Source of the DNA: Hyphomonadaceae bacterium
GTDB taxonomy: Bacteria > Pseudomonadota > Alphaproteobacteria > Caulobacterales > Aquidulcibacteraceae
Assembly: GCA_019753175.1 (NCBI GenBank)
Contig: JAIELK010000020.1
Coordinates: forward strand, 1 to 64,000
Direction of reading: 5' to 3'
DNA length: 64,000 nucleotides
The notes beneath the pieces were generated by a model that was not told the DNA's origin, ran no database searches, and saw only the letters and a list, made by a program, of their open reading frames with translations. The position numbers and the translations under genes are program-made. Shown piece by piece: positions 1-64,000 of this stretch; positions within the stretch are counted from its first letter, which is position 1, and each line of letters opens with the position of its first letter.

Positions 1-917
1 TACCGGGTGGCCAAGCTCGCTCTGGCCGGCCGCGCCGGCGCGCCGGCGACGCCGGATGCGCCGTCGCCGCTCCAGCAGCAGGCCGCGATCCGCGCCGCGC
101 TCGATCTGGCCGCCGCTGAGCGTCCGGCGCGCGATCAATTGGTGCAGGTCGCCACTGCGGGCGTCGCCGAGGCCGATGCGTTCCTCAACGCGCGCGACAT
201 CATCACCATGCCGCCGCAGCCTGTGCGCGTCATCTTGATGCCGGAGTTCCAGCGCGGTTTCGCGGTGGCCTATCTTGATGCGCCGGGACCGCTGGAGCGC
301 GACCTTGGCAGCTTCTACGCGGTTTCGCCGATCCCGGACGACTGGACCGAGGAGCAGGCGACCTCGTTCCTGCGCGAGTACAACAATCGCGCCATCCTCG
401 ACATCGCCGTGCACGAGTCTTCGCCTGGTCACTACGTGCAGCTCTGGCACGCGAATGCGTATCCTTCGGTCTTGCGGGCTGTGTTGAGTTCGGGCTCGTT
501 CGTCGAAGGCTGGGCGGTCTACGCCGAAGAGATGATGGTCGAGCAAGGTTTCCGCGCCGACGATCCGCTCTACCGGCTCTCGCAGCTCAAGGTGCAGCTG
601 CGCACGATCACCAACGCGATCATTGACCAGGCCATTCACGTCGACGGCATGAGCCGTGATGAGATGATGCGGCTGTTGACCGAGACAGCGTTTCAGGAGG
701 AGCGTGAGGCGGCGGGCAAATGGCGGCGGGCGCAGATCTCGTTCACACAGCTCTCGACCTATTTCGTGGGTTTTGAAGAGCACCTGGAAACGCGGCGCGC
801 GGCCCAAGTCGCATGGGGCGCGAACTTCAACCTGAAGCGCTACCACGACAGCGTTTTGTCGTTCGGTTCCCCGCCGATGCGCTTCGCCCGTCAATTGTTG
901 CTGGACGAGCCGGTTCA

Positions 918-921
<4 letters not shown>
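1..921 (+). CDS. DUF885 family protein, C-terminal part (5' end outside window)
   Basis: The reading frame is open from the first base, so the true start lies upstream of the window; about 306 residues are visible. The segment AVHESSPGHYVQLWHAN carries the HExxxGH signature of DUF885 proteins, a metallopeptidase-like family, and it is followed by EGWAVYAEEMM, the second conserved block of the family. Members are usually about 550-620 residues, often exported, so roughly half is seen. No signal sequence can be judged. The stop codon overlaps the next gene's start (ATGA at 918-921), which suggests translational coupling with the leucine dehydrogenase and a possible role in supplying peptides or amino acids; that link is inference. 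Confidence 0.85.
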
Positions 922-3195
<2,274 letters not shown>

Positions 3196-3199
3196 GCCC

Positions 3200-4213
3200 A
3201 TGCCCTCGATGACAATGATCCAAGCGCTGAATTCTGCGCTCGATGTGATGATGGAGCGCGATCAGAGCGTGCTTACATTCGGCGAAGACGTCGGTTATTT
3301 CGGCGGCGTCTTTCGCGTCACCGAGCACCTGCAGAAGAAGTACGGCGCCAAACGCTGCTTCGATGCGCCGATCAACGAATGCGGCATCGCCGCCACCGCG
3401 ATCGGCATGGCGGTGTACGGCTTGAGGCCCGTGATCGAGATTCAGTTCGCCGACTACATGTATCCGGCCTACGATCAGCTCGTGTCGGAGGCGGCTCGCA
3501 TTCGCTATCGCTCGGCCAACGACTTCACTGTGCCGATGACGGTGCGGATGCCCTATGGCGGCGGCATCCGCGGCGGCCAGACACATAGCCAGAGTCCGGA
3601 AGCGTTGTTCACACATGTCGCGGGCTTGAAGACGGTGATCCCGTCGACGCCTTATGACGCCAAGGGTCTGCTCATCAGCGCTATCGAGGACGACGATCCG
3701 GTGATCTTCCTCGAGCCCAAGCGTATCTACAACGGCCCGTTCGACGGGTGGCCCGATCGGCAGGTGGCGCCGTGGGCGAAGCACCCCGCGAGCGAGACGC
3801 CCGCCGGTTACTATAAGATCGCGCTGGGCAAGGCGAACATCGTGCGCGAAGGCTCGGCCGTCACCGTGCTTGCGTACGGGACCATGGTGCACGTGGCGCT
3901 GTCAGCGGTCCAAGAGAGCGGCATCGACGCCGAGGTGATCGACCTACGCACGCTGCTTCCGGTGGACATCGACACTATCGTCGCTTCAGTCTCCAAAACA
4001 GGGCGTTGTGTCATTGTGCACGAAGCCACGCGCACCTCAGGCTATGGCGCGGAGCTGTCGGCGCTGGTGCAAGAACATTGCTTCTATCAGCTCGAAGCGC
4101 CGATCCAGCGCGTCACAGGCTATGACACGCCTTATCCGCACGCCCAGGAATGGGATTATTTTCCAACCCCGCCACGCATCATGAAAGCGATGCGCCGTGT
4201 GATGGAGGCCTGA
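3200..4213 (+). CDS. bkdA2: Branched-chain 2-oxoacid dehydrogenase E1 component, beta subunit
   Basis: This 337-residue transketolase-like subunit pairs with the preceding alpha subunit to form the E1 heterotetramer. Family blocks are visible: LTFGEDVGYFGGVFRVT near the N terminus, a RMPYGGGIRGG block in the middle, and the C-terminal transketolase domain with VIDLRTLLPVD and VIVHEATRTSGYGAE. The start MPSMTMIQAL at 3200 is chosen because GTGGGAGG precedes it and upstream residues do not belong to the family. The gene is 4 bp downstream of E1 alpha and 1 bp upstream of E2, so co-translation is likely. Pyruvate dehydrogenase E1 beta is the nearest alternative, but the operon context favours branched-chain substrates. 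Confidence 0.93.
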   Translation: MPSMTMIQALNSALDVMMERDQSVLTFGEDVGYFGGVFRVTEHLQKKYGAKRCFDAPINECGIAATAIGMAVYGLRPVIEIQFADYMYPAYDQLVSEAARIRYRSANDFTVPMTVRMPYGGGIRGGQTHSQSPEALFTHVAGLKTVIPSTPYDAKGLLISAIEDDDPVIFLEPKRIYNGPFDGWPDRQVAPWAKHPASETPAGYYKIALGKANIVREGSAVTVLAYGTMVHVALSAVQESGIDAEVIDLRTLLPVDIDTIVASVSKTGRCVIVHEATRTSGYGAELSALVQEHCFYQLEAPIQRVTGYDTPYPHAQEWDYFPTPPRIMKAMRRVMEA

Positions 4214-4214
4214 G

Positions 4215-5564
4215 GTGGGCCAGTTCGTATTCAAACTTCCCGACGTCGGCGAAGGCACGGCAGAAGCGGAGATCGTTGCGTGGCACGTCCGTGTCGGCGA
4301 CGTCGTCAAGGAAGATGCGCCCTTGGTCGATGTGATGACCGACAAGGCGACGGTGGAGATGACCGCTCCTGTCGCCGGCAGGATCGTCACGCTGCACGGC
4401 GAGCCCGGCGACATGGCGCCCGTCGGTTCGGCCATCGCCGTGTTCGAGGTCGACGGCGCCGATGAAGCGCCCGCGCCTCCGCCGCCGCCCCCGCCGCAAC
4501 AACAGGCGAAGTCCGAACTGCAATCGAGTGGCGCGGCGTCGGTGAGCGAGCCCAAGCCGCGCATCAAAGTGCCCGCGGGCGCCATGCCGCCGGGCTCGCA
4601 GCCCACGCCTAAGCCCGCACCAACGCCGCAACCGCCGCCGTCGCAAGCGGTGGCGCGCCCCGAACCGCGCGAGCCGACGGTGCGTGAGATCGGCCAGGCG
4701 CAGGCGTCTCCCGCCGTGCGCGCGCGCGCGCAGAAGCTCGGCATCGACCTCGCGCAGATTCGCGGCACGGGACCCGACGGCCGCATCACACACGACGATC
4801 TCGACGCTGTGCTTGTCCCTAGCGCCGGCGCGCGCCGCGCGAGCACGGCGCTCGCCGAACGCAATGGCATCGAGCCGGTGAAGGTGATCGGCTTGAGGCG
4901 CAAGATTGCGGAGAAAATGCAGGACGCCAAGCGCCGCATCCCGCACTTCGCGTACGTAGAGGAATGCGATCTCACCGAACTGGAAGAGTTGCGCGCCCAT
5001 TTGAACGCGACCAAGCGCAGCGATCAGCCCAAGCTCACCTTGCTGCCGTTCCTGATGCGGGCGCTTGTGCTGGCGCTGCCCGACTTCCCGCAGATCAATG
5101 CGCGGTTCGATGATGAGCAGGGCGTGGTGTACCGCCACGAGAACGTCGACATCGGCATCGCCACGCAAACCGACAACGGCCTTGTCGTGCCGGTGGTGCG
5201 GCACGCCGAAGCGCGCGACGTTTGGGACTGCGCGGCGGAAGTCTCGCGCCTTGCCGCCGCGGTGCGCTCCAACACCGCCAGCAAGGAAGAGCTCTCCGGC
5301 TCGACCATCACCATCACGTCGCTCGGCGCGCTGGGCGGCATTGTCACGACGCCGGTGATCAATCATCCGGAAGTGGCGATCATTGGCGTCAACAAATTGG
5401 TCGAGCGGCCCGCCGTGAAGAGCGGCCAGATCGTTGTGCGCAAGATGATGAACCTCTCCTCTTCGTTCGATCATCGCGTGGTTGACGGCTACGACGCCGC
5501 CGCCTTCATCCAGCGGGTGAAGGGGATGCTGGAGCATCCGGCGGCGCTGTTTATCGAGAGGTAG
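4215..5564 (+). CDS. bkdB: Branched-chain 2-oxoacid dehydrogenase E2 (dihydrolipoyl acyltransferase)
   Basis: This 449-residue core subunit transfers the acyl group from E1 to CoA. The order of domains is clear: an N-terminal lipoyl domain with the lysine in VMTDKATVEM (about residue 43), a long Pro/Ala-rich linker (about residues 80-155), a peripheral-subunit binding domain (SPAVRARAQKLGI, then GTGPDGRITHDD), and a C-terminal catalytic domain ending with the active-site SSFDHRVVDG. The GTG start at 4215 begins at the lipoyl domain directly after the upstream stop. A single lipoyl domain is normal for BCKDH E2. No lipoamide dehydrogenase follows, so E3 must be encoded elsewhere, perhaps shared with pyruvate or oxoglutarate dehydrogenase. 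Confidence 0.93.
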   Translation: MGQFVFKLPDVGEGTAEAEIVAWHVRVGDVVKEDAPLVDVMTDKATVEMTAPVAGRIVTLHGEPGDMAPVGSAIAVFEVDGADEAPAPPPPPPPQQQAKSELQSSGAASVSEPKPRIKVPAGAMPPGSQPTPKPAPTPQPPPSQAVARPEPREPTVREIGQAQASPAVRARAQKLGIDLAQIRGTGPDGRITHDDLDAVLVPSAGARRASTALAERNGIEPVKVIGLRRKIAEKMQDAKRRIPHFAYVEECDLTELEELRAHLNATKRSDQPKLTLLPFLMRALVLALPDFPQINARFDDEQGVVYRHENVDIGIATQTDNGLVVPVVRHAEARDVWDCAAEVSRLAAAVRSNTASKEELSGSTITITSLGALGGIVTTPVINHPEVAIIGVNKLVERPAVKSGQIVVRKMMNLSSSFDHRVVDGYDAAAFIQRVKGMLEHPAALFIER

Positions 5565-5705
5565 CAGCAGGAGGCGTGCAGGCGGTTGGGGCAGCCTACA
5601 GACTTGTTACTGTGGGTGCGCTTTCCTTGGCGGCGGGGGGGCATTAGAAGAGGCGGCTGCGGTTGAGCCAGAAGGTCTAAGCCGCTCATCCTGGGGACAA
5701 GCTGA

Positions 5706-7295
5706 ATGGCGGACGTTTTCATCTCCTACGCAAGCGAGGATCGCGACCGCGTGCGCCCCTTGGCCGAGGCGCTGATCCAGCGCGGATTCAACGTTTGGTG
5801 GGATCGGGCCCTGGCCGCGGGCGAGGATTACGCCGCCACCATCGAGCGCGAACTCCGCGCCGCCAAGGCGGTGATCGTGGTTTGGACCCGCAGCTCGGTG
5901 GCCTCGACCTTCGTGCGCGACGAGGCAGGCCGCGCGCGCGATGAGGGCAGGCTTGTTCCGGTGATGCTTGACAAGGTCGAGTTTCCGCTCGGCTTCGGCG
6001 CGTTTCAGGCCGAGGACTTCACGCGCTGGAACGGCGGATCGAACGCTCCACAACTGCAGCTTCTCGAAGAGGTGCTGCGCGCCAAGCTCTCGGGGCGCGC
6101 GGTCGACAGCAGCGCCATCGAACGCCGGCGGCGCCGGCTTGGCGCGCGCATCCGTCTGGTCTCGTTGCTTACAGTGATTGCGCTGGTTGTCGGCATCGCC
6201 GCGGGCGGACGATATCTGTTCAATCCGCCCGAGCCGCAAACCGATCTGCGCGCTGAATTGTTGCGCCTGCTGGAAGAAGGCACGCTCACGCCGGAGCAGG
6301 CGATTCAGCTGGCGGAAATCCTCGAAGCCGGCGCTTTGGGCGAGACGCAGGTGGCAGAGTCCGCGCCGATGGCTTCTCCGGGCGCACCCATCGACTCGCG
6401 CGTGGCGGAAGAGGGGCCGGCATGGTCCGGCGATACTCGGCCGGTCGTTGTGTCTGCATCCGTCTTTGACGAAGCGGCGCGCGCCACTTATCGCGAAGCG
6501 GCCCGCGCGCTGCTGCAGCACCCAGACGCATCGGTTCGGCGAGCCGCGCTGCAGATGTCGAGCCCAGAGACGCGCGACAGCGCGATGCAGACGCTCTGGT
6601 CCTATGCGCAGAGCAATCCGAACGATCCGCTCCGCGATGAAATTTACCTGCTTTGCGGTGCGGTTGGTGAGGCCAACGATAATCCGTTGGGTCAACGGGC
6701 GCTGGAAGTCGCGGCGAACCTTGCGCCGGGTGACGCCGATGTTTGGCGCATGCTTGCCCGCTCTTATGACCGTACCGATCGCGATCAGGACGCACAGGCC
6801 GCCGTGCTGGTGAGCCAGGCCGCCGAGGCGCAGAGCCAAGGTCAACCTCAGATCGCCGAGCAACGTCTGCAGGAAGCGTTGCCCAATCTGAGTGCGGCCG
6901 AGCTGCGCGCGCCGGTGGCGTCCGAACTCGGACAGCTTGCCGAAGCGCGCGGCGACTGGGATTCGGCCAGCGCGCGGTTCGCGCAAGCCTATACGCTGCG
7001 GGAGCAAACCGCGGCGGAGACGCCGACATCGGCCGCGGCCGACGTACTCGAAGCGGATGCACAGCAGTTGGTGATCGCGCTCGACCGCTCTGGCCGCACG
7101 CGCGAAGCTTGCGAAAGACTACGGCAAGCGCAGGCGGCGCACGACGTGGCGGCGCCGGATCAGGATTTGCTCGAACGCTGCCGCCGTCTGTTCCGCACCC
7201 AATTGCGCGATCGCGTCGAGGTCGCTCCGCAACTACGCTTGCGGCGCGAGGCAATCCAGCAGACGCCCGAGCAGGACGTCGCGCCCACGCCATGA
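5706..7295 (+). CDS. TIR domain protein with one transmembrane segment and helical-repeat C-terminal region
   Basis: The 529-residue protein starts with a TIR domain (about residues 1-125): VFISYASEDRDRVRPLA, FNVWWDRALAAGEDY, and SSVASTFVRDEAGRA, where the glutamate sits at the position used as catalytic residue in NAD-cleaving TIR proteins. A single hydrophobic helix (about 150-168) follows a basic stretch, which would anchor the TIR domain in the cytoplasm. The remainder is Ala/Glu-rich and helical and looks TPR-like (about 250-500), probably periplasmic. TIR domains can signal, bind partners or hydrolyse NAD; the activity here is not shown by sequence alone. It has no recognisable defence partners nearby; flanking genes are metabolic and rRNA methylation genes. 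Confidence 0.85.
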   Translation: MADVFISYASEDRDRVRPLAEALIQRGFNVWWDRALAAGEDYAATIERELRAAKAVIVVWTRSSVASTFVRDEAGRARDEGRLVPVMLDKVEFPLGFGAFQAEDFTRWNGGSNAPQLQLLEEVLRAKLSGRAVDSSAIERRRRRLGARIRLVSLLTVIALVVGIAAGGRYLFNPPEPQTDLRAELLRLLEEGTLTPEQAIQLAEILEAGALGETQVAESAPMASPGAPIDSRVAEEGPAWSGDTRPVVVSASVFDEAARATYREAARALLQHPDASVRRAALQMSSPETRDSAMQTLWSYAQSNPNDPLRDEIYLLCGAVGEANDNPLGQRALEVAANLAPGDADVWRMLARSYDRTDRDQDAQAAVLVSQAAEAQSQGQPQIAEQRLQEALPNLSAAELRAPVASELGQLAEARGDWDSASARFAQAYTLREQTAAETPTSAAADVLEADAQQLVIALDRSGRTREACERLRQAQAAHDVAAPDQDLLERCRRLFRTQLRDRVEVAPQLRLRREAIQQTPEQDVAPTP

Positions 7296-7299
7296 GCCG

Positions 7300-7872
7300 T
7301 CACGCGGGCTTGAGGAACAACACCTTCGCCGCGCCATAGTCGCGCGCGTCGAGTTGCTCAAAGCCGGCGACGTTCGGCTCTTCGTCGGCTGCGCACTCGA
7401 AGACGATCAGCGCTTCGCTTGCGATCCAGCCGCCGGGTTTGAGGCGGCTGAGCGCGTGCTCGCCCAAGCCCTTACGGTAGGGCGGATCGAGGAACACGAG
7501 ATCGAAGGGTTCGCCGAGACCAGCGGGCTTATCACCGAGGTCGGTTGCGTCGCGGCGATGAATGCGGGTGACGCCGAACAGCTCGAGCGCCTCGACGTTG
7601 TCGCGGATCGCGCCGCGCGCAGCCGCGTCGGTTTCGACGAACAGCGCGAACGCGGCGCCGCGCGACACCGCCTCGAAGGCCAGCGCTCCTGAGCCCGCGA
7701 ACAGGTCGAGCACCCGCCGGCCTTCCAACCCTGGCGACCAGGCCGCGTGCTCCAGGATGTTGAACACTGCTTCGCGCGCGCGGTCGGCAGTCGGGCGCGT
7801 CTCCCGACCGGGCGGGGCGGCCAGCGTTCGGCCTTTGAAGCGTCCTCCGACGATGCGCATGGCCGCGCTCAT
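7300..7872 (-). CDS. rsmD: 16S rRNA (guanine966-N2)-methyltransferase RsmD
   Basis: This 190-residue SAM-dependent methyltransferase modifies G966 of 16S rRNA. The N terminus MRIVGGRFKGRTL is the family hallmark, followed by RPTADRAREAVFNIL, the SAM-binding loop DLFAGSGALAFEA, and the catalytic motif FLDPPY. The start at 7872 gives MSAAMRIVGG; an alternative ATG at 7860 would start directly at MRIVGG and is equally plausible. Residues further upstream in this frame do not resemble the family. It is transcribed convergently with the TIR gene, whose stop lies 4 bp away. Confidence 0.93.
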   Translation of the reverse strand: MSAAMRIVGGRFKGRTLAAPPGRETRPTADRAREAVFNILEHAAWSPGLEGRRVLDLFAGSGALAFEAVSRGAAFALFVETDAAARGAIRDNVEALELFGVTRIHRRDATDLGDKPAGLGEPFDLVFLDPPYRKGLGEHALSRLKPGGWIASEALIVFECAADEEPNVAGFEQLDARDYGAAKVLFLKPA

Positions 7873-8049
7873 GGCCGTTTGCGAAGGCGGGTGCAACCGG
7901 CCGCCTCTGGGGCTAGAGTCTCGGCAAGGGAGGGCCGAGCCCGCCTGCACGCAGTATCGCAGCTGAACGGCCTGGCTTGACCGGTCGTCGCTGCTCGTCA
8001 ACAAGGTCCGCTTCGCCAAGCAGGCGGGGGCCCGGAGCAGCGCGTCCAC

Positions 8050-8715
8050 GTGGAATCGACTATCGCCGACGTCGCGGCGCTCTTCCAAGTCATCCTGATC
8101 GATCTCGCGCTCGCCGGCGATAACGCCGTCGCTGTCGGTCTTGCTGCCGCCGCGCTTCCAAGGGATTTGCAGCGCCGCGCTATCATGATCGGGATCGTGC
8201 TGGCGCTGGTGCTACGCATCCTGTTCGCCGGCGTCACCATCCAGCTGCTGCAGCTTCCTGGCCTGCTGTTTGTCGGCGGCTTGATGCTGTTCTGGGTGGC
8301 GTGGCGGATGTGGAGCGACCTCAAGGCGCACCAGCCGGTGATGGTGGGCGAGCCGGTCGCGGCCGAGCACGCCGCCGAAATCATTGCCTCCGGCGGCAAG
8401 CCGCCGAAGACGTTCATGAGCGCGCTGATCACCATCGTCATCGCCGACGTGTCGATGTCGCTCGACAACGTGCTCGCCGTCGCGGCGGTGTCGAAACACA
8501 ACGTTTACATCATGGCCTTCGGCCTGGTGCTGTCAGTGCTGCTGATGGGCGTGGCCGCAGCGTTCATCGCCCGCGTGATCGAGAGGCACCGCTGGATCGC
8601 CGTGCTCGGCATTGTCATCATCATCTTCGCCGGCGTGCGCATGGTGTGGGAAGACGGGCACAATCTGCTGCCGTCCATGATCCCCGCCATTCCGGCTTTC
8701 TTGGGCGGACATTGA
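8050..8715 (+). CDS. TerC family integral membrane protein (YjbE type)
   Basis: This 221-residue polytopic inner-membrane protein has about seven hydrophobic helices. It carries the two characteristic acidic intramembrane motifs of the TerC family, DLALAGDNAVAVG near residue 20 and DVSMSLDNVLAVA near residue 140. TerC/Alx/YjbE proteins are implicated in metal ion (manganese) export or metal homeostasis during secretion; the substrate here is unknown. The GTG at 8050 is used as start since it places the first motif at the normal distance from the N terminus. The gene stands alone, in the opposite direction to its two neighbours. Confidence 0.88.
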   Translation: MESTIADVAALFQVILIDLALAGDNAVAVGLAAAALPRDLQRRAIMIGIVLALVLRILFAGVTIQLLQLPGLLFVGGLMLFWVAWRMWSDLKAHQPVMVGEPVAAEHAAEIIASGGKPPKTFMSALITIVIADVSMSLDNVLAVAAVSKHNVYIMAFGLVLSVLLMGVAAAFIARVIERHRWIAVLGIVIIIFAGVRMVWEDGHNLLPSMIPAIPAFLGGH

Positions 8716-8732
8716 CCTGAGGGCGACGCTGG

Positions 8733-9497
8733 TCAGCCAGAGCTTGTCGGCGGCGCCGCCGCGCGCAGCGCATCCTTCAGCACGCGCGGCGGAATCTCTT
8801 CCACGGCGCCGGGCGCCAGCGTTCCCAACACAAACGGCCCGTATTGCGTGCGGATCAGCCGGTTCACGCGAAGCCCCAAAGCTTCCAGCACACGGCGCAC
8901 TTCGCGGTTCTTGCCTTCGCTCAGCGCCAGCGTGATCCAGGAATTGGCCCCGCCGCGTTCGAGCTTTGCTTCGATTGGTCCATAGCGCACGCCTTCGACG
9001 GTTACGCCGTCCTTGAGCGTGTCCAGTTCGTCTTGGGTGACACGCCCGTACGCGCGCGCACGATAGCGCCGCACCAGGCCGGTGGAGGGCAGTTCCAGCT
9101 TGCGCGCCAGTTCGCCGTCATTGGTCAGCAGCAGCAGGCCTTCCGAGGTGAGGTCGAGCCGCCCCACCGAGATCACCCGCGGCAAGCCGGCTGGCAGGTG
9201 CTCGAATACGGTCGGCCGCCCGGCCGGGTCACGATGCGTGGTCACCAGCCCCGACGGCTTGTGATAGCGCCAGAGCCGCGTCGGCGCGGCGGTGGGCACC
9301 GGCCGGCCGTCGACCGTCACCTTGTCCTTGGCCGACACCTTCACCGCCGGGCTCTCCAGCGTGACGCCATTGAGCTTGACCCGGCCCTCGGCGATCAGCC
9401 GCTCGCCGTCGCGGCGCGAACAGACGCCCGCGCGGGCCAAAAACTTGGCGATCCGCTCGCTTTCGGCGTTAGGTTTGGAGGAAGAGGACTGGCTCAT
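8733..9497 (-). CDS. rluB: Ribosomal large-subunit pseudouridine synthase, RluB/RsuA family
   Basis: This 254-residue enzyme has an N-terminal S4 RNA-binding domain (RIAKFLARAGVCSRRDGERLI) and a pseudouridine synthase domain with the catalytic aspartate in VGRLDLTSEGLLLLTNDG. RluB makes pseudouridine 2605 in 23S rRNA; RsuA (16S) and RluE/F are close relatives, and the length fits RluB. The start MSQSSSSK at 9497 is chosen because the residues upstream are not related to the S4 domain. Its start codon overlaps, on the opposite strand, the start codon of the next gene (shared bases 9496-9497). Confidence 0.9.
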   Translation of the reverse strand: MSQSSSSKPNAESERIAKFLARAGVCSRRDGERLIAEGRVKLNGVTLESPAVKVSAKDKVTVDGRPVPTAAPTRLWRYHKPSGLVTTHRDPAGRPTVFEHLPAGLPRVISVGRLDLTSEGLLLLTNDGELARKLELPSTGLVRRYRARAYGRVTQDELDTLKDGVTVEGVRYGPIEAKLERGGANSWITLALSEGKNREVRRVLEALGLRVNRLIRTQYGPFVLGTLAPGAVEEIPPRVLKDALRAAAPPTSSG

Positions 9498-9816
9498 GTT
9501 CGCTGTGATATACCGTTGGCGGGTGATACCAGGGCTGGAAGCGCAATTCGAGGAGGGCTGGGCGCGCGGCACGGCGAAGATCGCGGCTGAGTTCGGCGGC
9601 TGGGGCTCGCGGCTGCACCGCGGCGAGGCCGGCGTTTATGTCGCCTACGCGCAATGGCCCGACGAAGCGACGTGGAGGCGGGCGATGGATACGCGCATGC
9701 ACCATTCCGACGACGAAGCGCGCAAGATGTATCGCGCCGCCATCGAGCCGGGCTCGTTCGAGACGCTGTTCGCCGGGCCGGTGGCGCACGACCTGTTGGA
9801 GCTGCGGCGGCCGTGA
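9496..9816 (+). CDS. Antibiotic biosynthesis monooxygenase-like (dimeric alpha/beta barrel) protein
   Basis: The 106-residue protein starts MFAVIYRWRVIPGLEAQFEEGW, a pattern typical of the ABM-type ferredoxin-like fold: a first beta strand with a 'YRW.V.PG....F...W' motif, then WGSRLHR and YVAYAQWPDEATW. Members range from cofactor-less monooxygenases and haem-binding proteins to stress proteins with no known reaction, so only the fold is called. It is divergently placed to rluB with overlapping start codons, and its stop overlaps the GTG start of tadA (GTGA at 9813-9816), so it may be co-translated with tadA. Confidence 0.75.
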   Translation: MFAVIYRWRVIPGLEAQFEEGWARGTAKIAAEFGGWGSRLHRGEAGVYVAYAQWPDEATWRRAMDTRMHHSDDEARKMYRAAIEPGSFETLFAGPVAHDLLELRRP

Positions 9817-10265
9817 CCGACGAAGCGCATATGGCGCGCGCGCTCCGGCTGGCGCGGGAGGCGGCCGAAGCCGGTGAAGCGCCGATCGGCTGCGTCATTG
9901 TCGACGGCGCTGGCGAGGTGATCGCCGAAGGCGCGAACTGCCCGATCCGCGCCAACGACCCAACCGCGCATGCGGAGATCGTCGCCATCCGCAACGCCGC
10001 CGAGGCGCTCGAAAACTATCGGCTGAAGCCGGGCTTGACGCTCTACGTGACGCTTGAGCCGTGCGCGATGTGCGCGGGCGCGATCAGCCATGCGCGCATC
10101 GCGCGCCTCGTGTACGGCGCGAGCGACGCCAAAGGCGGGGGCGTCGCCCATGGCGCGCACGTGTTCGATCACGCCACCTGCCATTGGAAGCCGGCGGTCA
10201 CCAGCGGCGTGCTGGCCGAGGAGGCGGCGTGGTTGTTGAAGGATTTTTTCAAGGCGCGAAGGTAG
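9813..10265 (+). CDS. tadA: tRNA-specific adenosine-34 deaminase
   Basis: This 150-residue zinc deaminase converts A34 to inosine in tRNA-Arg(ACG). The zinc and catalytic motifs are intact: HAEIVAI (histidine ligand and proton-shuttling glutamate) and PCAMCAGAI (two cysteine ligands). The region ARALRLAREAAEAGEAPIGCVIV matches the TadA N terminus. The GTG at 9813, overlapping the upstream stop, is taken as start; the ATG at 9831 (MARALRLA) is an alternative. It is probably translated together with the small monooxygenase-fold gene upstream. An inverted repeat lies just after the stop. Confidence 0.92.
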   Translation: MTDEAHMARALRLAREAAEAGEAPIGCVIVDGAGEVIAEGANCPIRANDPTAHAEIVAIRNAAEALENYRLKPGLTLYVTLEPCAMCAGAISHARIARLVYGASDAKGGGVAHGAHVFDHATCHWKPAVTSGVLAEEAAWLLKDFFKARR

Positions 10266-10278
10266 GAGGCTGGGCTCC

Positions 10279-10352
10279 GGGGACCGTCGGCATCTTGCCG
10301 GCATTTCCGCGCCACGCTTGCGACGCATGCCGGCTGGAAGCCGGCGGTCCCC
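10279..10352. repeat. Inverted repeat, 26-bp arms, after tadA
   Basis: The left arm (10279-10304) and the reverse complement of the right arm (10327-10352) both begin GGGGACCG and end GCCGGCAT and agree at most positions. Each arm is itself partly palindromic. It lies between convergent genes and may act as a bidirectional terminator or be an interspersed repeat (REP-like). Confidence 0.6.
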
Positions 10353-10356
10353 AGCG

Positions 10357-10857
10357 TCAGGACGTGTCAGCGGTTTGGCGACAAATGCCCATGCAAAGCT
10401 CCGCACGTCGCGCCGACGAAGCGCGCGCGTGCGTGCGCGATAAGCCGCCGCACCGCCGCGTGAGCCCACGCGGCAGGCGGCGCGCGACGCGATCGATGAG
10501 GTCTTCGATGCTTTGGCTGAGCGCGGCGATGCGGGCGCGCAAGTCTCTTTGATGCAACGCGCGACGCAAGCGTAATCCAAGTATGGCGCGGCGTTTCGGA
10601 TAGAGCAGGCGCTGCGGCCCGAAATGCCGGCGCAGCAGCGGCCGCACGCGCTTGGCGGCGCGGATCAGCACGATGTTGGTGATGAGCGTCTCGATGAAAT
10701 CGAGCCAGCCGTGCGCTATGCGCTGCGCTTGGCGTGACAGCGGCGCGAACGTGCACGCTGCGTCGAGAAACGCGGCGAACCACCTGAGCCACAGCATCGC
10801 CCAGCGGTGGAACCGCTTGAGGCGATGATGGGAGATGGCGGGGGCGTCTAAGTGCAT
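10357..10857 (-). CDS. Hypothetical protein, basic, possibly conserved in Caulobacterales
   Basis: This 166-residue frame starts MHLDAPAISHHRLKRF and contains moderately hydrophobic helices (WAMLWLRWFAAFLDAACTF; LDFIETLITNIVLIRAA) followed by an Arg-rich C-terminal half with an RLPRGLTRR motif. No known domain is recognised. The first half looks like real coding sequence (aromatic and acidic residues at sensible spacing), while the last 35 residues are low-complexity Arg/Ala and less convincing. A different frame on the same strand (up to 10948) is longer but looks like a shadow. It stands alone between tadA and the ParB-like gene. Confidence 0.5.
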   Translation of the reverse strand: MHLDAPAISHHRLKRFHRWAMLWLRWFAAFLDAACTFAPLSRQAQRIAHGWLDFIETLITNIVLIRAAKRVRPLLRRHFGPQRLLYPKRRAILGLRLRRALHQRDLRARIAALSQSIEDLIDRVARRLPRGLTRRCGGLSRTHARASSARRAELCMGICRQTADTS

Positions 10858-10948
10858 GGGCGCGAGTATAGGCGCTGATGAGCGCGGGTTGGATAAGTCT
10901 CGCGCGATGCGCTGGATTGGAGGGGTGCAAGAATTGAGTGTATGTCAC

Positions 10949-11824
10949 TCATTCCTCCTCGCGCACCCGCGCGGGAAAGCGCTGCCAGCCGATCTCATCC
11001 ATGGCGATCTCGACCCAGGCCCAGCCTTCGCAGCGCAGCTTCTCGGCGAACGGCTGGAGCTTTGCTTCGGCTAGCCGCAAGAGCAGATCGCGGTTGGTCA
11101 ACCAAAGCGTGGGATCGTCTCGTTCCTCGGCGAAAAGGTCGCGCGTGACGCGGCCTTCTTCGGCTTGATAGGCGTCGAGACCGACGAAACGCGCGAGCTT
11201 GTCGGTTTCCGGGATGTGCGCTTGCAGGAGCTGCGCTTTCAGCCGTTGCGGCGTTCGCGCCCATTCGGGCGCATCGAAGAACGCACGTTCTTGCGCGGCA
11301 TGGTCATCGACCACGGAGAGCGCCGCGAGTTGGTCGGCGTCGATCTCATTCTTGCGTAAGGCTGCGATCAAGCGTGGTGAGACACGCGCGAGCCTGACCC
11401 GCCGCGCCACCTGCTGCGTGGTGAGGCCGAAGCGCGCGGCGATCGCCTCGGGGCCTTCGCCCTGATCGATGCGCGCCGCCGTCGCCACAATTTCGTCGGC
11501 CAGGCACATGCCGAGCCGCACAGTGTTTTCGGCGAGCGAGAGTTCGGCCGCGCATTCCTCTGTGCCGATGACGCGGCAGGGAATGAGCGTGTTCTTCTCG
11601 ATGTCGCCCGCCTTCGCCAGAAGACGCAGCGCGCGCAAACGGCGTCCGCCGGCGACGACGGCGAATTTGCCGGCGTCGGTGGCGCGAACCAGAATCGATT
11701 GGATAAGACCATGCGCTTTGATTGAACTGGCAAGTTCGTTGATGCCATCCCGGCGTTTGGTCTTGCGCACGTTCTCTTCGCTCTCCACCAGCTTCGAGAG
11801 CGCGATCATCGTGATGTCTGTCAT
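10949..11824 (-). CDS. ParB/RepB/Spo0J-type nuclease-domain protein, probably C-terminally short
   Basis: The 291-residue protein begins with a ParB N-terminal domain: IALSKLVESEENVRKTKR, then ASSIKAHGLIQSILVR, VVAGGRRLRALRLLAK and ELSLAENTVR, followed by a helix-turn-helix KorB-like segment (PEAIAARFGLTTQQVARRVRLARVS). A Shine-Dalgarno (CTGGAG) precedes the ATG. It ends at REEE*. Relatives of this plasmid/ICE-type ParB-like family that I recall are about 600-700 residues and continue past the EGWAWVE block, so this copy appears to lack the C-terminal half. No parA partner is adjacent, so a chromosome-partition role is unlikely; it is more probably a leftover of a mobile element. Confidence 0.75.
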   Translation of the reverse strand: MTDITMIALSKLVESEENVRKTKRRDGINELASSIKAHGLIQSILVRATDAGKFAVVAGGRRLRALRLLAKAGDIEKNTLIPCRVIGTEECAAELSLAENTVRLGMCLADEIVATAARIDQGEGPEAIAARFGLTTQQVARRVRLARVSPRLIAALRKNEIDADQLAALSVVDDHAAQERAFFDAPEWARTPQRLKAQLLQAHIPETDKLARFVGLDAYQAEEGRVTRDLFAEERDDPTLWLTNRDLLLRLAEAKLQPFAEKLRCEGWAWVEIAMDEIGWQRFPARVREEE

Positions 11825-12249
11825 GGCGATTACTCCAGCGCCACGGCGCGGAGCCTATCCCCGCGCCGGGCGAGGCTCGCCTGCACGCCGAACGGCGCGG
11901 TCAAGGCCCTTTAGGGCCTTGACCGGAGAAGGCGGGCGGCGTGCGATGTGTGAAACGACCGGCGCGGTTGTATTGATTATCGAGCTTCAACCGCAGATGC
12001 CGATGGTGTCGGCAACGGGACCATTCGGCGCTGACAAGGGAAACGGCGTGTCATCCTATCCATCGCGACGCTGGGCCGAACATCTCAGAACCGCAATCGG
12101 TGCACGATGAGGCGCTGGCCTCATACTCTTGCCGACCACTGGCTCGACACGACGGGGGCAGACGCGGACGCTCGGCATCAATACAAGCCGAACGAGGCTG
12201 CCCGCGCGCGCCGCGTTCGCGGCAGCGCGGTTGTACGTAGGGTTCTCAG
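11825..12249. other. 425-bp gap without a recognisable gene
   Basis: The gap lies between the ParB-like gene and a small membrane-protein gene. Only short frames are present, with no family resemblance and no convincing ribosome binding site. A perfect 10-bp inverted repeat lies at 11901-11922. Given the neighbours, the gap may be eroded mobile-element DNA; that is inference. Confidence 0.5.
11901..11922. repeat. Perfect 22-bp palindrome (10-bp arms, 2-bp loop)
   Basis: TCAAGGCCCT-TT-AGGGCCTTGA can form a strong hairpin. It sits about 80 bp upstream of the ParB-like start on the opposite strand sense, so it could be an operator or a terminator from lost upstream DNA. It lacks a following T tract on either strand. 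Confidence 0.5.
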
Positions 12250-12597
12250 TTACGAAGCGCGCACGCGGCGCAAGGAAAGCAAACGCGGGGCGAGAGCCAG
12301 GGCGTGCGCCAACACATAGAGACCAACCTTGTGAAGACGCGAGAGATCGAAGCCTGGTGCATCGATATCAAAGAAATCTACTTGAGCATTGGGGCCGAGC
12401 CCCATTAGCGGCCAAAGCGCCGGACCCCAGATCGTTAGAACTGTGTCAAGCGCACACCAAATGCCGAGGGAAATGAGCGAGGCAAGCACGACATCGCCTC
12501 TGGATTTCCGAAGCGCCAGCACGGCACCTGTCGTCCAATAGGACAAGAGCGCCGCTATCACGAGCGCGAACGCCAGAAAGGAAGCAAGCATCGACAT
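12250..12597 (-). CDS. Small membrane protein of unknown function
   Basis: The 115-residue protein begins MSMLASFLAFALVIAALLS and has three to four hydrophobic helices (about 5-27, 38-60, 62-75 and a weaker one near 95-110), so it is probably an inner-membrane protein. An excellent Shine-Dalgarno (AGGAGG) lies 7 bp before the ATG at 12597, which argues for a real gene. No family is recognised. It lies directly beside the end of the IS3 element (22 bp from its terminal repeat), so its own promoter region may have been changed by the insertion. Confidence 0.7.
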   Translation of the reverse strand: MSMLASFLAFALVIAALLSYWTTGAVLALRKSRGDVVLASLISLGIWCALDTVLTIWGPALWPLMGLGPNAQVDFFDIDAPGFDLSRLHKVGLYVLAHALALAPRLLSLRRVRAS

Positions 12598-12646
12598 GGA
12601 CAATCCTCCTCATTCTCGTGACCTGCCCGGTTTCTTCGGGCCGCGC

Positions 12647-13385
12647 TTAGCTTGAGACGGCGGCCTCCGGCGCTGGTGTTTCCGACATTTCCTGGCGCGC
12701 TGTGCGAACGTGCAGGCCGCTTGCGGCCGGAGCGTTCGTGCAGCGCGCTTCAAGCTTCGCCGCGAACGCGGCCGGCGTCAAATAGCCGAGGCTCGAATGC
12801 GGGCGCACGGTGTTGTAGTGGCGCCGCCAGGCCTCGATCACGACCTTCGCTTCGGCGCGCGAGCGGAACCATTCCATCGACAGGCACTCGTCGCGGAACT
12901 TGCCGTTGAAGCTCTCGGTCGCGCCGTTGTCCGAGCGCAAGCGACTCGCGGGTCCATTCGTCGGTCACCGTCAGGCACTTGATCTGGCGCCCGTCGGCGC
13001 AGGTGTCGAACACGAAGTCGTAGCTCCACACCTCGTTGGCGTTCGTGGGGGCCTGCGGCCGAGGTCGCGCCGCGGAAACCCTTCTGCGCAGGCGCTTTTT
13101 CGGAACCTGCAGCCGCGCCGTGCGCCACAGCCGGTGCGCCCGCGAGAAGCTCATCGCAAAACCGTCCCGGCGCAGGAAGATCGCGATCCGCCGGTAGCCG
13201 TAGCGCGGGTAGTGCGCGGCCAGCGTGCGCATCTTCGCGAGCGCCGGCGCATCCTTCGCCGGCTGTTTCGGCCGATACGTCAGCGCCGAACGCGCGACTT
13301 TCAGAAGCGTGCAGGCCCGCCGTCGCGACAGGCCTTTGCCTGCCGCGAACAGAACGGCGGCGCGCCGCGCCGGCACGCTCACCAT
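12647..13385 (-). pseudogene. IS3-family transposase OrfB, internally deleted and frameshifted
   Basis: The first part (13385 down to about 12945) reads as a normal OrfB: HTH_21-like HYPRYGYRRIAIFLRR, then NEVWSYDFVFDTCADGR with the first catalytic aspartate, and TVTDEWTRESLA. The frame then changes, and LRSDNG followed by ATESFNGKFRDECL and HYNTVRPHSSLGYL continue in another frame to 12647. In intact relatives about 30 codons lie between TRESLA and the RSDNG block and about 25 more between DNG and ESFNG; both stretches are missing here. The protein therefore cannot be a working DDE integrase. Deletion sizes are estimated from family memory. Confidence 0.88.
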
Positions 13386-13642
13386 TTTTTTGCGGCGATC
13401 TCCTTCATCACGTCGATCTCGAGGTCGCGCTCGGCGACCAGCTTCTTCAGCTTGGCGTTTTCCGCTTCGAGCTGGCGCAGCCGGCGCACATCATCGATGC
13501 CGAACGCCCCGAAGCGCTTCCTCCAAGTGTAGATCGCCTGCTCGGAGACGCCTTGTCGTTTCGCGACCGCAGCGACCGAATCCCGCTCGGCCTCCCGCAG
13601 CATCGCCACGATCTGCTCGTCCGTGAACCGCGACTTTCTCAT
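13379..13642 (-). CDS. IS3-family transposase OrfA (helix-turn-helix subunit)
   Basis: This 87-residue protein starts MRKSRFTDEQIVAMLREAE, with a helix-turn-helix (AKRQGVSEQAIYTWRKRFG) and a leucine-zipper coiled coil (LRQLEAENAKLKKLVAERDLEI), as expected for IS3-family OrfA. It overlaps orfB at an A7 run (13385-13391) where ribosomes may slip -1 to make OrfAB. OrfA itself looks intact. Because OrfB is broken, the element should not transpose by itself, but OrfA could still bind the terminal repeats. Confidence 0.88.
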   Translation of the reverse strand: MRKSRFTDEQIVAMLREAERDSVAAVAKRQGVSEQAIYTWRKRFGAFGIDDVRRLRQLEAENAKLKKLVAERDLEIDVMKEIAAKKW

Positions 13643-13872
13643 TGCCCGCCTCCGATTCGGGAGGCAGCCTCTCAAGCAATCCTTGGCCCGAAATTACCGG
13701 GGCAGGTCAGCCGGAGAGGCGTAGTCTGCCACTTTGACTATTCGGAGCAACCTCGATGGACTAAGAGCTACCGGCAAAACCTACCGAAGGCAAAAGGTGC
13801 AAAAGCGTGACGCGCACCCATTTCCCAGCTTCCCCGTAGCGCCCCCAACCGCCCCCGCGCTAATCTCCCTCC

Positions 13873-14331
13873 ATGCCTCTCTCCGAAACCGCCACGCTTT
13901 ACTTCGAAGACCTCTCCCTCGGTCTGCGCGAGACCTATGCCAAGACTGTGAAGGCGTCCGATGTCGTCGGCTTCGCAGAGATCAGCGGCGACCGCAATCC
14001 GATCCATCTCTCCGAGCACTTCGCGGCCAAGACCCCGTTCGGCGGCCGCATCGCGCACGGGCTCTACACTGCGAGCCTTATCTCCGCGGTGATCGGCACG
14101 CGCCTGCCGGGACCGGGCGCGATTTATCTGTCACAGACGCTGCGCTTCCTCGCGCCCGTGCGCATCGGCGACACGGTGGAGGCGAGCGTCGAGGTGGTGG
14201 AGCTGAGCGAGAAGGGCAATCGCGCCAAATTGCGCTGCGAGTGCCGCGTCGGCGAGACGCTGGTGCTGGAGGGCGAGGCGCTGGTGAAGGCGCCGTCGCG
14301 GGCGGCGGCGGGGCCCCACGGTCCGCGCTAG
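13873..14331 (+). CDS. MaoC-like (R)-specific enoyl-CoA hydratase
   Basis: This 152-residue hot-dog fold protein has the hydratase-2 motif ISGDRNPIHLSEHFAAKTPFGG, with the catalytic aspartate and histidine, followed by RIAHGLYTASLIS. It would hydrate trans-2-enoyl-CoA to (R)-3-hydroxyacyl-CoA, linking fatty acid oxidation with polyester synthesis or other pathways; short single-domain members such as PhaJ are of this size. It is a single gene separated by about 160 bp from the IS3 end. The C terminus (last 12 residues) is Ala/Pro-rich. A strong GC-rich inverted repeat follows the stop. Confidence 0.88.
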   Translation: MPLSETATLYFEDLSLGLRETYAKTVKASDVVGFAEISGDRNPIHLSEHFAAKTPFGGRIAHGLYTASLISAVIGTRLPGPGAIYLSQTLRFLAPVRIGDTVEASVEVVELSEKGNRAKLRCECRVGETLVLEGEALVKAPSRAAAGPHGPR

Positions 14332-14379
14332 CAGTGGGTCGTCGCCGCTGAACGATCGCCGCGCGAGATTGCGTTGCGT

Positions 14380-14489
14380 CCCTCCCCCTTGCGGGGAGGG
14401 GGAGGGTGGGGTGGGGGGTGAAGGCGAAAACTTGTACAGGTTAGGCCCTCGCACCCCCTCCCCCATCCCCCTCCCCGCAAGGGGGAGGG
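14380..14489. repeat. Long GC-rich inverted repeat between convergent genes
   Basis: The left arm (about 14380-14418) contains CCCTCCCCCTTGCGGGGAGG and the right arm (about 14453-14489) is its near-perfect reverse complement, giving arms of about 36 bp. It lies between the 3' ends of the MaoC-like gene and ribF and may stop transcription from both sides. A related short palindrome occurs at 63966-63986, so this appears to be an interspersed genomic repeat. Confidence 0.7.
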
Positions 14490-14507
14490 GCGCCAACCAC
14501 CCAACGC

Positions 14508-15440
14508 TTATGAAGTCAGACTTCGCGCTAGCGCCGCGCGCGCGTCGATCGCGTCTTGTTTCATCTGCGCTTTGAGCGCGTCCACGTCTGCGAACCGCGC
14601 CTCGTCGCGCAGAAACGTAGCCATCTCGACTTCGATGATCTTGCCGTAGAGATCGCCGCTGAAGTCGAACAGATGCGCTTCGAGCACCGGCTCGGGCAGC
14701 GCGCCGACCGTCGGGTTGACGCCGACGCTGGCGACGCCCGGCAGCAGCACGCCGTCGCCCAGATCCACGCGCACGGCGTAGATGCCGAGCCTCGGGCGAA
14801 CATAATCGCCAAGCGAAAGGTTCGCGGTTGGGAAGCCGAAGTCGCGCCCGCGCGCAAAGCCCTTGAGCACGTCGCCTTCGATCGCCCAGGGCCGGCCGAG
14901 CATCGCCGCCGCCGCGCTCATGTCGCCGCGGGCGATCGCTTCGCGGACGCCGGTCGAAGAGATCTTTTGTGCGCCGCCGACCGGCGCTACCGCGTCCACG
15001 CTGAACCCAAACGCCGCGCCGAGCGCGCGCAAGCTTGCCGCGTCGCCCATGCGGCCGCGGCCGAAGCGGAAGTCCGCGCCGATGCTGACATGAGAGACGC
15101 CGAGCAACCCGCGAAGCACCCTTTCCACGAACGTCCGATCGTCGGCGTTGGCGAGCGCGGCATCGAACCCGATCTCGAACACTTCCTTGACGCCGCGTTC
15201 GCTCAGCGCACGCGCGCGCTGGCGCGTCGTCTGGAGGCGAAACGGCGGCGCGTCGGGATGGAAGAAGCGCCGCGGATGCGGCTCAAACACGGCCGCGCCA
15301 AGCACGGCCCCGCTCGCCTCGGCCACACGGCGCGCCGATGCAAGAACGGCCTGATGGCCGAGATGCACGCCGTCGAAATTGCCGAGCGCGATCGCCGCGC
15401 CGCGCGCATCGGTTGGAATGGTGGCGGTGTCGACTGTCAT
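14508..15440 (-). CDS. ribF: Bifunctional riboflavin kinase / FAD synthetase
   Basis: This 310-residue enzyme phosphorylates riboflavin to FMN and adenylylates FMN to FAD. The N-terminal nucleotidyltransferase domain shows AIALGNFDGVHLGHQAVL, and the central block LLGVSHVSIGADFRFGRGRMGD is typical. The C-terminal flavokinase domain shows GFPTANLSLGDYVRPRLGIYAV and the terminal block LYGKIIEVEMATFLRDEARF. Length fits the family (about 305-330). It is divergent from the CheY-like gene, and its 3' end faces the GC-rich inverted repeat. Confidence 0.95.
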   Translation of the reverse strand: MTVDTATIPTDARGAAIALGNFDGVHLGHQAVLASARRVAEASGAVLGAAVFEPHPRRFFHPDAPPFRLQTTRQRARALSERGVKEVFEIGFDAALANADDRTFVERVLRGLLGVSHVSIGADFRFGRGRMGDAASLRALGAAFGFSVDAVAPVGGAQKISSTGVREAIARGDMSAAAAMLGRPWAIEGDVLKGFARGRDFGFPTANLSLGDYVRPRLGIYAVRVDLGDGVLLPGVASVGVNPTVGALPEPVLEAHLFDFSGDLYGKIIEVEMATFLRDEARFADVDALKAQMKQDAIDARAALARSLTS

Positions 15441-15527
15441 CAGCTCACGAAGCCTTCATCTGAGACGCCGGCCAGGTTTCCAAACGCTGAATCCGAGGCG
15501 CTTTTCTCGGCCGCTCTTCACCTGTGG

Positions 15528-15542
15528 TTAATGGCTGATTTA
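15528..15542 (+). promoter_or_regulatory. CtrA-like box upstream of the response regulator gene
   Basis: TTAA-N7-TTTA (15528-15542) differs by one base from the CtrA consensus TTAA-N7-TTAA and lies about 50 bp before the ATG at 15592. This is a weak, sequence-only match; its weight comes from the likely Caulobacterales background and the type of gene downstream. Confidence 0.35.
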
Positions 15543-15591
15543 CCGAACATTTTTGTCTGCGCGCTAGAGTTGGACGCAAGTGGGAAACGCC

Positions 15592-15987
15592 ATGTCCGTC
15601 TCGACGACGATGCCGATTTTGATCGTGGACGACTACAACACCATGATCCGCATTCTGCGCAATCTGTTGCGGCGCATCGGTTTCGTGCACATCGAAGAAG
15701 CCTGCGACGCTGACGCTGCGCTCGCCAAGCTGCGCGCCAAACGCTACGCCATGGTGATCTCGGACTCTGACCTCCCGTCCATGACCGGCCTTGAGTTTCT
15801 TGAACGCGTCCGCGCCAATGAGCGGACCCGGGACACGCCGTTCGTGTTGCTCACCCGCGATGAAGGCGAGGGTGTGGAAGCCGAGCAGCGTTGCGGCGCC
15901 TCTAGTCACCTGGTCAAGCCGTTCACGGCGGAATCGCTGCGCGCCGCCATCGAAAGGGTGCTGACCCCTTATCAGATCGCGGTCTGA
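15592..15987 (+). CDS. Single-domain response regulator (CheY-like receiver)
   Basis: This 131-residue protein is a stand-alone receiver domain: ILIVDDYNTMIRILRNLL (acidic pair), the phosphoacceptor aspartate in AMVISDSDLPSMTGLEFL, the switch threonine region VLLTRDEGEGV, and the conserved lysine in SHLVKPFTAESL. There is no output domain, so it should act through protein-protein contact, as CheY or DivK do. The ATG at 15592 is chosen because GTGGGA precedes it; a GTG at 15580 is an alternative. No histidine kinase or che gene is adjacent. It overlaps the convergent SDR gene by 16 bp. Confidence 0.9.
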   Translation: MSVSTTMPILIVDDYNTMIRILRNLLRRIGFVHIEEACDADAALAKLRAKRYAMVISDSDLPSMTGLEFLERVRANERTRDTPFVLLTRDEGEGVEAEQRCGASSHLVKPFTAESLRAAIERVLTPYQIAV

Positions 15988-16742
15988 CCGCCGTCGAACA
16001 CGTAGGTTTGGCCGGTTGCAAAAGCGCCGGCTTTCGACGCCAGCAACACGGCCATGCCCGCGATCTCGTCCGGTTGGCCGATACGCTTCAGGCAGGAGTG
16101 CGCCGTGTAGGTCTTCAAGATGTCCGGATTGTCCCAAAGCGCCTTGGCGAAATCGGTCTGCACGAGGCCCGGCGCGATGGTGTTGACGCGTACATTGTCC
16201 GGGCCGAACTCGAGCGCGAGATTGCGTGCAAGCTGCATGTCGGCGGCCTTGGAGATGTTGTAGGCGCCGATCACCGGGCTGCCTTTCAGACCGCCGATCG
16301 AAGAGATGATGATGATGGCGCCGTCCTTGCGCGCGCGCATTTCGGGCGCCACCATTTGGATCAGCCAATGGTTGGAGACGATGTTGTTCTGCAGAATCTT
16401 GTGGAACTGATCGTCGTTCATGCCGCCCATCGGCCCGAAATAGGGATTGGACGCGGCGTTGCAGACCAGGACGTGAATGTCGCCAAAGGCGCGCCGTGTC
16501 TCATCGACCAAGTTCTGCAGCGCGCCCTTGTCGGCGATGTTGGCCGGGACTGAGATCGCCGCTTTGCGCCCGACCGCGGAATTCACCTCAGCGACGGCGG
16601 CTTCACAGGCGTCCGCCTTGCGCGAGGAGATCACCACATTGGCGCCATGCTCGGCGAGGCGGTGGGCAATGGCCTTGCCGATGCCTTTGGAAGAGCCGGT
16701 GACGATCGCGGTCTTGCCGGTAAGGTCGAACAGAGTGGTCAC
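15972..16742 (-). CDS. Short-chain dehydrogenase/reductase (SDR family oxidoreductase)
   Basis: This 256-residue classical SDR has the cofactor motif TGSSKGIGKAIAHRL (TGxxxGIG), the NAASNP block corresponding to NNAG, the catalytic serine in IIIISSIGGLKGS, and the YNISKAADMQLARNLALEFG block with Tyr-x3-Lys. The basic residue after the glycine motif (SSRKAD) hints at NADPH preference. It resembles DHRS4-like or 3-oxoacyl-ACP reductase-like SDRs, but the substrate cannot be named. The GTG at 16742 is chosen because VTTLFDLTGKTAIVTG is the usual N terminus. Its 3' end overlaps the response regulator on the other strand. Confidence 0.88.
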   Translation of the reverse strand: MTTLFDLTGKTAIVTGSSKGIGKAIAHRLAEHGANVVISSRKADACEAAVAEVNSAVGRKAAISVPANIADKGALQNLVDETRRAFGDIHVLVCNAASNPYFGPMGGMNDDQFHKILQNNIVSNHWLIQMVAPEMRARKDGAIIIISSIGGLKGSPVIGAYNISKAADMQLARNLALEFGPDNVRVNTIAPGLVQTDFAKALWDNPDILKTYTAHSCLKRIGQPDEIAGMAVLLASKAGAFATGQTYVFDGGQTAI

Positions 16743-16821
16743 GAAGCGCTCCCTTGGCGTTTTCGCCACTCTAGGCGGGAGCGGCGCGCCCGGTCTAGAT
16801 TGACCCGACGGAGGTGCGGGC

Positions 16822-17757
16822 ATGCGGATATGGATTGGCTTGGTCTTGGCGGGCGCAGTGGCGCTGGCCGCATGCGAGCAGCGCGCCGATCCGCTGGCCG
16901 AAGCGCGCGCTATGTGCGCTGACGAGCGCGCCGAGTCCGAAGCGCGCATGAATGCGTGCACGACGTTGATCGATTCCGGCGCCATCGAGCCAGCGGATCG
17001 CGCGGAGGCTCTGGCCCATCGCGGCGACGCCACGCATGAAGCGGGCGATGTCACGGGTGCGCTGCGCGACTACAATGCCGCGCTGGACGCTTCGGCCGAC
17101 CAGATGCGCGCCATGGCTGGCCGCGCTGAGATCCTCATCGAAAGCGGCCAGCTTGACGCCGCCGAACCATTGGTCGCACGTTTGATCGAGGCCGGCGAGT
17201 TTACGGCGCGCGCGCATTTCTACGCCGGCGAGATCGCGCGCTTGCGCAGCGACTTCCCGGCCGCCACCGCCGCCTATGATCGCGCCATTGCCGCGGACAA
17301 CCACCACTACATGGCGTTCACCGAACGCGGCCGCATCAAGCAGGCGCACGAAGACTATGACGGCGCCATCGAGGATTACGGGCGCGCCATTGCGATCAAC
17401 CCGCAATACGCGCCGGCCCTGGCGGGCCGCTGTTGGTCGCGTGTGCTGAAGGATGACGGCGGCGTCGATCAGGCGCGCACCGATGCCGACGCCGCGGCTG
17501 AGTTTGCGCCGCGCCTGGTGCAGGGCCAGCTCTGCCGGGGCCTGCTGCAACTGCGCGCCGGGGAGTGGGACGCCGCGCGTGCGTCGTACGAGAAGGCTTT
17601 GGAGGTTGAGCCGGGCAATCCCAACGCCTTGTTCGGAAGGGGTGTCGCGCGCCGCCGCGGCGGCGACCGGCAGGGCACCCAGGACATGAACCAAGCGCGC
17701 GACTTCGAGCCGAACATCGGCCGCGCGTTCGAGGAACTGGGCGTGCAAACCTACTAA
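16822..17757 (+). CDS. TPR-repeat lipoprotein
   Basis: The 311-residue protein starts with a lipoprotein signal peptide (MRIWIGLVLAGAVALAACEQ), with the lipobox cysteine at residue 18. The rest is built of helical repeats with TPR spacing and residues, for example RGDATHEAGDVTGALRDYNA, RGRIKQAHEDYDGAIEDYGR and GRGVARRRGGDRQGTQDMNQ, about six repeats. TPR lipoproteins act as scaffolds in the periplasm or at the outer membrane; there is no specific hint of the partner. It is convergent with the HAD gene, one base apart. Confidence 0.85.
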   Translation: MRIWIGLVLAGAVALAACEQRADPLAEARAMCADERAESEARMNACTTLIDSGAIEPADRAEALAHRGDATHEAGDVTGALRDYNAALDASADQMRAMAGRAEILIESGQLDAAEPLVARLIEAGEFTARAHFYAGEIARLRSDFPAATAAYDRAIAADNHHYMAFTERGRIKQAHEDYDGAIEDYGRAIAINPQYAPALAGRCWSRVLKDDGGVDQARTDADAAAEFAPRLVQGQLCRGLLQLRAGEWDAARASYEKALEVEPGNPNALFGRGVARRRGGDRQGTQDMNQARDFEPNIGRAFEELGVQTY

Positions 17758-17758
17758 A

Positions 17759-18607
17759 TCACGCCAGCCGCGCCATCACGTAGGGTGCTGTCGCGCCCTC
17801 GGCCGCAAACGCGGCGGCTATCTTCAGGGGATCGAGCGCGCCGTCGGTCATCAGTGCTTCGCCGTGCATGCCGGACGCGATGAAGACGCTATCGAAGCCA
17901 TGTGCGTTGGCGCCCACAATGTCGGTGGCGACACCGTCGCCAATGCAGAGGATCTCCGCCTTCGGCACGGCGCGGCCCGCGATCTCTGCGAGTTCCTTGC
18001 ATGCGAGGTCGTAGATCGGCGTGTGTGGCTTACCGGCCATGATCACGCGCCCGCCGAGCGCCGCATAATCGCGCGCCAAGGCGCCGGCGCACCAGATCAG
18101 CTCGTCGCCCACGCGCACGACAATGTCCGGATTGGCGCAGAGCATGTCGAGGTTTCGCGCCCGCATGCGTTCCAGCATGTCGGCATAGGCTTCAGGCGTC
18201 TCCCGGTCGTCATTGAGGCCAGAGACGCCGACGAAGCGCGCGGCCTCAACGCCCGACATGGATAATCCCAGCCCTTCCCAAAGCACCCGGTCGCGCTCCG
18301 GCCCGATCTTGAACATCGGCCCCGGCGCGCGTGCGGCCAGTTCGGCGCGGATCGCGTCACCCGAGGTGACGATGGCGTCGTAGGCCTGTCGCGGGAACCC
18401 CAAGCGATCGAGCTGTGCGGGAATCGGCGCGCGCGGCTTGGGGACGTTGGTGATGAGGATCACGTGTTTGCCGGCTTGTCGCAGGCGTTGCAGCGCCTCC
18501 GCGGCGCCGGGAGACACGCTGCGCCCGTTGTGGATGACGCCCCACACGTCGCAGAACACGGCCGTGTAGCGCGCGACGATGTCGTCGATGCTGGAGAGCA
18601 GGCGCAT
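17759..18607 (-). CDS. HAD-superfamily hydrolase, subclass IIA (TIGR01459 type)
   Basis: This 282-residue phosphatase shows the HAD motifs in order: motif I AVFCDVWGVIHNG (first aspartates), motif II ILITNVPKPRA, the class IIA cap, motif III lysine in VIMAGKPHTPIY, and motif IV ILCIGDGVATDIVGAN. The signature DVWGVIHNG is typical of an alphaproteobacterial group related to NagD-like phosphatases. The substrate is not known. Its ATG overlaps the stop of the uridine kinase-like gene upstream (ATGA at 18604-18607), so the two are probably one transcript. Confidence 0.88.
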   Translation of the reverse strand: MRLLSSIDDIVARYTAVFCDVWGVIHNGRSVSPGAAEALQRLRQAGKHVILITNVPKPRAPIPAQLDRLGFPRQAYDAIVTSGDAIRAELAARAPGPMFKIGPERDRVLWEGLGLSMSGVEAARFVGVSGLNDDRETPEAYADMLERMRARNLDMLCANPDIVVRVGDELIWCAGALARDYAALGGRVIMAGKPHTPIYDLACKELAEIAGRAVPKAEILCIGDGVATDIVGANAHGFDSVFIASGMHGEALMTDGALDPLKIAAAFAAEGATAPYVMARLA

Positions 18608-19209
18608 CAGCCGAGCGCCTCGATGATGCGCGCAGCCGCTTCGTCGGCGTGCGCTTCGGTGGCGTCGGCGGCGGAGACAATGATGATGTGGGCGTGATCG
18701 CGCTGCGGCGCGACGTGCAGGTCGTGCATCGGGGCGACGTTCGTACGGAATTGCGCCTCGATGGAATCCAGCGTCCGCGCCCGCTCTGACACATCGCGTG
18801 CAATCCGGCGCTGCAGGCGAAGGGATTCGTCCGCTTCGACGAAAACGCTGAGATCGAAGCAGTCGCGCAATTCGGGCGTGGTCAACAGGTGGATGCCTTC
18901 CACCACGAGGGCGTTGTGCGGCTCGATCCATTCCGTGCCGATCTGGCGAGTATGCGTGCGCAGATCGTACACCGGCTTTTCGAAGGCTTTACCTGCGCGC
19001 GCCAAGCGTAAGTGCTGGATCAGCAGGTCGTGTTGCTTGGCTTGCGGCGCATCGAAATTGTGCCGGTCGGCGTCGAAATCGGCGATCGACGTTGCACAAT
19101 GATAGTAATCGTCCTCACTAACGATCGGCGCACCGAGCCGGCCCGCCACCGCGCGCGCGATCGTGCTCTTGCCGGCGCCGGAGCCGCCCGTGATGGCGAT
19201 AACTTTCAT
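18607..19209 (-). CDS. udk: Uridine kinase-like P-loop kinase
   Basis: This 200-residue protein has the P-loop GGSGAGKSTIARAVA, then SEDDYYHC and HNFDAPQAKQHDLLIQHLRL, which match uridine/cytidine kinase substrate-binding segments, plus VVEGIHLL and the LID-type basic region LRLQRRIARDVSERAR. It would phosphorylate uridine or cytidine for pyrimidine salvage; related phosphoribulokinase/uridine kinase members act on other substrates, so the call is at family level. The start MKVIAITGGSGAGKS is unambiguous. It is followed by the overlapping HAD phosphatase gene, perhaps an enzyme of linked nucleotide metabolism. Confidence 0.85.
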   Translation of the reverse strand: MKVIAITGGSGAGKSTIARAVAGRLGAPIVSEDDYYHCATSIADFDADRHNFDAPQAKQHDLLIQHLRLARAGKAFEKPVYDLRTHTRQIGTEWIEPHNALVVEGIHLLTTPELRDCFDLSVFVEADESLRLQRRIARDVSERARTLDSIEAQFRTNVAPMHDLHVAPQRDHAHIIIVSAADATEAHADEAAARIIEALG

Positions 19210-19276
19210 GGCGAGCAGCGAATAGCGAATAGGGGTTGGGGAAGCTAGTGTGCGGCAGCACCCTGATCGCTGGCTG

Positions 19277-20566
19277 CTAGGCCACGCGCCCGCCCTTCAG
19301 GTAGAAGTCCCGCGGCGGGGCGGTTTCTTCCATCAGGCTCTCCTTGATCGCGCGCGGGGTGCCGAACAGGTGGCCCTGGCCGTACGGCACGTCGAGGTCG
19401 AGCACTTCGAGTACGGTATCCTCGCTTTCGATCCGCTCGGCGATGATGTCGATGCCGTAGCGCTGGAACACGGCCGCGATGTCAGCGGCGGCGATTTCGC
19501 GCGTGATCGCCGATCTCGGCCGCACGCCGCCCTGCACGATTTGGTCCGCCAAGGTGCGCGCAGCGATCTTCGCGTACCGCACGCCGGAGCGTTCGAGATC
19601 GGGCAGATCGAGTTCTACGGAGGTGATGCGGTCGATCGAGAACCGGAAACCGAGATCGACCAGCTTGCCCATGGCGCGGGCTTCGATCGAGGTGCGCGCT
19701 TCGTAGGCGGCTTGGGGGATTTCGAAGATCACGCTGCCGGCGAGATCGCGGTTCTCGCGCATGAACTCGTAGAATTGCGGGAAGAAGCTGTTGTCGGCCA
19801 GTGCGATCGGGCTGATGTTGCAGAAGATGCCGACGCGGCGGTCCTGCTTCATCAGCTTGCGCACGATCTGCACGCAGCGGAACAAGAGCACGTTGTCGAT
19901 GGTCGACATGAGGCCCGCCTGTTCGGCGGCGGGGATGAATTCCTGCGGCAGGATCAGCCGGCCGCTCGCGTCCTTCAAGCGCGTGAAGCCCTCATAGAAC
20001 GCAGTCTTGCGCTGGGGCAGCTGCACGATGGGCTGAAGGTGCAGCTCGACCCTGTTCTCCAACAGCGCCTCGCGCACCAGATCCATCGGCCCGCGCGCCG
20101 CGCTTGGGCTGATCGGCGTAACATTGCCCGCACTTTGGATGGTTTGCAGGCGGGCATCCATCGCCGCGCCGAGCTTGTCGACGATCTGATCGATCAGCTT
20201 CAACTCGACCTGCCCGTTTTGCGGGGCTTCGAGCTGGGGCGCCGCAGGCGGGATGGTGAACGCGACCTGGGTTTCGATTTGGTCCATGCGCGTTTGCACA
20301 GCGTCCATGTCGGCGCTGATCTCGCGATGCGCCGAACGCAGACGTTCAATGTCGCCCTTGATCTTCTTCTCGGCGGCGCCGACACGCCCGGCGGCGGTGG
20401 TGGCGGCGATGCTCGCGTGCGTCACCGCGCAGGCCGAGAACAGGGCGATGCCGCCGAGGAAAGAGGCGCCGAGGCCTTCGCCGCCGATCTGGCTCAACGC
20501 CAGGCCCACGGTGAGCGAGATGAGCGCGTACGCAGCGTAGAGCAGAACGTGGGTGATGATAGGCAT
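19277..20566 (-). CDS. tipF: TipF-like membrane protein with degenerate EAL domain
   Basis: The 429-residue protein has two N-terminal hydrophobic helices (about residues 5-25 and 33-53), a predicted coiled coil (about 65-110), a linker, and a C-terminal EAL domain. The EAL motif is replaced by YEGFTRL, the metal-binding DDFG motif is lost (SIDRITSVEL), and KID is KIA, while FCNIS, FEIPQ, AERIE and YGQGHLFG are kept. It should therefore bind c-di-GMP rather than cut it. This architecture is that of Caulobacter TipF, a c-di-GMP receptor that places the flagellum at the new pole. No flagellar gene is adjacent. The identification rests on architecture and motif loss. Confidence 0.75.
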   Translation of the reverse strand: MPIITHVLLYAAYALISLTVGLALSQIGGEGLGASFLGGIALFSACAVTHASIAATTAAGRVGAAEKKIKGDIERLRSAHREISADMDAVQTRMDQIETQVAFTIPPAAPQLEAPQNGQVELKLIDQIVDKLGAAMDARLQTIQSAGNVTPISPSAARGPMDLVREALLENRVELHLQPIVQLPQRKTAFYEGFTRLKDASGRLILPQEFIPAAEQAGLMSTIDNVLLFRCVQIVRKLMKQDRRVGIFCNISPIALADNSFFPQFYEFMRENRDLAGSVIFEIPQAAYEARTSIEARAMGKLVDLGFRFSIDRITSVELDLPDLERSGVRYAKIAARTLADQIVQGGVRPRSAITREIAAADIAAVFQRYGIDIIAERIESEDTVLEVLDLDVPYGQGHLFGTPRAIKESLMEETAPPRDFYLKGGRVA

Positions 20567-20613
20567 ATTTTGCCGCCTCGAATCTATCGAGCCCCATGGG
20601 GCGCGGCCAATGG

Positions 20614-20628
20614 TTGACAGCGCATTAA
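20614..20628 (-). promoter_or_regulatory. CtrA-like box upstream of the tipF-like gene
   Basis: On the minus strand the sequence reads TTAA-N7-TCAA, one base from the CtrA consensus TTAA-N7-TTAA, about 48-62 bp before the ATG at 20566. The match is suggestive only; a regulator of polarity and the cell cycle would be a reasonable CtrA target. Confidence 0.35.
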
Positions 20629-20639
20629 CCGGTAACGTG

Positions 20640-21395
20640 TCACCCCCAGAACAAGCGCGCGGCCTGCGCGAGATAGAGAACGCCGAGCGCGGTGACGATC
20701 CAGCGCGTCCATTTGAGGAAGCTCTTGTCGCTCATCGCGTCGAGCACGCGCCCGCCGAGCACGCCGCCGAGCATGGCGAGCGGGATTGCCGCGATGAAGA
20801 ACCAAAGCGGGGGCAGGCCGCTCGTTTCGGCAGCGAGCAGAACCGGCGCGCCGTAGAACAGCACTTTGGTCAAATGCGACAGCACCTGCGTCGCCGCCTT
20901 GGTGGCGACGATCTGGTGGCGCGTCAGCGCCGTGCGGATGAAGAACACGTCGAGCAGCGGCCCGGCGACGCCCGCCGCGACGTTCAAGCCGGTGACGCCG
21001 AACCCGCAGGCGAAGGCGTGCGACGGGCGCGCGGCGTCGAGGCGCAGCCAGTCGTTGGGCAGCCAGGCGAGTGCGGGGATAAGACCCAGCAACAGATAAA
21101 CCCAGGCCGCGCTCGGTGCATACGATGCGAGCGCCAGCGCGCCGCCGGCTGCGGCTGAGCCCAGCGCATAGAGCGCGACGATGCGCCAATCGATGTGCGC
21201 GCGGTGGATGATCCCGCGCCAGCCGTTCGACACGATCTGCACCGTGCCGTGGGTGACCATCGCGGCGCTAACGGGCAGCACCAGCGCCAACGCGCCCATC
21301 AGCATCAGCCCGCCGGCCATGCCGAACACGCCGGAAATGGTGGAGGTGATGAGGACGACGGCGAGAAGGGCGAAGGCTGTGAAGGCGCTCAACAT
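20640..21395 (-). CDS. TauE/SafE family sulfite exporter-like permease
   Basis: This 251-residue membrane protein has about eight hydrophobic helices arranged as two repeats. The first repeat begins with VLITSTISGVFGMAGGLMLMGAL and the second with FACGFGVTGLNVAAGVAGPLLDVFF, the paired glycine-rich segments typical of TauE/SafE (DUF81) proteins. Family members export sulfite, sulfoacetate or other organic anions; the substrate here is unknown. It stands alone, 75 bp upstream of the tipF-like gene on the same strand, and a repeat lies upstream. Confidence 0.88.
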   Translation of the reverse strand: MLSAFTAFALLAVVLITSTISGVFGMAGGLMLMGALALVLPVSAAMVTHGTVQIVSNGWRGIIHRAHIDWRIVALYALGSAAAGGALALASYAPSAAWVYLLLGLIPALAWLPNDWLRLDAARPSHAFACGFGVTGLNVAAGVAGPLLDVFFIRTALTRHQIVATKAATQVLSHLTKVLFYGAPVLLAAETSGLPPLWFFIAAIPLAMLGGVLGGRVLDAMSDKSFLKWTRWIVTALGVLYLAQAARLFWG

Positions 21396-21402
21396 GTGAC
21401 CT

Positions 21403-21508
21403 CGTCATTCCGGACGCGCGGCACGCGCGATCCGGAATCTAGGGGCAGACGCACAGCGCGTTGCCCTGGGTTCCGGGTTCAATGCTGCGCATTGTCCCGG
21501 AATGACGA
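21403..21508. repeat. Inverted repeat of the CGTCATTCCGG type
   Basis: CGTCATTCCGG (21403-21413) is repeated as its exact reverse complement CCGGAATGACG (21498-21508). Such CGTCATTCCGG/CCGGAATGACG ends are widespread in intergenic regions of alphaproteobacterial genomes and mark interspersed palindromic repeats. No gene is seen in the roughly 250 bp around it (21396-21646). Confidence 0.65.
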
Positions 21509-21646
21509 AGACACGAGCCGTTCGTATGCAGTTTGAAGAACGGCGCGGCGGGGAGCGCCCCGGGGCCGCAGCGAAGGCGGCGAACGCGTCAGATTCACTT
21601 TACGGATCTTTGCTGGACATGCAACAGGGCTGCCGGTGGCCCAATT

Positions 21647-22165
21647 TCAGCCGATCGCAGAGGGGCGATAATGTTGCACGGCGGCCCAGATCAGCTGGTT
21701 TCCTGCAACGTAACGCGAAGTCCGAAAGGCGACTCCGCTAGGCGTTGAAACGGCGAAACCGCCTTCGCCCGCTGGAGTCACCTTGATGATATCCGACCAT
21801 GCAATCCTCTTGCGGCGGAACAAACTGCGGAACTCCAATCCGTCGGAATCCCAAGTCCAGAGGTGCGCGCCCCAAATCAACAACGGCGATGACAGAAGTA
21901 GGAGAAGCGCGAAAAGCAGCAGCGTGCTTTGAACCAGCTCGGAATTGGTCTCGTAAACAGCCGGTGGGTCGATGATCAGAAGAACCGTTATCGCCGTGAC
22001 TAGACCGGCTGGGATGCCCCAGAATATTGGCGACATCCCAGACTGACCGGCATGCACGGTGCCCGCCACGCTGGTTCTCTTTCTGAAGACCCGGCCAACA
22101 ACAATCGGACCCGCAAGCAGGCTTGCTGCGAATACTATTGGTTCAACAAAGCTGCTGATGGCCAT
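21647..22165 (-). CDS. Membrane protein with a bacterial PH-like domain
   Basis: The 172-residue protein has three hydrophobic segments (about residues 7-25, 45-65, 77-100), then a C-terminal soluble part with the pattern WDSDGLEFRSLFRRKRIAWSDIIKV, which is the beginning of a small PH-like domain as seen in DUF304-type and YcxB-type proteins ('d.eGi......r..IpWsdI'). The function is unknown. It has lower GC in the third codon positions than the surrounding genes, so it may be a later arrival. It resembles in layout the protein at 54477-55001, though they are not obviously paralogues. Confidence 0.65.
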   Translation of the reverse strand: MAISSFVEPIVFAASLLAGPIVVGRVFRKRTSVAGTVHAGQSGMSPIFWGIPAGLVTAITVLLIIDPPAVYETNSELVQSTLLLFALLLLLSSPLLIWGAHLWTWDSDGLEFRSLFRRKRIAWSDIIKVTPAGEGGFAVSTPSGVAFRTSRYVAGNQLIWAAVQHYRPSAIG

Positions 22166-22224
22166 CGCCCTTGGTATATCCGAACGCAGGTGCGAATGGC
22201 AGCTCTCGGCGAATGGCGGACGAT

Positions 22225-22830
22225 CTAGTCGCTGCGCGCCAACCGCGCCTCAATCCTGTCCCGCAACGCCGGCCAGTCTTCCCGGATCGCCGAGAACCAG
22301 GCGTTGTCACGCCAGCTCCCGTCGGGGCGGCGCGCCTGATGGCGCATCACGCCTTCGAAGGTGAGCCCGAGCTTGAGCATGGCGTTGCGCGAGTGCATGT
22401 TGAGCGCGTCGGTCTTGAACTCGACGCGCTCGGCGCCGCACGCGAAGGCGTGCCCGAGCAGCAACAGCTTCGCTGCGGGATTGACCGCCGTGCCCTGCGC
22501 TTCGCGCCGATACCAGGTGCCGCCGATTTCGACGCAGGCGAGTTCGGGGCGGATGTTGATGTAGCAGCTTTGGCCGACGATGGCGCCAACACCTTCCCCG
22601 CCGGCGGGGAAGGTGTTGATCACAGCAAACGGCGCCCAGCGCCCCGCATCTTGCTCGGCGCGCAGCCAATCGAACCAAGCGCCGTAGCCGTCGCGCGCGA
22701 CCGGGAACGGCATGTGGCGGAAAATGCCGACGTCTGCGTGCGCCGCCGCGATCAAGCCGTCGCGATGGCGCTCCTCGAAAGGCTCAAGCGTGCCGGCGGC
22801 ATGCGTCAATGTCGTTACGGAAAGCTGCAT
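22225..22830 (-). CDS. GNAT family N-acetyltransferase (RimJ/RimL type)
   Basis: This 201-residue protein begins MQLSVTTLTHAAGTLEPFEERHRDGLIAAA and shows the RimJ/RimL-like order: VIGQSCYINIRPELACVEIGGTWY, AVNPAAKLLLLGHAF, RVEFKTDALNMHSRNAMLKLGLTFEGVMRHQARRPDGSWRD (long blocks seen piecewise). That arrangement acetylates N-terminal amino groups of proteins or small amines; the substrate is unknown. The ATG at 22830 is chosen because the upstream residues are not related. It is divergently oriented to the acyl-CoA dehydrogenase gene 72 bp away. Confidence 0.85.
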   Translation of the reverse strand: MQLSVTTLTHAAGTLEPFEERHRDGLIAAAHADVGIFRHMPFPVARDGYGAWFDWLRAEQDAGRWAPFAVINTFPAGGEGVGAIVGQSCYINIRPELACVEIGGTWYRREAQGTAVNPAAKLLLLGHAFACGAERVEFKTDALNMHSRNAMLKLGLTFEGVMRHQARRPDGSWRDNAWFSAIREDWPALRDRIEARLARSD

Positions 22831-22901
22831 CGCCGCGCATTGCTCCCTGACCCATGCCGCTTTAGCGTGCGGCTTCAAATGCCGCCAGCGGGAGGCCGCG
22901 C

Positions 22902-24188
22902 ATGCACTTCGAACATTCCGACAAGGCCAAGGCGTGGATCGTGAAGGTCCAGGATTTCATGGACGCGCACATCTATCCCGCGATTCCAAGCTACGAAGCA
23001 CAGCAGAAGGAAGGCTCGCGTTGGAAGGTGATCCCGGTCGTCGAAGAGTTGAAGGCGAAAGCGAAGGCGGCGGGCTTGTGGAACATGTTCATGCCCCCGG
23101 GCAGCGGCCACGCCCATGTGGACGATACGTTCCAGTTCGAGGGCCCGGGCCTCACCAACCTCGAGTACGCGCCGCTGGCCGAACTGATGGGGCGCGTGGT
23201 GTTCGCGTCCGAGGTGTTCAATTGTTCGGCGCCGGACACCGGAAACATGGAGGTGCTCGAACGCTACGGCACGCGCGCGCACAAGGACAAGTGGCTGAAA
23301 CCGCTGATGAACGGCGAAATCCGCTCGGCGTTTCTGATGACAGAACCGGGCGTCGCCTCGTCGGATGCGACCAACATCCGTTGCGAAATCCGCCGTGATG
23401 GCGCCGACTACGTGATCAATGGCCGCAAATGGTGGTCGAGCGGGGCGGGCGACCCGCGCTGCAAGATCGCGATCCTGATGGGCAAGACCAATCCGGACAA
23501 TCCCAAACACGCACAGCAGAGCCAAATTCTTGTTCCGCTCGACGCCAAGGGCATCACCGTCGAGCGCGCGCTCACCGTGTTCGGATACGACGACGCCCCC
23601 CACGGCCACATGGAGATCGAACTCAAGGATGTGCGCGTTCCGGCCGAGAACCTCCTGCTCGGCGAGGGCCGCGGCTTCGAAATCGCGCAGGGCCGCTTAG
23701 GTCCAGGCCGCATCCATCATTGCATGCGCACCATCGGCGCAGCGGAAGCAGCGCTCGAAGCGTTGTGCAAGCGCGTCACCACGCGGGTGGCGTTCGGCAA
23801 GACCATCGCCGAGCATTCGGTGTGGGAACAGCGTATCGCCGAAGCGCGCATCGATATCGAGATGACGCGGCTCCTATGCCTCAAGGCGGCCTACATGATG
23901 GACGTCGCCGGCAACAAGGTGGCCAAGAACGAGATCGCCATGATCAAGGTGGCCGCCCCGCGCATGGCGCTGAAGATCATCGACGACGCCATCCAGGCAC
24001 ACGGCGGCGCCGGTGTCTGCCAGGATTTCGGCTTGGCGAAATCCTATGCCGGCATCCGCACACTGCGCCTGGCCGACGGCCCTGACGAGGTGCATTGCCG
24101 CGCCATCGCGCTCAACGAATTGGCGCGCTACGGCTGGACCGGCAAGCGCGCCAAGACCGAAGGCGAAAGCCTGCCGGGCATGCGCTGA
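22902..24188 (+). CDS. Acyl-CoA dehydrogenase, ACAD10/11-like
   Basis: This 428-residue flavoenzyme has a helical N-terminal domain, the FAD-contact motif [16 protein letters not shown], the middle beta domain with [13 protein letters not shown] and [10 protein letters not shown], and the C-terminal helical domain ending in [31 protein letters not shown]. The usual YEGTSE block, with catalytic glutamate in medium-chain enzymes, is ADGPDE here, so aspartate stands at that position, as in ACAD10/11-type enzymes. These act on phosphorylated 4-hydroxyacyl-CoAs together with an APH-like kinase; such a kinase is encoded at 27973-29043. Its stop overlaps the start of the next gene. Confidence 0.85.
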
Positions 24189-24616
24189 TGCTGTTTGCGG
24201 CATGGGTGTTGAGCGCGCTGGCGATGGGGTTCGGCGCGCTGTTGGGCGCGCGTGGATTAATGGATCCCCGATGGGCGGCCAAGCTGGTGCGCTTGCGCGA
24301 AGACGAGCAGGGCGGCGGCTTCGCCGAGTTTCGCGCCACCTATGGCGGCGTCTTCCTCGGCCTGCACATCGCTGCGCTCTATCTTGTTGTCAGCTATTTG
24401 CGCACCGGCGCGCCCTTGGCGGGCGTGGCCGCCAGCGGTGCGGCTTTTGTGCTGGCGATTGGCTGGGCCGGCGCTGCGTTCGGCCGCGTGTTTGCGATTC
24501 TGCGTGATCCCGGGTGCAACACGCCGTTCAATCGCCTCTCGGCGGGCGTGGAAACGGCGATGGCCGTGCTGATCGGACTCCCCTGGGCGCTCTGGCTTCT
24601 CGCCGGCGAACCGTGA
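24188..24616 (+). CDS. Small four-helix membrane protein (DUF4345-like)
   Basis: This 142-residue protein has four hydrophobic segments (about residues 1-20, 50-68, 75-95, 120-138). The EFRATYGGVFLGLHIAALYL segment and the ARGLMDPRWAAKL segment resemble DUF4345 proteins, which are small four-helix membrane proteins of unknown role. The ATG at 24188 overlaps the stop of the acyl-CoA dehydrogenase gene, so they are probably translated together. No catalytic residues are evident. The family assignment is moderate. Confidence 0.65.
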   Translation: MLFAAWVLSALAMGFGALLGARGLMDPRWAAKLVRLREDEQGGGFAEFRATYGGVFLGLHIAALYLVVSYLRTGAPLAGVAASGAAFVLAIGWAGAAFGRVFAILRDPGCNTPFNRLSAGVETAMAVLIGLPWALWLLAGEP

Positions 24617-24642
24617 CAAGCAGAGTTTGGTCCCGGTCCCGT

Positions 24643-25164
24643 TCAGAAGTCGTTGATGCTCATGTCGGCGCGCCATGGCCAGGCATCTTCGCGTAGCCCG
24701 CTTTGGGCCGGGTCGAAGGTTTCACGCGCCAGCACCACCGTGTTGGTCGGCGTTTCTTCGATGCGGATTTCGCGCACCGTGAACGGCAGTTTCTCGTCAG
24801 CAATGAAGGCTGAGAGTTTCAAGAAATAGCATGCCGCCAGCGCTTCCGTAGTCGGGTCGCCCTGGAAGGTCATGATCTGCGCGAGTCGCGCGGGCTCGTG
24901 ATTGCGGAAATACCCGATCAACGGGTCGCTTTCGCCCAGATGCAGCGTGTGATCCACGGCGCCGTCGATCCAGGCGTGCCAGCGGCGCTTCACCAATTCG
25001 AATGGCGCAGCCGAGTTTGTATCGCTGAAGCGGAACGACGCCGCGGGATCGAGGCGGACGGTGACAAACTCGTTGTGACCATGCGGGATGCGGCATTTCT
25101 CGCTGTTGGTCGCCAACAGCCGATGCGCCATCGCATAGCGACGGGTGAACTCCAACGCAGCCAT
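24643..25164 (-). CDS. 6-carboxytetrahydropterin synthase (QueD)-like protein
   Basis: The 173-residue protein has zinc-binding histidines in MAHRLL and HGHNE, with the arrangement CRIPHGH, that is Cys-x3-His-Gly-His, the mark of QueD-type members of the PTPS family. A later VDHTLHL and EETPTNTVVL fit the catalytic His and the substrate glutamate. It is longer than the 120-residue QueD of E. coli, with an insert around residues 45-65. It would make 6-carboxytetrahydropterin for queuosine or archaeosine-type deazaguanines, but queC and queE are not nearby, so another pterin role remains possible. Confidence 0.8.
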   Translation of the reverse strand: MAALEFTRRYAMAHRLLATNSEKCRIPHGHNEFVTVRLDPAASFRFSDTNSAAPFELVKRRWHAWIDGAVDHTLHLGESDPLIGYFRNHEPARLAQIMTFQGDPTTEALAACYFLKLSAFIADEKLPFTVREIRIEETPTNTVVLARETFDPAQSGLREDAWPWRADMSINDF

Positions 25165-25246
25165 AATCGTCCTCAGGGCAGACCCGCAGAACAGACGGGC
25201 GCCGTTTAGGGGCCCAGCGCTTAGCGCCGCCCCCTTAAGTACGCAA

Positions 25247-25468
25247 TCAGTCCTTCCAAGGCGGATCGCCGAGATTGATCTGATCGGGATCGGTCAGACC
25301 GCCGACCGCGGCGCCGATAATGGCGCCAGGCACGACGCCGACGCCACCGGCCACTGCGCCGACGCCGCCGCCAATCGCCGCGCCGGATGCAATGCGATCC
25401 CCAGTTTGCGTGCCGCAGCCAGCGAGCGCCGTGGTCGCCACCGCTGCGAGGATGAGTTTCTTCATCAT
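25247..25468 (-). CDS. Small glycine-zipper lipoprotein
   Basis: This 73-residue protein begins MMKKLILAAVATTALAGC, a lipoprotein signal with the lipobox LAGC, followed by GTQTGDRIASGAAIGGGVGAVAGG and more Gly/Ala repeats at four-residue spacing, typical of glycine-zipper lipoproteins that sit in the outer membrane. A strong GGAGG lies 3 bp before the first ATG (25468) and 6 bp before the second (25465); the second may be the real start. An overlapping frame of similar length is a shadow. Function unknown, often linked with envelope stress. Confidence 0.8.
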   Translation of the reverse strand: MMKKLILAAVATTALAGCGTQTGDRIASGAAIGGGVGAVAGGVGVVPGAIIGAAVGGLTDPDQINLGDPPWKD

Positions 25469-25562
25469 GGACCTCCAATCCGAGACTTGCACTTGCCTCT
25501 ACGAGTGTTGATCCCGTCTTGCCAAAATAAGTCGCGTTTGGGGCGAAATCCTAAACTCGCGG

Positions 25563-26492
25563 TCAGAACCAGCCCCGCCATTTGGCGATGCCGAAGAGCG
25601 TGGCGGGGGCTGCAAGCATCAACGCAAAGCCGACCCATGGGCCCCAATCGTGCTGAAACCAGCTCATGGCTTCGAAATTCATGCCGAAAATCGAGGCAAT
25701 GAGCGTTGGCGGCACGAACGCGATGGTGGCGAGCGAAAGCGCCTTCAAGACGTTGGTTTGCGCCGCGTTGATGAGGCCGAGCGTCGCGTCCTGCAGAAAC
25801 GAGAGCCGCGGCTGCAGCGCTTCGGCGATGCGCTCGAGTTCGCCGACGTCGCGCTCAAGCGCTTTGAGCCGCGCCTCGTCGAGGCCATGCCGGCTGCCGG
25901 CGAGACGCGCATAGGCCAAGAGCCGCTGCAGGCTCGACAAACTGTCGTGCGCCAGCGACTCGAACGCGCCGATGGCGCCGAGGTCGCGCAGCACCGAGCG
26001 CAGGTCGGGCTCTTTGTCTTCATCGAAGATTCGGCGCGACACTTGGTTTGCGTTGTTGGTGGCTTCGGCGAGCAGGTCGGCCAGGCGTTCGGCCGCGCCT
26101 TCGATCAGCGCGAAGAATACATCCGCGCCGCTTTGCGCCGAACCGACGCGCGCCGAGGCGCGGCGCTCGCCGACTTCGAACGCGCGCGGGCTGATCTGGC
26201 GCACAGTGACCAGCTTCTGCTTCACCAGGATGAACGTCACCGCACCCGAAATGAAGCGGCCTTCCTCGCGCCGGCCCAGAAGGGTTGCGGTCAGGTAGAG
26301 CGCCCCGCCTTCTTCGTAGAAGCGCGCGGATTCTTCGAACGCCTCGCGCTCTGCCGGCGTGGGCACGTCGACGCCAAGCGCGGCCTCAACCTCGGCTTCT
26401 TCAGCCTCGGACGGGGTGTCCAGGTCGTACCAAAGGGCGGCCGCGTCGGCGCAGGTCGAGGCGACGCCGCCGCGTGCGATGACGCGAAGCAT
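25563..26492 (-). CDS. corA: CorA family magnesium/divalent cation transporter
   Basis: This 309-residue protein shows the CorA layout: an N-terminal alpha/beta cytoplasmic domain, long helices (about 120-240, Leu/Glu/Arg-rich, stalk), and two C-terminal membrane helices. The signature GMN occurs in PPTLIASIFGMNFEAM, followed by the second helix (GFALMLAAPATLFGIAKW). The start MLRVIARGG is good and starts at the usual place. CorA proteins are homopentamers carrying Mg, Co or Ni; other 2-TM GIN transporters such as ZntB are close, so the ion is not certain. It is monocistronic on this strand. Confidence 0.9.
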   Translation of the reverse strand: MLRVIARGGVASTCADAAALWYDLDTPSEAEEAEVEAALGVDVPTPAEREAFEESARFYEEGGALYLTATLLGRREEGRFISGAVTFILVKQKLVTVRQISPRAFEVGERRASARVGSAQSGADVFFALIEGAAERLADLLAEATNNANQVSRRIFDEDKEPDLRSVLRDLGAIGAFESLAHDSLSSLQRLLAYARLAGSRHGLDEARLKALERDVGELERIAEALQPRLSFLQDATLGLINAAQTNVLKALSLATIAFVPPTLIASIFGMNFEAMSWFQHDWGPWVGFALMLAAPATLFGIAKWRGWF

Positions 26493-26572
26493 GCACAGCG
26501 CTTAAGGCAGACGGCATGCAAGGGTCAATCGGGCCAGCGGCCAGCCTAGCGGGCGCTGCTGTCCCGCAGCCG

Positions 26573-27886
26573 TCATTCCGCCTTGTGCACCATCCCGCGC
26601 GCCATCACGAAGCGCACGTTCATCAGCGTCGTCACATCCGCCAGCGGATCGCCGTCGACGGCGATGATGTCGGCCGCGTGGCCGGCTGTGATGCGCCCAG
26701 CGGTCCCGTTCAGCTGCAGATGATCGGCGGCGTTGACGGTCGCCATCTGGATCGCCTGCAGCGGCGTGAAGCCGGCTTCGACCAAAAGCTGGAATTCGCG
26801 CGCGTTCATGCCGTGTGGCGAGACGCCGGTGTCGGTGCCGAACGCAATGCGCACATTGTTGGCGGCGGCGAAACGCACCATGCGCATCAGCGCAGGGCCG
26901 ACCTCGCGGGCTTTGTCGGCTTGCGCAGGCGTCAGCACGCCGCCTTGCTCGGCCAATTGGCCGACCCACCAGCCGGCCATGATGGTCGGCACCAAATAGC
27001 GATTGCCCTGCCGCAACATCCGAACTGAATCGCGGTCGAGATAGGTGCCGTGCTCGATCGAATCGACACCGGCGCGCAGCGCCGCATTGATGCCGTCGGC
27101 GCCGTGCGCGTGCGCGGTGACGCGACGGCCCATGGCGTGGGCGGCGTCGACAATGGCGGCGAGCTCCGGATCGCTCAATTGCTGGCCGACTCCGGCTGCG
27201 GTGTTCGACAACACGCCGCCGGTGGCGGTGATCTTGATGACGTCCGCGCCGGCTTGAATCTGGCGGCGCGTGGCGCGGCGGCAATCGTCGGCGCCGGAGC
27301 AGGCTGAAATCGAGCGCAGCACGTCGATCACGTGGGGCGAAAAACCATTGGCGTCGCCGTGGCCGCCGTCTGGCGTCACCGATGAGCCCGACGCGATGAT
27401 GCGTGGGCCAGGCACGCGGTTTTCCGCGATGGCGCGGCGCAACGCGAAGATGGAATCGTTGGGCGCTCCCAGGTCGGCGACGGTGGTGAAACCGGCCATC
27501 AACGTCTTGCGGGCGTTCTCCGCACCGCGCATCGCGGCGTCGGACGGCGTCAGCGTCACTCTGTCGATCAGTTGGCTGGGACCGAGTTCGCTGGTCAGAT
27601 GCACATGGCTGTCGATGAGACCGGGCAGCACGAAGCGGTTGCGCTGATCGATGACGCGCGCGCCGGCGCGTTCAACGTAGCCCGCTTCAACGCCAATGAT
27701 GCGGCCGTCTTGGCCGATCAGGATCGATTGCTGGGTGGAAACGCGTCCGGTCGCCGGATCGGCGAGCAGGCGCCCGGCGTGGATGATCGAGGCGACCTGC
27801 GGCGCTTGCTCCTGCGCGAAGCCCGAGCCGGTGAGGGCCAGCGTGGCGGCGAGCGCGCCGGCGGCGAAGACTGAGCGACGAAGCAT
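26573..27886 (-). CDS. Exported amidohydrolase (imidazolonepropionase-like / Xaa-Pro dipeptidase type)
   Basis: This 437-residue metal-dependent hydrolase has a signal peptide (MLRRSVFAAGALAATLALTGSGFAQ). The metal-binding motif GLIDSHVHLTSE follows the VLPGLIDSHVH pattern, with later metal/catalytic sites IKITATGGVLSNT (lysine), VTAHAHGADGI, DSIEHGTYLD and FGTDTGVSPHG. These features fit the subtype III amidohydrolases which cleave dipeptides or cyclic imides; the substrate is not predictable. GAGGGGGAA precedes the ATG at 27886, so the start is firm. It is encoded 86 bp downstream of the APH-like gene on the same strand. Confidence 0.9.
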   Translation of the reverse strand: MLRRSVFAAGALAATLALTGSGFAQEQAPQVASIIHAGRLLADPATGRVSTQQSILIGQDGRIIGVEAGYVERAGARVIDQRNRFVLPGLIDSHVHLTSELGPSQLIDRVTLTPSDAAMRGAENARKTLMAGFTTVADLGAPNDSIFALRRAIAENRVPGPRIIASGSSVTPDGGHGDANGFSPHVIDVLRSISACSGADDCRRATRRQIQAGADVIKITATGGVLSNTAAGVGQQLSDPELAAIVDAAHAMGRRVTAHAHGADGINAALRAGVDSIEHGTYLDRDSVRMLRQGNRYLVPTIMAGWWVGQLAEQGGVLTPAQADKAREVGPALMRMVRFAAANNVRIAFGTDTGVSPHGMNAREFQLLVEAGFTPLQAIQMATVNAADHLQLNGTAGRITAGHAADIIAVDGDPLADVTTLMNVRFVMARGMVHKAE

Positions 27887-27972
27887 GTGTTCCCCCTCTA
27901 CATCATGGCATTTCTTGGCGCAGCCATCGGTAACGTCAACCGGATACGCGCAGGGAGCAGTCGCGTCAGCCT

Positions 27973-29043
27973 TCACAGCCCCGCCAGCTTCGCAAACCCG
28001 TGCGCGCCCATCGCCAGCGGGCGGATGCGCTTGATCATTTCCAGTGCGTGGGCGCTGGCCGCGGTGCCGTCGCGCACGCGCCCAGCGATGCCCTGCAAAA
28101 TGCAGGCGAGACGGAAGGCGTTGTAGGCGAAGTACCAGTCGAGATTGCTGATGCCGTCGCGGCCGGTTTGCGCGCAATAGAGCGCCACCACTTCGTCGCG
28201 CTCGGGAATGCCGATGGATTTCAGATCCAAGCCATTAAGCGAAGAGCGCGCATCCCGCGGCAACACCCAATTCATCAGGTAATAAGTGAAGTCCGCTAAT
28301 GGATCGCCAAGCGTGGAGAGTTCCCAATCGAGCACGGCGATGACGCGCGGTTCGCTTGGGTGCAGCACCATGTTGTCGAGGCGATAATCGCCATGAACGA
28401 TCGACGTGCGCTCGCCGGGCGGGATGGTTTGCGGCAGCCAGTCCATCAGCGCATTCATCTCGTCGATGGTTTCGGTTTCGCTCAGCTTGTATTGCTTGGT
28501 CCAGCGATCGATCTGGCGGGCGAAGTAATTGCCGGGCTTGCCGTAATCGCTCAAGCCGATGGCGGCGTAATCGGTGGTGTGCAGTTTCGCCAACGTGGCG
28601 ATCTTGTGCTCGTACACGGCGCGGCGGTGTTCGGGCGTCACGCCCGGAAACGCGCCGTCCCAGATGATGCGGCCTTCCACCATTTCCATGACGTAGAACA
28701 TGGCGCCGGCCACGCCGTCGTCGGTGCAAAGCGCATACGGGCGCGCGACTGGAAAGCCAGTTGGGTAAAGCGCGCTGATGACACGGAACTCGCGGTCGAC
28801 CGCGTGCGCGGAAGGGAGCAGCTTCCCGCCGGGCTTCTTGCGCAACACGTATTTGCGCCCAGGCGTGACCAGCTGATAGGTCGGGTTCGATTGCCCGCCC
28901 TTGAACTGGAAGAGCTGCAGCGGGCCGGCGAAGCCTTCGACGTTCGCCTCGAGCCAACTCGCGAGCTTCGCTTCGTCGAGCTTGTGACGCTCTTCGACGG
29001 GCTTGACGCCGGAGAAGGCGTCCTGAGGGGCGGTCTCGGTCAT
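27973..29043 (-). CDS. APH-family kinase, ACAD10/11 N-terminal-like
   Basis: This 356-residue kinase-like protein has the nucleotide-binding segment FKGGQSNPTYQLV, the lysine in YVLRKKPGGKLL, the catalytic loop SIVHGDYRLDNMVLHP and the metal-binding segment VLDWELSTLGDPLAD. These are the hallmarks of the APH/choline kinase fold in the subgroup that forms the N-terminal kinase of ACAD10/11. Bacterial members such as LvaA phosphorylate 4-hydroxyacyl-CoA. The likely partner dehydrogenase is at 22902-24188. The ATG at 29043 (MTETAPQD) is taken as the start; an earlier start at 29058 is possible. Confidence 0.85.
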   Translation of the reverse strand: MTETAPQDAFSGVKPVEERHKLDEAKLASWLEANVEGFAGPLQLFQFKGGQSNPTYQLVTPGRKYVLRKKPGGKLLPSAHAVDREFRVISALYPTGFPVARPYALCTDDGVAGAMFYVMEMVEGRIIWDGAFPGVTPEHRRAVYEHKIATLAKLHTTDYAAIGLSDYGKPGNYFARQIDRWTKQYKLSETETIDEMNALMDWLPQTIPPGERTSIVHGDYRLDNMVLHPSEPRVIAVLDWELSTLGDPLADFTYYLMNWVLPRDARSSLNGLDLKSIGIPERDEVVALYCAQTGRDGISNLDWYFAYNAFRLACILQGIAGRVRDGTAASAHALEMIKRIRPLAMGAHGFAKLAGL

Positions 29044-29100
29044 TCTGCTCTTATGCACGCTGTCCGCCGCGAGGGGGAGAGGGGTGAAGGCGCGGAGCCG

Positions 29101-29682
29101 CTATTTTGGCCCGCCCATCAGAAGCGCCTTCAAATCGACGCTTACTCCAAACGCGCCGGGCTTGACCTCTATTGCATTGATCACGCGCTGCCCGAAATTG
29201 GTGTCTTGCCTCATGCGAGCATCATGCTTAGCAATGTCAAAATTCTGGAGCGCTAGACCGGATTTAAGGTCGCAGAACACGCCTTCTACCGCGCGAAGGA
29301 AGTCTGTCTCGTCCCTACAGAATGGTCGGAGAGGGACAACAAGGAGCTTATCCAATCCTGGCGCGGCCGGCGCATTGTCGTCGAAGGACTCGCGGAAGTA
29401 AGTCGGGTGTGTCTTTGTGATCAGTAATGCGGGCAACACATCTTCGCCGCTCAGGTTTCCCACGCGGTGCCAATTCAGGACTTCATTGCCAAAGTGAACG
29501 CCGCGCATGCTTCCGATGACCACAGCGCCTGTCTCTGACGCACGGTCGGCCATCCTCATAAAGTGGCGCTTAAACAATTGTTCCCACTGGCCGTCTGGCC
29601 ATCCATAGTCGAGGAGATAGACGTAGAGCGCGCGCTCCTCCTTGATCGTCACGGTGTCTAAATGGCTGATGTACAGACCCAT
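29101..29682 (-). CDS. Hypothetical protein, unrecognised family
   Basis: The 193-residue protein starts MGLYISHLDTVTIKEERALY, with GGAG at Shine-Dalgarno distance from the ATG at 29682. It is a soluble, mixed alpha/beta sequence with aromatic residues in a DYGWPDGQWEQLFKRHFMRM segment and a C-terminal VIGSMRGVHFGNEVLNW region earlier in the protein. No signal peptide or membrane helix. Codon use is less GC-biased than the neighbours (many A/T third positions), which suggests recent acquisition. No function is proposed. Confidence 0.65.
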   Translation of the reverse strand: MGLYISHLDTVTIKEERALYVYLLDYGWPDGQWEQLFKRHFMRMADRASETGAVVIGSMRGVHFGNEVLNWHRVGNLSGEDVLPALLITKTHPTYFRESFDDNAPAAPGLDKLLVVPLRPFCRDETDFLRAVEGVFCDLKSGLALQNFDIAKHDARMRQDTNFGQRVINAIEVKPGAFGVSVDLKALLMGGPK

Positions 29683-29746
29683 CGTGATCGACTCCAAGTT
29701 CGTTTACGAGGGCAATTCTATGCGGTCCTCAAACGCACATCCACCC

Positions 29747-29782
29747 ATTCCCGGGGCGGCGCGGAGCGGCGATCCCGGGAAT
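29747..29782. repeat. Short inverted repeat ATTCCCGGG
   Basis: ATTCCCGGG (29747-29755) and CCCGGGAAT (29774-29782) form a hairpin between the hypothetical gene and purD. No T tract follows; it is probably an intergenic palindromic repeat. Confidence 0.5.
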
Positions 29783-29870
29783 CCATAAACGCGGATATTC
29801 GTGATCTTGGCGCTGCCTGGCGCTCGCGCGCCAATCTCGTGTTGACGGTAGGCGCTCGCGATCACTCCCC

Positions 29871-31145
29871 TTACCCCAGCGCCCGCCACGCGATATCGCG
29901 TCGGCAAAAGCCCCCCGGCCAGTCGATGGCGTCGACGGCCGCATAGGCGCGCACGACCGCCTCGCGCAGCGTGTCGCCGGTGGCTGTGATATTGAGCACG
30001 CGCCCGCCCGAGGCGCGCAGCGTGCCGTCTTCGTCCTGGCGCGTACCGGCGTGAAAGATGACAACCTCGGTGACCTTCGACGCTGCGTCGAGCCCGCGAA
30101 TGACTGAACCCGTCAGCGGTTCGTCGGGATAGCCTTGCGCGGCGTAGACGATCGTGACGGCGGGGCGCGCATCCCACTCGAGCGCTGGCGCATTTTTCAG
30201 TTCGCCCTTCGCCGCCGCAAGCAACACCGGCGCGAGGTCGCTTTTCAAGCGCCGCATCAAGGTCTGGCATTCGGGATCGCCGAAGCGCACGTTGAACTCG
30301 ATGAGCTTCGGCCCATCGGCGCTGATCATCAGCCCCGCGAACAGCACGCCGACGAACGGGCGTCCCTCCGCCCTCATGCCGGCGAGCGTCGGTAGAATGA
30401 TGCGCTCCATGGTTTGGTCGCGCACAACGTCCGAAAAAACAGGCGCCGGCGAGTAGGCGCCCATGCCGCCGGTGTTGGGGCCTTTGTCGCCATCGTAGGC
30501 GCGCTTGTGATCCTGCGCCGCTTGTAAGGGGACCGCGGTTTCACCGTCGCATAAAGCAAAGAAGCTCGCTTCCTCGCCGGGCAGGAAGTCCTCGATGACG
30601 ATGCGCTGCCCTGCCGTGCCGAACTTCTTGAGGAACAGCACTTCATCGATGGCGGCGTCGGCGTCGCGGCGCGTTTCTGCGATCACAACGCCCTTGCCCG
30701 CCGCCAAGCCGTCGGCCTTGATCACGAACGGCGGCTCACGTCCGCCGAGATAGGCTTTCGCTCGAATAGCGTCGTCGAAGACTTTGTACTCGGCGGTCGG
30801 AATGCCGTGCCGGCCGCAGAACTCCTTCATGAACGCCTTGGAGCTTTCGAGTTCGGCCGCCGCTTGGCTTGGGCCAAAGCAGGGCACGTTCACCTTGGCC
30901 AAGCTATCGGCCAAACCCGCTGCCGCCGCGACCTCAGGCCCAATCACGACGAGATCGACTTGCTCGCGCATGGCGAAGGCGGCGAGCTCGCCCGGTTGAT
31001 CCACCTTGATCGCCACCGTGCGGCCTAGTTCAGCCAGCCCCGGATTGCCGGGTGCGGAGATGATCGCGCTCACAACCGGGCTCTGCTTGAGCTTCCAGCC
31101 CAACGCATGTTCGCGTCCGCCCGAGCCGACGATCAGAATCTTCAT
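29871..31145 (-). CDS. purD: Phosphoribosylamine-glycine ligase
   Basis: This 424-residue ATP-grasp enzyme joins phosphoribosylamine and glycine in purine synthesis. The N terminus MKILIVGSGGREHALGWKL is diagnostic, followed by IGPEVAAAAGLADSL, the ATP-grasp block FVIKADGLAAGKGVVIAET, FLPGEEASFFALCDG, the family signature DHKRAYDGDKGPNTGGMGAYSPAP and EFNVRFGDPECQ near the metal site (blocks read separately). The start MKILIVG at 31145 is preferred to a TTG at 31154. Length is normal (420-430). It is monocistronic, and no other pur gene is adjacent. Confidence 0.96.
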   Translation of the reverse strand: MKILIVGSGGREHALGWKLKQSPVVSAIISAPGNPGLAELGRTVAIKVDQPGELAAFAMREQVDLVVIGPEVAAAAGLADSLAKVNVPCFGPSQAAAELESSKAFMKEFCGRHGIPTAEYKVFDDAIRAKAYLGGREPPFVIKADGLAAGKGVVIAETRRDADAAIDEVLFLKKFGTAGQRIVIEDFLPGEEASFFALCDGETAVPLQAAQDHKRAYDGDKGPNTGGMGAYSPAPVFSDVVRDQTMERIILPTLAGMRAEGRPFVGVLFAGLMISADGPKLIEFNVRFGDPECQTLMRRLKSDLAPVLLAAAKGELKNAPALEWDARPAVTIVYAAQGYPDEPLTGSVIRGLDAASKVTEVVIFHAGTRQDEDGTLRASGGRVLNITATGDTLREAVVRAYAAVDAIDWPGGFCRRDIAWRALG

Positions 31146-31197
31146 GACCGGCAAGGCTTGCGGCCAAGCCAGAGCGCGGTCAAGCGCACCGGGCGTT

Positions 31198-31983
31198 TCA
31201 GTGGGCGAGCAGCACCGGCACGCGTGCTTCCCGCACCAAGGCGGTCGTCACACCCCCGAACAACTCCTGCACGAGGCGCGGCGTGCCGAAGGCGCCCATC
31301 ACCAGCATGTCTGCGTTGAAGCCCTCCAGCTCCGACAAGATCATGCGCTGCGAGTCTTCCCAGGACTCGCGAATGATCGGTTCCCCGACATTAACGCCGT
31401 GACGCCGCACATAGGAGGCGAGCCTGGCCATTCCCGCTTCGTCCTCGCCTTCGCGCTCGGAGCGCGGATTGGCCAGACAGATGCGGACTTCCTCGGCTTC
31501 CCGCAGGAAAGGCAACGACCAGTGCAACGCCCGCGCCGCCTCTTCGTCGCCGCGCCATGCGACCAGCGGGCGACGTCCAAAGGCGCGCGGCGAGATCCAC
31601 CGCGGCAGCATCAGGCAAGGCCGCCCGCCGCCGAGCAGCGCCCCGGCGAAGATTTCGGTGTCCAAGGGCGAGTTGTCGAGCGTCTCCGGCTTGCCGAAGA
31701 TGACGATGTCGGAGAGCCGCGCTTCACGTGCGGCGATCGCTTGTGCATCGTCTTCGCCGGTATCGATCCGGTGCACGTGGACGCGCTGGCCCTGATCGCC
31801 GGGGATGGCGCGCAGCGCTTCAACGGCGCCTTCGGTGACGACGTTCAAGTCGGCGGGTGGACGCAACACGAGCGCTTCGAGCCTTGCATCGTGCTTTTGC
31901 GCAAGGTCCCATGCCATCCGCATGCGCGCCAGACCGTCCTCCGACCCGTCGGCGAACACCAGAATCTCTCGCCAAGCCCCCAT
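31198..31983 (-). CDS. Universal stress protein (UspA family), tandem-domain type
   Basis: This 261-residue protein starts MGAWREILVFADGSEDG, the first strand of a Usp fold. The C-terminal half ends with ADMLVMGAFGTPRLVQELFGGVTTALVREARVPVLLAH, with a G-x2-G-x9-G nucleotide-binding motif. The N-terminal half lacks that motif, so it looks like a degenerate second Usp copy. It may help the cell resist stress or starvation; the ligand is not known. The start at 31983 has GGGAGGG at correct spacing; the ATG at 31989 would be too close. Confidence 0.85.
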   Translation of the reverse strand: MGAWREILVFADGSEDGLARMRMAWDLAQKHDARLEALVLRPPADLNVVTEGAVEALRAIPGDQGQRVHVHRIDTGEDDAQAIAAREARLSDIVIFGKPETLDNSPLDTEIFAGALLGGGRPCLMLPRWISPRAFGRRPLVAWRGDEEAARALHWSLPFLREAEEVRICLANPRSEREGEDEAGMARLASYVRRHGVNVGEPIIRESWEDSQRMILSELEGFNADMLVMGAFGTPRLVQELFGGVTTALVREARVPVLLAH

Positions 31984-32038
31984 TCGCATTCCCTCCCTGT
32001 GATGTCGTTTGCGCACGTTTGCGGCGGCGGCGTCAAGG

Positions 32039-33910
32039 CTAAGCAGGCGTGACGATGCGATCGACGGCGGTCTGCACGATCGGGTGATAGCCGGCGCGTG
32101 CGCGCGCATAAAGCGGGCGCGCGATCGCTTGACCCCACTCGCCCTGGCCCATGAGCGCGCGATAGAGCGGACGCACGAACTTGCCGCGGCCCATGCTGGT
32201 CAAGAAGCGCTCCACCGAGGGCACCGCCGGCTGGTAGCGGTTGGCCATCGCCAGCATCAGCCAGTCGAACAGCACCTCGTTGTTGCCGATGTCGTTGAGC
32301 GCAAACGCTCTCTGCAGTGCGTCGAGCCGCTCTGCGGGCAGTTCGCGCGGCAGCGTTTGCAGGTAGCGCTGGCGCTGCATGGTGTTCCACGCCTCCCACG
32401 GCGCCGCCGCTGGCGGGCCGCCGGAGACGAAGTGCGCGACGTAGCCGGGAATGTCGTCGAAGCCTGACGCTACCGGTTCGACGGCGTTGCTCGGGATGCC
32501 CGGCTCGAAGGCCCACTCGTCAAGTTTGAGACGTTCTTCCAGCGCCGCATCGCCGCGCACGACGTGGTCGCGGAAATCAGCCAGGAACGCTTGCGTCGTC
32601 ATCGGCTGGAAGGCGTGGCGGTCGAAGTAGGACCGCAGATACTGATCGAGCCGCTCACGCCCGATCGCGCCTTCGATGGTGCGCAGAAACAATGCGCCCT
32701 TGTCGTAGGTGATGGCGCTCGAATTGTCGTTGGCGCTGACCTCGCCGACCCAATGCAGCCGTTGTCCATCTGCCGGCACCGCGCCGAGCGCGGTTTGGAT
32801 GTCCGCCCACGACAGCGCTTCGGCCATGCGCGCGTGTTCGACGCCGAACAACGCCTCCCCGATGCGACCCTCAATGTAGCTGGTGAAGCCTTCGTTGAGC
32901 CAGCCGTCTTCCCACACGGCGTTGGTGACCAGATTGCCCGACCAAGAATGCGCCAACTCGTGCGCGACGAGCGAGACGAGGCTGCGATCGCCGGCGAGGA
33001 ACGTAGGCGTGAGAAACGTAAGCCGAGGGTTTTCCATGCCGCCATATGGAAACGAGGGCGGCAGGATCAGCACGTCATAGCGCCCCCAACGGTACGGACC
33101 GTAGAGGCTCTCCGCCACATCCATCATGCGCTCCATGTCGGCGCACTCATAGGCGCCGCGTTCGACGACGCTGGGCTCGGCGTAGACGCCGGTGCGCGGG
33201 CCGACGGCGCGGTGCTCCAGATCGCCGATGGCGATGGCGATGAGGTAAGGCGGGATCGGTTGCGGCATGCGGAAGCGGAAAGCGCGTCCGCCCTCGCGCG
33301 CGTGCCTGCCGTTTGGCGTCAGCATTTCGGCGCTCATCACCGCCTTCAACCCGTCCGGCACGACGATGCGGGCGTCGTAGGTTTGGCGAATGCCTGGGCT
33401 ATCTTGCGTTGGAATCCAGGACCGATTGAGGATCGCCTGGCCCTGGCTGAATAGGAATTGCTTGCCGCTCGCGGTCTGTTCCGGCGTCAGCCATTGCAGC
33501 GCGCTGGCGTTCTCAGCGCTTTCGTAGTCGATCTCGATCGTACGCTGGCCGTTGAGCTGGATCGTCAGGGCCGAACCCAATTCTTCGTCGCGGCTTCCGA
33601 GCTCAAAGCGAGTGGGTCGCCGGCCCGCGCGCACGGCATGAATCACGAGGCCGTCGCTGTCGAGCACGATCTGTTCTGCATCGGGCCGCGCGACGATGTT
33701 GAGCCGCGCCGTTCCGCGCAGGCGCTTGGCGTCGAAGTCAGCGACAAGATCAAGCGAGACGTGAGTGACGCGTGCAATTTCTGGCCGCGCGTGTGTGCTT
33801 CTGTCGAGCGGCAATGGCGCCAGCGGATCGGCCCGCCGGGCGAACGCGGGCGCGGCGGCGGCGATGATCGGCGCAGCCAGCGCCGATCCCAACAAGGTGC
33901 GACGAAGCAT
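32039..33910 (-). CDS. M1 family aminopeptidase (leukotriene A4 hydrolase-like), exported
   Basis: This 623-residue zinc peptidase has a signal peptide (MLRRTLLGSALAAPIIAAAAPAFA). The aminopeptidase motif GGMENPRLTFL (GxMEN) lies before the zinc site VAHELAHSWSGN, with the third zinc ligand glutamate in WLNEGFTSYIEGRI, and a YDKGALFLR segment carries a conserved tyrosine. The C-terminal helical domain is of the LTA4H type. Length agrees with LTA4H-like bacterial enzymes (about 600-640). Signal peptide and cleavage place it in the periplasm or outside, so it should release N-terminal amino acids from peptides for uptake. Monocistronic. Confidence 0.93.
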   Translation of the reverse strand: MLRRTLLGSALAAPIIAAAAPAFARRADPLAPLPLDRSTHARPEIARVTHVSLDLVADFDAKRLRGTARLNIVARPDAEQIVLDSDGLVIHAVRAGRRPTRFELGSRDEELGSALTIQLNGQRTIEIDYESAENASALQWLTPEQTASGKQFLFSQGQAILNRSWIPTQDSPGIRQTYDARIVVPDGLKAVMSAEMLTPNGRHAREGGRAFRFRMPQPIPPYLIAIAIGDLEHRAVGPRTGVYAEPSVVERGAYECADMERMMDVAESLYGPYRWGRYDVLILPPSFPYGGMENPRLTFLTPTFLAGDRSLVSLVAHELAHSWSGNLVTNAVWEDGWLNEGFTSYIEGRIGEALFGVEHARMAEALSWADIQTALGAVPADGQRLHWVGEVSANDNSSAITYDKGALFLRTIEGAIGRERLDQYLRSYFDRHAFQPMTTQAFLADFRDHVVRGDAALEERLKLDEWAFEPGIPSNAVEPVASGFDDIPGYVAHFVSGGPPAAAPWEAWNTMQRQRYLQTLPRELPAERLDALQRAFALNDIGNNEVLFDWLMLAMANRYQPAVPSVERFLTSMGRGKFVRPLYRALMGQGEWGQAIARPLYARARAGYHPIVQTAVDRIVTPA

Positions 33911-33994
33911 GCGGTGTCCCCCTAACGAACTTTGGGTGCTTCTAGCAGCTATGCACCGTCAGTCGAGAGCGCAGGCGCCTTTGCATTGTGCGCC

Positions 33995-36280
33995 TCATTC
34001 ATCCCTCGGCTTGAGCGCGCCGGAGAAGGTGATCACGGCAAGCGCGGTTAAGATCGCGCCAAGCATGGCGTAGAGCGCGTGCGCCCACTTCCAGAGCGCC
34101 GCGCCTTCGAACAGCCGCCAGTCGGTCTCGCCCAAGGCGACGCCTTGGCCCAAGTCGGCGCGCGCGGTGCGGCCTGGACCGCATCGGCTTTCCTGGCCGA
34201 GATCGATCACCGGCAACGCCACGTCGAGCGCGTAAAGGGCTGGCTCAACGGCGCCATTGCAGGCTGCGCCCTGCGGCGTCACCAGCGCGCCTTGCTCGTT
34301 CATGGCGAACACGCCCGCAACGCCGAGAGCGAGGAACACCACCAGTGCGCGGACCACGCGGATCGGCGCGAGACCATAGCCGGCAACCAGGCCGAACAGC
34401 GATGAAAGCGGCCAGCTGATCGGCGACGTTCCCGCTGCGGCAAATGCCTGCGCGTCGTGTTGCGCGAGCGAGATGCGGCGCGCGTCCTCGCGCCGGCCCA
34501 TGCGCGCATAGACGCGCGCGGCGTGCGCAAAGGGCTGGGGTGAGAACGGCTTCGATGCGCGCTGCGAACGGCGGAGCCACTTCAGGCGCCGGCGCCAGCC
34601 ATCGTTCGAACTGTCGATGCGCTCATAGGCGAACCCGTCAAGCGCCAGCGCCGCGCTCGCTGAGCCCCATCCGGCGTCGATGTCGTCGTCAAGTGAAGCG
34701 ACGTGTGCGCCGGCGGCGTTGATGCGGCCGTCGGGCGGCATCGCCAGGCCTTTGGCGCTCAAGGCGCCGCCGATGCGGGCGTCGGCAAAGCTGAGCACCG
34801 GCGCCTTGTCGCCGTTCGGCCCCGGCCCGCGCAGCTCCAGATTGAGCCAGGCGAAGGCGCCGGCGATCTGCGCGCGATCGAACTTGGCCCCGCCCTCGAT
34901 TACGGTCTTGACCCCGAACGGCGCCTTGTCGCCGTCCTCGATCTTCAGCGTGACGTTGCCGCCTGCGCGCATGTTCGGCGCGCGGATCGCCCATCCGCCG
35001 GCGTTGATGAAGCGCCCGCCCCCGAAGCTCAGATAGCCGTCGATGCGCGCATCGGGGAGAAACAGTTCGCCTTTGATGTTGGCCCCATTGAAGAGCGCCG
35101 CACCGCCCACACTTATGCTGGCGGCGTCGATGGCGTGATCCAGTGTTTCTGTGCGCGTGACGACACGGGCGCCGATCTCCGTGCTGCGGAGATCGAGGTT
35201 GCGGCCGATTTTGGCGCCGGCCAGCTTGAGCGCGCCGTTTAGCGTCGCCGCGCCGGCGAACTCGCCGTCGATCTCCGCCTTGCTAAAGTCGAGTGCGAGC
35301 GGTGCGGCGCTGAACGTCGCTTCGTCGATATGCACGCTGCCATTGACGACGGCGCCGGCGAAATTCACCGGTCCGTTGCAAGCGAACTTCGACCGCATCT
35401 GCAGGTCTTCGTGAATCTCGCAATTCTCGGCGTTCACGCCTTCGCGCTCGCCGTCCTTGACGCTGATGGTCGCGCCGTTAGCGTTGAAGCCGCCGAGCAA
35501 CACCGCGCCGCGCATCCAGACCGGCCCTTCGCAGCGGAAGCCGCGATTGATGGCGACAAGGCCTGTCGCGCGCAGATTGCCGAGATCGAGCGCGCGTCGA
35601 TCGACGGCCTTCAGATGCGCGCCGCGCATGTCGACGAGGCCGTCGACGACGGCGTCGAACAGGCTGACGCCGCCGATGGCGCGGAAGTCCGGGCGTAGAG
35701 CGACCCCGCCGCTGACCCGCGCTTCGCGCAAAACCAGTGCGAATTTCTGCACGCCGTCTTCACGGGCTTGGCCGTCCTCAATGCGAAGTTTGGCGCCGCC
35801 GCCTTCGACACGCCCGGCGATCTTGGCGCCGCGCGCGTCGATCCAGCAGGCGCCGCCCTCGCTCGGCGCGTGCGCTTCGGAGAAGTCAAATACGCCGTCG
35901 ACGACGATGGCGTGTGCAACCAGGTGGGTGAAGGCGCACTGGCGCAGGCAGAGCTGCGCCAGGCGCGCGCCGGAGAAGTTCATCCGCTCCGGGATGTCGC
36001 AGGCGTCGAACCGGAGCGCGGGCAAGCCCTTGTCGCCGGAGCCCGAGCACCCTGAGAGGTCGAGTTCGCCCTCGATGCGCGCACCCTTGATCCGCACGCC
36101 AGGCGCTTGCACGGCCCAGGCTGGGTCGAGCCCCAGCAACAGTTTGCGGATGAAGCCCGCCCGCAGGGAAGGCTTGGGCCCGCCAGCCCCTAGGGCTGTG
36201 AAGTCAGCCACTTCACCCAGCCGGATGCGTTCCAGCACAAAGTGCTCGTGCGGCGTCAAGTCGTTGGCGTCGAACGCCAT
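33995..36280 (-). CDS. Large beta-helix membrane protein of unknown function
   Basis: This 761-residue protein is mostly a right-handed beta-helix: repeats of the type 'A.i.G.l.l.ga.i.g' run from about residue 55 to 560, e.g. IKGARIEGELDLSGC, KIGRNLDLRSTEI, NIKGELFLPDARIDG. The C-terminal part has two hydrophobic helices (about 650-675 and 735-755) flanking LYALDVALPVIDLGQESRCGPG, a segment shared with other pentapeptide/beta-helix membrane proteins. Such proteins are often labelled 'membrane-associated oxidoreductase', but no redox motif is visible. ATG at 36280 starts MAFDANDLTPHEHF. It is on its own transcription unit. Confidence 0.75.
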   Translation of the reverse strand: MAFDANDLTPHEHFVLERIRLGEVADFTALGAGGPKPSLRAGFIRKLLLGLDPAWAVQAPGVRIKGARIEGELDLSGCSGSGDKGLPALRFDACDIPERMNFSGARLAQLCLRQCAFTHLVAHAIVVDGVFDFSEAHAPSEGGACWIDARGAKIAGRVEGGGAKLRIEDGQAREDGVQKFALVLREARVSGGVALRPDFRAIGGVSLFDAVVDGLVDMRGAHLKAVDRRALDLGNLRATGLVAINRGFRCEGPVWMRGAVLLGGFNANGATISVKDGEREGVNAENCEIHEDLQMRSKFACNGPVNFAGAVVNGSVHIDEATFSAAPLALDFSKAEIDGEFAGAATLNGALKLAGAKIGRNLDLRSTEIGARVVTRTETLDHAIDAASISVGGAALFNGANIKGELFLPDARIDGYLSFGGGRFINAGGWAIRAPNMRAGGNVTLKIEDGDKAPFGVKTVIEGGAKFDRAQIAGAFAWLNLELRGPGPNGDKAPVLSFADARIGGALSAKGLAMPPDGRINAAGAHVASLDDDIDAGWGSASAALALDGFAYERIDSSNDGWRRRLKWLRRSQRASKPFSPQPFAHAARVYARMGRREDARRISLAQHDAQAFAAAGTSPISWPLSSLFGLVAGYGLAPIRVVRALVVFLALGVAGVFAMNEQGALVTPQGAACNGAVEPALYALDVALPVIDLGQESRCGPGRTARADLGQGVALGETDWRLFEGAALWKWAHALYAMLGAILTALAVITFSGALKPRDE

Positions 36281-36351
36281 GCGCGGTCCCCCACCACTCC
36301 CAGCCACGCCCGTTAAACCATATTCAGGCGCGCTCGCGCGAGTCGGCTTAT

Positions 36352-37794
36352 ATGAAACGGATGCAAGAGAGCGCCGCTCCCCAGACCCCGGCCAATTCCA
36401 ACCTGCCCGAGCTGACGGTCAGCGAGTTGGCCCAGGCGGTAAAGCGCACGGTGGAGCGCGATTTCGAGCGCGTGCGCGTGCGCGGTGAACTCGGCCGGGT
36501 GATGATCGCCAAATCCGGGCATCTCTATGTCGACCTCAAAGACGAAAACGCCTCCATCTCCACAGTGATGTGGCGCTCGAATGTGCAGGCGCTGACGTTC
36601 AAACCCGAGGAAGGCTTGGAGGTCGTGGCCGAGGGCCGGTTGTCGACCTTCCCGGGACGTTCGCAGTATCAGCTGGTCGCTGAGCGGATGTCGCCGGCTG
36701 GCGTCGGCGCGCTGCTGGCGCAATTGGAGAAGCTCAAAGCGAAGCTGACGGCCGAAGGTCTGTTCGCGCGCGAACGCAAGAAGCCGATCCCGTATCTGCC
36801 GCGCATCATCGGCGTCGTCACCTCGCCGACCGGCGCGGTGATCCGCGACATTCTGCATCGCTTGCAGGAGCGGTTCCCGCGCCGCGTGATCCTCTGGCCC
36901 GTGCTGGTGCAAGGGCCGGAGGCGGCGGGGCAGGTCGCGCGTGCTATCAAGGGTTTCAACGCATTGCAGGGCAGCTTGCGTCCCGACGTGCTGATCGTGG
37001 CGCGTGGCGGCGGCTCGATCGAGGATCTGTGGGCGTTCAACGAAGAGATTGTGGTGCGCGCGGCGGCGGAAAGCGCGATCCCCCTGATCAGCGCGGTCGG
37101 CCACGAGACAGATACGACCTTGATCGATTATGCGTCCGATCTGCGCGCGCCGACTCCAACAGGGGCCGCGGAGAAGGCCGTCCCCGTGCGCGCGGAATTG
37201 ATTGAGCGCATCGAAGTGCTGGAGGGGCGCTTAAAGGGCGGCTTGGTGCGCGGGCTGGAGAAGCGCCGCACCGAAGTTCGCGCGGTTAGCGCGCGGCTGC
37301 CGCGGCTCGAAACGCTGTTCCAAGTGCCACAGCAGCGCTTCGATCGCGCCGCTGAGCGGCTGAACGCTGCGCTCGTCGCCAACACGCGGATGGCGCAGTC
37401 GAAATTCGACCGCGTCGCCGCGCGCCTGCGCCCGCAGGCGCTCTCGCAAGACATCGCACGCCGGAGCGACTTTTTGGCGCGCACGTCAGCGCGTCTGGCG
37501 CCGGCGATCGCGCGGACGCTCGAAGCCCATCGCAAGCATCTCGATGGCGCGGCGCGCATGCTGGAGAGCCTCTCGCACAAGAGCGTCTTGGCGCGCGGTT
37601 TCGTCATGGTCCATCGCGAGGACGGCACATTGGTGCGCGCGGCGAAGGATTTGTCGCCAGGGGACGCGGTCGAACTCACCTTCGCCGACGAAAAGCAAAA
37701 GGCGATCATCGAGCCGCAGCGGGCGCCGGAGACCGACGGCATGAAACCGCGCCCGAAGGCTAAGCCCGGGCCCGATCAGGGCGATTTGTTTTGA
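36352..37794 (+). CDS. xseA: Exodeoxyribonuclease VII large subunit
   Basis: This 480-residue subunit has an N-terminal OB-fold (ELTVSELAQAVKRTVERDF, VRVRGELGRVMIAKSGHLYVDLKD in parts) and the catalytic domain with PIPYLPRIIGVVTSPTGAV, LIVARGGGSIEDLWAFNEE and ISAVGHETDTTLIDYASDLRAPTPT (read in blocks), all family signatures. A coiled coil follows to the C terminus, which ends with DQGDLF. It forms exonuclease VII with XseB, acting on single-stranded DNA. The small subunit gene is not adjacent. The toxin-antitoxin pair begins 35 bp downstream. Confidence 0.95.
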   Translation: MKRMQESAAPQTPANSNLPELTVSELAQAVKRTVERDFERVRVRGELGRVMIAKSGHLYVDLKDENASISTVMWRSNVQALTFKPEEGLEVVAEGRLSTFPGRSQYQLVAERMSPAGVGALLAQLEKLKAKLTAEGLFARERKKPIPYLPRIIGVVTSPTGAVIRDILHRLQERFPRRVILWPVLVQGPEAAGQVARAIKGFNALQGSLRPDVLIVARGGGSIEDLWAFNEEIVVRAAAESAIPLISAVGHETDTTLIDYASDLRAPTPTGAAEKAVPVRAELIERIEVLEGRLKGGLVRGLEKRRTEVRAVSARLPRLETLFQVPQQRFDRAAERLNAALVANTRMAQSKFDRVAARLRPQALSQDIARRSDFLARTSARLAPAIARTLEAHRKHLDGAARMLESLSHKSVLARGFVMVHREDGTLVRAAKDLSPGDAVELTFADEKQKAIIEPQRAPETDGMKPRPKAKPGPDQGDLF

Positions 37795-37820
37795 TTGCTA
37801 TCGTCTTGCTTCAGTAGTAT
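37791..37820 (+). promoter_or_regulatory. Possible promoter of the toxin-antitoxin pair
   Basis: TTGATT (37791-37796), an 18-bp spacer and TAGTAT (37815-37820) resemble a sigma-70 promoter just upstream of the antitoxin ATG at 37830. The region is AT-richer than its surroundings. This is a pattern match only. Confidence 0.35.
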
Positions 37821-37829
37821 ATTGGTGGT

Positions 37830-38069
37830 ATGAAGGTAAAAACCTCGCTCACCCTGTCTGAAGACGTCATCGACGCCATAGACAAACTCGCCGGGCCCGG
37901 AGCGTCACGTTCCGCGTACATTGAAAAGATATTGCAAGACTTCTTGGATGGGCGAGCGCGCGAACGGCGGATCGCGCGCGAAGCCGCTGCAATCAATCTG
38001 CACGCGGCGCAGCTCAATCAAGAAATGATGGACGCGTTGGCGTTTCAATCAGATCGGCTGGATGAGTGA
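37830..38069 (+). CDS. Ribbon-helix-helix antitoxin
   Basis: The 79-residue protein begins MKVKTSLTLSEDVIDAIDKLAG, the N-terminal strand and first helix of a ribbon-helix-helix DNA-binding domain, followed by SRSAYIEKILQDFL (second helix). The C-terminal half (about residues 45-79) is a charged helix, the region which normally wraps and blocks a MazF/PemK toxin. It would repress its own operon alone or with toxin. The stop overlaps the toxin's GTG start (GTGA at 38066-38069), a standard arrangement that gives coupled translation. Confidence 0.85.
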   Translation: MKVKTSLTLSEDVIDAIDKLAGPGASRSAYIEKILQDFLDGRARERRIAREAAAINLHAAQLNQEMMDALAFQSDRLDE

Positions 38070-38389
38070 AGCGGGGCGCAATATACCGGGTGCGGCGCCC
38101 GCCCGGTGATCCTAAACCGGCGCGCTGTTTCGTGGTCGTCAGCCGGCAGGCGCTGATCGACTCGGAATACGCCACCGTCGTGTGTGCGCCCGTGTTCACG
38201 GCGCGTCACGGATTGCCGTCGCAGGTGCCGGTAGGGGCGAGCGAAGGATTCAAGCACGCATCTGCGATCCACTGTGACGGGTTGCTGAGTATCGAGAAGG
38301 CTCGGCTCACTGATTTCGTCGGACAACTGACTCAGCAGAAGCTCCAGGAGTTGAACAAGGCGTTGGCTTGCGCGCTTGACCTCGCTTGA
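38066..38389 (+). CDS. PemK/MazF-like endoribonuclease toxin
   Basis: This 107-residue protein starts with RGAIYRVRRPPGDPKPARCFVVVSR, where the PemK/MazF fold has the GDI-W/Y---P-G----K-RP-VVVS pattern, followed by the second half with HCDGLLSIEKARLTDFVGQL matching 'cDql.ti.k.rl....G.l'. These toxins cut mRNA at specific short motifs; the cut site is not predictable. The GTG start overlaps the antitoxin stop. It lies between xseA and a frameshifted gene, so the pair is a small mobile cassette in an otherwise conserved area. Confidence 0.85.
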   Translation: MKRGAIYRVRRPPGDPKPARCFVVVSRQALIDSEYATVVCAPVFTARHGLPSQVPVGASEGFKHASAIHCDGLLSIEKARLTDFVGQLTQQKLQELNKALACALDLA

Positions 38390-38423
38390 TGGAACAGGCG
38401 CGCCGTTCGCTCGTTGCGGCTTC

Positions 38424-38797
38424 ATGTTGAAGCATCTTGTGTCGGCGCGCGGCGCCTTGAGCGTTGCTCTCGGCGCCTTCCAAATTGTGTCGCCTGGGAA
38501 GATCGTCGCCATGGACGGGTCGAAGGCGACCCGACGCCCCTGGTCCGCGTCGCCGGTGCGCACAAGCTCGTGTCCGGGGCTGCGCTGCTTGCCAACGGCG
38601 ACGCCCGCATCAGCCTGTCGGTGGCGCTCGCGGGCTACGTGTACGATGCGGCGGCGCTCCCGGCCAAGCATGCGAACCGCGCCGCTTATGCTCGCCTGGC
38701 CGCGGTCGTCGCCCTTGACGCCGTGCTGCTCGGGGTTGGCGCTGCGCAAACGCGCAGGCGTGACGAGTCGCGCCAGAGCGGTTACAAGCGGGTATGA
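38424..38797 (+). pseudogene. Frameshifted small membrane protein gene
   Basis: The first part in one frame reads MLKHLVSARGALSVALGAFQ then IVSPGKIVAMDG, and the second part in the next frame reads GDPTPLVRVAGAHKLVSGAALLA, then YDAAALPAKHANRAAYARLA. Joined, they give about 124 residues with the pattern of a 'reach the end of the helix, then R..G..El.aG' family of small helical membrane proteins. The frame changes near 38520-38530 (-1 or +2 shift). Either an error in the sequence or a real inactivating change is possible. The second part overlaps the next gene by ATGA. Confidence 0.6.
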
Positions 38798-39006
38798 ACA
38801 AGCACGACCCAGGCGGGCCGGAAGCCCAGCTGCGCTATGGCGACAACGAATTCACGATTGTGCGGCAGGGGCTCTTCGTCCGTTGCGCAGTGAGCGGCGA
38901 ACGCATCCTCCTGGATGAGTTGCGTTATTGGAATGTCGACCTGCAGGAAGCCTATCGCGGGCCGGAAGAGGCGATGAAGCGGTGGAAGGAGATCCACGGT
39001 CGGTAA
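38794..39006 (+). CDS. DUF2093 domain protein
   Basis: The 70-residue protein with AQLRYGDNEFTIVRQGLFVRC and AVSGERILLDELRYWNVDLQEAY (read in parts) matches the DUF2093 family, small soluble proteins found mainly in alphaproteobacteria. The function is unknown. Its ATG overlaps the stop of the preceding frameshifted gene, so it was probably translated from that transcript. The short gene that follows, encoding a peptidase, begins 19 bp later. Confidence 0.85.
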   Translation: MNKHDPGGPEAQLRYGDNEFTIVRQGLFVRCAVSGERILLDELRYWNVDLQEAYRGPEEAMKRWKEIHGR

Positions 39007-39025
39007 GGTGTGCACAGGGGGAAGT

Positions 39026-39940
39026 ATGCGCGCGTCGCTCGCGGCACTATTGATGTTGGCGGCCTGCGCGGCTGCTGAGGCGCCAGAGACGCCGGCGGCT
39101 GCGCCTATCGTAGAACCGCCGGTTTCGACGCCTGCGTTTCCGCCCACGCCAGCGACGCTTACGCTCCGGTGCGCCGGCGCATTCGTGCAAGGCGGGCTCG
39201 CGCTCTGTCGCACCATGCCCGGCGCGCAGCTCGTCGTCGACGGTGTCGACTTCGGCGGCGCCGATCAAGAAGGCTGGGCGGTGATCGGCTTTCTGCGCGA
39301 TCACGGCGCGGAAGCGCGGGTGGAAGCGCGCATGCGCGAAGCGGTCGTGTCACAAAGCTTCGCCATCGCCGACCGCGAGTTCGACATCCAGCGCGTCAGC
39401 GGATTGCCGCCGCAGACCGTCAATCCGACAGAGCCGGCGGTGCTCGCGCGCATTCAGCAGGACACGGCGCTGAAGCAGGCGGCGTTCGCCAGCGAAGCGG
39501 TGCTGCGCGGCTGGCTCGACGGCTTTATCTGGCCGGTCGAAGGACCGATCTCGGGACGTTGGGGCAATCAGCGCATCCTCAACGGCGAGCCGCGCGATCC
39601 GCACTATGGCGTCGACATCGCCGCGCCCGCCGGCGCCGCCGTGCGCGCCCCGGCCTCGGGCACGGTCGTACTGGCCAGTCCCGACATGCATTTCGAAGGC
39701 GGGCTCGTGTTCATCGATCACGGCCAGGGCCTGATCACCATGTACCTGCACATGAGCCGCCTCGATGTCGCGGTCGGCGAACACGTGACGCAAGGCCAGG
39801 TGATCGGCGCGGTCGGCGCCACAGGGCGCGCGACCGGCCCGCATCTGTGCTGGCGCATGCGCTATCGCGGCCGCCAGCTCGATCCGACAGTAGCCATCGA
39901 AGGCTTGGCGGCGGCGCGGGCCGAGTTGCTGGCGCCATGA
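39026..39940 (+). CDS. M23 family metallopeptidase lipoprotein
   Basis: The 304-residue protein has a lipoprotein signal (MRASLAALLMLAACAAAE, lipobox LAAC), a Pro/Ala-rich linker, a beta-rich middle domain, and a C-terminal M23 (LytM) domain with the zinc motifs HYGVDIAAPAGAAVRAP (HxxxD) and GPHLCWRM (the second HxH-type site reads H-L-C rather than H-x-H). It would act on peptidoglycan crosslinks or as an amidase activator. AGGGGGA precedes the ATG at 39026. One of the two M23 zinc histidines looks replaced, so it could be a non-catalytic regulator of the EnvC/NlpD type. Confidence 0.8.
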   Translation: MRASLAALLMLAACAAAEAPETPAAAPIVEPPVSTPAFPPTPATLTLRCAGAFVQGGLALCRTMPGAQLVVDGVDFGGADQEGWAVIGFLRDHGAEARVEARMREAVVSQSFAIADREFDIQRVSGLPPQTVNPTEPAVLARIQQDTALKQAAFASEAVLRGWLDGFIWPVEGPISGRWGNQRILNGEPRDPHYGVDIAAPAGAAVRAPASGTVVLASPDMHFEGGLVFIDHGQGLITMYLHMSRLDVAVGEHVTQGQVIGAVGATGRATGPHLCWRMRYRGRQLDPTVAIEGLAAARAELLAP

Positions 39941-39958
39941 TGACGCGCGCGGCGTCGC

Positions 39959-40003
39959 CTTCGACAAGCTTAGGCTGACGCCAAGCCCAAGAGCCTGTCG
40001 AAG
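39959..40003. repeat. Inverted repeat between convergent genes
   Basis: CTTCGACAAGCT (39959-39970) and AGCCTGTCGAAG (39992-40003) pair with one mismatch. The position between the 3' ends of the M23 gene and the cupin gene suits a bidirectional transcription terminator, and CTTCGACA-type palindromes are common interspersed repeats. Confidence 0.5.
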
Positions 40004-40013
40004 CGGGGCGCGT

Positions 40014-40478
40014 CTAGCGCGTCACCACGTGACTCACCGGCACGATGGCCGTCTCGTCGCTTTCATTGCGCCAGGAATGTGCGGTCTGCGCATCCTCGAT
40101 CGTGACATCGCCGGCGCGATAGATGATCGGGTCGCGGCACGTGTTGCGCAGCTCCACCATCTCGCCGGCGATGAGAACGGCGTAGCCCTGCACGGCTGTG
40201 TGATCGTGCCACGCGATCACGCCGCCTGGTTGGACTGCGATGCGGCGCAACCGCGCGGCGCGGGCCGGGTCGTGCGCGAGAGGCGTCAGCGCCACATCGG
40301 TGACGGTCACGCCGCTGGTGGCGCCGAAGCCTTCGCTGTGCGCATTCGCTTGCGTGCGTTCGGCGGGGCATGAGCGTACGCGCGGATTTTCAGCGGCGGC
40401 GCGAACGATGCTCTCGTCGACGCTAATCGACACGCAGCCGGCCGCCAACGCCGCGATGATCAAAGCTGCCCACTTCAT
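40014..40478 (-). CDS. Cupin-domain lipoprotein
   Basis: This 154-residue protein begins MKWAALIIAALAAGC, a lipoprotein signal with the lipobox AAGC, preceded by GGGAGGG. The mature part has the single cupin pattern: PGGVIAWHDHTAVQGYAVLIAGEM (cupin motif 1, two His in HDH) and GDVTIEDAQTAHSWRN (motif 2, His). It likely binds a metal. The function is not known. It lies 17 bp downstream of the lipid A acyltransferase-type gene, on the same strand, so it may be part of the LPS operon; this is inference. Confidence 0.75.
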   Translation of the reverse strand: MKWAALIIAALAAGCVSISVDESIVRAAAENPRVRSCPAERTQANAHSEGFGATSGVTVTDVALTPLAHDPARAARLRRIAVQPGGVIAWHDHTAVQGYAVLIAGEMVELRNTCRDPIIYRAGDVTIEDAQTAHSWRNESDETAIVPVSHVVTR

Positions 40479-40495
40479 CTGTTCCCTCCCGCGAC

Positions 40496-41410
40496 TTACA
40501 TCACGCCAGCTTTTTTCCATGCGTCCTTCGGCCAGCGCCGGTGCGCCCAGAACCATTGCCCTGGCGCTTCGCGGATGCGCGCTTCCATGAATTCGTTGAT
40601 GCGCTTGACGCCGTCAATGACCGTTTGTTCGTCATTTGGCTTGTCGTAGTCGAGGGCAATCGGTTCGTGCACGCGCACGCGAAAGCGCGTGCCCTCGATG
40701 CGCTGGCCGGAAAGCGGAATGAGCGGAACCTTGAATTTGAGCGCGAGCCGCGTCGGCCCGTCGGCTGTCATGCACTCGTAACCGAACAGCGGCACTGCCA
40801 AGCCCATATTGTATTTCTGGTCGTTCATCAGCGCGACGCTGCGGCCCTTCTTCAGCGAACGTAGCAAGCCCATGCCGCCTTCCTTGCCCTTGGCGGCTTG
40901 CAGCACCAAACCGAATTGCGCGCGCGTGTCGACGATGTACTTGTCGATTAGCGGGTTGTTCGCAGGCCGGTAGGTGAAGTGGCAGGTCGTATCGGTCTGC
41001 GCCAGACAGAGCGAGGTGACCTCCCAGTTTGTGAAGTGGCCGCCGATGAACACCGCGCCCTTGCCAAGCGTGGCTTCGATGCGTTCGCGTCCCTCGTAGA
41101 TGAGTTCTCCGCTGCGGAACTTGTCGAGGAACTTGCCCATGTGCGGGAACTCGCCCGACATGCGCCCGAGTTCGCGGAAGCTCTCCAACCTGACTTCGCG
41201 ATGCCAGGCGTCGCTTTCGTTCGGAAACGCCATGCGCAGATTGCGGAGCGCCGTCTTCCAAGCCGAGGTCAGCGATGCGATCGGCGGCACGATCGCCGCA
41301 CCGAGTTTCGACGCCCGCTCAAGCCCGAGTGCGCCGAGGCCGCCGACATAGCCGTTCCACACCAGCGCCTCGAGGCGGAACAGGAAGTTCAGCGGCTTCG
41401 ACCTAGCCAT
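40496..41410 (-). CDS. LpxL/HtrB-like lipid A acyltransferase
   Basis: The 304-residue protein belongs to the bacterial lipid A acyltransferase family (PF03279). The N-terminal membrane-near helix (KPLNFLFRLEALVWNGYVGG) is followed by the catalytic HxxxxE motif in GGHFTNWEVTSL, then FTYRPANNPLIDKYI and GRSVALMNDQKYNMGLAVPLFG. It would transfer a secondary acyl chain onto Kdo-lipid A. The start MARSKPLNF at 41410 overlaps lpxK by 8 bp, so it is the last or next to last gene of the LPS operon. Confidence 0.88.
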   Translation of the reverse strand: MARSKPLNFLFRLEALVWNGYVGGLGALGLERASKLGAAIVPPIASLTSAWKTALRNLRMAFPNESDAWHREVRLESFRELGRMSGEFPHMGKFLDKFRSGELIYEGRERIEATLGKGAVFIGGHFTNWEVTSLCLAQTDTTCHFTYRPANNPLIDKYIVDTRAQFGLVLQAAKGKEGGMGLLRSLKKGRSVALMNDQKYNMGLAVPLFGYECMTADGPTRLALKFKVPLIPLSGQRIEGTRFRVRVHEPIALDYDKPNDEQTVIDGVKRINEFMEARIREAPGQWFWAHRRWPKDAWKKAGVM

Positions 41411-42401
41411 GCGCAGCGTCCATGCGCGCGCGAACGGGCGCAAGCAGCGCATCGAGCGCCGCTTCATCGGCGAAGCGCGCGGCCACCGGCAGCACTGCGA
41501 CGCGCGCGCGCCACTCCGGCGTGAGGCGCACGGCGTCCTTTTCCGTTGTGATCAGCATCGCATCGTGATCGTCGGCCATCCGCGCCAGAAATGTAAGGTC
41601 TGCTTCGGCGTATGCGTAGTGGTCGTCGAACGGCACGGCCTCGGCGACGCGCGCCCCCATCGCCGCCAGCGTGTCGAAGAATTTCTCGGGGCGCGCAAGC
41701 CCGGCAAACGCGACGAGCTTGCGATCGGGGAGGATACCAGCAGGGGCGAGGGTGGCTCGCAGCACGGGAGCGTTCAAGCCGGCGATCCAGTCCGGCGCTT
41801 GCGCTTCTGCGCCGGCGCTCTGCAGCAGCACCATCGCGTGGGCGCGGGACAGCCCCGCGCTGAGCCGCTCGCGCAACGGACCGGCCGGAAACACCGCTCC
41901 GTTGCCGATACCGAATGCTGGGTCGACCACGAGGATCGACAGGTTTTTCGCGAGCGACGGATTCTGGAAGCCGTCGTCCATCACGATCGCATGGGCTCCC
42001 GCGGCGACCGCCGCCATCGCGCCAGCGTGACGGTCGCGCGCGATCCACGCGGCGCCATCGCGCGCGTGCAGCAGCGGTTCGTCGCCGACTTCGGCCGCGC
42101 TCATGTCTGGCGTGACCCGCAACGGGCCGGCGATGCGGCCGCCATAGCCACGCGAGAGCGTGTGCGCGTGCGCGCCGAGCTTGGCGCGGAGCGCGCGAGC
42201 CACCGGGGTCTTGCCGGCGCCGCCGACTGTGAGATTGCCGACGCAGACCACCGGCACAGGGGCGTGGCGGGGGCGTGTCGACGCAATGCGCCGCTCCGCA
42301 GCCCACGCATATGCCCACGACACTGGCGTGAGCAGCGCCCGCAGCATGAGCGCAGCATCGCGGCCGCTGGCGTTCGCTTTCCAGAATTCAGGCGGGCGCA
42401 T
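41403..42401 (-). CDS. lpxK: Tetraacyldisaccharide 4'-kinase
   Basis: This 332-residue kinase phosphorylates the 4' position of tetraacyldisaccharide 1-phosphate in lipid A assembly. The N terminus MRPPEFW, the Walker A VVCVGNLTVGGAGKTP, the sugar-binding LSRGYGG segment and VMDDGFQN are the LpxK signatures. It lies between waaA and the acyltransferase gene with short overlaps (14 bp and 8 bp), so they share a transcript. An N-terminal membrane helix (about residues 18-36) fits the family. Confidence 0.95.
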   Translation of the reverse strand: MRPPEFWKANASGRDAALMLRALLTPVSWAYAWAAERRIASTRPRHAPVPVVCVGNLTVGGAGKTPVARALRAKLGAHAHTLSRGYGGRIAGPLRVTPDMSAAEVGDEPLLHARDGAAWIARDRHAGAMAAVAAGAHAIVMDDGFQNPSLAKNLSILVVDPAFGIGNGAVFPAGPLRERLSAGLSRAHAMVLLQSAGAEAQAPDWIAGLNAPVLRATLAPAGILPDRKLVAFAGLARPEKFFDTLAAMGARVAEAVPFDDHYAYAEADLTFLARMADDHDAMLITTEKDAVRLTPEWRARVAVLPVAARFADEAALDALLAPVRARMDAAHG

Positions 42402-43677
42402 GGGCGGGCTTTGTTTCTGTCGCGATCAGGGATGCAAGCGCCATCACCGCGCTGTCGAGTGCGTTGGCGCCTTGCGCCACGACGGCGCGCGCGTTCTGCG
42501 TTAATTGCTGACGCGCCGCACCGTCACGCCAAAGTTGCGCGACGGCCGCCGCCAAGGTTTCCGGGTCGGTGACCGTGGTTGCGCCTTGCCCGGCGCGGAG
42601 CGCGGCGTACACGTCCTCAAAGCTCTCGACGTAAGGCCCGGTAAGGATGGCGGCCCCCAGCTTCGCCGGTTCAATCGGGTTGTGACCCTTAAGCGGCGCG
42701 AGCAGGCTGCCGGCGACCAGCGCGACGGGCGCGATATCGTAGAACAGCCCGAGTTCTCCGAGCGTATCGGCAATGTAGACGGGCGCGTCGCCAATGGGCT
42801 GGCCGAGCGAGCGCCGCGGGGCGTGGCCCGCCAGAGCGGCAACCGCTGCGCCGCGTTCGGGATGACGCGGAACGATGATCAGCAAAGCGCTCGGATACGC
42901 GGTGCGAAGCTCTTCGTGCGCCTTGAGCACAAGCTCGTCTTCGCCGGCGTGGGTCGAGGCGGCGAGCCACAGCGGGCGCTCGCCGATCTGCGCCAAGATC
43001 GACGCCTTGGCGGCGGCGTCAACACCCGGCGATGGCGCGGCAAGCTTGAGGTTGCCAAGATTGGGAACGCTCTGGCCGCGCACGTCCGACAAGGCGCTCG
43101 CGGTGCGCCCATCGGCGGCCGAAAGCCAAGTGAAAGCTTGCAGCAGGCGGCGGGAAGCAGCGCGCCAGCGCTTCCAGCGCCGCAGCGTGCGTGGACTCAT
43201 CCGCGCGTTTACGAGCGCGAGCGGGATGGCGCGGGCAGCCGCCTCGACGATGAGATTCGGCCACAGCTCACTCTCCACGAAAACGCCGGCGTCAGGGCGC
43301 CAATGATCATAGAAGCGCCTCACAGCGCGATGGAGATCGAGCGGGGCGTAGATGTGCGTCGTGCGCGGCGGCGCGCGACGCGCAACCAACTCAGCGGACG
43401 TGCGCGTGCCGGTGCTGATAAGAAAGGAGAGCGCGGGGTCGCGCGCGGCCAGCGCGTCAATCAGGGTGAGCGCAACGCCGCTTTCGCCGACGCTTGCGGC
43501 ATGCAGCCAGATTAGCTTGCCGGCAGGACGCGCGCTCGAATATCGGCCGAAGCGTTCGCCCAGCCGGTCGGCGTCTTCCTTGCCGCGTCTTGCGCGCGCC
43601 GACAGCCAGCCGCCTGCAAACACGCCCACGACCGCCACAGCCGCGCGGTACGCTCCAAGAACGGGCGAAAAACTCAC
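42388..43677 (-). CDS. waaA: 3-deoxy-D-manno-octulosonic acid transferase
   Basis: The 429-residue enzyme adds Kdo residues from CMP-Kdo to lipid IVA. It has an N-terminal membrane helix (PVLGAYRAAVAVVGVFAGGWL) and the WaaA blocks GKLIWLHAASVGESGVALTL, GVFVESELWPNLIVEA (catalytic glutamate region), and VAGSLLAPLKGHNPIEPAKL for CMP-Kdo. Start MSFSPVLG at 43677 overlaps the upstream acyltransferase gene (ATGA) and its 3' end overlaps lpxK. Number of Kdo units added is not predictable. Confidence 0.94.
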   Translation of the reverse strand: MSFSPVLGAYRAAVAVVGVFAGGWLSARARRGKEDADRLGERFGRYSSARPAGKLIWLHAASVGESGVALTLIDALAARDPALSFLISTGTRTSAELVARRAPPRTTHIYAPLDLHRAVRRFYDHWRPDAGVFVESELWPNLIVEAAARAIPLALVNARMSPRTLRRWKRWRAASRRLLQAFTWLSAADGRTASALSDVRGQSVPNLGNLKLAAPSPGVDAAAKASILAQIGERPLWLAASTHAGEDELVLKAHEELRTAYPSALLIIVPRHPERGAAVAALAGHAPRRSLGQPIGDAPVYIADTLGELGLFYDIAPVALVAGSLLAPLKGHNPIEPAKLGAAILTGPYVESFEDVYAALRAGQGATTVTDPETLAAAVAQLWRDGAARQQLTQNARAVVAQGANALDSAVMALASLIATETKPAHAPA

Positions 43678-44444
43678 GAAGCCAACGCCTCGCGTTCGGC
43701 CGGATTGACGGCTGGCGCGGGCTCGATGGTCTCTACGCCGACGAGCCGGTCAGCTTCGGCGGTGATGCGCAGCATCTCAGCCTCGAAGCGCGCACGCACC
43801 GCTTCCATCTCCTCGCGCTTGGCGTCCGGGCGCGGCGGATCGATCGGGTCGCTCCATACCAGAGCACCGCGCCCGAACGGCAACGGCAGCACGAAGCGAT
43901 CCCAGCTGTCGAACACGATGCGGTGTGTGGTCGACCATGCAAGCCCCATCAGCGGCGTCTGCGCCATCTTGGCCACCTGCACAGCGCCGATCTTGACCCG
44001 CATGCGAGGTCCGCGTGGACCGTCCGGGGTAATCGCCACCATGCCGCCGCGCTGCAAATGGCTTATCATCTCCAGCGTCGCTTCGCGCCCGCCTTTCTGT
44101 TGAACTTGGGCGCCGTTCTTGGCCTTGGCGGCCGAGCCGCGAACCACATCGGAGCCGACTTGCCGGGCTGCCTGCACGACCAGACCGCCCTCGCGTGAGC
44201 GGGAGATCAGAAAGGTGGCTTTGGGCCGCTTGGGCCCGAACGCCCACAATTTGTGGGTCAGGAAGAAGCGGCCGTGCCAGACCCCGCACAGCAAGCGGGT
44301 GTCGGGCCGAGCCCAAAACGGCTCAACCGCCGCCTGATTGACGCGACGCCAATTCGTCGTCCAACCGACGAACTGCATGTAGATCCCGATCAATCGGCCG
44401 AGGATGAATTGGACCGCGGGGTTGCGAAGAAGCGCTTTGAGCAT
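43674..44444 (-). CDS. DUF374 lysophospholipid acyltransferase-like protein
   Basis: This 256-residue protein has the DUF374 (PF04028) pattern: LCGVWHGRFFLTHKLW with HGR, FLISRSREGGLVVQAA, GSDVVRGSAAK and MVAITPDGPRGPRMRVK. The family belongs to the PlsC/LPLAT superfamily and, in alphaproteobacteria, is found next to waaA and lpxK, so a role in lipid A or KDO-lipid acylation is inferred. The N terminus has a hydrophobic helix (VQFILGRLIGIYMQFVGWTT). It is the first gene of the four-gene block and overlaps waaA by 4 bp. Confidence 0.88.
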   Translation of the reverse strand: MLKALLRNPAVQFILGRLIGIYMQFVGWTTNWRRVNQAAVEPFWARPDTRLLCGVWHGRFFLTHKLWAFGPKRPKATFLISRSREGGLVVQAARQVGSDVVRGSAAKAKNGAQVQQKGGREATLEMISHLQRGGMVAITPDGPRGPRMRVKIGAVQVAKMAQTPLMGLAWSTTHRIVFDSWDRFVLPLPFGRGALVWSDPIDPPRPDAKREEMEAVRARFEAEMLRITAEADRLVGVETIEPAPAVNPAEREALAS

Positions 44445-44533
44445 GAGGTCACGAATTAGGCGGCTTCCGAGCCGCCGCGGAGGTCCTTATAGGGGGCGGC
44501 CCGGTCCTCGCGCCAGCGGATGATGAACACAGC

Positions 44534-45223
44534 ATGAGCGTGAACAAGGTCGCAAAACCGCCCAAGTTCGAAATCGAGACCCCAGAAGGTCGCGCGCGCG
44601 CCCGCGCCGACCTGATCTGGGCCGATCACGGCTTCCTGCGATCGAGGTTCTCCAATTTCCACTGGATCGAGGATGGGGTCATGGCGCGGGCCAACCAGCC
44701 CTCGCCCAAAGCCATCAAGCGCTACGCGCGAATGGGGTTCAAGACCATCCTCAACCTGCGCGGCCGATCCGACACCGGCTACTATCTGCTGGAGCGGGAG
44801 GCGTGCGAACGCTACGGGCTTGCGCTTGTGGATTTCCGCATGCATTCGCGAGAGCCGCCGTCGCGCGAGCAAGTGCGCGGCGCCAAAGCCACGTTCGACG
44901 CCATCGCCTATCCGGCGCTGATGCATTGCAAGTCGGGCGCGGATCGCGCTGGCATCATGGCGGTGCTCTACAAGCACTTTCGCATGGACCAGCCGATTGC
45001 CGAGGCGGTCGAGCAGCTCGGCCTCAAATATCTGCACGTCAAGCAGGGTAAGACCGGCATGCTCGACTTCTTCTTCGCGACCTACCTCGAGGCGACCAAG
45101 GAGAGCGGCAAACCCTTCCTCGCGTGGGTCGAGGAAGACTACGACAAAGAGCGGGTGAAGTCCGCCTTCATGGGCGAGTGGTGGGCGAACATCCTCGTCG
45201 ACAAGATTTTGCGCCGCGAATAG
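44534..45223 (+). CDS. Protein tyrosine / dual-specificity phosphatase-like protein
   Basis: The 229-residue protein has a single Cx5R catalytic loop in ALMHCKSGADRAGIMAV, with the general acid aspartate probably in the VDFRMHSREPPS region, and a start of the type FSNFHWIEDGVMARANQPSP. It resembles bacterial dual-specificity or inositol-phosphate-like phosphatases. It starts 90 bp upstream of, and divergently to, the acyltransferase gene in the LPS block, so it may act on lipids or sugars of the envelope, but this is only neighbourhood inference. The C-terminal third is helical. Confidence 0.82.
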   Translation: MSVNKVAKPPKFEIETPEGRARARADLIWADHGFLRSRFSNFHWIEDGVMARANQPSPKAIKRYARMGFKTILNLRGRSDTGYYLLEREACERYGLALVDFRMHSREPPSREQVRGAKATFDAIAYPALMHCKSGADRAGIMAVLYKHFRMDQPIAEAVEQLGLKYLHVKQGKTGMLDFFFATYLEATKESGKPFLAWVEEDYDKERVKSAFMGEWWANILVDKILRRE

Positions 45224-45250
45224 CGCGCCGCATCAACACGCGAGAGGCGC

Positions 45251-46639
45251 ATGACACAGTACGATTACGACCTGTTCGTCATCGGCGCGGGCTCGGGCGG
45301 CGTTCGCGCGGCGCGGCTGGCGTCGAGCAAAGCGGGCGCGCGGACGGCGATTGCCGAGCAGCAGGAGATTGGCGGCACCTGCGTCATCCGCGGCTGCGTG
45401 CCAAAGAAGCTGTTGGTGTATGGCGCCGAGTTCGCGCAGTCGTTCCGTGACGCCAAAGGTTTCGGCTGGACCGTCGAGTGGGCGCGGTTCGATTGGCCGA
45501 AGCTGCGCGACGCCGTGCAAGCCGAGGTCGCTCGGCTCTCGGGCCTTTATCGCCAAAATCTGGACAAGGCAGGGGTGGCGATCGTCGAGGATCGCGCGGT
45601 GGTGGTCGATCCGCACACCGTGCGTTTGACGCACTCTAACCGCACCGTCACCGCGGCGCGGATTCTGATCGCGACCGGGGGGCATACCTGGCGGCCGGAG
45701 ACAACGCCCGGTCAACAGCTTGGCATCACCTCCACCGACGCGTTCCTGCTCGACGAACTGCCGCAGAGCATCGTCATCGCCGGTGGCGGCTACATCGCCT
45801 GCGAGTTCGCGACCATCTTCTCCGGCCTCGGCGTTGACACCACGATCGTCTATCGCGGCGAGCGCATTTTGCGCGGCTTCGATCACGACATCCGCGCGCA
45901 CGTCCAGGCCGATCTTGAACGCACCGGCGTGCGGATCGTCTGCGGGTCGATCATCGAAGAGGTGAAGGCGCTCCCAGAACGCCGCAAGCTCGTGACGCTC
46001 GCCAACGCGATGCGCCTTGAGACCGATCAGGTGATGTGGGCGGTGGGGCGCGTTCCGAACACGAGCGGCCTAGGGTTAGCGAGCGCTGGCGTGGCGATGG
46101 CCGAGAATGGCGCGGTCATCGTCGACGAATATTCGCGCACCAACGCGCCGTCGATCTTCGCTGTCGGCGACGTGACCGACCGTATCAATCTGACGCCAGT
46201 TGCGATCCGCGAAGCCGTCGCTTTTGTCGAGACAGAATTTATGGGCCGGACGGCCGCATTCGACCACGCAGATGTGGCGTCCGCGGTGTTTTCCCGCCCG
46301 CCCGTCGGCGCGGTCGGGCTGACCGAAGAAGCCGCGCGCGCCAAGGGCCACAAGCTCAAGGTCTTTCGCACCACGTTCCGGCCGATGAAGCACATCCTGG
46401 CAGGCAACGAGCAGCGCGTGCTGATGAAGCTCGTTGTCGATGCTCACAGCGACCGCGTGCTTGGCGTCCACATCGCCGGCGTCGACGCCCCGGAGATGAT
46501 TCAGCTCGCGGCGATCGCGGTGAAGGCGGGGTTGACCAAGGCGCAATGGGACGCGACCTGCGCGGTGCACCCGACGGGCGCCGAGGAGCTGGTGCTCATG
46601 GGAGAGCCCATTTCCCACGACAATGAGGCGCCAGCCTAG
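45251..46639 (+). CDS. gor: Glutathione-disulfide reductase
   Basis: This 462-residue flavoprotein disulfide reductase keeps glutathione reduced with NADPH. The FAD motif YDYDLFVIGAGSGGVRAAR, redox-active disulfide GGTCVIRGCVPKKL (Cys-x4-Cys), the NADPH motif VIAGGGYIACEFATIFSGLG, the second FAD site IFAVGDVTDRINLTPVA and the C-terminal dimer motif AVHPTGAEELV with the catalytic His and Glu are all present. The GCVPKKL form and lack of a lipoamide pattern distinguish it from dihydrolipoamide dehydrogenase. It is 27 bp after the phosphatase gene, probably on the same transcript. Confidence 0.94.
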   Translation: MTQYDYDLFVIGAGSGGVRAARLASSKAGARTAIAEQQEIGGTCVIRGCVPKKLLVYGAEFAQSFRDAKGFGWTVEWARFDWPKLRDAVQAEVARLSGLYRQNLDKAGVAIVEDRAVVVDPHTVRLTHSNRTVTAARILIATGGHTWRPETTPGQQLGITSTDAFLLDELPQSIVIAGGGYIACEFATIFSGLGVDTTIVYRGERILRGFDHDIRAHVQADLERTGVRIVCGSIIEEVKALPERRKLVTLANAMRLETDQVMWAVGRVPNTSGLGLASAGVAMAENGAVIVDEYSRTNAPSIFAVGDVTDRINLTPVAIREAVAFVETEFMGRTAAFDHADVASAVFSRPPVGAVGLTEEAARAKGHKLKVFRTTFRPMKHILAGNEQRVLMKLVVDAHSDRVLGVHIAGVDAPEMIQLAAIAVKAGLTKAQWDATCAVHPTGAEELVLMGEPISHDNEAPA

Positions 46640-46771
46640 GGTGCGCCGGATCCATCGTTTTCTGAAATCTATTAAGTCACGCAATTCAATTTCTCCCGTT
46701 TTGCCGACCGAGCCATGATGCTTCGAAATGGCGCGGGCACGTCCGCCCGCCGCCACACGCTGGAGCACTTG

Positions 46772-48250
46772 ATGGCTTTCGAAACGCTGGGCGCGACGCC
46801 CGCGCGCGTTGGCGCGCGCACACATCACATCACCGTGGCCAAGGGCGACGGCATCGGTCCAGAGATCATGGACGCGTGCCTCAAGGTGTTGAACGCCTCC
46901 GGCGCCAAGCTCATCTGGGACGAGATCGAGATCGGCGAAAAGGTATATGCTGCAGGCATTTCCGCCGGCGTCCGGGCGGATGCCTGGGACAGCTTGCGCC
47001 GCACCAAGGTCTTCTACAAGGCGCCGATTACGACCCCGCAAGGGGGCGGCGTGAAGAGCCTCAACGTCACGGTTCGCAAGACCTTTGGCCTGTTCGCCAA
47101 CGTCCGCCCTTGCTTCTCGTTGGCGCCCTATGTCGCGACCAAGCATCCGGCCATGGACGTGGTGATCATTCGTGAAAACGAAGAGGATCTCTATGCCGGC
47201 ATCGAGCACCGTCAGACGCAGGACGTCTATCAGTGCCTCAAGCTGATCACGCGGCCGGGCACCGAGCGTATCGTTCGCTACGGTTTCGAGTTCGCCCGGC
47301 TCAACGGGCGCAAGAAGGTGACCTGCTTCACCAAAGACAACATCATGAAGGTGACCGACGGTCTCTTCCACAAGGTGTTCGACGAAATCGCAGCCGAGTA
47401 CCCGGACCTTGAGAGCGAACATTGGATCGTCGACATCGGCGCGGCCAAGCTCGCCGACAAGCCCGAGCAGTTTGACGTCCTCGTGCTGCCGAACCTCTAT
47501 GGCGACATTCTCTCCGATGTTGCGGCCGAGATCGCCGGCAGCGTCGGTCTCGCCGGCTCGGCGAACATTGGCGCCAATCTCGCCATGTTCGAAGCCATTC
47601 ACGGTTCGGCCCCGCGCCGCGCCGGCCAGGATGTCGCCAATCCATCCGGCTTGCTGATGGGCGGCGTGATGATGCTGCAGCACCTGGGCGAGGCGAAAGC
47701 CGCCGAGCGTGTGCGCAATGCCTGGCTCAAGACCATCGAGGACGGCATTCACACCTACGATGTCTTCAAGGACGGGGTGTCAAAGCTGAGAGTTGGCACG
47801 CAAGCGTTCGCTGACGCCATCATCGCCCGCATGGGCGAAACGCCGACGACGCTGGCGACGCGCGGCAAGGGCGGGGCATGGCCGGCGATTCCGGTGCTCA
47901 AGCCGCGCACGCCGCAGGTGAAAACCATGCTCGGCGCGGACCTGTTCGTGGATTGGCGCGACGGTCCTGCCGCGCTCGGCGACAAATTGTCAGCGCTGCC
48001 GCTCGGCCCGTTCAAGCTGTCGATGGTCACCAATCGCGGCGTCAAGGTTTATCCGGAAGGCGCGCCCGAGACGCTGTGCGTCGACCATTATCGCTGCCGC
48101 TTCCTGCTCGAGAAAGACATCAAGGGCTCGGCGGCGCTGGTGGCGGAGCTGATGATGCGCGTGGCTCAAGCCGGCTTCGATGTTGTGAAGATCGAAGGCC
48201 TCTACGCGTTCGACGGCGAGCCTGGTTTCAGCCTCGGCCAGGGACAGTAA
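46772..48250 (+). CDS. icd: NADP-dependent isocitrate dehydrogenase, long form
   Basis: This 492-residue enzyme oxidises isocitrate to 2-oxoglutarate in the TCA cycle. It begins with ITVAKGDGIGPEIMDACL and carries SLNVTVRKTFGLFANVRPC, VIIRENEEDLYAGIEHRQT, DILSDVAAEIAGSVGLAGSA and IGANLAMFEAIHGSAPRRAG (in parts), all classic motifs. It is about 75 residues longer than E. coli Icd (416) because of a C-terminal extension ending GYY-like LYAFDGEPGFSLGQGQ; that length is seen in Rickettsia and other alphaproteobacteria. ATG at 46772 (MAFETLGA) is preferred over an earlier one; the upstream DNA is AT-rich and may hold the promoter. Confidence 0.92.
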   Translation: MAFETLGATPARVGARTHHITVAKGDGIGPEIMDACLKVLNASGAKLIWDEIEIGEKVYAAGISAGVRADAWDSLRRTKVFYKAPITTPQGGGVKSLNVTVRKTFGLFANVRPCFSLAPYVATKHPAMDVVIIRENEEDLYAGIEHRQTQDVYQCLKLITRPGTERIVRYGFEFARLNGRKKVTCFTKDNIMKVTDGLFHKVFDEIAAEYPDLESEHWIVDIGAAKLADKPEQFDVLVLPNLYGDILSDVAAEIAGSVGLAGSANIGANLAMFEAIHGSAPRRAGQDVANPSGLLMGGVMMLQHLGEAKAAERVRNAWLKTIEDGIHTYDVFKDGVSKLRVGTQAFADAIIARMGETPTTLATRGKGGAWPAIPVLKPRTPQVKTMLGADLFVDWRDGPAALGDKLSALPLGPFKLSMVTNRGVKVYPEGAPETLCVDHYRCRFLLEKDIKGSAALVAELMMRVAQAGFDVVKIEGLYAFDGEPGFSLGQGQ

Positions 48251-48303
48251 GGCAGTAAAGCGGGTGCGTGCGCGCGCAGCAGACCAGCCGCGCGCGCAAC
48301 GCC

Positions 48304-49455
48304 TCATCCCGCGTCTTCCACCGCGACCTTGCCGTCCTTCAGCCGTAACGCCAGCTTGCCGTGCTTCAGCGCCAGCGCGCGTTCGCCGAACACCTCGCGC
48401 CGCCAACCGCGAAGCGCCGGCACGTCGGCATGATCGTCTGCGGCGATCGCCTCAACCTCGGCGGCGGAGGCGATCAGGCGCGGCGCCACGTTGTGTTCTT
48501 CTGCTTCGTAACGCAGCAACACCTTGAGCAGTTCGACTGTCGCCCCGAGTCCCGCCGGGGCGGGCGGCAGGCGCTCGTGCCTGTACACAGGACGATCAGG
48601 ATCGGAGAACGCGCGCTCCAGCGCGGCCAGCAGCTCCTGAGCGCCGCGTGAGTTGCCGAAGCCGCGCGGCACCGCGCGCATGCGTTCGAAGTCGGCGGGG
48701 CTCCTTGGCCGGTGCTCTGCGATTTCGTAGAGCGCTTCGTCCTTGACGATGCGTCCGCGCGGCACGTCGCGCGCCTGCGCCTGCCGTTCGCGCCAGGCGG
48801 CGGCGACCTGGAGCGCCAGCACATAATCGGCGGTTGTCTTGCGCAGCTTCAAGCGCTGCCAGGCGTTTTCTGGCGTCGTGTCGTAAACGATGGGGTCGAG
48901 CAGCGTGGCGTGTTCTTCGTCCAGCCATGAGAGGCGGCCTGCGCTCTCGAGCTTGTCGCGCATACGCGGAAACACGTCGCGCAGATGCGTCACGTCGGCG
49001 AGCGCGTAGGCGAGTTGGTTGTCGGACAGCGGCCGCCGCGCCCAGTCGGTGAAGCGCGAGGACTTGTCGAGCCGGCGCTTCAGCACCTGCTGCACCAGCG
49101 CGTCATAGGCGATGCTGTCGCCATAGCCGCAGGCCATGGCCGCGATCTGGGTGTCGAACACTGGATTCGGCAGCGCGCCGCCGATCTTGAGAAAGATTTC
49201 GAGGTCCTGGCGCGCGGCGTGAAACACCTTGAGCACCCGATCGTCGCTCAACAGTGCGGTAAAGGGCGCAAGATCGAGCCCCTCAACCAGCGGATCGATC
49301 ACAGCCTCCACGCCCGGCGCCGCCGCCTGGATCAAGCAGAGCTTGGGCCAGAAGGTGGTTTCCCGCATGAACTCGGTGTCGACCGCTACGAACGGCTGTT
49401 CGGCGATGGCGGCGCAGACATCTTCGAGCGCCGCTGTTTCGGTGATGACCTTCAT
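48304..49455 (-). CDS. rnd: Ribonuclease D
   Basis: The 383-residue 3'-5' exoribonuclease trims tRNA precursors. It has the DEDD exonuclease motifs: I in FVAVDTEFMRETTFWP (Asp, Glu), II in KVFHAARQDLEIFL (Asp), III in YALADVTHLRDVFPRM (Tyr, Asp), and a C-terminal HRDC-like helical region that includes PRGRIVKDEALYEIA. Length fits the family (about 370-390). It is convergent with icd and 34 bp downstream of the MBL gene on the same strand. Confidence 0.94.
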   Translation of the reverse strand: MKVITETAALEDVCAAIAEQPFVAVDTEFMRETTFWPKLCLIQAAAPGVEAVIDPLVEGLDLAPFTALLSDDRVLKVFHAARQDLEIFLKIGGALPNPVFDTQIAAMACGYGDSIAYDALVQQVLKRRLDKSSRFTDWARRPLSDNQLAYALADVTHLRDVFPRMRDKLESAGRLSWLDEEHATLLDPIVYDTTPENAWQRLKLRKTTADYVLALQVAAAWRERQAQARDVPRGRIVKDEALYEIAEHRPRSPADFERMRAVPRGFGNSRGAQELLAALERAFSDPDRPVYRHERLPPAPAGLGATVELLKVLLRYEAEEHNVAPRLIASAAEVEAIAADDHADVPALRGWRREVFGERALALKHGKLALRLKDGKVAVEDAG

Positions 49456-49489
49456 GTGGGTGGTCTGGTGAAGCGGCCCGGGCGCCGGG

Positions 49490-50455
49490 TCAAGGCGGCG
49501 GGACGCTTTCGACTGGGGAATTGCCCTGCGCTGCCGCAGAGAAGCCCTCCGTGAAAGCGCCTTGAGCGATCAGCGCGCGCAGGTGCGGGGCGTCGTGGGC
49601 CGCGACGATGGCGAGGCGGGGCTCGGCGGCGGCCAGGTCGTGTAAGGCGCGTATCTGGCGCAGCACCGCTTGCCGATCTGGATCGACGCCGCTGACCATC
49701 CAGCCGACAAGGCGCGGCCGCCCGCGCAGGTTCTCGATGTTGGACATCTGCCAAACGATGTCGCCGATGAACAGGTACTCGCGCGCCGTGGTGCGGACAT
49801 AGATGGCGACGGTGCCGAGCGAATGGCCGGGCAACGCCGCCGCGACCACGCCCGGCGAGATCCGCGTCGGCTGAGCGAGATCGACGGCCGCCACATCCGC
49901 GATGGCGGGCGCGAGTTGGCCGTTCGGCGCGTGTTCGGGCAGGGCGTCGAGCTGCGGGCGCGTGAGGCGCAAGCGCGGGGCGATGGCCTCCGGCGCAGGA
50001 TGGCGCGAAATCGCCATGACGTGATCGAGGTGCTCGTGGGTGATCAGCACGTGGGCGGCGCGGGCGATGGCGTCGAGCAGGCGCTGGTAGGCGTCGTCGT
50101 TGAACTGACCCTCGCCGCTCGTCATCTCGTCCAGCGTGAGCCGATCGAGCGCCGCGTCGATGACGACCGCCCCCCCTGGCGCGACGACTTCGAACGCCGG
50201 AAACGCGAAAGTACGTGGCCCGTCGAAGGCGCCGGCTTCCGCGGCGAAGCTTGGCATGTCGCTTTCAGCGATGATCTCGACGCGAACTTCGGTCGGCAGG
50301 GCTTCCGGCGCATCCCCGGCGACGAGCGCGCGATAGGCAGCGATGTCGACCACGCCATCGGCGCGCGCGGGCGGGGCGGCGTCAAGCAAGGCGTACCAGC
50401 CAAAGCCTCCAAGCGCGGCGAGAACAACTGCAACGCCGATGAGCCATGTTCTCAT
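49490..50455 (-). CDS. MBL-fold metallohydrolase, membrane-anchored or exported
   Basis: This 321-residue protein begins with a hydrophobic helix (MRTWLIGVAVVLAALGGFGW), so it is anchored or secreted. The metallo-beta-lactamase motif is LITHEHLDHVMAI (HxHxDH), followed by a histidine in PGHSLGTVAIYV, an aspartate in YLFIGDIVWQM, and a histidine in IVAAHDAPHLRAL. The site layout fits lactonase-like or other MBL hydrolases; the substrate is unknown. It overlaps the upstream SRAP gene by 4 bp (ATGA), so the two are probably translated together. Confidence 0.85.
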   Translation of the reverse strand: MRTWLIGVAVVLAALGGFGWYALLDAAPPARADGVVDIAAYRALVAGDAPEALPTEVRVEIIAESDMPSFAAEAGAFDGPRTFAFPAFEVVAPGGAVVIDAALDRLTLDEMTSGEGQFNDDAYQRLLDAIARAAHVLITHEHLDHVMAISRHPAPEAIAPRLRLTRPQLDALPEHAPNGQLAPAIADVAAVDLAQPTRISPGVVAAALPGHSLGTVAIYVRTTAREYLFIGDIVWQMSNIENLRGRPRLVGWMVSGVDPDRQAVLRQIRALHDLAAAEPRLAIVAAHDAPHLRALIAQGAFTEGFSAAAQGNSPVESVPPP

Positions 50456-51111
50456 AGCAATGTTTCCCCAGTAGGCGGCGACGTTGCGCCGTGATCCTCG
50501 CGCGGCCCTGATAGCACGATTTTCAGGGGCGCCGCCGAAAACGGCTTTGCCAGCGCCAGCGCCTCCTTCTCTGGCGCGTCGAGCCAGACATCGACGTCCT
50601 CGCCGGTCAGCATGACCGGCATCGCCTGAGCGTGGATCGGGCGGACCAGGTCGTTGGCTTCAGTGGTCAGGAAAGCAAACAACAGGTGCTCGCCGTCCTC
50701 CTTGCCGCGTAGGCCGCGCCACGGCCGCCAGACGCCGGCGAAAGCAAACAGCGGGCGCGTGTCGTCCAGCGCAAACCAGTGCGCGGTCTTCGGGCGGGTA
50801 TCGGTGTATTCGCAAAAGCTGGTCGCCGGCGCGATGCAGCGAAAGCGCGGCTCGGCGAGCCAGCCGCGCCAGAAAGACGATTTGAGGTTGCGGATGTTCG
50901 TCACCGGCCGCCCGCCCTGCTGCGGGGGAGGAAAGCCCCAGCGCATGTTGAGCACCTCGCGCACGCCGTCCTTGGCGGTGCGGGCGATCGGCGCGAGCTG
51001 ATCGGGGAAGATCGCCGGCAGCGGCGGCTGATTGGCGGTGCGGTCGCGCATGGCGCGGGTGAAGGCGACCACCGCTTCGCGCGACTTGGTCATGGAGTAG
51101 AGGTTGCACAT
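50452..51111 (-). CDS. yedK: SRAP domain protein (YedK/HMCES type)
   Basis: The 219-residue protein starts MCNLYSMTKSREAV with the cysteine at position 2 that forms a thiazolidine crosslink with abasic sites in single-stranded DNA. Further family marks are RWGFPPP, TNIRNLKSSFWRGWL with Asn, CIAPATSFCEYTDTR with the catalytic Glu, and HAQAMPVML near the C terminus. It shields abasic sites during replication. The start at 51111 is certain because Cys2 must follow the Met. It overlaps the MBL gene. The truncated MT-A70 reading frame starts in the opposite direction 10 bp upstream. Confidence 0.92.
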   Translation of the reverse strand: MCNLYSMTKSREAVVAFTRAMRDRTANQPPLPAIFPDQLAPIARTAKDGVREVLNMRWGFPPPQQGGRPVTNIRNLKSSFWRGWLAEPRFRCIAPATSFCEYTDTRPKTAHWFALDDTRPLFAFAGVWRPWRGLRGKEDGEHLLFAFLTTEANDLVRPIHAQAMPVMLTGEDVDVWLDAPEKEALALAKPFSAAPLKIVLSGPREDHGATSPPTGETLL

Positions 51112-51120
51112 GGGCCGTCT

Positions 51121-51780
51121 GACCTCATCCACTTCGCGGCTCGCCGAAAATTCGCGACAATCCTTGCAGATCCACCCTGGCAATTCCAGAATCGCACCGG
51201 CAAGGTCGCTCCAGAGCACCGGCGGCTCAGTCGTTACGAGACCATGTCGCTAGACGACATTATGGATCTTCCCGTTCGCTCAGTGTCGGCTGACACCGCG
51301 CACCTTTACTTGTGGGTGCCCAACGCCTTGCTGCTTGAGGGGCTTAGGGTGATGGAAGCATGGGGCTTCCAGTACAAGACCAACCTCGTTTGGCACAAAG
51401 TTCGAAAAGACGGCGGTCCTGATGGACGTGGCGTTGGCTTCTATTTTCGAAACGTGACGGAGTTGGTGTTGTTTGGAGTTCGCGGAAAGAATGCGCGCAC
51501 GCTTCCAGCAGGGCGAAGCCAAGTCAATTTTTTGGCGACGAGAAAACGAGAGCACTCGCGTAAGCCGGATGAGCTTTACCCGCTCATTGAGGCGTGCTCG
51601 CCCGGACCATTTTTGGAGCTTTTCGCGCGCGGAACGCGCAAGGGCTGGTCGATGTGGGGAAACCAAGCCGACGAGAGCTACGCCCCGACCTGGAAGACGT
51701 ACGCACATCACTCGAAGGCCGAGGTGGTTTCCCTCCACGCCGCACGGCGACGGCGGGAAAAAAAGGGTACGCTCCTGTAG
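51121..51780 (+). pseudogene. MT-A70 family adenine methyltransferase, 5'-truncated
   Basis: The frame reads FAARRKFATILADPPWQFQN, with the DPPW catalytic motif, RRLSRYETMSLDDIMDL, HLYLWVPNALL, WHKVRKDGGPDGRG, FYFRNVTELVLFGVRGKNA and CSPGPFLELFARGTRKGWS, the MT-A70-like pattern of mobile-element adenine methyltransferases. Homologues have about 15-25 further residues, starting with Met, but here there is no ATG/GTG/TTG in frame between 51121 and the SRAP gene. The first ATG in frame is at 51244, past the DPPW motif. Codon use is AT-richer than neighbours. It appears to be a 5'-truncated remnant; translation from a non-standard codon cannot be excluded. Confidence 0.75.
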
Positions 51781-52119
51781 TCAGCGCAGCGCCGCCGCGA
51801 TGTCTGGTTGCACATGACGCGATTGTTACCAGAATTTCGACTCCTGCGGGCGTTGCGGCGCTGAGCGCCGCCGGAACAGCGGGTTGAGGGGGCCTCCGCA
51901 GGGCAACGGGCTTTGTCGCTGGTCGCAAAAGAACCGCCCCGCTCGCGAAAGCATTTGTCAGGAAGCCGCCGTCTCGCCATATCGGCGCCTCGCTTCGTCG
52001 GCAGAGAGGGCTTGCCGGCAGGCCAGTGGGGGCTGACGCATGGCGCGGGGAGCGTATTCCCGCGGAGAGGTCCTGGGCCGGAGGGCTCAACCTGGACCCG
52101 CTTGAGTTGGTGGAGCGGA
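51781..52119. other. 339-bp gap without a recognisable gene
   Basis: The gap holds only short frames without a ribosome binding site and a few small GC-rich hairpins (for example GGCGC-TGA-GCGCC near 51870). No tRNA, rRNA or known small RNA is recognised. It may be the remains of the same element that left the MT-A70 fragment. Confidence 0.45.
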
Positions 52120-52356
52120 ATGGATCACGATTTCTGCAATTCAGAGGGCGCCCGGCGCCTGAAGCAGCGGATCGAAGAGTATTGGCGCGATCGCGGCTTC
52201 AAGGTCGACGTGAAGCTTGTTGACGCAGGGTTCGTCGCGGCGATGCGCTCGGCACGCACCGACGTGCGCAGCGATATGGTCAACGGCTTCCCGGTCCGTC
52301 GCGAAGACGACGACCATCGCCGTCCGAGCAGCCGCCGCGGGCTTGAGGTGGTTTAG
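52120..52356 (+). CDS. Small hypothetical protein, conserved-looking
   Basis: The 78-residue protein starts MDHDFCNSEGARRLKQRIEE, contains an amphipathic helix (ARRLKQRIEEYWRDRG), a beta strand FKVDVKLVDAGFV, and a conserved-looking AMRSARTDVRSDMVNG segment. GGAG precedes the ATG. I recall similar small proteins in alphaproteobacteria but no assigned domain. It is convergent with gph, with a 4-bp overlap of the two 3' ends. Function unknown. Confidence 0.7.
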   Translation: MDHDFCNSEGARRLKQRIEEYWRDRGFKVDVKLVDAGFVAAMRSARTDVRSDMVNGFPVRREDDDHRRPSSRRGLEVV

Positions 52357-53039
52357 GCCGTCGCCAGCAGGCGCTGGCAGGCTGCCGGCAATTCAGAGAA
52401 ATGCGAGATGAGCGCGTCGGCGCCCTGACCTTCCTCGGCCCCGCCATAGCCGAAGGCGACGATGGCGGCTGGCGCGCCGGCGGCGCGCGCCGTCGACAAA
52501 TCGGTCAGCGTGTCGCCGACCATCAGCGCGCGCTCAACGAGCCCGCCCGCTCGCGTCACCGCCGCCCGGAAGTGGTCAGGGTGCGGCTTGCGTTGCGCGA
52601 CCGCGTCGGCGCCGACAATGGCGCTGAAGCGCGCGCTGAGGTTCAGCGCGTCGAGCAACTGCACAGACAGGTCGGTTCGTTTGTTGGTGCAAACTGACAG
52701 CCTGGCGCCGGCCTGGGAAAGTTCGTCCATCGCCTCCAGGGCGCCGGGGAACGGCCGCGACTCCGCGGCGATGTCGGCGCGGTAAAAGTCGATAAAGGCG
52801 AGCGTCAGCTGGTCGAGCCGCTGTTCGGAGAAACCTGCGCCCGCCAATGTGGAGGCGCGCTCGATCAGCACGCGCGCGCCTCGGCCCACCAAGCCGCGCA
52901 CGACCTCCAGACGCGCCGGCGGAAGGCCCTCCAGATCAAGCGTCTGGTTGAGGGCGCGCACCAGGTCTGGCGCGGTGTCGACCAACGTGCCGTCAAGGTC
53001 GAAGACGATCGTGGCGCCTGCGAGATCGCCCGCTTGCAT
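52353..53039 (-). CDS. gph: Phosphoglycolate phosphatase
   Basis: This 228-residue HAD hydrolase dephosphorylates 2-phosphoglycolate from DNA repair. It has motif I IVFDLDGTLVDTAPDL, a four-helix cap, motif II LSVCTNKRTDLSVQ, motif III lysine in AVAQRKPHPDHF, and motif IV ALMVGDTLTDLSTARAAGAP. Length and the cap are typical of Gph. The start MQAGDLAGATIVFD at 53039 is chosen since the upstream frame is unrelated. It diverges from glmU 88 bp away. Confidence 0.9.
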   Translation of the reverse strand: MQAGDLAGATIVFDLDGTLVDTAPDLVRALNQTLDLEGLPPARLEVVRGLVGRGARVLIERASTLAGAGFSEQRLDQLTLAFIDFYRADIAAESRPFPGALEAMDELSQAGARLSVCTNKRTDLSVQLLDALNLSARFSAIVGADAVAQRKPHPDHFRAAVTRAGGLVERALMVGDTLTDLSTARAAGAPAAIVAFGYGGAEEGQGADALISHFSELPAACQRLLATA

Positions 53040-53127
53040 GGATTTGTCCCTTATTATCTGCGTTCCGTCTTCCCAGCGCTTTCGGCTAAGACAGGCGTTG
53101 GATTCGAACAAGCGGGCGTGAGCACAC

Positions 53128-54480
53128 ATGAGCCGAGGCAGAGCCGCGATCATCCTGGCTGCAGGCCAGGGCACGCGCATGAAATCGTCCCTGCCCAAGG
53201 TGCTCCACGAAGTGGGCGGCCGGGCGCTGCTTGATTGGGCGACCGCGACCGCGTCCCAGGTCGGCGCGTCGCGCGTTGTGGTGGTCACCGGCGCGCACGC
53301 GCCGGCGGTTGGAGAGCACGCCGCCAAGGCGTTGGGCGCGGATGCCGTCGCCTTGCAGGATTTCCCGCTTGGCACCGCGCACGCTGTTCGCGCCGCCGAA
53401 ACGGCGCTCCGGGACTTCGACGGCGACGTGGTTATTCTCTATGGCGATGCGCCCTTTATTCCGGCCGAGCGCATCGAGGAGATGTTCCAACGGCGCGCGA
53501 AACGGGGCGGCATCGCCATTCTTGGCTTCGAGGCGCGCAATCCATTTGGGTATGGGCGCCTGTTGCTCGCCAGCGATGGCTCCGTCGAGCGCATCGTGGA
53601 AGAGAGGGAAGCCACCGACGCAGAGCGCGCGGTTAGGCTCAGCAATTCCGGCGTCTATTGCGCCGACGCGCGCGTGCTGTTCCAGCTCTTGAGCATGGTG
53701 ACGAAAGACAACCTCAAGGGCGAGTACTACCTCACCGACATCGTGGCGCTCGGCCGCTCGGCGGGGTTCAAGACACACTTGGTGATGGGCGACGAAGCCG
53801 ACATGCTGGGGGTGAATTCCAAAGTCGACCTCGCAGCAGCGGAGAGGACCTTCCAACAGCGCCGGCGCGTCGAGCTCATGGAAGCGGGCGTCACGCTGAT
53901 AGATCCCGATAGCGTTTTCTTTGCGCACGACACCATCGTTGAGCCAGACGTGGTCATCGAGCCGAATGTATATTTCGGCAAGCGGGTGGCGATCCGCAGG
54001 GGCGCGCGCATCCTGGCGTTCTGCCATATCGAAGGGGCCGAGATCGGCGAGGGTGCGAGTGTCGGCCCATCGGCGCGCATTCGGCCGGGCACCAAACTCG
54101 GAGCGGGCGTCAAGATCGGCAACTTCGTTGAGCTGAAGAACGCGCATTTCGGCGAGAAAGCCAAAGCCAGTCACCTCACCTATGTCGGCGACGCCGACAT
54201 CGGTGCGCGCGCCAATCTCGGCTGCGGCACCATCACTTGCAATTATGACGGCTTCGACAAGTACCGCACCACGATAGGCGACGATGCGTTTATCGGCTCC
54301 GACACCTCTCTGGTCGCGCCGGTCAAGGTTGGAGCGCGGGCCTACACCGCTTCCGGCAGCGTCATTACCAAGGATGTGCCGGACGGCGCGCTTGCCGTTG
54401 CGCGCGGCAAGCAGCGCGAGATCGAGGGCTGGGCCGATGCCTTCCGCGCCAAGAAGCAGAAGGCTAAGGAGACCAAGTGA
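53128..54480 (+). CDS. glmU: Bifunctional GlmU (N-acetylglucosamine-1-phosphate uridyltransferase / glucosamine-1-phosphate acetyltransferase)
   Basis: This 450-residue enzyme makes UDP-N-acetylglucosamine in two steps for peptidoglycan and lipid A. The N-terminal uridyltransferase shows AAIILAAGQGTRMKSSLPKV and VILYGDAPFIPAERI, and the C-terminal left-handed beta-helix shows hexapeptide repeats with NFVELKNAHFGEKAKASHLTY and IGARANLGCGTITCNYDG (active-site histidine/asparagine region). Length agrees with other alphaproteobacteria (about 445-460). It is followed by two genes that overlap in GTGA/ATGA fashion, which may share its transcript. Confidence 0.95.
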   Translation: MSRGRAAIILAAGQGTRMKSSLPKVLHEVGGRALLDWATATASQVGASRVVVVTGAHAPAVGEHAAKALGADAVALQDFPLGTAHAVRAAETALRDFDGDVVILYGDAPFIPAERIEEMFQRRAKRGGIAILGFEARNPFGYGRLLLASDGSVERIVEEREATDAERAVRLSNSGVYCADARVLFQLLSMVTKDNLKGEYYLTDIVALGRSAGFKTHLVMGDEADMLGVNSKVDLAAAERTFQQRRRVELMEAGVTLIDPDSVFFAHDTIVEPDVVIEPNVYFGKRVAIRRGARILAFCHIEGAEIGEGASVGPSARIRPGTKLGAGVKIGNFVELKNAHFGEKAKASHLTYVGDADIGARANLGCGTITCNYDGFDKYRTTIGDDAFIGSDTSLVAPVKVGARAYTASGSVITKDVPDGALAVARGKQREIEGWADAFRAKKQKAKETK

Positions 54481-55001
54481 ACGAAACATCGATCAGCTTT
54501 GAAGTAACCCGTAACGCCGCGGATTTTCGCTCGGCGGTTTGGCTCAATTATTGGCACGGAGGCGGCTGGTCTTGGATGATTGCGATGGGTGCGCTCGGCG
54601 CCGCCGCGAGTTACTTTCTCGCGCGACCTTGGCAGGACCCGCTGATCGAAGCCGCGATCACCGGCGCGATAGTGGTGGGTCTGATGTTTGTTCTCAACGT
54701 CATCGCGATTTTCTTCGCGGCCGCCAGCGGGACTAAGCTTCCGGGCGCGCTCGGACCGATCTTCTATACGATTTCCGACGAGGCGCTCGAGGTGAAGTCA
54801 TCCGTTGGGAGCGGTACGAATCAATGGATCAATTGGCGCGGGGCCTTTGAGAATGATCGCGTTATGGTCATTCGCCATCGCGCAAATTTGATGCATATCT
54901 TGCCTAAGCGGCAGCTGAGCCCTGAGCAGCAGGACCGGATTCGCGCTCTTCTGCGGCGTGTCCTGGCGGGGCGGGTCGCTCTGAAGGACCGCCGCGCATG
55001 A
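54477..55001 (+). CDS. YcxB-like membrane protein
   Basis: This 174-residue protein has two hydrophobic helices (about residues 33-53 and 61-83), then a cytoplasmic part with [29 protein letters not shown], the YcxB-domain pattern ('t.s.egi.i.s..g....pW..i......... .y......ilPkr'), and [21 protein letters not shown]. YcxB-like proteins are small PH-like membrane proteins of unknown role. The GTG start overlaps glmU's stop, and its 3' end overlaps rpiA's ATG, so the three genes form a transcript. Confidence 0.75.
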
Positions 55002-55702
55002 CCGACGCCGACATCGCCAAGTACAACGCAGCGCAGGCGGCGCTTGAGTACGTCAAGGACGGCATGGTGGTCGGCCTTGGCACCGGCTCGACCGCCGCGC
55101 ACTTCGTGCGCTTGTTGGGCGAGCGCGTGCGTCAGGGTTTGCGCGTTAAGGGCGTGCCGACCTCGGAGGCGACGCGCAATCTGGCTGAGCAGGTCGGCGT
55201 GCCGCTGGTCGACATCTCGCAAATCAACGCCATCGATATCGACGTTGACGGTGCCGATGAGATCGACGCGGCGTTCCGCCTGATCAAGGGCGGCGGCGGC
55301 GCTTTGCTGCGCGAGAAGATCGTCGCCGCCGCCAGCGCGCGTATGATCGTGATCGCCGACGAGTCAAAGTGGGTTGAAACGCTCGGCGCCTTTCCGCTGC
55401 CGATCGAGGTAACGCGATTTGGTTTCGCGCTGACCCGGGAGCGCGTGCGTTCCGCCTTGCGCCAAACCGGGTGCGCTGGCGATGAGGTGAACCTGCGCGT
55501 GTCAGGCAAGGCCAACGAACCGGTGATCACCGACGGCGGCAACTACATCCTCGATGCGCATGCCGGACGAATCCCGGACGCTGAAGCGCTCGATGCGGCC
55601 TTGAAGCAGGTCGCCGGCGTGGTTGAGCACGGACTTTTCATTGGCTTGGCTCACGTCGTCGTTCTTGGGAAGGCCAAGGGCGCGGAGGTGCGGTCGCGCT
55701 AA
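54998..55702 (+). CDS. rpiA: Ribose-5-phosphate isomerase A
   Basis: This 234-residue enzyme interconverts ribose 5-phosphate and ribulose 5-phosphate. RpiA motifs: [18 protein letters not shown], the [12 protein letters not shown] catalytic region, [29 protein letters not shown] and [11 protein letters not shown]. Length is usual for the family (about 220-235). The ATG overlaps the YcxB-like gene's stop. Its 3' end overlaps the SET gene on the other strand by 4 bp. Confidence 0.95.
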
Positions 55703-56181
55703 GCGGCCTTGCGGTTCTTATCGGTCTTCTTGCGCGTCCGTAGCGCCAGCTTCTTTGCGAGCACGCTCGTTCTCGGCTGCGCCGGTTTGCACTTGGGGCA
55801 GGCGCAGATGCTCTTCAGATATTCGTTGAAGTAGTTCTTTCCGTAATTGTAGCTGAGTTCTTCCCCTGGCTTGATGCGCCGTTTGGCGTGAATGAAGACG
55901 CGACCCTTGTAGATGTTGGGCTCGCAATTGGGCCGGCAAGAATGGTTGATGTAACGCGCCGTGTTCCAGCGCGGGGCGCCGTCGATGGTCTTGCGGGCGC
56001 TGATCTCGAACAGATACTTGCTACGGCTCCTGGCTTCCTGTTCCGCCGTGATCTCCACGCCAGTGTATTCGATGATGCAGGCGCCTTTGGGGATTTCGCT
56101 TTCGGCGAACAGCCCGAGCCCGGTTTTGGAGCGCCGGACGACCAGATCGAAATCGCCCAGCTTGTAGCTCAGTCTCGCCAT
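55699..56181 (-). CDS. SET domain protein (lysine methyltransferase-like)
   Basis: This 160-residue protein is almost only a SET domain: [31 protein letters not shown], the core motif [17 protein letters not shown], the second SET motif [13 protein letters not shown] (with the active-site tyrosine), and a short post-SET cysteine motif CACPKC. SET proteins methylate lysines of proteins; in bacteria such small members methylate ribosomal or other proteins, or have been picked up from eukaryotes. A C-terminal basic tail ([14 protein letters not shown]) may bind nucleic acid. The start MARLSYKLG at 56181 is chosen because the frame upstream is unrelated. Confidence 0.85.
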
Positions 56182-56315
56182 GCCGCTTCCTTCTAAAACG
56201 CGCGCTGTTGAGCCCGGTTCGGCCGTTTCTGACAAGGGGGCGTCGTGCGCGAATTCGGCGCAGGAGCAGAAAGGGTTAAGGGTGAGGGCGGAGGCTCGCG
56301 CCAGCGAGCGTAGGT

Positions 56316-56390
56316 TGGCTGGGGTGCTAGGATTCGAACCTAGGAATGGCGGTACCAAAAACCGCTGCCTTACCGCTTGGCGACACCCCA
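56316..56390 (-). tRNA. tRNA-Gln (anticodon TTG)
   Basis: The minus strand folds as a cloverleaf: acceptor TGGGGTG paired with CACCCCA, D-arm region TCGCCAAGCGGTAAGGCA, anticodon arm GCGGT-TTTTGGT-ACCGC with anticodon TTG, T-loop GGTTCGAATCC, discriminator G and encoded CCA. It resembles tRNA-Gln of other proteobacteria closely, including the missing pairing at position 1-72 strength. The gene lies alone between the SET gene and tRNA-Pro, on the opposite strand to the latter. Confidence 0.95.
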
Positions 56391-56490
56391 AAACCGGCGA
56401 GCGCGCTACTTAAGGGGGTCCGCGCCGCGATGCAACAGCGCCTGGCCCGCGTTGCGTCCGCCGCGGCTGCAGTCTATAAGGCGCGTCCTT

Positions 56491-56567
56491 CGGAGTATAG
56501 CTCAGCCTGGTAGAGCACCACGTTCGGGACGTGGGGGTCGTAAGTTCGAATCTTGCTACTCCGACCA
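56491..56567 (+). tRNA. tRNA-Pro (anticodon CGG)
   Basis: The sequence CGGAGTATAGCTCAGCCTGG starts the gene; the anticodon arm is CCACG-TTCGGGA-CGTGG with anticodon CGG, the T-loop is GTTCGAATC, the acceptor stem pairs CGGAGTA with TACTCCG, and ACCA is encoded at the 3' end. The glycosyltransferase gene starts 45 bp downstream, so both may be transcribed from the same promoter. Confidence 0.95.
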
Positions 56568-56611
56568 TCTTCCCGCGCCTGGGGCTGAACGGTGCGGCTG
56601 GGACCGAACGG

Positions 56612-57577
56612 ATGGCCACTGTCGCGATCGTCACGCCGGTCTACGAAGACCAGGAAAGCTTCGCTCAGCTCTGCCTGCGACTGAAGGAGGTCGAGCGGCT
56701 TGCGGATGTCCGCATTCATCTGATCGCGGTGGATGACGGCTCCATCGCCGCCCCGCCGCAAATCGCCTCGATCACAGCCGCCTCGCTTTCCGGAGAGGTG
56801 TTGAGGCTGGGGCGCAATGTTGGCCACCAGATGGCGATCGCCATTGGTCTCGCGCACGCGGCATCGGGTAAACACGCGGCTTGTGTGGTGATGGATTCCG
56901 ACGGTGAGGACCTCCCCGAAGGCATTCCCGCACTGCTCGCAGCCGTGCGCCGGCCCAATGTCGACGTCGCGGTGGCGGAGCGGGCGAAGCGCTCTGAGAC
57001 GCTGTCATTCAAAGCGTTCTACGCGATCTACAAGCGGCTGTTCAAAATCGCGACCGGGCAAGTGCTGCGGTTCGGCAACTTCATGGCGCTTTCGCCGTTC
57101 GCATTGGAGCGCCTGTCCGGGATGCATGAAACCGCGATCCATGTCGCTGGCAGCGTGATGAAGGCGAAGCTGCGCCGCGCCAACGTGCCGACCGATCGCG
57201 GCGTGCGCTATGCGGGACAGTCCAAGATGAACTTTCCCGGCCTCGTGCTGCACGGTGCGCGCGCGGTGATGGTGTTTTCGGATGTGGTGCTGACGCGCAT
57301 GGCGTTGGCGCTGGTGGCGATCGCTGCGCTGGTGGCGATCGTTGTGGCAGGCGCGTTCACGCTGAAGTTTCTCGGCTACACGACGCCGGGCTGGGTCACG
57401 ACCGTGACCGGCTTTGCGCTCGCGCTTTTCCTGCAGACCGGCATTTTCACGATGATCACGCTGATCGTTTCGAGCCTAGGCCGCGTCGACGCGCCGGTGC
57501 GCGTGCGCGAACGTTCGCGTGAGTTTATCGCTCGGATCGAGAAGACGGAAGCGGCTCCGGTGGCGGCGCTTCGCTGA
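56612..57577 (+). CDS. Glycosyltransferase family 2, DPM1/ArnC-like
   Basis: This 321-residue protein starts MATVAIVTPVYEDQESFAQL, with the GT-A fold motifs LIAVDDGS and VMDSDGEDLPEGIPALL (metal site). Two C-terminal hydrophobic helices (about 225-255 and 265-300) fit the polyprenyl-phosphate glycosyltransferase group (ArnC, GtrB, DPM1-like), which makes lipid-linked sugar donors at the membrane. The sugar is not predictable. The ATG at 56612 was chosen; the frame upstream only reads through the tRNA gene. Its last 53 bp overlap the 3' end of the next gene on the other strand. Confidence 0.85.
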   Translation: MATVAIVTPVYEDQESFAQLCLRLKEVERLADVRIHLIAVDDGSIAAPPQIASITAASLSGEVLRLGRNVGHQMAIAIGLAHAASGKHAACVVMDSDGEDLPEGIPALLAAVRRPNVDVAVAERAKRSETLSFKAFYAIYKRLFKIATGQVLRFGNFMALSPFALERLSGMHETAIHVAGSVMKAKLRRANVPTDRGVRYAGQSKMNFPGLVLHGARAVMVFSDVVLTRMALALVAIAALVAIVVAGAFTLKFLGYTTPGWVTTVTGFALALFLQTGIFTMITLIVSSLGRVDAPVRVRERSREFIARIEKTEAAPVAALR

Positions 57578-59036
57578 GGTGCTCAGGCGCGATCAGCACG
57601 AAATAAACCACGATGTCGTCGGCCATGGCAGACGCGTTGGCGGGACGGAACCCCCACTGCCCAACCTGCCGCGCACCGATGAGCTCAGCGAGCGCCGCAG
57701 GCTGGCGGCCGCTCCAGACCACCAAAGCACCGTCTCTGCGCAGGTCCGCTTCACTGACCCAAGGCGAGATCGTCAAGTCGCCGTTGATCAGCACGGATGG
57801 CGGATTCGGGCCGTCCATGGCGATCATGCCTGCGGTCCAGATATCGCCGGCGACGATGCGCAAGGGCGCTCCGTTGGTTCGCTCGCGCCAGAGGTCCTCG
57901 AAGTGTGCGCTGATCTCCGCCTGCGGCCAGTTCCCGCGCAGCGGCTTGCCTGTGAACGCCACGCCGTAGCGCATGTGTGCGAAGTAAAGCGTGGAGAAAA
58001 CCACGATCATCACACAAGCGCCGATCGCGAGGCCGCGCAGGCGAGCCGCCGTGAAGCGCTCGCTCAGCAACGCCACCGCGAGCAACCCCGAGAGCGACGC
58101 CATCGGCGTAGCCCACGGCGAGCGTATGCCGGCGCCCGTCAGCAATGCGCCCGCCGCCATCAGCAGCGGCGGCCCAAGCCCTAGCAAAAGCAAGAAGTGC
58201 AGCGCCCGCCTTTCAGGTTTCGCGGGAGCGCTCGCGGCGGCGGCGCCGAACAGGCCGGCGGCCAGCAGCATGATCGCCATCGGCAGGTGCTGCAGGGCAA
58301 AGGTCAGCAAGAATTCGAACGCGGCATACCATTCGCCGACATCGGCGCGGCGGGCGGCGTACGCGAACGGCGCGAAGCCGCTGTCGACGAGCCAAAACGC
58401 CTGCGGCGCCGCCATGGCCAAGAATGCAACGAGTGCGATCCATGGTCCCGGCGTGAACAGGCGCCGGCGCGCCTGTTCATCCCAGAGGATCCATGCCGCG
58501 GCGACGACGAGAACGATCGCCGACGAGTACTTCGCCCACAGACTGAGGCCGGCGAAGACGCCGAGCGCTGCCCACCATGCCCAACGGCCGGTGGTGGCCG
58601 CTTGCCAGAGCGCGAGGGCGATGAGCGCCCACAGGGGCATCTGCGCGACATTGTGATTGAACTCGGGTGTGGGCCAACTGAAGAAGTACACGCCTGTAAG
58701 CAGGAGCGTGCCGGCGAGCGCACGCGGCGCGTCCATCATGGCGCGGCCAAGCGCGAACACCGCCGCAAATGTCATGACCACGAACAGCTGCGACACAAGA
58801 TAAGCAGGCCACCCGGCTTCGCCGGTCAGCCAGCGCGTCGGCTCAAGCACTAAGCCAGGCAAGTTAGGATGTTTGAAAGTCGCGACGACGCCCTCGCGGC
58901 CCCACGCGTACATCTCCACCACGTCGAGCGGCGGGGCCGAGTGTGAAAGCGCCGGCGCGAGCGTCCAGAACAGCATCTGCAGCAGCGCGAGCGCAAACAG
59001 CGCTCGCTCGGGCCGCGCCAGCAAGGTGTCGATCAT
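57525..59036 (-). CDS. GT-C type glycosyltransferase (PMT/ArnT-like, GT39 family)
   Basis: This 503-residue membrane protein has about 11 to 13 hydrophobic helices. The first periplasmic loop shows PPLDVVEMYAWGREGVVATF and KHPNLPGLVLEPTRW, the acidic-His pattern of GT-C enzymes (ArnT, PMT_2). It would move a sugar from a polyprenyl-phosphate donor to an acceptor in the periplasm. It is convergent and overlaps by 53 bp the GT2 gene, which could make its donor; this pairing is inference. The ATG at 59036 (MIDTLLARPERA) is chosen. Confidence 0.85.
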   Translation of the reverse strand: MIDTLLARPERALFALALLQMLFWTLAPALSHSAPPLDVVEMYAWGREGVVATFKHPNLPGLVLEPTRWLTGEAGWPAYLVSQLFVVMTFAAVFALGRAMMDAPRALAGTLLLTGVYFFSWPTPEFNHNVAQMPLWALIALALWQAATTGRWAWWAALGVFAGLSLWAKYSSAIVLVVAAAWILWDEQARRRLFTPGPWIALVAFLAMAAPQAFWLVDSGFAPFAYAARRADVGEWYAAFEFLLTFALQHLPMAIMLLAAGLFGAAAASAPAKPERRALHFLLLLGLGPPLLMAAGALLTGAGIRSPWATPMASLSGLLAVALLSERFTAARLRGLAIGACVMIVVFSTLYFAHMRYGVAFTGKPLRGNWPQAEISAHFEDLWRERTNGAPLRIVAGDIWTAGMIAMDGPNPPSVLINGDLTISPWVSEADLRRDGALVVWSGRQPAALAELIGARQVGQWGFRPANASAMADDIVVYFVLIAPEHLSEAPPPEPLPSSRSER

Positions 59037-59047
59037 TGGCAACGGCT

Positions 59048-59503
59048 CTAGGTCGGTGACTGGCTTTGGAGCAACAGCCAAGCGACCCCGACCAGCGCCG
59101 CACCAACGATCACCCAGCGCAAGCCTTCGGCCAACATCAGGACGAAACCGCGCGCGCCCGGCAGCAGGCTCAGCGACAGCGTGCCGACGAACCCGGCGGC
59201 CAGCGCCAGCCAGGTCTCAAACTCGCCGAGGCGCGCGTCGACTGCACATAACCAGGCGAGGTAGCTGCCGGCGGCGGCAAGCCAGAAGCGGATGACCGCC
59301 TTGAGTACGGCGCTCCCCGCGGCGTGGAAGTCAAAACGTGGCTTTACCTCAGCAGGGGCTGCCGGCGCCGCCGGAGCGGGCGAACCGGCGGCCAATTCGG
59401 CGCGCAGCCTTCGCCATGCTTCCGCTTCCAGCTCGGCGCGCAGCTGCCGCTCGAGCATCCAGTCGTCGCTCGCAAATGCCGCCGGTCGGGGACCCTCAGC
59501 CAT
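59048..59503 (-). CDS. Hypothetical membrane protein with N-terminal coiled coil
   Basis: The 151-residue protein starts MAEGPRPAAFASDDWMLERQ, has a Glu/Arg/Ala-rich helix (about residues 15-45), an Ala/Pro linker, and three hydrophobic helices (about 70-88, 95-115, 125-148). No domain is recognised. The ATG at 59503 has GAGAGGCAGGA before it; an earlier ATG at 59632 would add 43 residues but lacks a ribosome binding site and abuts a direct repeat. It ends 12 bp before the GT-C gene, so the two may be one transcript. Confidence 0.65.
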   Translation of the reverse strand: MAEGPRPAAFASDDWMLERQLRAELEAEAWRRLRAELAAGSPAPAAPAAPAEVKPRFDFHAAGSAVLKAVIRFWLAAAGSYLAWLCAVDARLGEFETWLALAAGFVGTLSLSLLPGARGFVLMLAEGLRWVIVGAALVGVAWLLLQSQSPT

Positions 59504-59587
59504 GTCCTGCCTCTCCCAGATATCATGCCTCAGCTCCCCTTCGACGGGAACGGGGCGCTGTATCCGGGCCTGCGGGCCAGCAATTCT

Positions 59588-59648
59588 TATCATTTCTCGA
59601 TAAAATTCGCTTGCGTTGGGGGTACGGTTCATATCATTTATCGATAAA
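59588..59648. promoter_or_regulatory. Two 17-bp direct repeats in the sppA/membrane-gene divergent region
   Basis: TATCATTTCTCGATAAA (59588-59604) and TATCATTTATCGATAAA (59632-59648) differ at one base and are 44 bp apart, about four turns of DNA. The second copy contains the perfect palindrome TTTATCGATAAA (59637-59648). The region is markedly AT-rich for this genome and lies between divergent genes, so it is a candidate operator; the regulator is not known. Confidence 0.55.
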
Positions 59649-59666
59649 CCGGGCGTAGGGCCCGGG

Positions 59667-61436
59667 ATGGAGTCTGTCGTGAAGCAGTTCCTGATTACCG
59701 TCGGCGGCGTTCTCGTCGGCCTCGTTCTATTCCTCTTTATCGGGCCGTTCCTGTTGATTTCGATGCTCGCGGCCTCCGCCGGGAGCGGGCCGACGCATCC
59801 TTCCAACATGGTGCTGACCCTCGACCTTCGGGAAGAGATGACAGATCAGCGTCCATCCAATCCGTTCGCGGCGCTCGGTGGAGAGCCAGCGCTGCTCGAC
59901 GTGATCACGCGGATCGATGCGGCGCGCACCGACGATGCGGTCAAGGGCATCTTTATCCGCGCCAACACGATGGGCATGCCCGCTGCACAAGCCGAAGAAA
60001 TTCGCGCTGCGCTCGCAGCGTTCCGCGAGTCGGGCAAGTTCGTGGTCGCGCATGTGCAAAGCGACGCCATGCGCCTGAGCATGCCGGGCTACATGGCGGT
60101 CGCCGATAGCGACGAAGTCTGGCTGCAGGAGACCAGCGAGTTTCAACCGATGGGTCTGTCGGCCGAGGTGACGTTCCTCGCCGGCACGCTGCAGCGCTAT
60201 CATATGCAAGCGCAGTTCGAGACGCGTGAAGACTACAAGACGGCGGCGAACTCGCTGACGCAGCGCACGTTCACGCCCGCGCACCGCGAATCGATGCTGA
60301 GCCTGATGAACGGTCTCTACGAGACCATGCTGGCGAACATCGCCGCTGACCGCGGCATCACTGCCGAGCAGGCGCGCGCCGCCATCGAAGGCACGCCCTA
60401 CACGGCGCAGCGCGCGGTCGAACTCCGCCTGGTCGATCAGATCGGTCGCCCCGAGGAAGCCGAGCGCGCAGCGCTCGCGCGGGCTGAGGGGTCCGAGCTC
60501 TATCCGTTCGAGGATTACAAGCCCCACGCTCGAAGCGGCGGGCGCGTGATCGCGGTGGTTCAGGGCGAAGGCGCGATCGTGTCCGGTCCGGAAGAGGACG
60601 ATTTCTTCGGCGGCGATGAGGTCTTTAACAGCGATCGTGTCGCACGCGCACTGCTGGACGCCTCGGAAGACGAGGAGGTCGCGGCGATCGTGTTCCGCGT
60701 GAACAGCCCTGGCGGGTCGGTCGTCGCTTCGGATCAGGTGCTGGCGGCGCTGCGTACGGCGCAGGAACGCGGCAAGCGCGTGGTCGTCTCGATGGGCGAT
60801 GTCGCGGCATCGGGCGGGTACTATGTCTCCGCTTACGCCGACGAGATCGTAGCGTCGAACGCCACGATCACCGGCTCGATCGGCGTGGTCGGCGGCAAAC
60901 TGATCATCGGCCCGGCGTTCGATCACTATCTGTCGACCAACACCGAAACCATCACCGTGGGTTCGCCGATGGTTGAAATGTTCACGGGCGAACGGCCGTT
61001 CAACCAAGCCGAGCGCGCCGTGTTCACGGCGGCCATCGACCGCATCTACACGGGTTTTGTTGGCCTCGTCGCCGAAGGGCGCGAGATGACGCCGGAGCAA
61101 GTCCGCGCCATCGCCGGCGGCCGCGTGTGGACGGGTCAGCAAGCGCTGGAGCGTGGCCTGGTCGACCACATCGGCGGCTTCCAGGTTGCGCTCGCCCGCG
61201 CCCGCGCTCTCGCCGGCATCGCCGAAGACGACCGCGTGCAGCTGCGCTTCTACCCGGCGGAAGAAAATCCGTTCGAAGCGTTCGGGCGGCTGTTCGGCGC
61301 GTCATCGGAAAGCGCTGAAGCGCTCGTGCGGCTCAACGCGGTGCTGTCCGATCCGCGCACGCAACGCGCGCTTGCGGCGCTGCGTGAAGAGGACGCCAAC
61401 ATCCGCGCGGAGTCGGAGGCGATGACCATCCGCTAG
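59667..61436 (+). CDS. sppA: Signal peptide peptidase SppA, 67K type
   Basis: This 589-residue membrane protease degrades cleaved signal peptides. One N-terminal membrane helix (about residues 5-35) is followed by two S49 domains; the Lys/Ser catalytic dyad is visible as DYKTAAN (lysine near residue 191 in the first domain) and VAASGGYYVSA (serine near residue 382 in the second domain). The double-domain form is the 67-kDa type of E. coli. The ATG at 59667 is taken; a GTG at 59679 has GGAG at better spacing and may be the real start. A strong terminator follows at 61459. Confidence 0.92.
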   Translation: MESVVKQFLITVGGVLVGLVLFLFIGPFLLISMLAASAGSGPTHPSNMVLTLDLREEMTDQRPSNPFAALGGEPALLDVITRIDAARTDDAVKGIFIRANTMGMPAAQAEEIRAALAAFRESGKFVVAHVQSDAMRLSMPGYMAVADSDEVWLQETSEFQPMGLSAEVTFLAGTLQRYHMQAQFETREDYKTAANSLTQRTFTPAHRESMLSLMNGLYETMLANIAADRGITAEQARAAIEGTPYTAQRAVELRLVDQIGRPEEAERAALARAEGSELYPFEDYKPHARSGGRVIAVVQGEGAIVSGPEEDDFFGGDEVFNSDRVARALLDASEDEEVAAIVFRVNSPGGSVVASDQVLAALRTAQERGKRVVVSMGDVAASGGYYVSAYADEIVASNATITGSIGVVGGKLIIGPAFDHYLSTNTETITVGSPMVEMFTGERPFNQAERAVFTAAIDRIYTGFVGLVAEGREMTPEQVRAIAGGRVWTGQQALERGLVDHIGGFQVALARARALAGIAEDDRVQLRFYPAEENPFEAFGRLFGASSESAEALVRLNAVLSDPRTQRALAALREEDANIRAESEAMTIR

Positions 61437-61458
61437 TCGCGCACCAGTCTCCATAGCC

Positions 61459-61497
61459 TTGGCCCTCCGTAGCTGCCCTGCGGAGGGCCTTTTCTTT
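61459..61497 (+). terminator. Rho-independent terminator after sppA
   Basis: GGCCCTCCG-(TAGCTGCCCTG)-CGGAGGGCC is followed by TTTTCTTT. This is a strong stem (9 bp) with a T tract just after the sppA stop, so transcription of sppA should end before the barrel gene. Confidence 0.85.
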
Positions 61498-61529
61498 GCA
61501 CAGCATTTAGTAAGGTTACTTCTCATTAA

Positions 61530-61547
61530 GCTTTTGATGGCAAAAGC
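61530..61547 (+). promoter_or_regulatory. Hairpin in the leader of the barrel gene
   Basis: GCTTTTG-ATGG-CAAAAGC is a perfect 7-bp stem, about 55 bp before the barrel gene's start, in an AT-rich leader (61498-61601). It is not followed by a T tract on the coding strand, so it may be an mRNA element or an operator rather than a terminator. Confidence 0.4.
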
Positions 61548-61601
61548 AAACGGGAACGCTGCATTCCTCCGAGTGCAGGCAAATTCTGGGGCATGCTCGA
61601 C

Positions 61602-62363
61602 ATGAAGAAAGTTGCTTTAGCCGCCGCGACAATGGCGCTGTTTGCGCCCGCGCTCGCGCACGCCGACACCACCGGTCATGTGGGTTTCGGTTTCAACACG
61701 CTTGATGACGACGCCGACAGCAACAAGAACGACTACCTTGAGCTGAATGGCGCGGTCGTGACGGGCCTCGACGGGGACTGGAATCTTCAGTTTGACGCCA
61801 GCAGCGCCAATATGAATCACGACAATCACAACGACCATATGAATGCGACGACGGTGCATGCGTTCAAACGCACGGACGGTTACGCGTTTGGTGGGTTCGC
61901 GGGTCTGACCGGCGGGGAGTTCGATGGTATTATGGTTGGCGGCGAGGGGGCTCTCTACCTTGATCGCTTCACTTTGGCGGGCGACGTGGCCTACCTCTTC
62001 GATCGGGAAGACAGCGATGTCAGCGGGACTCGTTTGTCCGTCGCCGGCGACTGGTTCGTCACCGACTCCTTCTCGGTGGGCCTCGATGTGAGCGACTTCA
62101 ATTGGTATTTCGACGGCTGGGAACAGGATGGAATGACGTACGGGCTGAACGCCGAGTACCAGTTCACCGGGTCTCAAATCAGTCTGGTCGGAGGCTGGCA
62201 TCAGTCCGATTATGAGGAGTCGTTCTCCTCGGACGTTGAGGTGGAGACCTTCACCATTGGTCTCACGTACAATTTCGGCGCCGGCACTCTGCTGGATCGC
62301 GACCGCAGCGGCGCAAGCATGCGAGGCGGCGACATCGTGCGCGACCAAGTGATGACCTGGTAA
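61602..62363 (+). CDS. Outer-membrane beta-barrel protein
   Basis: This 253-residue protein has a signal peptide (MKKVALAAATMALFAPALAHA). The mature part consists of alternating beta strands, with a final strand ending in FTIGLTYNFGAG before a Gly/Arg/Asp-rich C-terminal tail, and many Gly/aromatic pairs (GYAFGGFAGLTGGEF). Hence it is likely an outer-membrane barrel of 8-10 strands. A segment NMNHDNHNDHMN is very rich in His/Asn/Asp. The ATG at 61602 starts the signal; an ATG at 61593 would add three residues. It is isolated by terminators on both sides. Confidence 0.8.
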   Translation: MKKVALAAATMALFAPALAHADTTGHVGFGFNTLDDDADSNKNDYLELNGAVVTGLDGDWNLQFDASSANMNHDNHNDHMNATTVHAFKRTDGYAFGGFAGLTGGEFDGIMVGGEGALYLDRFTLAGDVAYLFDREDSDVSGTRLSVAGDWFVTDSFSVGLDVSDFNWYFDGWEQDGMTYGLNAEYQFTGSQISLVGGWHQSDYEESFSSDVEVETFTIGLTYNFGAGTLLDRDRSGASMRGGDIVRDQVMTW

Positions 62364-62389
62364 CGCAAAAAAACGCGAATGCGAAGATT

Positions 62390-62418
62390 AAGGCCCCAGC
62401 GCAAGCTGGGGCCTTTTG
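62390..62418 (+). terminator. Rho-independent terminator after the barrel gene
   Basis: AAGGCCCCAGC-GCAA-GCTGGGGCCTT followed by TTGC forms a strong 11-bp stem with a GCAA tetraloop and a short T tract. It isolates the barrel gene from the dioxygenase gene. Confidence 0.85.
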
Positions 62419-62484
62419 CGTTGGGGTCTGGCGCTGGCGCGCCGCTGGTCTAGGATCGGCCTAACTCGACATCGGGAGGAGCCA

Positions 62485-63330
62485 TTGGGCGTCACCGTCA
62501 CCCCGCTTCCAGGCTGCGGCGCCGAGATCGGCGGCGTCGATCTCAGCCGCTCGCTCAGCGACGCGGACTTCGCCACGCTGCGCGCCGCTTACGCCGAGTA
62601 CGGCGTCATCTTCTTCCGCGACCAGGACATCACCGAGGAGCAGCACATTGCCTTCGCGCGCCGCTGGGCGCCGATCGACATCAACCGTTTCCTGGTCGCC
62701 CATCCCCAGCACCCGGAAATCGCCGTGCTGCGTAAGGAAGCCGACCAGACCGAGAATATCGGCGGCGCCTGGCACACCGATCAGTCTTATGACCACGCCC
62801 CGGCGATGGGTTCGATCCTGGTGGCGCGTGAGCTGCCGCCGGCCGGCGGCAACACCTTGTTCGCCTCGATGGTCAAGGCCTACGACGCGCTCTCGCCGGC
62901 GATGAGGGAGAAGCTCGCGCCGCTGAAAGCGATCCATTCGGCCAAGCACATTTTCGGCAAAGCCGCGCTCTACAATCGCGAGCGTGGCGACCGCATCGGC
63001 AATTCCGACGCGGCTGAGGCTTTGCAGGACAGCGTGCATCCGGTGGTGATCACGCATCCGCTCAGCGGCAAGAAGGCGCTGTTCGTCAACATTGCCTACA
63101 CGACGCAGATCATCGGCTGGACGACGCAAGAAACGCAGGCGTTCTTGGCGGAGATGTTCGAGCACTGCACGCGAGCCGAGTTCGTCTATGAGTTCGAATG
63201 GCGCCCGGGTTCGATCGCGTTCTGGGACAATCGCTCGACCTGGCACTACGCCAAGAACGACTATCACGGCCACCGGCGCGAGATGCACCGCATCACCCTA
63301 GAAGGTGTGGCGCTGGCGGGGGCGGCGTGA
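62485..63330 (+). CDS. TauD/TfdA family Fe(II)/2-oxoglutarate dioxygenase
   Basis: This 281-residue enzyme begins VTVTPLPGCGAEIGGVDLSR, the typical TauD start, with GVIFFRDQDITEEQHIAFAR. The Fe(II) site is HxD in GGAWHTDQSYD (about residue 97) and a distal histidine near WHYAKNDYHGHRREMHRITLEG (read in parts), plus the 2-oxoglutarate-binding arginine. It would hydroxylate taurine, alkylsulfonates, phenoxyacids or similar; the substrate is unclear and no sulfur transporter is adjacent. The TTG at 62485, six bases after GGGAGGA, is chosen as the start. Its stop overlaps the next gene's GTG. Confidence 0.88.
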   Translation: MGVTVTPLPGCGAEIGGVDLSRSLSDADFATLRAAYAEYGVIFFRDQDITEEQHIAFARRWAPIDINRFLVAHPQHPEIAVLRKEADQTENIGGAWHTDQSYDHAPAMGSILVARELPPAGGNTLFASMVKAYDALSPAMREKLAPLKAIHSAKHIFGKAALYNRERGDRIGNSDAAEALQDSVHPVVITHPLSGKKALFVNIAYTTQIIGWTTQETQAFLAEMFEHCTRAEFVYEFEWRPGSIAFWDNRSTWHYAKNDYHGHRREMHRITLEGVALAGAA

Positions 63331-63704
63331 GGGCGGGGTGGGATTGGCCCGGTGCGGATGTTGACGACCTCTGGCGCAACGCGGAATTTCGGCGTGTGAC
63401 TAAGCACCCGAAGATACGGCTTTCGCGCCTTCGCGACATTGGATGGCGGTGTTGGGACCCCATTGGTCTCGCTGATCTTGATGGCGGCTGGGAGAACAGC
63501 GCCGCAGCCGACGAGTACGACGGATACTTGCTGAAGGTGGCCGGAATGGTGCGCCGAGACGAAGGCGACGAAGCCGCCGCGCAATATCTCGTATGGGGCG
63601 AGAGCGAGAACATGGGAATGGGCATTCGCGCGGACACCCATCAGCGAGCCAGGGCCACGATAGCCGCCATTCGTGGCGACGCTGCATTGTGGAACGAAGG
63701 CTAG
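63327..63704 (+). CDS. Hypothetical protein
   Basis: The 125-residue protein begins (GTG) RAGWDWPGADVDDLWRNAEF and is rich in Trp, Arg and Asp, soluble, with no signal or membrane helix. It has a helical region near the end (THQRARATIAAIRGDAALW). No family recognised. It overlaps the dioxygenase gene's stop (GTGA at 63327-63330) and may be translated with it. Lower GC and different codon use than the dioxygenase suggest independent origin. Reading-frame quality is good, but a function is not proposed. Confidence 0.6.
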   Translation: MRAGWDWPGADVDDLWRNAEFRRVTKHPKIRLSRLRDIGWRCWDPIGLADLDGGWENSAAADEYDGYLLKVAGMVRRDEGDEAAAQYLVWGESENMGMGIRADTHQRARATIAAIRGDAALWNEG

Positions 63705-63709
63705 TGTCC

Positions 63710-63919
63710 ATGTGGAAAAGGTTCGGACACCAAGCTGTTGGCTTCGCGGCGGCTGGTATGGTTGTGGCCGCGCTGTTCTATTTCCTCTCCCCGTATCTTG
63801 AGGAAGTCGTTGGTCGAGATCGACTGGGCATCTTCCAGGTTGTCGTTGTTGTGCTCTTTGCGATCTACGGCGTTCGCTTGTTTGCCCGCTTGATTGGGCT
63901 CATGGGTCGCAAGGACTGA
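63710..63919 (+). CDS. Small two-helix membrane protein
   Basis: The 69-residue protein begins MWKRFGHQAVGFAAAGMVVA, with two hydrophobic helices (about 9-27 and 40-60) separated by a short acidic loop (LEEVVGRDRLG). No family recognised. The ATG at 63710 is chosen; a GTG at 63704 overlaps the previous stop. It is 5 bp downstream of the previous small gene, so these two and the dioxygenase could be one transcript. Confidence 0.6.
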   Translation: MWKRFGHQAVGFAAAGMVVAALFYFLSPYLEEVVGRDRLGIFQVVVVVLFAIYGVRLFARLIGLMGRKD

Positions 63920-63965
63920 ACCTCCGCTCCCGGCGAAATACAGAAGTCGAACGCGCGACCTCGCT

Positions 63966-63986
63966 CCTCTCCCCTTGTGGGAGAGG
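63966..63986. repeat. Short GC-rich palindrome at the window end
   Basis: CCTCTCCC-CTTGT-GGGAGAGG resembles the core of the long repeat at 14380-14489, and is probably a copy or relic of the same interspersed repeat. Confidence 0.5.
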
Positions 63987-64000
63987 GATCGCGAGCGCCA

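What the first reader, a model, noticed from the sequence alone, without database searches (positions are those of the whole stretch)
5706..7295. Membrane-anchored TIR protein with a long helical-repeat tail
TIR is at the N terminus with the putative catalytic glutamate (VRDEAGRA), followed by one transmembrane helix and about 350 residues of TPR-like helices likely on the other side of the membrane. That layout would let the tail sense an envelope signal and the TIR domain act inside. No known defence gene is next to it, so it may be a signalling or stress protein.
Basis: partly seen in the sequence, partly recalled or inferred. Interest (0 to 1): 0.5.

Follow-up and report, generated by a model that had tools for sequence, protein, structure and literature searches.

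The report
Inherited membrane receptor-like TIR protein
This bacterial gene encodes a membrane protein with an immune-type TIR domain that probably lies inside the cell and a helical, sensor-like arm that probably lies outside; related bacteria mostly keep it at one chromosomal spot among many other TIR genes, so it looks like a resident signalling protein rather than a mobile anti-virus gene, but its activity and signal are untested.

Summary
Confirmed: 5706-7295 (+) is a 529-aa ORF with an N-terminal TIR domain (Pfam TIR_2, 9.4e-23; the model matches AbTir at Z 14.6, but also non-enzymatic TIRs), one transmembrane (TM) helix (149-167), and a distal part made of a SHOCT-like hairpin, a disordered linker and a divergent TPR-type superhelix. 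E73 aligns with the AbTir catalytic glutamate and is kept in 29 of 29 aligned orthologues. The position of the AbTir tryptophan that promotes cADPR cyclisation is Phe in 24 of 29.

The TIR side of the TM helix is the more basic side in 29 of 29. Cysteines 469 and 492 are both present (25) or both absent (3) in 28 of 29, as a periplasmic disulfide would be. The gene is in 34 of 60 genomes of its family and within 2.2 kb of rsmD in 29 of those 34, so it is mostly inherited in place, with some losses. It lies in a housekeeping neighbourhood.

It belongs to a TIR-rich lineage: median 16 TIR_2 matches per genome in the genus, median 0 in a class sample, although some genomes in two other families of the order are also rich.

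Best reading: a clustering-activated membrane TIR NADase with a periplasmic TPR arm. Catalysis, ligand and output are untested. A new variant of a known layout (TIR-TM-TPR).

The parts
5706..7295 (+). Whole gene: TIR-TM-SHOCT-like-TPR protein, 529 aa, with stop codon
5706..6095 (+). TIR domain, residues 1-130, predicted cytoplasmic
   Evidence: Pfam TIR_2 9.4e-23; model aligns to AbTir 7uxu, Z 14.6, rmsd 2.2 over 122 residues
5922..5924 (+). Codon of E73, aligned with the catalytic glutamate of AbTir
   Evidence: 29 of 29 orthologues; 24 of 24 in a wider TIR set; alignment to AbTir, 7uxr and PdTIR
5910..5912 (+). Codon of F69, at the place of AbTir W204
   Evidence: F in 24, W in 5 of 29; role of W204 from passages of PMC10937652
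6096..6146 (+). Basic juxtamembrane stretch, residues 131-147
   Evidence: more K/R on this side of the TM helix than on the other in 29 of 29
6150..6206 (+). Transmembrane helix, residues 149-167
   Evidence: hydropathy; long helix 135-169 in the model
6249..6329 (+). SHOCT-like helical hairpin, residues 182-208
   Evidence: Pfam SHOCT-like_DUF2089-C, below cut-off; mean pairwise identity 0.74 for residues 180-210
6336..6455 (+). Disordered, fast-changing linker, about residues 211-250
   Evidence: pLDDT mostly under 60; mean pairwise identity 0.31 for 211-252
6456..7193 (+). Divergent TPR-type superhelix, about residues 251-496, predicted periplasmic
   Evidence: tail model mean pLDDT 89.3, pTM 0.84; generic TPR matches
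7110..7112 (+). Codon of C469, proposed disulfide partner
   Evidence: with C492 both present in 25, both absent in 3, one alone in 1 of 29
7179..7181 (+). Codon of C492, proposed disulfide partner
   Evidence: as for C469

Best explanation
A single-pass inner-membrane protein inherited mostly in place. The N-terminal TIR domain lies in the cytoplasm; the SHOCT-like hairpin and TPR superhelix lie in the periplasm and bind a protein or envelope component. Binding brings several copies together, the TIR domains assemble, and the assembly cleaves NAD+ or an NAD-containing substrate with E73 as catalytic residue, giving a local signal or a metabolic brake. Shown here: the domains, the single TM segment, conservation of E73, gene position. 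Inferred with support: topology and disulfide. Inferred only: clustering, NAD+ cleavage, ligand, output. Because F69 stands where AbTir has W204, the product may be mostly linear rather than cyclic ADP-ribose.
For: TIR_2 9.4e-23. Profile search puts bacterial NADase TIRs first among solved structures, 8e-12 to 3e-11, with E73 on their Glu. E73 in 29 of 29, K/R bias in 29 of 29. Cysteine pair both present or both absent in 28 of 29. Strongest constraint on the TIR (dN/dS 0.12), the SHOCT-like hairpin (0.15) and the tail (0.25), and weakest on the linker (0.62). Confident models. Present in 34 of 60 family genomes, next to rsmD in 29 of 34.
Against: No activity was tested. Over 70% of all TIR domains keep this glutamate and it does not always predict activity (PMC7075850, passages). 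By fold the best match is Hydra TRR-2 (Z 17.2), and the adaptor TIRs MAL (15.1) and MyD88 (14.2) score like AbTir (14.6), so the fold does not choose between enzyme and adaptor. F replaces W at position 69 in most orthologues. The tail matches only generic TPR folds (best Z 11.2, within the range given as common for helical models), so nothing points to a ligand. Six of 30 genus genomes lack it, so it is dispensable. Two of the three orthologues without the cysteine pair have a gap at position 492.
Confidence: 0.42

Rival explanations
1. Non-catalytic scaffold: the cytoplasmic TIR only binds other TIR proteins of the cell and the TPR arm organises envelope proteins; E73 is kept for structure or interaction.
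For: Fold equally close to adaptor TIRs. PMC7075850 suggests the glutamate has a role beyond catalysis (passage). Many TIR partners are at hand: 16 TIR_2 matches in this genome.
Against: Profile matches rank NADase TIRs first, and the pocket residues examined at S7, W32, R34, G39, D72 and E73 are invariant in 29 of 29. Which of these are pocket residues here is inferred.
Confidence: 0.28
2. Resident anti-phage protein: a membrane TIR that senses envelope damage during infection and depletes NAD+ (abortive infection).
For: TIR parts of several PADLOC models match (best 6.4e-13); TIR NADases are common defence effectors.
Against: All PADLOC matches cover the TIR part only. Mostly fixed position among housekeeping genes. 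No full-length match in 50,697 phage or 72,556 plasmid records (own or very near records may be left out). Purifying selection on the tail.
Confidence: 0.17
3. The tail is cytoplasmic too: the TM helix only tethers the protein, or both parts face the same compartment by another topology.
For: One TM helix and no cleavable signal; generic TPR proteins are often cytoplasmic.
Against: K/R bias in 29 of 29. In 28 of 29 the stretch before the TM helix has no cysteine (L063 has two), while the distal part has a paired set. A single TM helix puts the two ends on opposite sides.
Confidence: 0.05

Closest known systems
Bacterial TIR NADases (AbTir, PdTIR and the 7uxr TIR)
   Same: TIR fold; E73 aligns with the Glu (AbTir E208, passage of PMC10022894); sequence match 8e-12 to 3e-11 with a 24-row TIR profile
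   Different: Here the TIR is N-terminal, before a TM helix and a periplasmic-type tail; F stands at the W204 place in 24 of 29. AbTir as an enzyme is known; this one is not.
TIR-TM-TPR proteins elsewhere in the order
   Same: L092 (694 aa) and L094 (810 aa): TIR_2, one hydrophobic segment near 153-171, TPR repeats
   Different: They carry a further region before the TPRs that I recall as TolB-like (no Pfam hit at E up to 0.001) and have no SHOCT-like hit; their tails are not similar to this one. Only 2 of 5 fetched relatives were read.
Group 6 TIR-TPR proteins of Actinobacteria (PMC7075850)
   Same: N-terminal TIR with C-terminal TPRs (passage)
   Different: Over 700 aa, W15/W18 pattern and other boxes; here V16 and P18 stand at residue numbers 16 and 18 (numbering not matched)
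Animal Toll-like receptors
   Same: Works-like comparison only: single-span, cytoplasmic TIR, repeat arm outside; best fold match is a Hydra Toll-related TIR (Z 17.2)
   Different: Opposite order (TIR N-terminal), TPR-type rather than leucine-rich repeats, no sequence relation of the arm; no ligand known
PDB 9m0n, 'Tetratricopeptide repeat protein', 824 aa
   Same: TIR at its N terminus (profile match 1.3e-4, residues 1-90) in a protein named as TPR
   Different: Match covers only the TIR; not followed further

Membership tests
Pfam TIR_2 (TIR fold) | Profile match over curated cut-off | tested here: met
   81.4 bits against cut-off 28
TIR NADase (AbTir-like) | Glutamate at the catalytic place | tested here: met
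   E73, 29 of 29; aligned with AbTir Glu
TIR NADase (AbTir-like) | Glutamate-dependent NAD+ cleavage | not testable with these tools
   needs protein
Cyclising bacterial TIR (AbTir-like) | Tryptophan four residues before the glutamate | tested here: not met
   F69 in the window; W in 5 of 29 orthologues. W204A reduced but did not abolish cyclisation in AbTir (passage)
Thoeris ThsB | Match to ThsB family models | tested here: inconclusive
   Pfam ThsB_TIR 12.4 bits, under its cut-off 21.2; PADLOC ThsB models 6.1e-5 to 0.024, TIR part only
Thoeris ThsB | Adjacent ThsA effector gene | tested here: not met
   no ThsA model among PADLOC matches of 10 neighbours
SHOCT-like domain (PF22746) | Profile match over curated cut-off | tested here: not met
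   19.7 bits against 27 in the window; 20 of 29 orthologues reach E 0.01, best 5.9e-6, so SHOCT-like only
TPR superfamily (tail) | TPR helical-hairpin superhelix | tested here: inconclusive
   helix-hairpin model with pLDDT over 90; Pfam TPR hits under cut-off; Foldseek best E 2.3e-3 and best Z 11.2
Mobile defence-island gene | Variable, mobile, near defence genes | tested here: not met
   within 2.2 kb of rsmD in 29 of 34 holders; neighbours housekeeping

The most novel reading that the evidence does not exclude
This lineage may carry a bacterial counterpart of a receptor repertoire: in this genome 9 of 15 TIR proteins have a hydrophobic TM-like segment by a simple hydropathy scan, with varied non-TIR parts (TPR-type, MORN, DUF805 and others), and the present gene is the stably inherited member with a periplasmic arm. 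The cytoplasmic TIRs of different receptors would co-assemble and use NAD+ as the signal in everyday envelope surveillance rather than in phage defence.
Probability: 0.12. Interest if true: 0.8.

Novelty: new variant of a known kind. Interest (0 to 1): 0.42.

Why it matters
Most bacterial TIR work concerns defence islands. A TIR protein kept under purifying selection at one chromosomal place across a family, with a likely periplasmic arm, offers a way to ask whether TIR NAD+ signalling has a resident, non-defence role. The F/W difference at position 69 makes a product prediction that one assay can test.

Tried and rejected
Operon partner: rejected. The gap to the upstream E2 gene is 140 bases here but up to about 4 kb elsewhere with other genes between; no sigma-70-like promoter or plausible terminator was found at the gene, which says little. 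Mobile element: no full-length match in phages or plasmids. A specific relative of the tail: a search of 385 class genomes found only the own genome and one weak match, 4.4e-5, plus a second weak match in the own genome, 1.2e-5; fold searches gave generic TPR matches. Gene-tree test: the TIR and rsmD trees of 22 loci share 6 of 19 splits (label shuffles: mean 0.19, maximum 2 of 500 runs) and path lengths correlate at 0.84; this fits inheritance in place, but 13 splits differ, so it is support and not proof. TIR expansion as unique to this family: rejected, because, which scored at most 14 candidates a genome, 9 genomes of two other families also reach 14. Literature on TIR proteins in Hyphomonadaceae: 0 papers held; other searches were made; the library holds only open-licence papers.

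Full report
OBSERVATION. The ORF is at the stated place: 5706-7295 (+), 529 aa. TIR_2 matches residues 4-108 at 9.4e-23. A hydrophobic segment lies at 149-167. AlphaFold2 with 29 aligned sequences gave mean pLDDT 84.1 and pTM 0.61 for the whole protein, and 89.3 and 0.84 for residues 178-529 alone. The distal part is a hairpin (SHOCT-like, below the Pfam cut-off), a disordered linker and a superhelix of helical hairpins.

ORTHOLOGUES. A genome-contig search gave 17 loci, of which 15 are related beyond the TIR and 2 (L032, L033) only in the TIR. A search of 299 genomes of the order found matches in 107 at E up to 1e-20, most of them TIR only. In the family, 34 of 60 genomes have a match at E up to 1e-60, in 6 of 14 genera; in the genus, 24 of 30 have the tail. 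After removing identical rows, the broken L030 and the TIR-only L032, 29 sequences were aligned. Identity to the window protein runs from 47 to 77%.

CATALYTIC PLACE. E73 is invariant in 29 of 29 and in 24 of 24 of a wider set: 17 orthologues, 2 other TIR-TM-TPR proteins and 5 of the other 14 TIR proteins of this genome. In profile alignments it stands on the Glu of AbTir, the 7uxr TIR and PdTIR. PMC10022894 (passages) names AbTir E208 as catalytic; [quoted passage not shown] The place of W204 is F69 here, F in 24 and W in 5 of 29. Against over-reading: PMC7075850 (passages) says the Glu is kept in over 70% of TIR domains and does not necessarily go with reported activity. By structure the best match is Hydra TRR-2 (Z 17.2); AbTir is at 14.6 and the adaptors MAL and MyD88 at 15.1 and 14.2.

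TOPOLOGY. Lys/Arg are more frequent on the TIR side of the TM helix in 29 of 29 (mean 5.6 against 1.6 in 18 residues). The stretch before the TM helix has no cysteine in 28 of 29 (L063 has two). C469 and C492 are both present in 25, both absent in 3 and one alone in 1; in two of the three without them, position 492 is a gap. C317 is present in 27 of 29. A disulfide outside the cytoplasm would explain the pair; it is an inference.

SELECTION. Median pairwise dN/dS: TIR 0.12, SHOCT-like 0.15, tail 0.25, TM 0.28, juxtamembrane 0.46, C-terminal end 0.47, linker 0.62. Synonymous sites are near saturation, so the order matters more than the values.

POSITION. Of 34 holders, 29 have rsmD within 2.2 kb of the 3' end, convergent in 28 and on the same strand in one (L062). 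Of the other five, L017 (G147) has no rsmD within 8 kb; G241, G251 and G062 have none within the 1.5 kb held; the G172 contig ends about 200 bases beyond. Upstream, the E2 gene of a 2-oxoacid dehydrogenase operon was seen in 14 loci, window included, but not within 8 kb in L017, L022, L028 and L029. NCBIfam names RsmD, the TerC-like gene (YjbE family), a pseudouridine synthase and TadA over cut-off; the E1/E2 and amino-acid dehydrogenase genes match only below cut-off, so those labels are mine. In G107, which lacks the gene, E2 and rsmD are present with other genes between and no TIR match at E 1e-3: a true absence. G187 and G271 also show rsmD without the gene; in G197 and G291 too little sequence lies beyond rsmD to judge the site.

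DEFENCE. PADLOC matches of the protein cover the TIR part only. Of 10 neighbours, 7 have no match at 1e-3; RsmD matches a methyltransferase-bearing model (mad2, 3.8e-18), TadA a deaminase model (2.4e-5) and a ParB-like gene PD-Lambda-5_A (7.2e-5). Plasmids: 12 records, TIR only, none covering 80%. Phages: 1 record, TIR only.

CONTEXT. This genome has 16 TIR_2 matches, 14 over cut-off, in 15 proteins. By hydropathy 9 of 15 have a segment that may span the membrane. The genus median is 16 (8-25) in 30 genomes; in a class sample the other 189 genomes have a median of 0 and a maximum of 7. Within the family two genera (14 genomes) have 0-2. The richness is not unique to this family: in the order search, capped at 14 scored candidates a genome, 9 genomes of families f2 and f5 also reach 14. 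TIR-TM-TPR proteins exist outside the family: L092 and L094; three further fetched relatives (L091, L093, L095) gave no ORF with the pattern used and were not pursued.

READING. The evidence makes a single-pass TIR protein with a periplasmic arm likely, and inheritance mostly in place clear. That it cleaves NAD+ on clustering is the most likely mechanism but is untested; an adaptor role is the main rival. SHOCT adds little: its describers suggested oligomerisation or nucleic-acid binding and their first experiments did not support oligomerisation (PMC3581485, abstract and passages). No paper on this protein or on TIR proteins of Hyphomonadaceae was found in the held library (related searches are), which is not the whole literature.

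Noticed in passing
L009:1372-2355 (own genome, G000:C7 near 62002): A TIR domain fused to a pterin-4a-carbinolamine dehydratase domain (Pterin_4a 8.6e-19, TIR_2 3.9e-15).
   Followed up: no
L006:571-1848 (-) (own genome, G000:C6 near 59025): A TIR domain fused to a ParA/MinD-type ATPase (AAA_31 1.2e-26).
   Followed up: no
L005:1492-3258 and L008 (own genome, C16 and C21): TIR proteins with MORN repeats after a hydrophobic segment (L005) and with 11 Sel1 repeats (L008).
   Followed up: no
L001 and L002 (own genome, G000:C16:12117-13357): Two TIR genes next to each other, one TIR-DUF805 and one TIR-TM; pairs of neighbouring TIR genes are also visible in many genus genomes.
   Followed up: no
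L030 / L061 (CP096134.1): The orthologue is split by a broken frame in this genome; its completeness is given as 92%, so assembly error or real decay cannot be told apart.
   Followed up: no
L024, L025, L027: About 2 kb between the TIR gene and rsmD; in L024 and L025, read, it holds one secreted amidohydrolase-like gene of about 680 aa.
   Followed up: partly
window 12647-13675 (-): ORFs that look like an IS3-type transposase pair (recalled motifs, no call), about 5 kb from the TIR gene.
   Followed up: no
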